A stretch of DNA of 24,131 bases, taken from the IMG/VR virus record IMGVR_UViG_3300042892_003610, positions 1 through 24,131 of that record. One strand, 5' to 3'. Source of the stretch: a virus. Below are positions 1 through 24,131 of the stretch, piece after piece (the stretch's first letter is position 1; each line of letters opens with the position of its first letter). Made by a program: the position numbers and the translations under genes. Below the pieces are notes generated by a model. The model was not told where the DNA came from and did not search any database. It saw nothing but the letters and a program-made list of their open reading frames with translations.

Positions 1-15
1 TATTACTTTTTTCAT
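1..15 (-). CDS. 5' end of a gene cut by the window edge
   Basis: Only the first five codons (MKKVI) are inside the window, so no function can be given. The start is supported by a strong Bacteroidetes-type promoter just upstream (20-51), whose -7 element ends 4 nt before the ATG. The mRNA is therefore expected to be leaderless. Confidence 0.55.
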
Positions 16-19
16 AATA

Positions 20-51
20 CAAATATACTAAATACTTTTTATTTAAACAAC
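20..51 (-). promoter_or_regulatory. Bacteroidetes-type promoter, leaderless configuration
   Basis: On the minus strand the -7 element is TATATTTG (20-27), matching TAnnTTTG. A TTG -33 element lies at 48-50, separated by 20 nt. Only 4 nt (TATT) separate the -7 element from the ATG at 15. Confidence 0.75.
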
Positions 52-62
52 TTTGTTTCCTA

Positions 63-428
63 TTAATTTTTTCTTTTAATAATTAATTCAACTAAATCAA
101 AAACTGACATATCATCATAATCTTCATCATCATATCCTTCAATTTCAAATCTAAGCGCTGAATAATCAAATGGGTTATAACCATTCTCTAGTCGTAGCTC
201 TTCAATTATTTTAATCGCTTCTGGATTATCAGAAACTAATGTAATATCAGATTCATTTAATAAACCATATACTTCACTATGTTTACCTAATACTTCACCC
301 CAATAAACCTCAATGTTATTTTCAATCAATACTTTAACATGTTCTTTGTTCGCAATAAAGATTCCACTTAATTCACCCATTCTACCGAAATCAACATTTA
401 ATCGGTATATTCCTTTTTCATTTCCCAT
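63..428 (-). CDS. hypothetical phage protein, acidic C-terminus
   Basis: This 121-aa protein is not a family I recognise. It is mixed alpha/beta in character with no membrane segment. The last third is very acidic (a run of E and D with tyrosines near residues 95-107) and ends in a basic IIKRKN tail. The gene starts 17 nt after the stop of the DUF3127 gene and so is probably co-transcribed with it. No promoter motif is visible before it; the leader is A/T-only, as is usual where Shine-Dalgarno sites are not used. Confidence 0.75.
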   Translation of the reverse strand: MGNEKGIYRLNVDFGRMGELSGIFIANKEHVKVLIENNIEVYWGEVLGKHSEVYGLLNESDITLVSDNPEAIKIIEELRLENGYNPFDYSALRFEIEGYDDEDYDDMSVFDLVELIIKRKN

Positions 429-445
429 AATTTATATTTATTTAT

Positions 446-793
446 TTAAAATTCCAAATCATCATCTAATTTAGGTTCCTTTTTTTCTTTTTTTGTTTTG
501 CTTTTAATTTTTTTGGTTTCACCAGCAACGACTTTTTCTCCAATCGCAATACCTCTAAGATTGGTATAGTACTTACCTTGATATTGATTACCTGTTAATG
601 TAAATGCTACCATAACTTCTTCACCATTAATAAATAAATCTAACTTTTCACAGTTATCATTTACAAACTCAATTTTAATATCTTGAATAAACTCATCTTC
701 ATTTCTGATTATGATTTCTCGCTTTTTAAAGCCACTAGCATATTTTTCAATAGAACCAATTTCTAGTATAATACCTTCTAATACATAATGCAT
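446..793 (-). CDS. DUF3127 / SSB-like OB-fold protein
   Basis: This 115-aa protein resembles the Bacteroidetes DUF3127 family, which is thought to adopt an OB-fold like single-stranded DNA-binding proteins. Visible hallmarks are KKREIIIRNED (about residues 23-33), GEEVMVAFTLTGNQYQGKYY (57-76) and the following NLRGIAI. The linker after residue 90 is lysine-rich, and the protein ends in the acidic-aromatic tip DDDLEF. That tip resembles the SSB C-terminal tail that recruits replication and repair partners. A single-stranded-nucleic-acid role during phage replication is inferred, not shown. Confidence 0.7.
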   Translation of the reverse strand: MHYVLEGIILEIGSIEKYASGFKKREIIIRNEDEFIQDIKIEFVNDNCEKLDLFINGEEVMVAFTLTGNQYQGKYYTNLRGIAIGEKVVAGETKKIKSKTKKEKKEPKLDDDLEF

Positions 794-808
794 ATCAATT
801 GTTTTATT

Positions 809-1186
809 TTATAAATTGTAATACTTATCAGTATTGATATATTCAACCTCAATACCATGTTTAATTGCAATTTCAATTTCTTCCTTAACACCAACTGAGT
901 TTTCCCAACCTGGCATTTGACATACAACTATTTTATCACATTTTAACAAAAATGTTACACAGAAATTAAACCAAAATTCCCAGTCAGTTGGCATGTCTTT
1001 AAATGATATTAGATTATGACCATAAGATATTGGTGAGAAGGCTACATCACCATTAAAAACCATATCTGCCGCAATATTGGATACAACAATATAATTATCT
1101 TCTCTTATTTTATCATCAGGGTTACCATACGGTGATGCTAAATATATTAACTTTGATTTTTTAACTTGCTCAATTTTATTCTCCAT
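809..1186 (-). CDS. DUF1937 family protein, nucleoside deoxyribosyltransferase-like
   Basis: This 125-aa protein has the DUF1937 pattern: YLASPYG near residue 15, SPISYGH at 51-57, DWEFW at 68-72 and GWENSVGVKEEIEIA at 93-107. The family is related to nucleoside 2-deoxyribosyltransferases and is common in phages. The glutamates in the last motif are in the region where the deoxyribosyltransferase nucleophile lies. A role in nucleotide or base metabolism, or nucleotide-signal handling, is likely, but the substrate is unknown. Length is normal for the family. It lies in a minus-strand run with short spacers. Confidence 0.8.
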   Translation of the reverse strand: MENKIEQVKKSKLIYLASPYGNPDDKIREDNYIVVSNIAADMVFNGDVAFSPISYGHNLISFKDMPTDWEFWFNFCVTFLLKCDKIVVCQMPGWENSVGVKEEIEIAIKHGIEVEYINTDKYYNL

Positions 1187-1194
1187 GTTTTATG

Positions 1195-1380
1195 TTATTT
1201 ATTTTGTTCTTTATAATCTATAAAAAACCCAATAGCAACAATCGTATTCATACCAACTGATGCTAATACTTCAATAATATCCTCATATACTGTAGTCATT
1301 AAATGAATATGCCCAACCATCCAAAATGGAATTGCTAGATTTTGTGATATCCAAACAATTAGGAATTTTAAAAATTTCAT
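1195..1380 (-). CDS. small membrane protein
   Basis: This 61-aa protein has two hydrophobic stretches: about residues 4-27 (LKFLIVWISQNLAIPFWMVG) and about 37-53 (VLASVGMNTIVAIGFFI). It ends in a charged DYKEQNK tail. Two membrane passes are likely and function is unknown. Its ATG overlaps the stop of the upstream gene in an ATGA arrangement (1377-1380), suggesting translational coupling. Confidence 0.65.
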   Translation of the reverse strand: MKFLKFLIVWISQNLAIPFWMVGHIHLMTTVYEDIIEVLASVGMNTIVAIGFFIDYKEQNK

Positions 1381-1559
1381 TTTAATAATTGATTTCTAAG
1401 TTTATCTAAGATTTCATTATTTGACTTGAGTAAATTATCAATTATTTTTAATGGGTCTTCACCATCAAGTAATGAATATATTATAGTATGAAATAGTGGG
1501 TCGGTTCTAAATCTATCTTCACCGTTTGTAAATTTTGATATTAAATCTTCTTTATTCAT
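1377..1559 (-). CDS. small helical hypothetical protein
   Basis: The 60-aa product starts MNKEDLISKF and is rich in leucine, lysine and aspartate, so it is probably soluble and helical. The longer open frame to 1601 starts with TTG. The ATG at 1559 is preferred because it lies 2 nt after the stop of the 41-aa gene at 1562-1687. It overlaps the next gene by four bases (ATGA). I do not recognise a family. Confidence 0.65.
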   Translation of the reverse strand: MNKEDLISKFTNGEDRFRTDPLFHTIIYSLLDGEDPLKIIDNLLKSNNEILDKLRNQLLK

Positions 1560-1561
1560 AA

Positions 1562-1687
1562 TTACAATGTAATAATTAATGCAAATACTAACCAACCCCA
1601 ACCAAGTGTTCCTTGTGAAGCTAAATAAACAATACCAATTATAAGTGCTATCTGCACAATACTTAAATTATCAAATTTTTCTTTCAT
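1562..1687 (-). CDS. 41-aa single-pass membrane miniprotein
   Basis: This short gene encodes MKEKFDNLSIVQIALIIGIV followed by YLASQGTLGWGWLVFALIIT and L. After a charged N-terminus come two hydrophobic stretches split by QGTLGWG, so it is a membrane miniprotein or a short hairpin. It fits tightly between neighbours: its stop is 2 nt before the next ATG (1559) and its start is 3 nt after the stop of 1691-2158. This packing, rather than homology, supports it as a real gene. Confidence 0.6.
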   Translation of the reverse strand: MKEKFDNLSIVQIALIIGIVYLASQGTLGWGWLVFALIITL

Positions 1688-1690
1688 ATT

Positions 1691-2158
1691 TTATTTTGTT
1701 AAGGGGAAATTTCTATCAAACCATTCAACTACTGATGTGTCTGAATTATAGTTATCATTACTCATAACTGCAAATCTATTTTTAACTTCTATTAATAAGT
1801 TTTTAACAGTTTCTCTATCAAATGTTTCATTGATTGGATTAGAGTTTGGTACTATTGATGAAATTTTAGCTACTTCAACTTCAATATTTTCGTAGTTTAA
1901 ACAGTCGTTTATACCCGATTTAACAAAGAACTCACATTTATCATAATCATCAATACTACAATGACAAAGTGATTTATGGTCATTCTCAGTTGATAGTTCA
2001 AATATGACATTAGCACCAATGTATAATTGATTTTTATACATTATTTTATTAAACCTGGATAATGGTATCGATTTAGTAAATGAAAGCCCATATGGGTCTT
2101 CTAATCTATAACGTACTATCCAATCGTTTCCCTTAATTAAATCTAAAATTCCTTCCAT
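1691..2158 (-). CDS. hypothetical protein
   Basis: This 155-aa protein is not a family I recognise. It has a beta-rich N-terminal half with a cysteine cluster (LCHCSIDDYDKCEFF, about residues 84-98) and a more helical C-terminal half. No membrane segment is seen. It is the first gene of the operon running down to position 63: a strong promoter at 2163-2194 ends 4 nt before its ATG, so the transcript should be leaderless. Confidence 0.75.
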   Translation of the reverse strand: MEGILDLIKGNDWIVRYRLEDPYGLSFTKSIPLSRFNKIMYKNQLYIGANVIFELSTENDHKSLCHCSIDDYDKCEFFVKSGINDCLNYENIEVEVAKISSIVPNSNPINETFDRETVKNLLIEVKNRFAVMSNDNYNSDTSVVEWFDRNFPLTK

Positions 2159-2162
2159 AATA

Positions 2163-2194
2163 CAAAGATAGTTATAATATTTAAATTATTCAAA
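2163..2194 (-). promoter_or_regulatory. Bacteroidetes-type promoter, leaderless configuration
   Basis: The -7 element is TATCTTTG (2163-2170) and the -33 element is TTTG (2191-2194), with exactly 20 nt between. Four nt (TATT) separate the -7 element from the ATG at 2158. Confidence 0.8.
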
Positions 2195-2207
2195 TAATTA
2201 CATAGAA

Positions 2208-2540
2208 TTATTTAATTAACAAATATTTAAATTTATTTTTATTTTTGATAATTGTATCACTTAAGAAATATCTCAAATAATACGTATTAATTTTGTCAAA
2301 TGTCATTGGGTCATACATACTTAGACCTTCAAAATATAAATCATCAGAACAATAACATGGGAAGATATTAATATCACTATCTGGATAATTTTCTAATATT
2401 TTTTCAATGTCACCAATAAATGCTTTATGATGCACGGTAGACATACATTTTGAACTAGATTCATGAAATACAATCCCATGTGGAACTCCTAGAATATTAA
2501 TTCTTTTATTTTTTTCAGCATCTTTAATTTTTATAATCAT
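2208..2540 (-). CDS. hypothetical protein
   Basis: This 110-aa protein is unrecognised. It has paired cysteines (PCYCSDDLYF, about residues 61-70), histidines around HHKAF (37-41) and a lysine-rich end (IIKNKNKFKYLLIK). Its start overlaps the end of the zinc-ribbon gene by 17 nt, so translation is probably coupled. The stop is 49 nt before the next gene's start, and that gap carries the promoter at 2163-2194. Confidence 0.7.
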   Translation of the reverse strand: MIIKIKDAEKNKRINILGVPHGIVFHESSSKCMSTVHHKAFIGDIEKILENYPDSDINIFPCYCSDDLYFEGLSMYDPMTFDKINTYYLRYFLSDTIIKNKNKFKYLLIK

Positions 2541-2928
2541 TTTTTAACATAAAACTTTGATTGTTATATAATTTATATTCATTATTTTCAGTTTTAAAAT
2601 GAACAAAATTATTGGTTTCTTCAATTATTTCAGTAACTGAAGTGGTCATCCAAGTAAAAGAATCATTAAATGGGCTCATCATTAAGCTATAACCAATTTG
2701 TGGCTTTTCATGCATACTTTTACCTCTACCATTTTCAAACTCAATCCAACGTATATCAGCTGAATGTTTTTCAAATAGCTCATCACCAATTTTAATTAAG
2801 GTACAAAACCCATTCATCTTTGAACACTTTGTACATACCATAGCGCCACCCATTATTGCTGATAGCTTAGGTGTATGCTTAATTACTTTATTGCAGCCAG
2901 TACAATATAATTTATTGTTCGTTTTCAT
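2524..2928 (-). CDS. small zinc-ribbon protein
   Basis: The 134-aa product begins MKTNNKLYCTGCNKVIKHTP. Two CxxC pairs (CTGC at about residues 9-12 and CTKC at about 32-35) form a four-cysteine zinc ribbon. The rest is a beta-rich region with no known signature. The longer frame to 2934 would start with TTG, so the ATG at 2928 is preferred. It overlaps the upstream gene by 17 nt and the downstream one by 17 nt. Nucleic-acid or protein binding is plausible; the specific role is unknown. Confidence 0.7.
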   Translation of the reverse strand: MKTNNKLYCTGCNKVIKHTPKLSAIMGGAMVCTKCSKMNGFCTLIKIGDELFEKHSADIRWIEFENGRGKSMHEKPQIGYSLMMSPFNDSFTWMTTSVTEIIEETNNFVHFKTENNEYKLYNNQSFMLKNDYKN

Positions 2929-3178
2929 TAACAATAGCTTTAGTCAATAGATTAATTAATCCAAGCACCTTACTCATATCGTAAAACCTAACGGGTATTT
3001 CAGTATTAAAAAATTCAACAAACCATTTATCATCAATAATTTCATTGTTACTATTACTGATAAGTTCCAAACCTGGAACAACAGTATGTGTGTAGTAGTA
3101 AAATGGTTCATCACCACTTTCTTCTGCGGATACATCAATTTTAGTAAATCTAAGTAACTCTAATTCTCTTTCTGTCAT
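2912..3178 (-). CDS. hypothetical acidic protein
   Basis: This 88-aa acidic protein is unrecognised, with an FYYYTH aromatic patch at about residues 26-31 and no membrane segment. It is the first gene after an 87-nt gap that holds an inverted repeat (3217-3251). I see no TAnnTTTG element before it, so either it is read from upstream or it uses a different promoter. Confidence 0.65.
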   Translation of the reverse strand: MTERELELLRFTKIDVSAEESGDEPFYYYTHTVVPGLELISNSNNEIIDDKWFVEFFNTEIPVRFYDMSKVLGLINLLTKAIVNENEQ

Positions 3179-3216
3179 AACTTATTTATTTGATTATTAA
3201 TTCACTAAACTAGATA

Positions 3217-3251
3217 TTGCTACAGTAATCATCTATAGTTTATTGTAGCAA
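3217..3251. terminator. hairpin between operons (terminator or operator)
   Basis: Arms TTGCTACAGTAA (3217-3228) and TTATTGTAGCAA (3240-3251) form a 12-bp stem with one G-T position and an 11-nt loop. It sits between the HAD gene and the next minus-strand gene. No clean U-run follows on the minus strand, so it may be a weak terminator or a protein-binding operator. Confidence 0.45.
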
Positions 3252-3265
3252 ATTCTTGTTTATTA

Positions 3266-3673
3266 TTATTTTATCCAACCTGTTCTAATTAATTCATCTC
3301 GCATTATAACCCAATCAATGAATGGTCTGTTAGAATAAGTTGGGTCATATTTTAACGGAGCAAATGCCGCAGCATCATCAATGATTAATTGACCGTAAGC
3401 TTTTGGTGAATCAGTCCATTCATGTTGTGTTGGATTAGTTTGAATACCAAATAATGGTATATCATTTTCTTTATACCAATTTACTGCATCAGTTAAACCA
3501 CTTTTAAATTTACCACTCTTAACTCCCATGTCACTTCTCATGGTGAATAAAATTAGCTGATGACCATTAGCCACTAATTCTTTTAAAACTGGAACTGAAC
3601 CAATATCTTTACCCATCATTGGGTACTCATGTGTAACAACACTTCCATCAAAATCAACTACTATATAACCCAT
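3266..3673 (-). CDS. HAD-like hydrolase
   Basis: This 135-aa protein has the HAD motifs: VVDFDGSVV (motif I, D7 nucleophile and D9 acid/base), LFTMRS (motif II threonine, about residue 44) and LIIDDAAAF (motif IV aspartates near residue 97). A small cap is inserted between motifs I and II. Members of this short phage and Bacteroidetes group are usually annotated as hydrolases or phosphatases; the substrate is unknown. A TATATTTG element at 3691-3698 gives it its own promoter with a short A-rich leader. Confidence 0.8.
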   Translation of the reverse strand: MGYIVVDFDGSVVTHEYPMMGKDIGSVPVLKELVANGHQLILFTMRSDMGVKSGKFKSGLTDAVNWYKENDIPLFGIQTNPTQHEWTDSPKAYGQLIIDDAAAFAPLKYDPTYSNRPFIDWVIMRDELIRTGWIK

Positions 3674-3690
3674 TATAAATCTATTTTTAG

Positions 3691-3698
3691 CAAATATA
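3691..3698 (-). promoter_or_regulatory. -7 promoter element for the HAD gene
   Basis: TATATTTG on the minus strand lies 17 nt before the ATG at 3673. The expected -33 position reads GTGG rather than TTTG, so this site is weaker than the others. Confidence 0.55.
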
Positions 3699-3721
3699 CT
3701 ATTTAATCATTTAAATAGCCA

Positions 3722-4129
3722 CTAATTTTGTTGTTTTTTAAATGATTTTAATAATCCATTTATATTTTCATAACCAGATGGGTTTGCTGAATGAACAATA
3801 AAGTCTGGTAGTTTTAAATCATTATCAATACAATAATCAACTAACCATTTTGCTGAATCCATTCCAGTATATTCTCGGTTATTGTCAATATCAAACCATT
3901 CCTCAATTGGTAGAACCCCCTTTAAGTTTGTATCATCACCCAAGTCATGGTCAAATGAAATTAAATCAGGTAATCCATTTTTTTCAATCCATTTAACGAA
4001 TTGACCATGTGACCTAACAATATCCCATTCTTCATAGTATATGTTTAAATCAGAAACCCTATAACCCATGTAATGGATTTTAGGACAATTTAATGGTACT
4101 CTTAAGTCATCCAAAAATAATCTTTTCAT
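3722..4129 (-). CDS. cyclic-phosphate processing receiver-like (cREC) protein
   Basis: This 135-aa protein matches the pattern of the cREC family: LFLDDLRVP at residues 4-12, SFDHDLG at 58-64, TGMDSAKWLVDYC at 88-100 and VHSANPSGYENI at 112-123. Paired aspartates at 7-8 and in FDHD mimic receiver-domain metal sites. The family was predicted to process cyclic phosphate ends of nucleotides or RNA, a prediction that I am recalling and have not tested. Its last base is shared with the next gene's frame (1-nt overlap at 4129), suggesting coupling. Confidence 0.8.
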   Translation of the reverse strand: MKRLFLDDLRVPLNCPKIHYMGYRVSDLNIYYEEWDIVRSHGQFVKWIEKNGLPDLISFDHDLGDDTNLKGVLPIEEWFDIDNNREYTGMDSAKWLVDYCIDNDLKLPDFIVHSANPSGYENINGLLKSFKKQQN

Positions 4130-4392
4130 TAGTTTTCATTTTGGTAATACTCAGCACCTGAACCTTCAACATACTTAACTGAATTACCTATCTGTGCAAA
4201 CATTGGTTTTTCAGTATGTGAACAAATATGTATTTCTCTAGTATTAATCTTCATTTTCAATATAGGTATTCTAACATCATTTATTAATGTTAGTTCTAAA
4301 CCTTCTAAATCAATATTATCATCAATTAGAATATGAACACAATGTTCAGTATCAGCACTAACTGACCAGCCTTTTTGTAGCATATTATTCAT
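4129..4392 (-). CDS. hypothetical protein
   Basis: This 87-aa protein is unrecognised. It alternates short beta-like segments (VHILIDDN, LELTLIND, ILKMKIN, EIHICSH) and could be a small beta sandwich or barrel. ATG codons exist at 4392 and 4383. The first is chosen because it overlaps the upstream stop by 8 nt in an AATGAATAA arrangement. It abuts the cREC gene downstream. Confidence 0.65.
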   Translation of the reverse strand: MNNMLQKGWSVSADTEHCVHILIDDNIDLEGLELTLINDVRIPILKMKINTREIHICSHTEKPMFAQIGNSVKYVEGSGAEYYQNEN

Positions 4393-4681
4393 TTATAATT
4401 TCCGTAATTAAAACCCATTCATCACATGTTGGTGAACTCTCTTGAAAGTCAGCATCAAAATGTCTTATTAAATATTCTGGCTCTAAACCGTAGTCACCAA
4501 ATAAAAACTGAACAACCGCAATGTATTGACCATCACCACCATCAACAAGTGTTTCATAGACTTCTTGGTCTTCAGTATATTTCTTACTAACTTGCCAGTC
4601 TTCATGCGGGTCAAGAATATTAGCAATTCTGATTAATTTATCATCAGAAATATTTTTAATCATTTCTCTTGTTAAGTTCAT
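4385..4681 (-). CDS. hypothetical acidic protein
   Basis: This 98-aa acidic protein is unrecognised. It has a helical N-terminus (LTREMIKNISDDKLIRIANI) and a GGDGQY turn in the middle. It is 12 nt downstream of the orphan NUMOD-like gene and overlaps the next one by 8 nt, so it is probably in the same transcript. No promoter motif is visible. Confidence 0.65.
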   Translation of the reverse strand: MNLTREMIKNISDDKLIRIANILDPHEDWQVSKKYTEDQEVYETLVDGGDGQYIAVVQFLFGDYGLEPEYLIRHFDADFQESSPTCDEWVLITEIINE

Positions 4682-4693
4682 ATATTAATTTTT

Positions 4694-4903
4694 TTAAAAT
4701 GGACAATTAGTTTTTTTAATCTTTATTAAATGGGTTCTAAGGGTTTTTAAAGAATAAAATTTACCCTTAATATTGTATCCAACTGTATATCCATGAAGAC
4801 ATTGTTTTATTTGTTTACCCGTTAATAAATTGAAACATCTACCCTCTTTTGTGAAGACATAATTTTCAGCAAAATCTATATACCAAATATAACTATAACT
4901 CAT
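4694..4903 (-). CDS. orphan NUMOD-like DNA-recognition domain
   Basis: This 69-aa protein reads YVFTKEGRCFNLLTGKQIKQ, then LHGYTVGYNIKGKFYSLKTL and a basic tail. The pattern of a 'xVFNxxTGKxIK' strand pair, 'GYxxGYxIxGKxYSxxxLR' and a final helix is that of the N-terminal recognition part of phage HNH homing endonucleases (NUMOD4-like). No HNH catalytic motif follows. It may be a stand-alone DNA-binding gene or the remains of a homing endonuclease. It is the last phage gene before the cassette array, which starts about 47 nt upstream of its start codon. Confidence 0.5.
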   Translation of the reverse strand: MSYSYIWYIDFAENYVFTKEGRCFNLLTGKQIKQCLHGYTVGYNIKGKFYSLKTLRTHLIKIKKTNCPF

Positions 4904-4920
4904 TGATTATTAATTTATTT

Positions 4921-4956
4921 TAGTGATGTGTTATGAGGGTTAGCCATTAGTTATAA
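4921..4956 (-). repeat. distal edge of cassette array, truncated attC (A)
   Basis: On the minus strand TTATAAC (4950-4956) follows the stop of the last cassette gene by 7 nt. It is the R'' box expected for this cassette, since it is complementary to the GTTATAA that opens it at 5189-5195. After it the sequence reads TAATGGCTAACCCTCATAAC. It lacks both the usual G after AAC and any recognisable L'/R' arm, so the attC seems truncated where the array meets phage DNA. Confidence 0.5.
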
Positions 4957-4963
4957 GAAATAG

Positions 4964-5158
4964 CTACGATTCTTTTTCATAAGCAACTATTTCCTCTAAA
5001 AAAATGCAATCCGTAGGGTATTCATCAATATTGTAAGATTGACCTACTAATTTACAACTTACACAATTTGCCCCCATATCAAAAGACCATTCAATATATT
5101 CAGGGCAATTTTTACTTTTACAAAATTCGTTAAAGCATTTTTTTTCATTCGTTTCCAT
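4964..5158 (-). CDS. cassette 8: small cysteine-rich protein
   Basis: This 64-aa protein carries seven cysteines: CFNEFC (8 and 13), NCPEY (18), NCVSCKL (32 and 35) and DCIF, arranged in pairs that could bind zinc or an iron-sulfur centre. The core 'CPEYIEW...CVSCKLVGQSYNI...YPTDC' resembles small cysteine-rich proteins seen in Flavobacteria and their phages, with no known function. It lies in the distal cassette: R' of attC B is 31 nt upstream of its start and the R'' box is 7 nt after its stop. No promoter is visible, so it must be read from upstream. Confidence 0.65.
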   Translation of the reverse strand: METNEKKCFNEFCKSKNCPEYIEWSFDMGANCVSCKLVGQSYNIDEYPTDCIFLEEIVAYEKES

Positions 5159-5188
5159 AATTACGTTTGTTTAATGAACCGCTACTTC

Positions 5189-5322
5189 TTATAACAAGTG
5201 TTTGGCAAAAAAGCGGTTTTGGTTATTAATTTAAAGTTTGTTTTTTATTATCGTGTTCTTGGCTTCGGGAAAACGATAGTTTTTATTTATCCGCTTCTTC
5301 GCCAAGCACTCGAACGTTATGC
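5189..5322 (-). repeat. attC-like site B
   Basis: Minus-strand R'' is GCATAAC (5316-5322) and R' is GTTATAA (5189-5195). The arms around GCTTGGCGAAGAAGCGG and CCGCTTTTTTGCCAAACAC pair imperfectly with unpaired bases, as in integron attC sites. A second internal stem (ATCGT/ACGAT) forms the variable end. It is about 134 bp long and visibly richer in GC than the phage backbone. Confidence 0.75.
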
Positions 5323-5323
5323 G

Positions 5324-5563
5324 TCATTGCAATCCATCCCACAATGCCAGTGCCGACATCGTTGCAAATAATAATTGTCGTGGATACCATAAATACCATC
5401 TGCAATTAACCATCTTTATTCCGCAAGGCACTGTCAACCACAACGCCATCACACACCCATACACAATACTACTGCACCAAGCACCTGTTATTATCTGTAA
5501 TAACAATATCGGAAGTGCAGCGTATTTTCGCCAAGCCACAACCACGCTATGCAACGAACGCAT
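5324..5563 (-). CDS. cassette 7: small membrane protein starting inside R'
   Basis: This 79-aa protein starts MRSLHSVVVAWRKYAALPIL and continues with two strongly hydrophobic segments (about residues 14-25 and 31-46), then WYLWYPRQ and a third hydrophobic patch. It is a multi-pass or hairpin membrane protein of unknown role. The chosen ATG (5561-5563) lies inside the R' box GTTATGC, a common arrangement in integron cassettes, and the TGA stop is 1 nt before R'' of attC B. A longer frame to 5608 would begin inside attC C and is less likely. The codons are much richer in G and C than in the phage genes, so the cassette probably comes from another genome. Confidence 0.65.
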   Translation of the reverse strand: MRSLHSVVVAWRKYAALPILLLQIITGAWCSSIVYGCVMALWLTVPCGIKMVNCRWYLWYPRQLLFATMSALALWDGLQ

Positions 5564-5684
5564 AACACGGGTTTGGCAAAATGGCTGTTCGGTAATTCTA
5601 TCAATCATTTGTTTTTAATTTTAAGTTCAGTAATTCTATCAAACATTCGGTTCAGCCACTTCGCCAAGCCCGATAACGTTAGGT
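5560..5684 (-). repeat. attC-like site C
   Basis: Minus-strand R'' is ACCTAAC (5678-5684) and R' is GTTATGC (5560-5566). The arms GGGCTTGGCGAAGTGGCTG and CAGCCATTTTGCCAAACCC pair with mismatches. The 13-mer GTAATTCTATCAA occurs twice (5592-5604 and 5630-5642) inside the loop region. Its inner arms (CTTGGCGAA, TTTGCCAA) resemble those of site B. Confidence 0.75.
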
Positions 5685-5702
5685 TCAATTAAAAACATAC
5701 AA

Positions 5703-5888
5703 TCATCTCCAATTAAGTGTTTTTAATAAGTCTTTACCATCTATAATATAGAATAATTTTTTATAGGTCTCAAGTAAATCCATACTAAAAGAACCACACA
5801 AACCATATTCGGTTTTATAACCTATCATTGTTCCATTGAAGGAACTACTCCTTTCCTCTCTTATCCAAAGAATATTTATATTTTCCAT
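5703..5888 (-). CDS. cassette 6: hypothetical protein
   Basis: This 61-aa protein starts MENINILWIREERSSSFNGT and contains an MIGYKTEYGLCGSF segment. No family is recognised. It is soluble by composition, with a helical C-terminal half. The TGA stop is 18 nt before R'' of attC C, and the start is 37 nt after R' of attC D. No promoter motif is present, which fits read-through expression of the array. Confidence 0.6.
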   Translation of the reverse strand: MENINILWIREERSSSFNGTMIGYKTEYGLCGSFSMDLLETYKKLFYIIDGKDLLKTLNWR

Positions 5889-5925
5889 TAATATTTTAAA
5901 TTTATTTCTAAATGTTTTTAACTAA

Positions 5926-5979
5926 ACCTAACAAATGATAAACAACATTAAAACGATTGTTTATCATCAGACGTTAGCA
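5926..5979 (-). repeat. attC-like site D (short form)
   Basis: Minus-strand R'' is TGCTAAC (5973-5979) and R' is GTTAGGT (5926-5932). The 11-bp stem ATGATAAACAA/TTGTTTATCAT is perfect, with spacers of 5 and 2 nt next to the boxes. It is 54 bp long and almost identical to site G: apart from the R'' end they differ by one base (CAG versus CGG). Confidence 0.75.
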
Positions 5980-6222
5980 AACATTAAAGAAAGCCTTTGC
6001 ATTATCAACACTACCGTTTTTAACATAATTTGGATACACAACATCGTTAAAATGTTTTAACTGTTCTTTGTACCAATTGCCACTTTCTCTATTTAACACA
6101 GACATTGCAGTAGTTCCGTCAAAATCTTCATTGTCTGTGTATCTCATTTTTTCATCAAGATGTTCATCAGCATAACAAGTAGCTATCCACCTTGCAAATA
6201 AAAACATTTTAACTTCATCCAT
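5974..6222 (-). CDS. cassette 5: hypothetical protein, stop inside R''
   Basis: This 82-aa protein starts MDEVKMFLFARWIATCYADE and is acidic and aromatic-rich. No family is recognised and no membrane segment is certain. Its TAA stop is formed by the R'' box TGCTAAC of attC D, an arrangement typical of integron cassettes. Its start is 13 nt after R' of attC E. This shows that the gene and the recombination site are one unit. Confidence 0.65.
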   Translation of the reverse strand: MDEVKMFLFARWIATCYADEHLDEKMRYTDNEDFDGTTAMSVLNRESGNWYKEQLKHFNDVVYPNYVKNGSVDNAKAFFNVC

Positions 6223-6235
6223 AATAATAAACGTT

Positions 6236-6328
6236 TGCTAACAAGGTATATACGCAATACCCTATTAAGGTTTGTACTAAATTTAAAATTTCTCCATCGG
6301 GTACTGCGTATATACCCAATCGTTATGT
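6236..6328 (-). repeat. attC-like site E, belonging to a gene-less cassette
   Basis: Minus-strand R'' is ACATAAC (6322-6328) and R' is GTTAGCA (6236-6242). The arms GGGTATATACGCA and TGCGTATATACC pair, with a further partial stem inside. The cassette that owns this site runs only from about 6242 to 6349 (108 bp), with 15 nt besides the attC and no ORF. Confidence 0.7.
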
Positions 6329-6343
6329 AACATTAAAACGCTT

Positions 6344-6476
6344 ACATAACATCAAGTATAAGAAATTGGGGGTTATGAGTCTATTGAGAACTTCGGCTTC
6401 TATAACTGACCCGATTCGATGAACCCACGCCAACTTTTTCAAGTCCCCAACTTTTTATACTTGCGATACGTTAGGT
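6344..6476 (-). repeat. attC-like site F
   Basis: Minus-strand R'' is ACCTAAC (6470-6476) and R' is GTTATGT (6344-6350). The arms GCAAGTATAAAAAGTTGGGG and CCCCCAATTTCTTATACTTG pair imperfectly. The loop contains further GC-rich material (6380-6445). It is about 133 bp. Together with site E it fills the 263-nt gap between genes at 6223-6485, which holds no gene. Confidence 0.7.
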
Positions 6477-6485
6477 CCAATTAAA

Positions 6486-6683
6486 TTATTGTTTTGAGTT
6501 TATTTCTTTAATAAAGAGTTCGTAAGCCTCTTCTTGTACCTTATTACTCATACTCCAAAAATCATCTAAAACTTGTTGATTGCTCACCCACTTAGCAAAT
6601 TCTATTGCGAGTGATTTTGGATTTATATATATTTCTACATCGCCCTTTGCTGATATACCTGGTGATTCAAATTTATTTTCCAT
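6486..6683 (-). CDS. cassette 3: hypothetical protein
   Basis: This 65-aa protein contains SLAIEFAKWVSNQQVLDDFW and EAYELFIKEINSKQ. The 'LAIEFAKW...YELFIKE' pattern is one I recall from small Flavobacterium phage proteins of unknown function. The TAA stop lies 9 nt before R'' of attC F; the start lies 41 nt after R' of attC G. No promoter is seen. Confidence 0.6.
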   Translation of the reverse strand: MENKFESPGISAKGDVEIYINPKSLAIEFAKWVSNQQVLDDFWSMSNKVQEEAYELFIKEINSKQ

Positions 6684-6724
6684 ATTTTCTATTTTTTTAA
6701 TCGGTAAAACAATAATTTAACTAA

Positions 6725-6778
6725 ACCTAACAAATGATAAACAACATTAAAACGATTGTTTATCATCGGACGTTATGC
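6725..6778 (-). repeat. attC-like site G (short form)
   Basis: Minus-strand R'' is GCATAAC (6772-6778) and R' is GTTAGGT (6725-6731). It has the same 11-bp stem and loop as site D, and the TTTAGTT that follows R' is also shared with D. The two cassettes opened by these R' boxes have unrelated genes. Confidence 0.75.
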
Positions 6779-6991
6779 TCAAGTGCTTTCAATTTCTATA
6801 ACCTTTAACTCGTAGCGTTTTCCACCTAAAGAAAACTGAAACCGCTCGTCTGTCTTTAATAAGTTTTCAGCAACACTAGCAACAGCATCTTCAGTTACAT
6901 CATGCTTTTCTCCAATCCACATTCCTTTTTTAACTTTACCTACGTAAATTCTACTCGTTAAAGGTGAGCAACCTATTTTAAAATCTGACAT
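6779..6991 (-). CDS. cassette 2: DUF7446-like small protein
   Basis: This 70-aa protein starts MSDFKIGCSPLTSRIYVGKV and continues KKGMWIGEKHDVTEDAVASV, ending with a strand pair GKRYELKVIEIE. The 'KIGCSPLTxxIYxGKV...W..KHDVTxxA' pattern is that of a small family (DUF7446-like) common in phages and environmental bacteria, with no known function. Its TGA stop directly abuts R'' of attC G with no gap. The start is 42 nt after R' of attC H. Confidence 0.65.
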   Translation of the reverse strand: MSDFKIGCSPLTSRIYVGKVKKGMWIGEKHDVTEDAVASVAENLLKTDERFQFSLGGKRYELKVIEIEST

Positions 6992-7033
6992 TTCTGTTAA
7001 TTTATAAAGTTTATTTTTCTATCTCGCACCTAA

Positions 7034-7089
7034 GCATAACAGCATCTTAGCGCAACTTTCAGTATGCGCTAAGTTGCCTACCGTTATAA
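7034..7089 (-). repeat. attC-like site H (short form)
   Basis: Minus-strand R'' is TTATAAC (7083-7089) and R' is GTTATGC (7034-7040). The arms CAACTTAGCGCATA and TGCGCTAAGATG pair over AACTTAGCGCA with one bulge. It is 56 bp long. Confidence 0.75.
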
Positions 7090-7095
7090 ACCATA

Positions 7096-7302
7096 TTAAA
7101 AGATGAACCATCCAAAGAACTTTTCTAAATATGGAAGTATTCCTAACCACATTATTAGCTTAAATAACCCTATACCAATCCATTTACCAACATTCGCTGA
7201 TACTACCACAATCAATAAACCAAAGAAAATACGGCTTATAACAGCACCTATATTCAATTGCGGTTTTTGTGGTTCATTCAAGTTTTCATTTTCTAATTTC
7301 AT
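7096..7302 (-). CDS. cassette 1: small membrane protein
   Basis: This 68-aa protein has a proline- and asparagine-rich N-terminus (MKLENENLNEPQKPQLNIGA) followed by hydrophobic segments at about residues 18-38 (VISRIFFGLLIVVVSANVG) and 42-58, with a further aromatic tail EKFFGWFIF. Two membrane passes are likely and function is unknown. The stop is 6 nt before R'' of attC H. It is the first (most upstream) cassette of the array. It may have its own promoter (7330-7358), which would be the only one in the array. Confidence 0.65.
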   Translation of the reverse strand: MKLENENLNEPQKPQLNIGAVISRIFFGLLIVVVSANVGKWIGIGLFKLIMWLGILPYLEKFFGWFIF

Positions 7303-7329
7303 TTTATCTTAATTTAAAGTTTTCGTTTT

Positions 7330-7367
7330 CAAAGTTCGCAACTAAATATAGCTGCAAAACGTTATAA
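7330..7367 (-). promoter_or_regulatory. proximal edge of array with candidate promoter
   Basis: The minus strand opens with TTATAAC (7361-7367), matching the six bases needed to open cassette 1, but a C replaces the usual G before it. Inside lie TTTG (7355-7358) and GAACTTTG (7330-7337), 17 nt apart. That is a one-mismatch TAnnTTTG with a shorter spacer than in other promoters here. A small stem (GTTTTGCA with TGCGAAC) spans the same bases. Confidence 0.35.
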
Positions 7368-7382
7368 GTAATAAAATAAAAA

Positions 7383-7463
7383 TTATGAGTTTTTTATTTG
7401 TTCACCTCTGTCTTTTATAACCAAATCAAATTTACGTTCAACACCATGGTTTGTTTTTTCCAT
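7383..7463 (-). CDS. 26-aa ORF at the array junction, possibly a truncated gene
   Basis: The reading frame gives MEKTNHGVERKFDLVIKDRG followed by EQIKNS. It starts 11 nt after the stop of 7475-8008 with a typical A-rich leader and ends 15 nt before the proximal array edge. It may be a real mini-gene, or the N-terminus of a phage gene cut when the cassettes inserted. Nothing proves translation. Confidence 0.35.
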   Translation of the reverse strand: MEKTNHGVERKFDLVIKDRGEQIKNS

Positions 7464-7474
7464 AATTTTATTTT

Positions 7475-8008
7475 TTAATCCCACCATCTATTGATTTTTT
7501 TGGACATGATTCTAAATACTAAATCCTTAGCTTTTTCTTGTCTTAAGTCACCCATAATCATAGCAACTAATTTTTTATCATTATGGTCAGTAGTAAATCT
7601 TTTTTGATTTTCTTTAATAAAGATAATTGCTCGTTTATGCCACGTTGGAAACTTTCTAAAATACGAATCAAAATCTTCACTGATAGTATTAATATTTATT
7701 TCACTATAACCTGGTTTATCTTCAATATCTGTAAATATCATTTCACTTTCATGGTAATCAGTATATTCTGAATCGTAATAAGAGTCTTTAACTTTATTAA
7801 TTAAATCAGCACAAATTAACATATCTTTAGCATCTTCTTGTGCCCTGGTATGTCTATCCTTACTACCGATATAATTAGATTGTCTCCTTAATTTAAATTC
7901 AATAATCTGATATATAAACCAAGAGTCCCAATCCCTATCTTTCCAAATTATAGGTAACCAAGCCCATAGATTACTAATTCCTATTTTTAAGGTTCTAAAT
8001 ATTCTCAT
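7475..8008 (-). CDS. conserved-looking phage protein
   Basis: This 177-aa protein begins MRIFRTLKIGISNLWAWLPI and continues IWKDRDWDSWFIYQIIEFKL, then RRQSNYIGSKDRHTRAQEDA. The 'WxPIIWKDRDWDxxFIYxIIxxKL' opening is one I associate with hypothetical proteins of many large phages. The second half is helical and basic and ends KKINRWWD. No catalytic motif is recognised. The ATG directly follows the stop of 8009-8248 (TAAATG), so the two are co-translated. Confidence 0.75.
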   Translation of the reverse strand: MRIFRTLKIGISNLWAWLPIIWKDRDWDSWFIYQIIEFKLRRQSNYIGSKDRHTRAQEDAKDMLICADLINKVKDSYYDSEYTDYHESEMIFTDIEDKPGYSEININTISEDFDSYFRKFPTWHKRAIIFIKENQKRFTTDHNDKKLVAMIMGDLRQEKAKDLVFRIMSKKINRWWD

Positions 8009-8248
8009 TTAATTATTATTTCTATGGTAATCTTTTATTTTATCAAGTAATGCTTGATTGAAATTTGTAAACCATTTTGGGTTACACTCTTTTGGTGTTA
8101 TATGTGCTAATTCACCAGATTTATAAGTGGAACGAATACCACCTTTATAGTATCTAATAGAACCATCAGCTTCAATAATTTGAGTTGGTTCATCTTTGTG
8201 TTCAAAACCCATTACTGAATCGAAAACTAAAAAACTGCTTCTTGACAT
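8009..8248 (-). CDS. hypothetical protein
   Basis: This 79-aa protein is unrecognised. It has a beta-like first half (IIEADGSIRYYKGGIRSTYK) and a helical end (WFTNFNQALLDKIKDYHRNN). It is spaced 2 nt after the upstream gene and directly abuts the downstream one, so it belongs to the operon driven by the promoter at 8492-8523. Confidence 0.7.
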   Translation of the reverse strand: MSRSSFLVFDSVMGFEHKDEPTQIIEADGSIRYYKGGIRSTYKSGELAHITPKECNPKWFTNFNQALLDKIKDYHRNNN

Positions 8249-8250
8249 TT

Positions 8251-8487
8251 TTACTTAATTTTAAATTTAATATTATCGAATCCTGAGAATCCGTTTAACT
8301 TATCATGTGTTGTTGACATAAACATACCAATTAGTTGAGATATGGCAACGCAAAGCATCTCATTGGTGTATTCGGTTGGTGGGTATATTAAAACCTCGTT
8401 AGATAGGTCCGTAGTGTATTCAAATGTAAAACCATTGAATTCATCAAGTACCCTTTGTTTTCTTTCAACCTCTGTTAAATATTTCAT
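8251..8487 (-). CDS. hypothetical protein, first gene of a leaderless operon
   Basis: This 78-aa protein is unrecognised; it starts MKYLTEVERKQRVLDEFNGF and has a helical central part (EMLCVAISQLIGMFMSTTHD). It is the first gene of an operon with 8009-8248 and 7475-8008. The operon may also feed transcription into the cassette array. The start is fixed by a strong promoter whose -7 element ends 4 nt before the ATG. Confidence 0.7.
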   Translation of the reverse strand: MKYLTEVERKQRVLDEFNGFTFEYTTDLSNEVLIYPPTEYTNEMLCVAISQLIGMFMSTTHDKLNGFSGFDNIKFKIK

Positions 8488-8491
8488 AATA

Positions 8492-8523
8492 CAAATATAC
8501 TAATAAATTATTAGTTAACCAAA
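8492..8523 (-). promoter_or_regulatory. Bacteroidetes-type promoter, leaderless configuration
   Basis: TATATTTG (8492-8499), a 20-nt spacer and TTTG (8520-8523) give a full match. Four nt (TATT) separate it from the ATG at 8487. It fills the 38-nt gap between genes. Confidence 0.85.
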
Positions 8524-8525
8524 TT

Positions 8526-8717
8526 TTATTGAAACATTTTCTTCAATTCAGCTAAATCAGCATCTCTACCTTGTACATTACCGTAGTAAAGATATGATGA
8601 ACAGTCTTCATCAAACTCAATAGAGTTACCACTGATTCTACCTTTAGTTGGTTCCCAACCTTTCGCTACCAATTTGCTAGCTTCTTTTCTCAATTCTAAA
8701 TTTACAAACGTATACAT
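8526..8717 (-). CDS. hypothetical small protein
   Basis: This 63-aa protein is unrecognised, with pattern MYTFVNLELRKEASKLVAKG, a GWEPTKGRISGN turn region and an acidic end (DADLAELKKMFQ). It appears to be a single-gene transcript: it has its own promoter (8741-8772) and the next gene has another one. Confidence 0.65.
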   Translation of the reverse strand: MYTFVNLELRKEASKLVAKGWEPTKGRISGNSIEFDEDCSSYLYYGNVQGRDADLAELKKMFQ

Positions 8718-8740
8718 AACTAATTGTTTTATTGTTTATA

Positions 8741-8772
8741 CAAATATAATGATTATTTTTCAATTAACCAAA
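8741..8772 (-). promoter_or_regulatory. Bacteroidetes-type promoter
   Basis: TATATTTG (8741-8748), a 20-nt spacer and TTTG (8769-8772). The leader before the ATG at 8717 is about 18 nt, so this one is not leaderless. Confidence 0.85.
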
Positions 8773-8788
8773 TTTAATAAGAATATTT

Positions 8789-9478
8789 TTAATCTCGACC
8801 AATATATTCATCATCGTTAGGTTGTTGGTAATTGTAATTACCTCTACCATGTTCATGTTTTTCAATCTCGTCATCTAAATCCATCATTTCTTCTTGATTC
8901 GGGTCCTCAACACTTTCTACGTCATCCATCACACCATCACCAGGTTTTGGAATATATTGTGTTGTTATCGCTGGACTCAATGATTTACCTATTGGTATCA
9001 ATATTTTATTTGATAAAAATAAAATAAAAGCAAATGCGGCTAATCTAATAATACCATGTTGTATTTCATTGAACAATCTATTACCAAAAAACATTAGGAG
9101 AATATTCAATATAACTAACGCTGTATTAATATAACATAATTTATCAACAAACTCAGCACCAAACATTTTATAAAAGAATAACCAACCAACAAATCCGAAG
9201 TGGTAATCAATCATAAAATATACATAACCAGCAATTGCGAATATGTTAACTCTAACTCGGTCCAATTGCATTTGTTCCCAATTACCAAATAAAAGTAAAA
9301 ATGCATATACAAATAGCATTATTATTGGGAATATAGATGCTAGCACACCCAATAATAATATCATAACAATCAAGGTGCCACCCTTTACCATTATTAAATC
9401 ACTAAACGTTAATTTGTTTACCCCTATAGTACCACCGAATCCGAATACTTGGTAAAATTTGATTCCATCATTTTCCAT
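8789..9478 (-). CDS. multi-pass membrane protein with acidic tail
   Basis: This 229-aa protein has hydrophobic segments at about residues 34-65 (long enough for a hairpin), 79-103, 113-133 and 143-160, so four or five passes. The tail after residue 180 is hydrophilic, very acidic (DDVESVEDPNQEEMMDLDDE) and ends in Asn/Gln/Tyr-rich sequence. No family is recognised; holin-like or envelope functions are possible but it is larger than a usual holin. It is a single-gene unit with its own strong promoter at 9498-9529. Confidence 0.75.
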   Translation of the reverse strand: MENDGIKFYQVFGFGGTIGVNKLTFSDLIMVKGGTLIVMILLLGVLASIFPIIMLFVYAFLLLFGNWEQMQLDRVRVNIFAIAGYVYFMIDYHFGFVGWLFFYKMFGAEFVDKLCYINTALVILNILLMFFGNRLFNEIQHGIIRLAAFAFILFLSNKILIPIGKSLSPAITTQYIPKPGDGVMDDVESVEDPNQEEMMDLDDEIEKHEHGRGNYNYQQPNDDEYIGRD

Positions 9479-9497
9479 ATCTCTTATTTTTATAAAA

Positions 9498-9529
9498 CAA
9501 AGATAGGGTAAATAAATAACATTTCCAAA
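9498..9529 (-). promoter_or_regulatory. Bacteroidetes-type promoter
   Basis: TATCTTTG (9498-9505), a 20-nt spacer and TTTG (9526-9529). It lies 19 nt before the ATG at 9478 and just downstream of the terminator at 9539-9564. Confidence 0.85.
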
Positions 9530-9538
9530 TATTATGAC

Positions 9539-9564
9539 AAAAAAAAATCCACTTTCGTGGATTT
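9539..9564 (-). terminator. rho-independent terminator
   Basis: On the minus strand AAATCCAC-GAAA-GTGGATTT forms an 8-bp stem closed by a GAAA tetraloop (9545-9564), followed by a run of T. It ends the gene at 9573-10148. Confidence 0.9.
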
Positions 9565-9572
9565 ATTAATTT

Positions 9573-10148
9573 TTAACCTACTTTACCCCCGCCAGGATAT
9601 TTAGATAATACTGTTCTAACTCTATCTACTTCATCTTTTGTGAATCGATAAGTACCACCTTCTTCATTTTGTTCTTGATTTAATTTTTTGTATGGTAATC
9701 TAGTGTAAATTTCTTTTTCACTGAATCCAGCTTCTCTGAATATACCAACTTGTTTGATTGAATCGTGTTTTTTAAAGAAGTTTATAATATCATCATATTC
9801 AACTTTAGTTTCACCATCACCTTCTTTATCATCGTTGGTATCATCACGTTTGATTTTAGGTTCTTCTTTATTATCTTCGAATAAACCATTCAATGATTCT
9901 CTTAACATTTTTTTAATATCAGACTCACCCAGATTTTTAAGGGCCTTTTCTTTTGTTACCCAACCATGACCCTCTTTTTCATCAAGAATGTATTTTAATA
10001 CATCTATTATTTCTTCTTTACTTGAAATTGAATCTCTAATAACTGACTTTAAATCGTTATATAATTTATTATTTTGAATATCTTCTTTAATAATTTTTTG
10101 TGCCGATTTATCCAAGTCTTGTTTATTAAGTTTGATTATGTTTTTCAT
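9573..10148 (-). CDS. putative virion protein with capsid-targeting-like leader
   Basis: This 191-aa protein begins MKNIIKLNKQDLDKSAQKII then KE-D. The basic amphipathic start ending in I-K-E before D resembles the N-termini of proteins processed by T4-like prohead proteases, which cut after (I/L)xE. The middle is acidic and repetitive in K, E and D (about residues 90-117). The C-terminal part is helical and could be a small winged-helix-like domain. No family is certain. It is a single-gene unit with its own terminator, and an ATATTTAT motif stands 18 nt before the start. Confidence 0.6.
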   Translation of the reverse strand: MKNIIKLNKQDLDKSAQKIIKEDIQNNKLYNDLKSVIRDSISSKEEIIDVLKYILDEKEGHGWVTKEKALKNLGESDIKKMLRESLNGLFEDNKEEPKIKRDDTNDDKEGDGETKVEYDDIINFFKKHDSIKQVGIFREAGFSEKEIYTRLPYKKLNQEQNEEGGTYRFTKDEVDRVRTVLSKYPGGGKVG

Positions 10149-10166
10149 AATTAGTGTATTATTTTA

Positions 10167-10178
10167 TTAATAAATATC
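10167..10178 (-). promoter_or_regulatory. candidate phage-specific promoter motif
   Basis: GATATTTATTAA on the minus strand lies 18 nt before the start of 9573-10148. It is shared, with small changes, with sites before both lysozyme genes (12957 and 16681). It is not a TAnnTTTG element, so if it acts it would need another sigma factor. Confidence 0.3.
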
Positions 10179-10201
10179 TATAAGTTACTAAAAACACAAA
10201 T

Positions 10202-10224
10202 AAAAAAACCCCATAAGGGGTTTT
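10202..10224 (-). terminator. rho-independent terminator after the sigma gene
   Basis: AAAACCCC-TTAT-GGGGTTTT (10205-10224) is an 8-bp stem with a 4-nt loop, followed by T residues on the minus strand. It lies directly after the sigma-factor stop codon. Confidence 0.9.
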
Positions 10225-10226
10225 AA

Positions 10227-11114
10227 TTAATTCTGAAATAATTCCATTTTGATGCCTCTTCGATTCATATTTATTTTCATGATTTTTAAAGCTTTCTTTC
10301 TAACTTGTCTTACACCTTCTCGACTCATGTCAACTTTATGACCAATTTCAACTAAACTTAATGGTTCATAACCATTTAATCCATAAGTTAGTGTTATAAT
10401 TTCTTTTTGTCTACAATCAAGAGTTGTCATGATTGAATCTAATACTGATTGTAAATCATTATTGTTAACTAAATGGTCAGCACTTAATGAATTACCGTTT
10501 TCAAGTACATCAATCATTGAACCACTATCCGAATCACTAGTGAATGGTGTGTCTAATGACATAACTGACATAGTATCTAAACTTAATAACATATTAATGT
10601 TATCAAAATTCAAATCAGAACCTTCAAGTCCAACCAAATCTTGAGCAGCTGTTGGTCTTTGGTTGATTTGTTCTAGACCAGACATTTCTCTCTTAAGTTT
10701 ATTCAACTCAGTAATTCTATTTATTGGAATTCTAACAGTTCTAGAATACTTGTTCATGTAATCTGTCACATTTTTTCTTATATACCAAACAGCATAAGAT
10801 ATGAATTTGAAACCACGACTTGGGTCGAACTTTTGAGCAGCTTCAATTAAGCCATAGTTGCCCTCATTAACCAATTCTTCAAGTGGTGATTTAGCATTGG
10901 TATATTGTTTAGCCACACTAATTACAAACTTTAAATTTCTCTCAATCAATTCATTTAAAGCATCACTATCCCCATTGAAAGCTTTAATCGCACATTGATA
11001 TTCTTCATCTGCGGTTTCAAATGATTTGATTGCTCTAACATCCATTAAGTATTGAGCGAATGCTTTTGATGATGTTCTGTCTGTAATTTTTTGGCTAATT
11101 TTTAATTGTCTCAT
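10227..11114 (-). CDS. RNA polymerase sigma factor, RpoD-like
   Basis: This 295-aa protein directs RNA polymerase to promoters. Region 1.2 is at about residues 15-45, region 2 at 58-128 (NLKFVISVAKQY, LVNEGNYGLIEAAQKFDPSR, GFKFISYAVWYIR), region 3 at 133-190 and region 4 with its helix-turn-helix at 225-283 (LSLVEIGHKVDMSREGVRQV). The N-terminus MRQLKISQKITDR is nearly that of the Bacteroidetes primary sigma, so the gene was probably captured from a host of that phylum. A large share of promoters in this window fit the host consensus. It may therefore redirect or reinforce host-type transcription. Confidence 0.92.
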   Translation of the reverse strand: MRQLKISQKITDRTSSKAFAQYLMDVRAIKSFETADEEYQCAIKAFNGDSDALNELIERNLKFVISVAKQYTNAKSPLEELVNEGNYGLIEAAQKFDPSRGFKFISYAVWYIRKNVTDYMNKYSRTVRIPINRITELNKLKREMSGLEQINQRPTAAQDLVGLEGSDLNFDNINMLLSLDTMSVMSLDTPFTSDSDSGSMIDVLENGNSLSADHLVNNNDLQSVLDSIMTTLDCRQKEIITLTYGLNGYEPLSLVEIGHKVDMSREGVRQVRKKALKIMKINMNRRGIKMELFQN

Positions 11115-11123
11115 ATATTTATT

Positions 11124-11564
11124 TTAAATTTTTACGTTAAGTTCTCGTTCTAAATCACGTTTTTTAATTGTATCACGTTTATCGTGAAGCTTTTTACCTC
11201 TACATAGTGCTATTTCAATTTTTATTAAACCTTTGTCGGTAATAATAACACTAATTGGTACTATTGTCAACCCTTTTTGCTCTACATTTTCATTTAATTT
11301 TATTATTTCTTTTTTGTTCAACAATAATTTCCTTAACCTGGTTGGTTCATGATTCGTATGAATACCACTTTGTTTATATTCAGATATATTCATACCTTTA
11401 ATAAACAGTTCGTCATTTTTAATATAACAATAACCCTCAGATATTGACACCTTATGATTACGTATTGATTTTACTTCACTACCAATTAGTTTGATACCAG
11501 CTGTTAGTTTATAAATAAACTCATATTCAAATGAAGCTTTTTTATTTCGTGTTATAACTTCCAT
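11124..11564 (-). CDS. smpB: SsrA-binding protein SmpB
   Basis: This 146-aa protein is SmpB, which binds tmRNA and the decoding centre of stalled ribosomes during trans-translation. Hallmarks are NKKASFEYEFIYKLTAGIKL, then IGSEVKSIR and SEGYCYI in the OB-fold body, and the C-terminal HDKRDTIKKRDLERE tail that enters the mRNA channel. A longer frame to 11600 exists. The ATG at 11564 is preferred because the promoter -7 element (11577-11584) lies 12 nt upstream of it and the longer frame would run through the promoter. SmpB is unusual for a phage. No tmRNA gene was seen in the window. Confidence 0.92.
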   Translation of the reverse strand: MEVITRNKKASFEYEFIYKLTAGIKLIGSEVKSIRNHKVSISEGYCYIKNDELFIKGMNISEYKQSGIHTNHEPTRLRKLLLNKKEIIKLNENVEQKGLTIVPISVIITDKGLIKIEIALCRGKKLHDKRDTIKKRDLERELNVKI

Positions 11565-11576
11565 AATTAATTTTGA

Positions 11577-11608
11577 CAAAGGTAAGGATAATAAAGACAT
11601 TATCCAAA
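11577..11608 (-). promoter_or_regulatory. Bacteroidetes-type promoter for smpB
   Basis: TACCTTTG (11577-11584), a 20-nt spacer and TTTG (11605-11608). It fixes the smpB start at 11564 with a short leader, and probably also drives the sigma gene 9 nt downstream of smpB. Confidence 0.85.
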
Positions 11609-11625
11609 TATTTTTAATGTTTTTT

Positions 11626-12060
11626 TTATTTAAAATGTAATGTGGATGTTTCGGTAATCCTAATCATCTCATTTTCATACCAATCAATGATAATTCTTTC
11701 GATGAATTCGTTTTCATATTTTTGTTTAAAACATGTGATTATATCACATTCATTTACTATTTTACCATTCAATTTTGAAATTACCCAAGATGTTGGACCT
11801 AATGTTACTTTATATTTGTATTTTATATAATCCAAAATATCAGATTTAGCCTCTATCTGTTTATTTTTAAACCAGCTTAATAAGTAATTATTTAATGATT
11901 CACCATCTAATATGTCAATACTAATAGATTTTTTAACTTTATCACAAAAAGAATTAAAATTAATACTATGGTTATCATGTTGATATTTATATCTCATAGT
12001 TAAACCATTAAATAGGTAATGTTTATTAACATACCATAAAACAAATTCAGATTCGGTCAT
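11626..12060 (-). CDS. hypothetical protein
   Basis: This 144-aa protein is unrecognised. It is rich in Tyr, Ile, Asn and Lys with tryptophans spread through it (FVLWYVNKHYLF at the start, SWFKNKQ near residue 62, IIIDWYENEMIRI near residue 122). It is probably helical and soluble. Its ATG overlaps the stop of the upstream gene in an ATGA arrangement (12057-12060), so the two are probably co-translated. It is the last gene of the S1-fragment operon. Confidence 0.7.
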   Translation of the reverse strand: MTESEFVLWYVNKHYLFNGLTMRYKYQHDNHSINFNSFCDKVKKSISIDILDGESLNNYLLSWFKNKQIEAKSDILDYIKYKYKVTLGPTSWVISKLNGKIVNECDIITCFKQKYENEFIERIIIDWYENEMIRITETSTLHFK

Positions 12061-12341
12061 AAACCTTTAAGTATGTTATTAATTTCTATACAAGTTTCGT
12101 AATCTTCAATGCGTTCAAAATAAGCAATTGAAAAGTTTAAGTGTGATGACCAATCTGATTTTTCAACGTTTATAGTAATGACATCATCATTAACCATTAG
12201 GTTGGCAACATTGGCTATTTTTTCATTATTTTTTATTGAGTTTTTAATTTCATTTAGAGTTTCAGTAAATAATAAATCCTTTTCATTTTGAATGAAATTA
12301 ATAATTTCTCTATAACTTTCAAATTCAAGATTTATAGCCAC
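12057..12341 (-). CDS. hypothetical protein, GTG start
   Basis: This 94-aa, mostly helical acidic protein is unrecognised (INFIQNEKDLLFTETLNEIK, then a strand with VITINVEKSDW). The start codon is GTG at 12339-12341 and shares a base with the TAG stop of the upstream 58-aa gene, so re-initiation is likely. The gene also overlaps the next by 4 nt. Such chained overlaps support an operon with the S1 fragment. Confidence 0.7.
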   Translation of the reverse strand: MAINLEFESYREIINFIQNEKDLLFTETLNEIKNSIKNNEKIANVANLMVNDDVITINVEKSDWSSHLNFSIAYFERIEDYETCIEINNILKGL

Positions 12342-12517
12342 TAATTTAAATTAAAATCAACCCCGTTATCATCACCATCATCATTTGATATGTAAACCCC
12401 TTCAATTTCATCACCAAATTCATCTAATACACTAACATCTATCTTACCATCACCATAATACGTGATGTGTACGATGTATTCGCCAAAATCAAATTCTTTG
12501 GTAATAGGTTTGTTCAT
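12341..12517 (-). CDS. 58-aa acidic protein
   Basis: The product begins MNKPITKEFDFGEYIVHITY, continues YGDGKIDVSVLDEFGDEIEG and ends with an aspartate-rich stretch and VDFNLN. It looks like a small acidic beta-hairpin protein of unknown function. It starts 1 nt after the stop of the S1 fragment gene and ends in a stop-start overlap with the next gene. This packing supports it as real despite its size. Confidence 0.65.
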   Translation of the reverse strand: MNKPITKEFDFGEYIVHITYYGDGKIDVSVLDEFGDEIEGVYISNDDGDDNGVDFNLN

Positions 12518-12518
12518 A

Positions 12519-12902
12519 TTAATAAATATCTAGCACACTCATGTTAATTTCTTTTTTTTCTAAATCTACTGTCTTAATAATAATTTTTATTTCATCACCT
12601 AATCTCATTTTTCTACCAGTTATTTCTTCAATAAAACAATGGTTTTTAACATCAGGTGTCCAAGTTCTATAACCTATATCTGATGATTTAACTAACCCCT
12701 CACAACCATTTTCTGGTATTTCAACGAATATACCATAGTCTTGAACTGAAGTTATTACACCAGTATATATTTTACCTAATTTATCCATCAAGTATTGACA
12801 TTGCTTATACTTAATGCTATCTCTACTAGCTTTTTGTGCTACCCTTTCTCTTTGAGAAAGATGTGCTGCCATTTTTTCTAATTCATCAGATTTATACTTC
12901 AT
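12519..12902 (-). CDS. detached C-terminal S1 domain of RNase R
   Basis: This 127-aa protein corresponds to the C-terminal end of RNase R. Residues 1-40 (SDELEKMAAHLSQRERVAQK, then ASRDSIKYKQ) match the last helices of the RNB domain, and residues about 43-124 form the S1 RNA-binding domain (GVITSVQDYGIFVEI, CEGLVKSSDI, RLGDEIKIIIKTVDLEKKEI). The catalytic part is the separate gene 13999-15537, and a reversed lysozyme gene lies between. This fragment has its own full promoter, 4 nt from its ATG, so it should be leaderless and expressed. Whether it joins the catalytic part as a second subunit is inference. It could also act alone as an RNA-binding protein. Confidence 0.85.
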   Translation of the reverse strand: MKYKSDELEKMAAHLSQRERVAQKASRDSIKYKQCQYLMDKLGKIYTGVITSVQDYGIFVEIPENGCEGLVKSSDIGYRTWTPDVKNHCFIEEITGRKMRLGDEIKIIIKTVDLEKKEINMSVLDIY

Positions 12903-12906
12903 TTTG

Positions 12907-12937
12907 CAAATATACTAATTTAAAATCAAATTATCAA
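12907..12937 (-). promoter_or_regulatory. Bacteroidetes-type promoter, leaderless configuration
   Basis: TATATTTG (12907-12914), a 20-nt spacer and TTG (12935-12937). The element ends 4 nt (CAAA) before the ATG of the S1 fragment. It sits in the 65-nt divergent gap shared with the lysozyme gene. Confidence 0.8.
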
Positions 12938-12956
12938 TATTTTTAATATAAAAAAA

Positions 12957-12967
12957 GATATTTATAA
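12957..12967 (+). promoter_or_regulatory. candidate phage-specific promoter motif
   Basis: GATATTTATAA lies directly before the first ATG of the plus-strand lysozyme gene, or 12 nt before the third ATG at 12980. Related motifs precede 9573-10148 and 16211-16669. No TAnnTTTG element is present on this strand. Confidence 0.3.
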
Positions 12968-14011
12968 ATGATGAGAATTATGACATTTGAGAATATCAAT
13001 AGATTAAGTAGTATGTACTACTTAAATAAAGCAATTAATGAATCTAAATTGCTTGTCGAATCATACCCAAATGTTAATTCTTTATTATTAGAAGCTGATG
13101 ATGATTCAGCATCTTATGAATGGGATTTTGTTAATAATAAATTCTATGATAGAGTAAATAATATTGAAACTGATATTAAAAAATCAGCATCATATGTTAG
13201 AACAGCTGAACAAGGTATAGATTTCATTAAGACATTAGTTGCTAAAGTTGCTGAATTACCAGATAAATTAAAATCTCGTGTTGTTAAGGTAGCAATAGCA
13301 TCAATGGCATTAACAATGGGTTATAATCAATTGGTTGATGTTGATAGCAAAGTAGATGCTTTACCTAAAAACAATGTAGTAACGATGGTTGGTGACCTAT
13401 TAGATAATGCTATAACTAAAAAAGAAGTACCACAAAAAGCCGAAAAACCTGTAGTAAAAGAAAAGTTTTCAAATAAAATAATTGATTTATTAAAAACTCA
13501 TGAAGGTATTGGTGGTAAACCAGTACTTACCGCTTATAATATTGGTGACGGTGCATATACAATTGGATACGGTCACGCTGTATTTAAGGATATTTCTAGA
13601 GGTGATAATAGTAGTAGTTATGATTTCTTAGTATCATACGATGAGTATGAAAAAATGAAACAAAGAGGTGAAAAGGTAACCATAACACCAGAACAAGCTG
13701 AACAATTATTAAAAGATGATGTTAAAATAGCGGCTGAAGGTTTAGATAGATTGTTGAATGAATGGAAAGCTGATGGTGTTAACCCTAAAATAACTCAACC
13801 TATGTATGATGCTATGGTTTCAATGATTTATAATATGGGTGTTACCACATTTAGAAAAAGTGAATTTATTCAATTAGTAAAACGTGGTAAATTTAAACAA
13901 GCTGCTGAAGCAATTAAAAGCACCAGCAGCCAAATGTTTAGAAAATATCCAGGATTAATAGTTAGAAGAGGTGATGAGTCTCAAACATTCACAGGTAATT
14001 ACCCAACGTAA
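12968..14011 (+). CDS. T4-type (GH24) lysozyme with long N-terminal extension
   Basis: This 347-aa protein carries a GH24 muramidase domain from about residue 165: KTHEG with catalytic E179, GDGAYTIGYGH with D194, T198 and the GYGH turn, and MVSMIYNMGVTTFRKSEF later. It cuts peptidoglycan between MurNAc and GlcNAc. The first 160 residues are a non-catalytic extension that begins with a basic helix and has LVE-S (residue 31) and LLE-A (residue 42), both T4-protease-like sites. It may therefore be packaged or virion-associated rather than an endolysin. It is the only plus-strand gene before 23740 and sits inside a split RNase R gene. ATGs at 12968, 12971 and 12980 are all possible starts. Its 3' end overlaps the RNase R stop by 13 nt. 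Confidence 0.88.
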   Translation: MMRIMTFENINRLSSMYYLNKAINESKLLVESYPNVNSLLLEADDDSASYEWDFVNNKFYDRVNNIETDIKKSASYVRTAEQGIDFIKTLVAKVAELPDKLKSRVVKVAIASMALTMGYNQLVDVDSKVDALPKNNVVTMVGDLLDNAITKKEVPQKAEKPVVKEKFSNKIIDLLKTHEGIGGKPVLTAYNIGDGAYTIGYGHAVFKDISRGDNSSSYDFLVSYDEYEKMKQRGEKVTITPEQAEQLLKDDVKIAAEGLDRLLNEWKADGVNPKITQPMYDAMVSMIYNMGVTTFRKSEFIQLVKRGKFKQAAEAIKSTSSQMFRKYPGLIVRRGDESQTFTGNYPT

Positions 14012-15537
14012 CCATCGTTACCCAATACACCACTAATTATTCTATGGAATATTAAATCAGGATATCTTCTGATTGGGCTAGTTGTATGCATATAAAACTT
14101 AACACCTAAACCATAATGTCCTATATTTTTAGTTTGATAATTAGCTTTGGTCATGCATCTAACTACTAAATTATTAATTATATTTTCTTCTGGTGTATCT
14201 TTAACTTCCTTAAGTAACCCATTTAGTTTATCCTTAATCTTATTATCATCAGATAAGTCTAATTTATAACCAATCAATTCTATAAATGTTTTTAGTGATT
14301 CTAATCTAGTTGGGTCTGGTTCATCATGTGTTCTATGCAATGTCACAACACCTTTTTTTGTTACGTATTCACAAACTTGTCTGTTTGTTAAAACCATAAA
14401 TTCCTCAATCAACCAATTTGATTCTTTTTGCTCAGTAAAATAAACGCCAAGTGGGTTTCCATTTAAATCTAAATCAAACTTAACTTCAGAACCTCTAAAT
14501 TTTAATGAATTTTTATCACTTCTAATTTTTCTTATTTTACTTGCGTATCGATTCAAATCTAATATAGCTCTTTTTAACTCTTTATTATAGATGTCACCAC
14601 CTTCAATTACTTTTTGAACTTCAGTATATGTTAATCGGTAATTTGAATTGATTATACCACGACAAAACTTTTCTTTAATTACTTTACCATTTTGGTCAAG
14701 TGTGAATATAAATGAATAAACTAATTTATCAGTATGTGGGTTAAGTGAACAAAGATTGTTACTTAATTTTTCTGGTAACATTGGTACAACCCTATCAACT
14801 AAATAAACCGATGTACCACGTTTATATGCTTCATCATCTATAGCTGTATTTGGTTTTACATAATAAGATACATCCGCAATATGAACAGCAACTTCAATAT
14901 TACCATCAACCCATTGTACTGATAAGGCATCATCTAAATCTTTAGCTGTTTCACCATCAATAGTAAAAGTTAATATGTCACGCATATCTAATCTTTTAGC
15001 TATTTCTTTTTCTGAAATAACATCTGATATTAATTCAGACTCATTAATTACATTTTGTTTAAATTCATATGGTAGATTATATTCTTCCAATATACTATGA
15101 ATTTCAACATCATTATTACCTGATTGACCTAATACTCTAATTACTTCACCATTAGGGTTTTTCTGATTATCACCCCAAGTTGTCATTTTCACAACAACCT
15201 TTTCACCATTAGATGCACCCATTGTTTTATTTAATGGGATGAATATATCAATATTCATTCGTTTATTATCTGGTATTAGAAAAGCATGCTTTAATGATAT
15301 TTGCATAGTACCAACGAACTCAGTCTTGAATCGTTCTACAATCTCAATTACCTTACCTTCAAATTGACCATTATCAGTTTTGGTTAATTCAACTTTAACT
15401 ATATCTAAATGCAATGCTTTGTTTACACTACCTTTATTGATATGTATACCCTTTTTTATATCTTGGTTTGTAACATAACCTGAACCGAATCCCGTAAGAC
15501 CAATTTCACCAGTTACAATATCTCCTTTTTTAAACAT
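13999..15537 (-). CDS. rnr: RNase R catalytic part (RNB exoribonuclease), lacking S1
   Basis: This 512-aa protein has cold-shock-like domains in the first 180 residues and an RNB 3'-5' exoribonuclease domain with the acidic centre FTIDGETAKDLDDALS (D194, D200, D202, D203) and TTSPIRRYPDLIFHR near the end. It then stops at GNDGYVG, where normal RNase R continues through helices into an S1 domain. That missing part is the gene 12519-12902. RNase R degrades structured RNA and, in bacteria, works with SmpB-tmRNA on non-stop mRNAs; smpB lies 2.4 kb away. The open frame begins with TTG at 15540, but the ATG at 15537 is the likelier start. Confidence 0.9.
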   Translation of the reverse strand: MFKKGDIVTGEIGLTGFGSGYVTNQDIKKGIHINKGSVNKALHLDIVKVELTKTDNGQFEGKVIEIVERFKTEFVGTMQISLKHAFLIPDNKRMNIDIFIPLNKTMGASNGEKVVVKMTTWGDNQKNPNGEVIRVLGQSGNNDVEIHSILEEYNLPYEFKQNVINESELISDVISEKEIAKRLDMRDILTFTIDGETAKDLDDALSVQWVDGNIEVAVHIADVSYYVKPNTAIDDEAYKRGTSVYLVDRVVPMLPEKLSNNLCSLNPHTDKLVYSFIFTLDQNGKVIKEKFCRGIINSNYRLTYTEVQKVIEGGDIYNKELKRAILDLNRYASKIRKIRSDKNSLKFRGSEVKFDLDLNGNPLGVYFTEQKESNWLIEEFMVLTNRQVCEYVTKKGVVTLHRTHDEPDPTRLESLKTFIELIGYKLDLSDDNKIKDKLNGLLKEVKDTPEENIINNLVVRCMTKANYQTKNIGHYGLGVKFYMHTTSPIRRYPDLIFHRIISGVLGNDGYVG

Positions 15538-15554
15538 CAATTTTTATTTTTTTA

Positions 15555-15562
15555 CAAATATA
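15555..15562 (-). promoter_or_regulatory. -7 promoter element for RNase R
   Basis: TATATTTG on the minus strand lies 17 nt before the ATG at 15537. The -33 position falls inside the terminator stem at 15582-15596 and does not read TTG, so it is a weaker match. Confidence 0.55.
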
Positions 15563-15575
15563 CCAACAATAAATG

Positions 15576-15602
15576 AAAAAAGCCACACTAGGTGGCTTTT
15601 TA
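15576..15602 (-). terminator. rho-independent terminator
   Basis: On the minus strand AAAAAGCCAC-CTAGT-GTGGCTTTTTT forms a stem of about 11 bp with a 5-nt loop and T-run. It overlaps the stop region of 15604-16203 and separates that gene from RNase R. Confidence 0.9.
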
Positions 15603-15603
15603 T

Positions 15604-16203
15604 TTAAATTATATCAGTACTTTCTAGTAACGTATATGAGAATTTGTTTCCATGAATTTTTGCAGCTTTCTTACATATTTTCATAAATTCATCAAAATCT
15701 TTTACTCGTTTAAACACTTGACAACCTTCGCTCCAATTTTCTACCCATGTTGAATCTTGACCAGCTTTATGAATGTTAATCCCAAACATACCTGTATCAA
15801 CTATAGCTTCAGAGAATACATTATTCTTATCACCATCACGATAAACCTTTACGTTACCATTTCTTTGACAAAGTGCTTCGTATTTACCTTGATGTTTATC
15901 AATTGTCCAAACAGAACGATATTGTCCAGGTACTAACCTAGCAACACCTTTAGAATTATGGAATTGTTCAACCCCTTTTTTACCTGGGTCTGTTGTATTA
16001 TTCCAGATATAGAATTTCCAAACACCATTTTCTTTAAAAGATAGTGTAATGAAATCATCAAATACATTTGTTACCTTATCAGCAACAGATGGTGCATTAT
16101 TTCTTACCCCTACGATGTTTACATCATAGTCTTTAGCTCCTTCAAACCAAGTATAACCTTTAGATTTGACAGCCTTTTCAATTTGTTCTTTAGTATAGCT
16201 CAT
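15604..16203 (-). CDS. putative YkuD-like peptidoglycan protein
   Basis: This 199-aa protein has the late motif MFGINIHKAGQDSTWVENWS followed by EGCQVF. A histidine, then glycine, and a downstream S-x-G-C is the active-site pattern of L,D-transpeptidase (YkuD) folds, with the cysteine as nucleophile. The N-terminal half is soluble and basic (VRNNAPSVADKV, FITLSFKENGVWKFY). No signal peptide is seen. It lies 7 nt downstream of a GH24 lysozyme gene and shares its terminator, so a role in cell-wall attack or modification is likely. The family call is by motif only and could be wrong. Confidence 0.55.
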   Translation of the reverse strand: MSYTKEQIEKAVKSKGYTWFEGAKDYDVNIVGVRNNAPSVADKVTNVFDDFITLSFKENGVWKFYIWNNTTDPGKKGVEQFHNSKGVARLVPGQYRSVWTIDKHQGKYEALCQRNGNVKVYRDGDKNNVFSEAIVDTGMFGINIHKAGQDSTWVENWSEGCQVFKRVKDFDEFMKICKKAAKIHGNKFSYTLLESTDII

Positions 16204-16210
16204 TTTTTTA

Positions 16211-16669
16211 TTATTTATTAAAGTATAATTTAACTTCAGCTTCTCTTCTTCTAACTAAACCTTTAAGTGTTTTACCACCAGCTTTAGTCCATTTCATAAA
16301 TTCAGCTTCAATCGTTATGTCATTTGGGTTTGTATTAACTTTTTTAAGAAGTGTACTAGATTTCAAATTAGATGGTCCTAGATTATAACAAAATGAAACT
16401 AATGCATCAAATTGACTTTGAGTAACCGTATCAATACAATATGAATCAACATATTGCTCAAACTTAATCAACATGCTTTTTAATAACTCAATAGCTTTTT
16501 CTTCTGTGATTGATGAATCTTTCATTGTAACTTTTTTACCGTTTGGGTAAAATGTGGCACCATATCCAATTGTTGGAATTTTTGCTGGACATAAATAAGG
16601 TTTTGAACTAAAGCCTTCGAATGATTTAATTAAATCAATACCTTTACTTGTAATCTTTGTAACTTTCAT
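16211..16669 (-). CDS. GH24 lysozyme (endolysin-like)
   Basis: This 152-aa protein is a compact phage lysozyme with the canonical catalytic spacing E-8-D/C-5-T: E18 (SFEGF), C27 (LCPAK) and T33 (PTIGYG). FDALVSFCYNLGPSNLKSST and the C-terminal GLVRRREAEVKLY are also typical of the family. It cleaves the peptidoglycan glycan backbone. No signal peptide is present, so release would need a holin. It is the second GH24 gene in the window and lacks the long extension of 12968-14011, so this one is the better endolysin candidate. It pairs with the YkuD-like gene downstream. Confidence 0.9.
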   Translation of the reverse strand: MKVTKITSKGIDLIKSFEGFSSKPYLCPAKIPTIGYGATFYPNGKKVTMKDSSITEEKAIELLKSMLIKFEQYVDSYCIDTVTQSQFDALVSFCYNLGPSNLKSSTLLKKVNTNPNDITIEAEFMKWTKAGGKTLKGLVRRREAEVKLYFNK

Positions 16670-16680
16670 TTTAAGCGTTT

Positions 16681-16692
16681 ATTATAAATATT
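16681..16692 (-). promoter_or_regulatory. candidate phage-specific promoter motif
   Basis: AATATTTATAAT on the minus strand lies 11 nt before the lysozyme start at 16669. The extended 14-mer ATATTTATAATAAA also occurs near 23682-23695. No TAnnTTTG element precedes this gene. Confidence 0.3.
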
Positions 16693-16701
16693 ACTTAAAA
16701 T

Positions 16702-16727
16702 GAAAAAGGGAACCTATTGGCTCCATT
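16702..16727 (-). terminator. rho-independent terminator
   Basis: On the minus strand GGAGCC-AATA-GGTTCC (with one G-U pair), followed by CTTTTTC, lies just after the stop of the HAD_SAK-like gene at 16731. Confidence 0.8.
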
Positions 16728-16730
16728 TTT

Positions 16731-17345
16731 TTACTTTGTTGCATCCGTTATATGATGAACAATTACTTTTATTTTTTGTTTACTGGCCCAGTCTTGGAAT
16801 ACTGGTAAATGGTCATCCCTATCTTCCCAGATTTCAATTTCTTCTAGGCTTGGGTTGTTATTAACTAATTTATTCAATACTTCTATTTTAAAGTCAGCAG
16901 TATCTAAATTACCAGTTTTATAGATATAATCGTTAAACTTTAATCCCTTACTGTTTAATATATCAGTAACCAATTTACCAACACCAGCATGTCTACCAGT
17001 TAATAATAATACCATAGTATCTGGTCTACTAGATTGTTCTTTATAAGCTGATAATGTTTTTGGTATTGGGTTATTATCAAAAATATTTCGTTTAAGACCA
17101 ATTTCCTTTAAACCTGGTGCTAATTTAGTGTCTTTTTGAAAATAAATTCTACTATCTAGACTTTCAGGTCTACCCCACCAACCTTTAAATGGCCATTCAA
17201 ATCCAAATTCTTTTTGCCACAAAGGTTTACCACTTTCTGGTGTATCAGTATCAATTAATGTTCCGTCAAAATCAAATATAGCTACTCGTTTGATAGTTTC
17301 ATCAATAACACCTTCCCTTAATATCATTCTAATTTTATCTTTCAT
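16731..17345 (-). CDS. HAD phosphatase of the Swiss-Army-Knife RNA-repair type
   Basis: This 204-aa protein has HAD motif I VAIFDFDGTLIDTDTPESGK, a GWWGRPESLD segment, motif II LLLTGRHAGVG, then GLKFNDYIYKTGNLDTADFK and motif IV IEIWEDRDDHLPVF. This order matches the HAD_SAK family predicted to act in RNA repair as an end-healing phosphatase. The leader MKDKIRMILRE-G is basic and ends in an LxE site. The ATG at 17345 is fixed by a promoter 4 nt upstream. An in-frame TTG at 17360 would lie inside the promoter. A 2H phosphoesterase is its upstream neighbour, which supports an RNA-end function. Confidence 0.8.
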   Translation of the reverse strand: MKDKIRMILREGVIDETIKRVAIFDFDGTLIDTDTPESGKPLWQKEFGFEWPFKGWWGRPESLDSRIYFQKDTKLAPGLKEIGLKRNIFDNNPIPKTLSAYKEQSSRPDTMVLLLTGRHAGVGKLVTDILNSKGLKFNDYIYKTGNLDTADFKIEVLNKLVNNNPSLEEIEIWEDRDDHLPVFQDWASKQKIKVIVHHITDATK

Positions 17346-17349
17346 TTTA

Positions 17350-17380
17350 CAAATATACAAATAAATATTTAATTTTCAAA
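17350..17380 (-). promoter_or_regulatory. Bacteroidetes-type promoter, leaderless configuration
   Basis: TATATTTG (17350-17357), a 19-nt spacer and TTTG (17377-17380). The element ends 4 nt (TAAA) before the ATG at 17345 and overlaps the 3' end of the 2H gene. Confidence 0.8.
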
Positions 17381-17938
17381 AGGATACTCCTTTTTTGTTC
17401 CATCAGCCATTGAATAAACCACTTTAGTTACAACAACCTCAACTGGTTCAATGTCTTTAAATTTATCAACATATTTATCAATTTTATCTGGTTTGATATA
17501 GGCAATCGTTGCGTGTGGGTGGTAATCTGGGTATGATGTGGTATGTGGGAATTTAGTAAACTTTTTATTTTCACTATGTAAATCTTCACTTTCCACGTCA
17601 AATTTTAATACACCAAATTTTGGATTATTAAATGATGATACTTTTTGCATCTTCAATTCTGGTTTTTTTAAACCATTAATAACCTTTTCAATATCTTCTA
17701 ATGGTATATCACTATGTAATCCATATAACACTGTAACATGTGGTTCAGTTTCAAACCCATATCCTCTATCACCATCTTCACCAAGATATAAATCATCTTT
17801 ATCAATCATTGATTCAAGATTATCCCAATCTTCTTTATTCACATCTAAAAATACCATAACACAACCGTATTCAAACTTATCGCTGTGTTTACCTTCATTT
17901 AATTTTTTTCTAAATATACTTTTAATAAAATCTTTCAT
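17369..17938 (-). CDS. 2H phosphoesterase (2'-5' RNA ligase-like)
   Basis: This 189-aa protein has the two HxT motifs of the 2H superfamily, PHVTVLYGL and HPHATIAYI, about 80 residues apart, each in a beta strand. Family members open cyclic phosphates, ligate 2'-5' RNA or degrade 2'-5' oligoadenylates. The start MKDFIKSIFRKKLNE-G is a basic helix ending in LxE, like the neighbouring HAD enzyme. The ATG at 17938 overlaps the upstream stop (ATGA); a longer TTG-started frame is rejected. Together with the HAD_SAK-like protein it suggests an RNA-repair or defence-signal-clearing pair. Confidence 0.85.
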   Translation of the reverse strand: MKDFIKSIFRKKLNEGKHSDKFEYGCVMVFLDVNKEDWDNLESMIDKDDLYLGEDGDRGYGFETEPHVTVLYGLHSDIPLEDIEKVINGLKKPELKMQKVSSFNNPKFGVLKFDVESEDLHSENKKFTKFPHTTSYPDYHPHATIAYIKPDKIDKYVDKFKDIEPVEVVVTKVVYSMADGTKKEYPFEN

Positions 17939-18288
17939 ATTAATAATAATACTATTAATGAACCAACTATTAACCCCCAAATAAAACTATTGAAATTTGA
18001 TTTAGTTTTTGGTTTTGATTCTTTGTTTGTTATTAGTGCACCAGAAATCCTTTTTGTAGCACTACCTATTAGTTTCATATCAATAGGTCCGTGAGCATTT
18101 ATTGTTTGTCTTAAAGCACCTTTTATTCTATTTCGCTCAACTACTCTTTCTTTATTTAACTTCTCAATAGATTTAATATTAATGTCCTCATATTTCATGA
18201 AGACATTAATAATTTCATCGCTAGTAATTGTTTTATTTTTTAATAATTCCTGAACTTCAAGGTCAATTTTTTTTACTCTCCTACTCAT
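17935..18288 (-). CDS. tail-anchored membrane protein
   Basis: This 117-aa protein has a charged helical first part (SRRVKKIDLEVQELLKNKTI) and a middle with GALRQTINAHGPIDMKLIGS. It ends with a single C-terminal hydrophobic helix (about residues 100-117, FIWGLIVGSLIVLLLI), so it should be tail-anchored with the bulk in the cytoplasm. No family is recognised. It shares one base with the upstream gene and overlaps the 2H gene by ATGA, so it lies in an operon with both. Confidence 0.7.
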   Translation of the reverse strand: MSRRVKKIDLEVQELLKNKTITSDEIINVFMKYEDINIKSIEKLNKERVVERNRIKGALRQTINAHGPIDMKLIGSATKRISGALITNKESKPKTKSNFNSFIWGLIVGSLIVLLLI

Positions 18289-19874
18289 TAGTTTAAGGTT
18301 GTAAATTCTCCATTTATGAAGTTTATGTGTTGAGCTCTACCGTCTGTATGTATTATAATATGTGATTGTAACCATGTACTTGCACCTTTATTATAACCAA
18401 CTCTTAATTTAGTTGATGTTCCAACTGCGATTGCACCATCTTTTCTACCTGGACTATGATAATGACCAACAACAATTTTAGTATTCAATCTACGGAATTG
18501 TAATAATGAACCACGACTACCATTAGAACCGATATCACCATGTTGTCCAAGTTCCCAATCCTTAACTCTATAAGATTCACTTCTACCTAACGTTTTAAAT
18601 TTAGGGAATCTCTCATTTATAATTGATGGGATAACACCTTTAACACTATATGGGTCTCTACCATACTGCTCAAGTAATAAGTCACTATATCGCATATATA
18701 ATCTTGAGTTCTTGAAAGTTGGTTGTTTCTTCCAGTCTTCATTCTTCAACCATCGGTCTAAGAAATCATCATGGTTACTTCTAACAACTACAACATTATC
18801 ATATTTTTCAAATGCTTGTAACCCAGTTAACATATTTTCAACCTCTTTTTCCAAATCATTAGTACCAGCAATTTCTTTACCGTATTGAATAAATGGGTCT
18901 TTCATTTCGTGATGTGATATTGAATTACCATCAAATACATCATGTAAAATAACATGTTTAGGTACTAGTTTATCCATTAGTACCATAGTTGAATCAAGTA
19001 CTACTTGGTCATGATGACCATAGTGAATATCACCCAATACTATAGCTGAAACTTTATCCAATTCTTTAATTAACCCATTTTCAACTCTAAAGTATAAATC
19101 ACTAAAGTTACCAGTTTTGTCATCAGCAGTTACTTGTCTAGTAAAGAAAATTTCATCATCTTTTATTTCAACAATAACAAACCCAAAGGTATGGTGGAAA
19201 TCACCAGTTTTACCAGCTTTAGAGTCAGTATAGTTCTTTTTAGTAATAGAACCAGTAGTTAGCATCATTTTTGGTCTACAACCTTCTAAAACTGGTATCA
19301 TTTCTAATTGTACTTTTGGACTACCAAAGACACATGAATTAACACCACTCAAAGCCTGTAAACCAGTCATTGGATTTACCGCTGTTGGTTGAATTTTAAT
19401 ATCTGATAATATTGATACAAACTCATGGATATCATGTCTATTAGCATCTAAATACTTAATGACTTTACTGTCCCAATTTTCCTCTTGTTCTTGGTTTTGT
19501 GACCATATTGATGTTGGATTTTTATATCTACCAGCAATAACGTGAATATCAGCGTTGATATAATCAGCATATGCTTCAATATTCTTAAGGAATCCAGAAT
19601 GTACTGGAGTGTTATTTTGAGCCCATGTGATGATAAATCTTTTTTTGTTTTCATCATGTACTCTAGCTTTGGCTTTTACATACTGTTCTGGTTCAATATC
19701 AACCTTTTCTTTTAATGATAATCTTTCAGAACACCATTTACGTATTGTTCGTTCACTAACACCGAATTCATCACCAAGCATTGCTGCTCGTTTTTCCCAT
19801 GATGTGGAGTCTTTGTCATTGTAAACTTCACGTATACGGTCCTTCTGACTTTCAGTTAAATTTTTAAATTTCAT
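18288..19874 (-). CDS. HTH-metallophosphoesterase, phage T5 A1-like
   Basis: This 528-aa protein starts with a helix-turn-helix (about residues 24-50, GVSERTIRKWCSE). A conserved middle follows (KRFIITWAQNNTPVHSGFLK, HVIAGRYKNPTS) and then a calcineurin-like metallophosphoesterase: GDIHYGHHD at 281-289, HDVFDGNSISHH at 311-322, RSNHDD at 365-370, GQHGD at 443-447 and GHYH at 470-473. All metal-binding motifs are present. The architecture matches large phage proteins related to T5 A1, linked to early host-DNA breakdown. That link is recalled knowledge, and the relation is by architecture. Nuclease activity here is inferred. Confidence 0.75.
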   Translation of the reverse strand: MKFKNLTESQKDRIREVYNDKDSTSWEKRAAMLGDEFGVSERTIRKWCSERLSLKEKVDIEPEQYVKAKARVHDENKKRFIITWAQNNTPVHSGFLKNIEAYADYINADIHVIAGRYKNPTSIWSQNQEQEENWDSKVIKYLDANRHDIHEFVSILSDIKIQPTAVNPMTGLQALSGVNSCVFGSPKVQLEMIPVLEGCRPKMMLTTGSITKKNYTDSKAGKTGDFHHTFGFVIVEIKDDEIFFTRQVTADDKTGNFSDLYFRVENGLIKELDKVSAIVLGDIHYGHHDQVVLDSTMVLMDKLVPKHVILHDVFDGNSISHHEMKDPFIQYGKEIAGTNDLEKEVENMLTGLQAFEKYDNVVVVRSNHDDFLDRWLKNEDWKKQPTFKNSRLYMRYSDLLLEQYGRDPYSVKGVIPSIINERFPKFKTLGRSESYRVKDWELGQHGDIGSNGSRGSLLQFRRLNTKIVVGHYHSPGRKDGAIAVGTSTKLRVGYNKGASTWLQSHIIIHTDGRAQHINFINGEFTTLN

Positions 19875-19879
19875 AATTT

Positions 19880-20467
19880 TTAATTAAAACTATTGTTATA
19901 ATGCTGAAGTAGTTTAGAAAGCTTTAATTTAGCTTTAAGTAAGTTAGTTTTTGATGTACTAACATTAATACCGAGTTTATCAGCAATTTCATTGTGACTA
20001 TAATTTTCAATATAGTATAATTGGAATACTTTTTTTTGTTTTGGACTTAGGTTTGATATCGCAACATTTATATCGTTAGACATAATTTCTTCAAAATTAT
20101 CAATTACATCTGTATTTATAAAATATGAATTGAGGTTATTCAATTTATCTTCAGAAATATCAGTGGTATCTCGTCTTTTTCGTATAGAATCTATAACACT
20201 ATTTTTACTAACCATCTTAACCCATGCGGAAAATTGTGCTGGTGATTTACCTTTAAATGTGTCTAACTTATTCATTAACTTTAAGAATATATCTTGCGTT
20301 AAATCTTCAGCTTCATGTAAATTACTAATATATTTTTTACAAACATTTAAAACAGTGTAATAGTATTTTATATATAATGCCGATTGGTAAGATTTATCAT
20401 TATTTTTACAACCATCTATGATTTCAAAAATATCAGTTTTGTTATTAACAAGTAATTCTCGAACCAT
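19880..20467 (-). CDS. ECF-like sigma-70 factor
   Basis: This 195-aa protein has sigma region 2 at about residues 25-98 (YIKYYYTVLNVCKKYISNLH, AEDLTQDIFLKLMNKLDTFK, AWVKMVSKNSVIDSIRKRR) and region 4 at about 138-190 (LSPKQKKVFQLYYIENYSHN, EIADKLGINVSTSKTNLLKA). Regions 1 and 3 are absent, as in extracytoplasmic-function sigmas. It is the second sigma factor in the window and very different from the first. It may read phage-specific promoters such as the ATATTTAT sites. Its start overlaps the upstream HAD gene by 23 nt. Confidence 0.88.
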   Translation of the reverse strand: MVRELLVNNKTDIFEIIDGCKNNDKSYQSALYIKYYYTVLNVCKKYISNLHEAEDLTQDIFLKLMNKLDTFKGKSPAQFSAWVKMVSKNSVIDSIRKRRDTTDISEDKLNNLNSYFINTDVIDNFEEIMSNDINVAISNLSPKQKKVFQLYYIENYSHNEIADKLGINVSTSKTNLLKAKLKLSKLLQHYNNSFN

Positions 20468-20921
20468 ATATGTCTTTTAACATTTCACAAGCTTCTTCTT
20501 CTGTTTGTGGGTTTCTTTTAATAACACTTAGTGCTGCGCTTAATATTGAACACGCTGATTTAAGACCAGCTCTATCATCTAAGAATATATTATAAAATAA
20601 TTTACCACTACCACCATGTAATTCAATTATGTTTTCATTTATTGTATCAAATGGTATATTGTTTGAATTTAAATATTCACCCATTTCACCATATCTACTG
20701 ACTGGTGAGCAACTATATACTATAAATTTAGCACCATATTTTTTAGATTCTGTCAATAAATCAATAACAAAATCAAACTCATATCCAAGATTATGATAAT
20801 CAAATACTGTATTATCATAATCATATGCTATGATTAATGATTTATGGTTAACCCATTCTTTAACTAATCTTTGTATTGCTACTATATCAGCAACATATGG
20901 GTCTTTATTTTTATTTCGCAT
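20445..20921 (-). CDS. HAD-like phosphatase
   Basis: This 158-aa protein has IAYDYDNTVFDY (residues 31-42, the DxDx[TV] nucleophile motif), IVYSCSP near residue 70 (motif II serine) and NIFLDDRAGL (111-120, motif IV). A short helical N-terminal extension and a C-terminal helix with EEEACEMLKDIYG flank the core. It is of the small phage HAD type without a large cap; the substrate is unknown. It overlaps both neighbours (11-nt overlap with the metallophosphoesterase gene, 23 nt with the sigma gene). Confidence 0.8.
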   Translation of the reverse strand: MRNKNKDPYVADIVAIQRLVKEWVNHKSLIIAYDYDNTVFDYHNLGYEFDFVIDLLTESKKYGAKFIVYSCSPVSRYGEMGEYLNSNNIPFDTINENIIELHGGSGKLFYNIFLDDRAGLKSACSILSAALSVIKRNPQTEEEACEMLKDIYGSRITC

Positions 20922-21522
20922 TTTTGATTCTATCTAAATTTTGTATAGTAATAATTTCTTTCACTTCTTGATATGAGATTGGTCTAAAACCATTTGAATC
21001 AACACCAATGTCCATTTGATTTGGTGACAATCTTTTGTCACCATCTAACATACCATGAACATGGCCAAATAATTGCCATGAACCTCTATGTGATTTATTC
21101 CAAGATAACATTGGGTAGTGACATAATATGATATCTTGAAAACCATCTGACACTTCTTCATCTAATACCCTGATTTCTAATAAATCATAAATACCAGCAT
21201 CAAAGTATTCTTTAGCTTCCTTACTACCAAGCACAGCTTTTTCGTGATTACCTTTAATTAATATTTTATAACCATTCAATCGATTTAATATCATAATAGC
21301 ATTATTTGAACTACCAAGTGAAAAATCACCATCACAAATAATCAAATCATCTTCAGCTACCACCATGTTCCAATTATCAATCAAAGTTTGATTCATCTCT
21401 TCAACATCTTCAAATGGTCTTTTACAATATTTGATGATGTTGCTATGATTAAAATGTGTATCAGATGTAAACCAAATCTTATTAAATGGTATACTTTTTA
21501 AATCAAAATGTGTTCGATTCAT
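20911..21522 (-). CDS. calcineurin-like metallophosphoesterase
   Basis: This 203-aa protein has the full phosphoesterase motif set: SDTHFNH (20-26), DGDFSLG (64-70), GNHE (91-94), CHYPM in the second half and GHVHG. This small YfcE/MJ0936-like form is common in phages. It hydrolyses phosphoesters with two metals; the target (nucleotide, cyclic nucleotide or RNA end) is unknown. The ATG at 21522 is 2 nt after the upstream stop; the longer frame to 21552 starts with TTG and is not used. It lies in a chain with the HAD and sigma genes. Confidence 0.88.
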   Translation of the reverse strand: MNRTHFDLKSIPFNKIWFTSDTHFNHSNIIKYCKRPFEDVEEMNQTLIDNWNMVVAEDDLIICDGDFSLGSSNNAIMILNRLNGYKILIKGNHEKAVLGSKEAKEYFDAGIYDLLEIRVLDEEVSDGFQDIILCHYPMLSWNKSHRGSWQLFGHVHGMLDGDKRLSPNQMDIGVDSNGFRPISYQEVKEIITIQNLDRIKNAK

Positions 21523-21524
21523 AT

Positions 21525-21719
21525 TTAAACTTTTTTTACGTAATATACCCAACCATTCTCAGAATTATTCTCAAATAAATCAGCAACACTTTGTGCTTTT
21601 TCTTCAGTATCAAATTCTAATATCTCATTATGACTATTCACTAAGAATATGTGTTGCGGTTTTCCACCTTTTTTTGTTAAAACTTTAACAATAATGTAAG
21701 CATCTTTAAATTCACTCAT
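21525..21719 (-). CDS. hypothetical small protein
   Basis: This 64-aa protein is unrecognised. The pattern is a beta strand, a glycine turn and another strand (AYIIVKVLTKKGGKPQHIFL), then a helix and a final strand GWVYYVKKV, so it is a compact alpha/beta fold. Its ATG overlaps the upstream stop in an ATGA arrangement and it is followed at once by the metallophosphoesterase gene. Confidence 0.65.
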   Translation of the reverse strand: MSEFKDAYIIVKVLTKKGGKPQHIFLVNSHNEILEFDTEEKAQSVADLFENNSENGWVYYVKKV

Positions 21720-22096
21720 ACTAATTTCACTTTTGGTTCAAATTTAACCCAATTTCTATCATACCATTTAGATTTATAGTGACCAGGTTCAAATTTAGTT
21801 GTGTATAATATAATATCTAATGCTGTTGGTAATTCATCAAATAATATTTGCATATCAACTATTTGAGATTCTGTTAGTATAATATTTTCATCATTTAATG
21901 GGTCGAAGTTCTCTGGTTTACCATTTAATATAGTATTCATATCTTCAAATAAATCATCACCACCGAATGGTGAATCACCATGTTCTTCATTATCATTACC
22001 CCTAGATAATATCTGATTATCTGTAGTCATTGACCATTTTAAATGCTTTATAAGCTTAATGTGGTCTTCTTTTAATTCAAATTTTATTAATGCCAT
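21716..22096 (-). CDS. hypothetical phage protein, operon leader gene
   Basis: This 126-aa protein is unrecognised. It has a basic start (MALIKFELKEDHIKLIKHLK), an acidic glycine-rich middle (GDSPFGGDDLFEDMNTILNG) and a C-terminal section ending KWYDRNWVKFEPKVKLV. A TATATTTG element 4 nt before its ATG makes it the first gene of a leaderless transcript. That transcript runs through the HAD, metallophosphoesterase and ECF sigma genes, and possibly the A1-like gene. Confidence 0.7.
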   Translation of the reverse strand: MALIKFELKEDHIKLIKHLKWSMTTDNQILSRGNDNEEHGDSPFGGDDLFEDMNTILNGKPENFDPLNDENIILTESQIVDMQILFDELPTALDIILYTTKFEPGHYKSKWYDRNWVKFEPKVKLV

Positions 22097-22100
22097 ACTG

Positions 22101-22108
22101 CAAATATA
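22101..22108 (-). promoter_or_regulatory. -7 promoter element, leaderless configuration
   Basis: TATATTTG lies 4 nt (CAGT) before the ATG at 22096. The -33 position reads GTG rather than TTG, so it is an imperfect promoter. It overlaps the 3' region of the upstream gene. Confidence 0.6.
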
Positions 22109-22312
22109 TTATTTATATTTTATAAAAGCACACTTTTCTTGAAAAATATTACAAAAATCTAATTTTTTCATAGAAAAGTAACTATCACCCACTTTAAAGA
22201 AAACAGTTTCACCAAAGAATGATAATTTTTCTGGGTCCCATTTTTCCACAACAGCTAGTGGCATATTTTGTTGACCCTCGTTTGCAACTGCAACTAAAAC
22301 AGATTTACTCAT
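22109..22312 (-). CDS. hypothetical small protein
   Basis: This 67-aa protein is unrecognised. It is beta-rich (SVLVAVANEGQQNMPLAVVE, TVFFKVGDSYFSMKKLDF) with two cysteines near the end. The start codon shares a base with the stop of the 49-aa gene upstream (TAATG), suggesting re-initiation, and the stop is next to the promoter at 22101-22108. Confidence 0.65.
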   Translation of the reverse strand: MSKSVLVAVANEGQQNMPLAVVEKWDPEKLSFFGETVFFKVGDSYFSMKKLDFCNIFQEKCAFIKYK

Positions 22313-22461
22313 TATTGATTATTTTCTTCGTTTGTTAGTTCATCAAGTTGTTGATGAAGTTTTTTAACGTATAATTCTAATTGAGGAGTTGTCTGTGCTA
22401 ACCCCTCATAGAACTTTATAAGATTTTTAATATCTTCAATTAATCTTTCGTTACTATCCAT
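22312..22461 (-). CDS. 49-aa coiled-coil-like protein
   Basis: The product reads MDSNERLIEDIKNLIKFYEG, then LAQTTPQLELYVKKLHQQLD and ELTNEENNQ. It is highly helical with leucine spacing that suggests a short coiled coil. Both ends are in TAATG overlaps with neighbours (22461 and 22312), so it is almost certainly translated. Function unknown. Confidence 0.7.
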   Translation of the reverse strand: MDSNERLIEDIKNLIKFYEGLAQTTPQLELYVKKLHQQLDELTNEENNQ

Positions 22462-22889
22462 TACGCAATAGAGTCAGTATTTGTTAGTAAGTCTTTAACC
22501 ATTTGAGATAATACTTTACCATCATATTGACCAGCAAAATTTTGATTAAAATATGCCATAATTTTACCCATATCTTTTGGTGAGTTATACCCTTGTAGAC
22601 TTCTAAGTAATGAAAATTGAAAATACATATCATCAAAACTCATTTGTTTTGGCATATACTTTTCAAGTACAGCAACTTCTAATTGGTCACCACCTGTTTC
22701 AATAATACCATCAATTGATTTTTTAACTAATTTAACAATATCCGCATCTGATAACTCAATCTTACCATTTGAAGATTGCTCACCCCTTTGGATTTCACCT
22801 TTTAATACTCTTAAGACTTTTAATGTAATTGTGTCTTTCGCTTTCATTGCAGTAACTAAATCTGCACTGATTTGTGATTGTAATCCCAT
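22461..22889 (-). CDS. YqeY/GatB-like protein
   Basis: This 142-aa protein resembles YqeY, which is related to the C-terminal, tRNA-contacting domain of the amidotransferase subunit GatB. Shared features are AMKAKDTITLKVLRVLKGEI near the start, a helical middle with KKSIDGIIETGG, then VLEKYMPKQMS, DMGKIMAYF and DGKVLSQMVKDLL. The length is close to the bacterial protein (about 148 aa). In bacteria it is often near rpsU and replication genes and its job is unclear. Here it ends in a TAATG overlap with the coiled-coil gene. Confidence 0.8.
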   Translation of the reverse strand: MGLQSQISADLVTAMKAKDTITLKVLRVLKGEIQRGEQSSNGKIELSDADIVKLVKKSIDGIIETGGDQLEVAVLEKYMPKQMSFDDMYFQFSLLRSLQGYNSPKDMGKIMAYFNQNFAGQYDGKVLSQMVKDLLTNTDSIA

Positions 22890-22893
22890 ATAA

Positions 22894-23196
22894 CTATTTT
22901 TTAATTTTTAAATAGTATTGATACCCATTATCGTTATCAATACCGTAAAACATCCATTTAAGTAACCCTTGTTTAACTTTTTCAGTTATCTCAGCCCTTT
23001 TTACTAAATCACCAAAAGCTTTGTGCCTTTCAAACCTATTGTCAGTTGTTGATTTTCTTTCATCAATTTTCTTTTCAATAGGTTTAATTTCAGCTTCAAT
23101 TTTTTTAGTTGTTTGTTTAACAACAGGTCTAAGTTTTGGTTGCTCTTCAATAGGTTGAATGAGCTCAGCTTGAACTTTAACTCGTTTTTTTGCCAT
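22894..23196 (-). CDS. basic hypothetical protein
   Basis: This 100-aa protein has a lysine- and glutamate-rich low-complexity first half (AELIQPIEEQPKLRPVVKQT, KKIEAEIKPIEKKI) and a compact C-terminal part, DLVKRAEITEKVKQGLLKWM then FYGIDNDNGYQYYLKIKK. It is perhaps a nucleic-acid-binding or structural adaptor. It shares one base with the upstream gene's stop and is 4 nt before the YqeY-like gene. Confidence 0.6.
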   Translation of the reverse strand: MAKKRVKVQAELIQPIEEQPKLRPVVKQTTKKIEAEIKPIEKKIDERKSTTDNRFERHKAFGDLVKRAEITEKVKQGLLKWMFYGIDNDNGYQYYLKIKK

Positions 23197-23387
23197 TATC
23201 TAACTAGTTCATTCAACCTAGTTTCTAAAATAAACAATCTTTTATCAATATCTGCAATTGACATTTCAGTCTCTTTTGACATGTTTATTCCAGCGTTTTC
23301 AGCTTTTAATTTAGATTTTTCTCTGTTCAATCTGTCTCCTTCTGAAACGATTGCCTCATACATCACTGCTTTCTCCTGATTTGTCAT
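23196..23387 (-). CDS. small coiled-coil protein
   Basis: This 63-aa protein is almost all helix (MTNQEKAVMYEAIVSEGDRL, NREKSKLKAENAGINMSKET, ADIDKRLFILETRLNELVR). It resembles small coiled-coil phage proteins that begin MTN-EK. Two ATGs are possible (23387 and 23363); the first is kept because similar proteins begin that way, although it overlaps the upstream gene by 32 nt. Function unknown. Confidence 0.6.
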   Translation of the reverse strand: MTNQEKAVMYEAIVSEGDRLNREKSKLKAENAGINMSKETEMSIADIDKRLFILETRLNELVR

Positions 23388-23625
23388 ACTTTTCTTTTAA
23401 TAATTTACCAATGACATTATCTAATATCACCGATTTATCCCAAAAACCTAATTTATGGGCTTCACCAATTAATTTAATTAAACCATCTGTTAATAAATCA
23501 ACATCTAAATTTAACATTTCCACCTCAATTACTTTATCAGTTGGTGCTTCTTGGTTTGGTTTACCAATTCTTATTTCATTACCATCCCTATCCGAATCGT
23601 AATCTAAAAATATTATGTTTTTCAT
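23356..23625 (-). CDS. hypothetical protein, first gene of the minus-strand block
   Basis: This 89-aa protein starts MKNIIFLDYDSDRDGNEIRI and has an all-helical second half (LDVDLLTDGLIKLIGEAHKL). The opening FLDYDSDRD resembles a HAD nucleophile motif, but the protein is too short for a full HAD domain, so I leave it unassigned. The ATG at 23625 is fixed by the promoter whose -7 element ends 5 nt upstream; a TTG-started longer frame (to 23661) would cross the promoter and is rejected. Confidence 0.7.
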   Translation of the reverse strand: MKNIIFLDYDSDRDGNEIRIGKPNQEAPTDKVIEVEMLNLDVDLLTDGLIKLIGEAHKLGFWDKSVILDNVIGKLLKEKYDKSGESSDV

Positions 23626-23630
23626 AATTA

Positions 23631-23661
23631 CAAATATACAATTAAAAAAACAAAAAATCAA
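23631..23661 (-). promoter_or_regulatory. Bacteroidetes-type promoter, near-leaderless
   Basis: TATATTTG (23631-23638), a 20-nt spacer and TTG (23659-23661). Five nt separate it from the ATG at 23625. The -33 element is part of the hairpin at 23656-23675. Confidence 0.8.
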
Positions 23662-23675
23662 CCCTTCAGTTGATT
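23644..23675 (-). terminator. hairpin with U-run upstream of the minus-strand block
   Basis: On the minus strand ATCAAC-TGAAGG-GTTGAT is followed by a T-rich stretch, a terminator-like structure. It lies between divergent transcription units, so it would stop antisense reading from the right. Because it overlaps the -33 element, it could instead affect promoter use. Confidence 0.55.
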
Positions 23676-23739
23676 AATATTTTATTATAAATATCGTATT
23701 TAATATTTGTCTTATATATTTATTTGTAAAATTATAGTT

Positions 23740-23886
23740 ATGGCAAAAGCAACTAAATCTAGTAACGCATCATCTTCATTAAGAAAGGTTACTAAAAAGA
23801 GACCAGGTATTCATTCGACTTCTAAGTACTCTAAACTTAAAAGTTCTAAACATTATAAAAAATTAAATAAAGGTCAAGGAAGATAA
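23740..23886 (+). CDS. small very basic protein
   Basis: The 48-aa product starts MAKATKSSNASSSLRKVTKK and ends with RPGIHSTSKYSKLKSSKHYK then KLNKGQGR. About a third of the residues are lysine or arginine, spread evenly. I recall similar 'KRPG(I/V)H...SK.YKK...GQGR' miniproteins from Bacteroidetes phages and hosts, with ribosomal-protein-like composition but no known function. It is the first plus-strand gene after the divergent gap. A -7-like TTTATTTG lies about 14 nt upstream without a good -33 element. Confidence 0.65.
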   Translation: MAKATKSSNASSSLRKVTKKRPGIHSTSKYSKLKSSKHYKKLNKGQGR

Positions 23887-23952
23887 TTTTTTTCAATTAT
23901 TAATCTTTTAATAATTTTGTACATATTTATTGTAAAGCAAAAAATTTACAAT

Positions 23953-24108
23953 ATGGAAGAAAAAGAAAAAAAAGTTTTAATTAATATCAGAATTGAAAAG
24001 GATGTAATTAAAAATTATAAAATACATTGTGATAAAAATGGGTATTCATTATCTAAAAGAATAAGAACACTAATAAATAAAGATTTAGAAAATGGCATAC
24101 GTTTATAA
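23953..24108 (+). CDS. ribbon-helix-helix DNA-binding protein
   Basis: The 51-aa product starts MEEKEKKVLINIRIEKDVIK and continues NYKIHCDKNGYSLSKRIRTL. A short alternating strand (VLINIRIE) followed by two helices joined by NGYS is the Arc/CopG ribbon-helix-helix pattern, which binds DNA as a dimer. An upstream frame beginning with TTG at 23917 is not needed. The 3' end overlaps the next gene by 17 nt. It may repress its own operon and the neighbouring homing endonuclease gene. Confidence 0.7.
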   Translation: MEEKEKKVLINIRIEKDVIKNYKIHCDKNGYSLSKRIRTLINKDLENGIRL

Positions 24109-24131
24109 ACATATTAGATTAGACACAAATG
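24092..24131 (+). CDS. 5' end of a probable GIY-YIG-like homing endonuclease
   Basis: Only 13 residues, MAYVYKHIRLDTN, are in the window. This opening is nearly that of a group of phage homing-type proteins that continue into a GIY-YIG-like 'FYIGIG' motif, so I expect a mobile endonuclease. The catalytic part is outside the window, so this rests on recall of the N-terminus. It overlaps the ribbon-helix-helix gene by 17 nt. Confidence 0.5.
   Translation, partial: MAYVYKHIRLDTN

Follow-up and report, generated by a model that had tools for sequence, protein, structure and literature searches.

Bacteria collect and shuffle genes by means of integrons. In bacterial integrons, be they class 1 or sedentary chromosomal ones with an integrase of the IntI family (TIGR02249), the recombinase gene diverges from the array and an attI site adjoins it. 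The cassettes are extremely diverse in gene content, have complementary ends and carry attC hairpins with R boxes of the form NNNTAAC/GTTANNN. All these traits recur in the phage system described here. In contrast, bacterial IntI contains the I2 patch (133 aa between the catalytic boxes versus 86 in the phage enzyme) and belongs to a separate clade, and attC follows the gene at its 3' end in classical bacterial cassettes, as opposed to the 5' end in phage cassettes.

A second related group consists of chromosomal XerA-like recombinases of Bacteroidota associated with attC arrays (NF040815, 'site-specific tyrosine recombinase/integron integrase'; L404, L410 and L416-L418 in our data set). Like the phage enzymes, they are patchless, form a sister clade and go with attC sites that have a one-sided 3-4-nt bulge (12/13 foldable sites). 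Unlike the phage enzymes, they are mostly longer and are encoded on the strand of the array with the 3' end towards it, and their cassettes show the classical gene orientation (ORF, then attC).

Cassette arrays have already been reported in phages, including a Polaribacter phage (Bacteroidota), so that carriage of cassettes by a phage is not new by itself (PMC9892861). Those systems, found by IntI and attC models, are either complete bacterial integrons, carried by temperate phages, or CALINs, that is, integrase-less attC arrays, in virulent phages such as the Polaribacter phage (Qi et al. 2023, PMC9892861). As in our arrays, the cargo of the CALINs comprises short unknown genes and DNA methyltransferases; their attC sites can be used by IntI1. 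Unlike these, the system described here has a recombinase family that clusters in viral contigs, is patchless, comes with its own attI and attC type and inverted genes, and extends across large phages. Among open-licence full texts without preprints, no phage-encoded integrons besides those of PMC9892861 were found, which is no proof of absence. Within these texts, our results suggest that it is new for phages to encode a whole platform, comprising their own patchless recombinase, attI and attC type together with inverted cassettes. An earlier note on this DNA had proposed the phage as a cassette carrier; it is one, and what is new is the platform rather than the carriage.

Eight cassettes in a viral record

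The window analysed here is a whole viral record of 24,131 bases. To find attC sites, we combined a motif with a paired stem (pattern NNNTAACG..NTGTTANNN, length 35-190 nt), a procedure for which 60 dinucleotide shuffles yielded 0.08 sites of score 18 or more per window. In the window it detected eight attC-like sites, all on the - strand between 5195 and 7367, with scores of 19-28.5. In 4951-7361 there are eight cassettes, each with an attC site:

4951-5316, + strand: cassette 1, reading TTATAAG..; attC 5189-5316; gene 4964-5158 on the - strand, 64 aa
5317-5678, + strand: cassette 2; gene 5324-5608 on the - strand, start within its own attC (5560-5678)
5679-5973, + strand: cassette 3; gene 5703-5888 on the - strand; attC 5926-5973
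5974-6322, + strand: cassette 4; gene 5974-6222 on the - strand; attC 6236-6322
6323-6470, + strand: cassette 5, without ORF; attC 6344-6470
6471-6772, + strand: cassette 6; gene 6486-6683 on the - strand; attC 6725-6772
6773-7083, + strand: cassette 7; gene 6779-6991 on the - strand, DUF7446 (PF24233); attC 7034-7083
7084-7361, + strand: cassette 8; gene 7096-7302 on the - strand, start within its own attC (7236-7361)

For each unit between sites, we compared the variable bases that follow GTTA in one site with those that precede TAAC in the next. The R boxes agreed by complementarity at 3/3 variable bases in 7/7 units, versus about 10% of random pairs. The eighth unit (4951-5195), at the left boundary, also matched by eye (TTATAAG at 4951, CTTATAAC at 5189). 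Complementary ends in all units thus define eight cassettes and eight attC sites; the earlier note had counted eight units correctly but only seven hairpin sites. It had further stated that the opening bases of each unit complement the unit's own R'' box and that this pairing is between neighbouring hairpins and not within one, and both statements were borne out by the unit comparison. The folding check it had proposed gave a similar picture: folding was clearly better for seven of the eight hairpins than for shuffled sequences (z -2.7 to -5.7), and the eighth reached z -1.6. Rfam had no matches in the window.

All cassette genes of the window lie on the - strand, in line with the single direction noted before, but cassette 6323-6470 is without an ORF. 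The classical attC polarity is on the + strand. Thus, attC stands at the 5' end of each gene, the reverse of a normal cassette. Neither a tyrosine recombinase (PF00589) nor an attI motif was found in the window. With eight sites and zero PF00589 matches, it corresponds to a CALIN (at least two attC sites, integrase not nearby).

Patchless recombinases and attI sites in large phages

Among 50 viral records with arrays, 17 had a tyrosine recombinase match, located at the array end in the regions fetched. A scan with the aligned recombinases revealed at least 101 viral loci encoding a related enzyme. Within 6 kb either side of the recombinase, 310 attC sites lay upstream on the same strand, versus none upstream on the other strand and none downstream on either strand. 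attC was present in 50 of the 52 loci having at least 2 kb upstream.

At most loci, the recombinase-proximal R box (NNNTAAC) is directly followed by a shared motif, TATNATATAT. This attI motif occurred in 71/77 phage integrase loci versus 4.6% of control windows, usually 43-59 nt before the taken start codon of the recombinase and farther where the start is unsure. Pairs of near-identical phages (99.8-100% identity over 1.2-6.9 kb through the recombinase) diverge 0-3 nt from attI (L279/L282, L281/L282, L329/L330, L322/L323, L275/L277), and the cassettes adjoining attI in diverging pairs are mostly unrelated. Divergence exactly at attI is evidently the trace of cassette insertion or loss there. 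Taken together, the one-sided linkage of recombinase and attC, the attI site and the divergence at attI indicate complete, and by inference active, integrons in the genomes of large phages, many of which have a T4-type capsid gene. The T4-type major capsid protein Gp23 was found above cut-off in 14/40 integrase-bearing contigs of up to 362 kb, so that viral hallmark genes and the system share contigs. The capsid gene also occurred with distant relatives of the gene that flanks the window's array; it was not found in the window's closest contigs, which are short. Phage and recombinase relatives point to a Bacteroidota host.

The phage recombinase measures 265-268 aa at most loci, and its catalytic residues are invariant. 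Its best NCBIfam match is XerA (NF040815), to which three phage enzymes scored 176-197 bits, under the curated cut-off of 220 and hence outside the family; for IntI (TIGR02249), phage enzymes scored 151-164 bits versus a cut-off of 265. The catalytic boxes are 85-87 aa apart in 69/69 phage enzymes, versus 91-97 in Xer-like enzymes and 133 in IntI, and IntI4 and the phage enzyme aligned in two pieces, with 80 aa versus 32 between them. From this short spacing it follows that the phage enzyme lacks the IntI patch (I2 helix), the additional domain that characterizes an integron integrase. In the tree, IntI is a separate clade (support 100/99), while the phage enzymes and a single chromosomal gene (L377) form one clade (100/99) beside the chromosomal patchless enzymes (97/91), several of which head true attC arrays with classical gene orientation. 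Patch spacing, scores and tree rule out that the phage enzyme is a classical IntI. The earlier note had suggested a search for a tyrosine recombinase with the IntI patch: the recombinase exists in related phages, the patch does not. An AlphaFold2 model of the phage integrase (12-row alignment; pLDDT 69, pTM 0.47) was left unused.

The attC sites of this system follow a common plan. Across all viral loci, 248/310 units match at 3/3 variable bases, versus about 10% of random pairs, and units at integrase loci match fully in 167 of 208 cases. A one-sided 3-4-nt bulge is the only loop beside the R boxes in 196/198 folded sites. That is, paired R and L boxes, a hairpin and complementary cassette ends are all present, as in integrons.

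Did the window array come from a bacterial chromosomal integron by capture, with a host IntI moving it in trans, as in an ordinary CALIN? The absence of a recombinase from the window fits such an origin, phage CALINs are known, and IntI1 uses 5/6 tested phage attC sites (PMC9892861). In addition, a classical IntI gene is often present in the bacterial phylum that was sampled (105/396 genomes). However, the window-type attC core pattern is found in at least 120 viral stretches, on contigs of up to 464 kb, versus 8 stretches among 84,980 bacterial and archaeal genomes, where only two, L208 and L210, are true arrays; we rejected a bacterial origin of this attC type on these grounds. No IntI above cut-off was found in the bacterial and archaeal genomes with such stretches. 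Moreover, the attC type of the window is that of the phage arrays linked to the phage recombinase, and cassettes are common to different phages. Capture from a bacterial integron is therefore an unlikely explanation.

We instead favour, with a probability of roughly 0.9, that the window contains an integrase-less integron-cassette array of the phage-encoded integron family. A recombinase was found neither in the window nor in its nearest relatives L001-L004, all of which are fragments, so the tie to the phage recombinase comes through attC type and relatedness and not through direct linkage. The integrase-bearing phage L260, whose contig also carries a homologue (L034) of window gene 7475-8008, has a second, integrase-less array of 17 sites that starts about 7.5 kb beyond the integrase, which makes action in trans within a genome plausible.

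Cassette polarity and genes starting inside attC

When homologous gene bodies share one hairpin only, it is the 5' one in seven cases and the 3' one in one. Thus, what moves is an attC together with its downstream gene. On the other strand, the loci show the classical order int <- attI -> cassettes with TAACA..CGTTA, the pattern of classical attC top strands, and the genes are inverted. In 5/29 homologous body pairs both flanking hairpins differ, for which simple cassette exchange does not account.

Like the two window genes 7096-7302 and 5324-5608, about a fifth of the cassette genes in the phage-encoded family start within their own attC. The gene frame crosses the R box in GTT phase in 86 cassettes, and 62 of these have an in-frame ATG in the 5' attC. 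The in-frame ATG is associated with the 5' attC (odds ratio 20, p 6e-24) and not with the attC at the other end (p 0.68). Translation starts near or inside a recombination site are also known from ORF-11 of the class 1 attI1 and from ORFs inside attC (PMC8876359). ORF-11, however, overlaps the crossover point, stops there and acts by translational coupling, whereas in such phage cassettes attC contains the start codon of the gene itself, and the reading frame passes through the R box.

Genes starting inside attC might be N-terminal fusions from an exon-like shuffling, with the leader in one cassette and the body in the next. An attC with in-frame ATG precedes 62/86 leaderless bodies, and the L154/L155 body occurs with two different leaders. 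Strong at first, the idea of shuffled fusion proteins was dropped once the co-inheritance test put both parts in one cassette: the 5' hairpin moves with the gene by 7 to 1, so that a leader normally shares a cassette with its body, and the leader is tied to the upstream attC and not to the downstream one. We now regard such fusions as improbable, and the gene with its own 5' attC as the cassette.

Cassette turnover among related phages

The surroundings of the array were compared with those of related phages, using a flanking gene as probe:

4940-4960, + strand: left insertion junction, TTAGCCATTAG joined to TTATAAG; no adjoining attI motif or integrase found; attG-like; L001 departs from the window here
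7356-7375, + strand: right insertion junction, AAAACG joined to TTATAAGTAATAAAA; TTATAAGTAATA borders the L004 array too
7475-8008, - strand: array-flanking phage gene, the probe for relatives; encoded by at least 251 viral stretches
4385-4681, - strand: phage gene on the other flank; directly adjoins the 7475-8008 homologue in the array-free L005 and L006

Between 16008 and 4950, across the array, L001 matches the window at 99.85% identity; from there on, it carries different cassettes. L002 and L003 (96.3% identity) follow the window down to 7082, the first attC, before other cassettes begin. L004 has a 95% identical flank and a different array, in which the DUF7446 cassette body of the window recurs at 99.6% with both flanking attC sites different. 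In L005 and L006 (75-79% identity), the array is absent at this place and the flanking genes adjoin. Because the missing stretch (7450-4694) exceeds the array, neither relative offers an exact empty site; an array of this kind does occur elsewhere in L006. As an empty-site probe, flank gene 3722-4129 gave four loci only. The variation of cassette content that the earlier note had told us to look for is thus present in L001, L002, L003 and L004. The array is real, resides in a phage and undergoes cassette turnover, and the proposal of an integron-style gene-cassette array in a phage genome is supported by attC sites, cassette ends and this turnover alike.

Ordinary homologous recombination between repeated attC sites could in principle produce the same variation without any site-specific enzyme, since near-identical attC sites in different cassettes (3 and 6 in the window, 98% identity over 60 nt) would permit exchange. 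Yet divergence between near-identical phages sets in 0-3 nt from the crossover point, the adjoining cassettes lack flanking homology in most pairs, and homologous exchange does not make the inverted-complement cassette ends seen in about 80% of units. This makes it very improbable as the source of the variation. It is hardly credible that terminators or other fixed intergenic structures account for the hairpins, or that the array is an assembly artefact: hairpins do sit between short genes and several relatives' contigs stop inside the array, but the complementarity is between neighbouring hairpins and not inside one, L001 is a separate contig with 99.85% identity across the array, and arrays adjoin one recombinase family in dozens of independent contigs.

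For a phage-encoded integron we propose the following scheme, which builds on what can be read from the sequence: attC and attI sites, cassette ends, one-sided linkage, gain and loss at crossover points, and inverted genes. In the complete form, the phage would encode a compact XerA-like tyrosine recombinase, with the cassette top strand reading int <- attI -> cassettes. This recombinase would join a circular cassette, through its attC, to attI at G/TTA and could excise and reinsert cassettes, so that phages would swap small accessory genes singly. The window array would occupy a secondary, attG-like site, with the recombinase acting in trans from the same phage or a co-infecting one. attI x attC insertion and excision are probably carried out by the phage recombinase itself, presumably on a folded single strand. 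Counting against the latter, the IntI patch is held to have enabled single-stranded attC recombination and to be necessary for it, and work on its origin names missing intermediates as a problem (PMC7790495). We lean towards the view that large phages run a separate integron lineage, whose recombinase never had or has lost the I2 patch and whose attC sites may be recognised by the one-sided 3-4-nt bulge and not by classical extrahelical bases. Together with the chromosomal sister family, it could represent a missing intermediate, or an independent solution, on the way from Xer-type to integron recombination.

The 216 cassette ORFs of at least 70 aa fell into 189 clusters. Among 87 representatives, C5 and N6/N4 DNA methyltransferases, Mom, the Thoeris inhibitor Tad3, RNA ligase, exoribonuclease and GNAT were identified, while the majority gave no identification. 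The cargo thus probably comprises accessory and counter-defence genes, and with DNA methyltransferases, Mom modification and a Thoeris inhibitor among them, the platform may be an exchange route for counter-defence genes. Widespread viral patchless recombinases are natural enzymes for a direct test of the patch requirement; integrase-calling tools that require the patch would overlook them. Large phages would gain a site-specific route for trading small genes, and our findings suggest that viruses run a gene-capture system of their own and do not merely borrow the bacterial one.

Possible separation of attC sites and gene bodies

Within the window, near-identical attC sites (60 nt, 98%) were found at 5917-5976 and 6716-6775, that is in cassettes 3 and 6, which carry unrelated genes. 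The DUF7446 body (cassette 7) recurs in the different array of a relative of the window, L004, where the attC sites on both of its sides differ from those in the window. Sites and bodies thus seem able to separate from each other. Elsewhere in the window, phage genes at 10227-11114, 11124-11600 and 13999-15540 resembled, as judged by eye, an RpoD-type sigma factor, SmpB and RNase R, respectively.

Arrays and recombinases on phages and plasmids

The 122.6 kb phage contig L260 (from G041) carries two arrays, one of them linked to its integrase. The second comprises 17 attC sites, starts about 7.5 kb beyond the integrase and runs towards the contig end; no integrase was detected near it. The closest plasmid relatives of the phage recombinase (matches H56-H80, about 49% identity over 83%) are genes for TnpF or a 'tyrosine-type recombinase' on Acinetobacter plasmids.

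Recombinases on bacterial chromosomes

A chromosomal recombinase of 268 aa, found at L402:8127-8930 and also as L377, clusters with the clade of phage integrases. No attC sites were found within 8 kb of it, and it is possibly a prophage or a domesticated copy.

Classical IntI exceeded the curated cut-off in 105 of 396 genomes sampled from the phylum of G035, a larger share than we had expected for that phylum, which is Bacteroidota going by the name of the centre genome. On chromosomes of the same phylum, XerA-like recombinases lacking the IntI patch (L404, L410, L416, L417 and L418) are followed by attC arrays whose genes have the classical orientation. Any tool that insists on the patch would classify these arrays as CALINs, attC clusters without an integrase.
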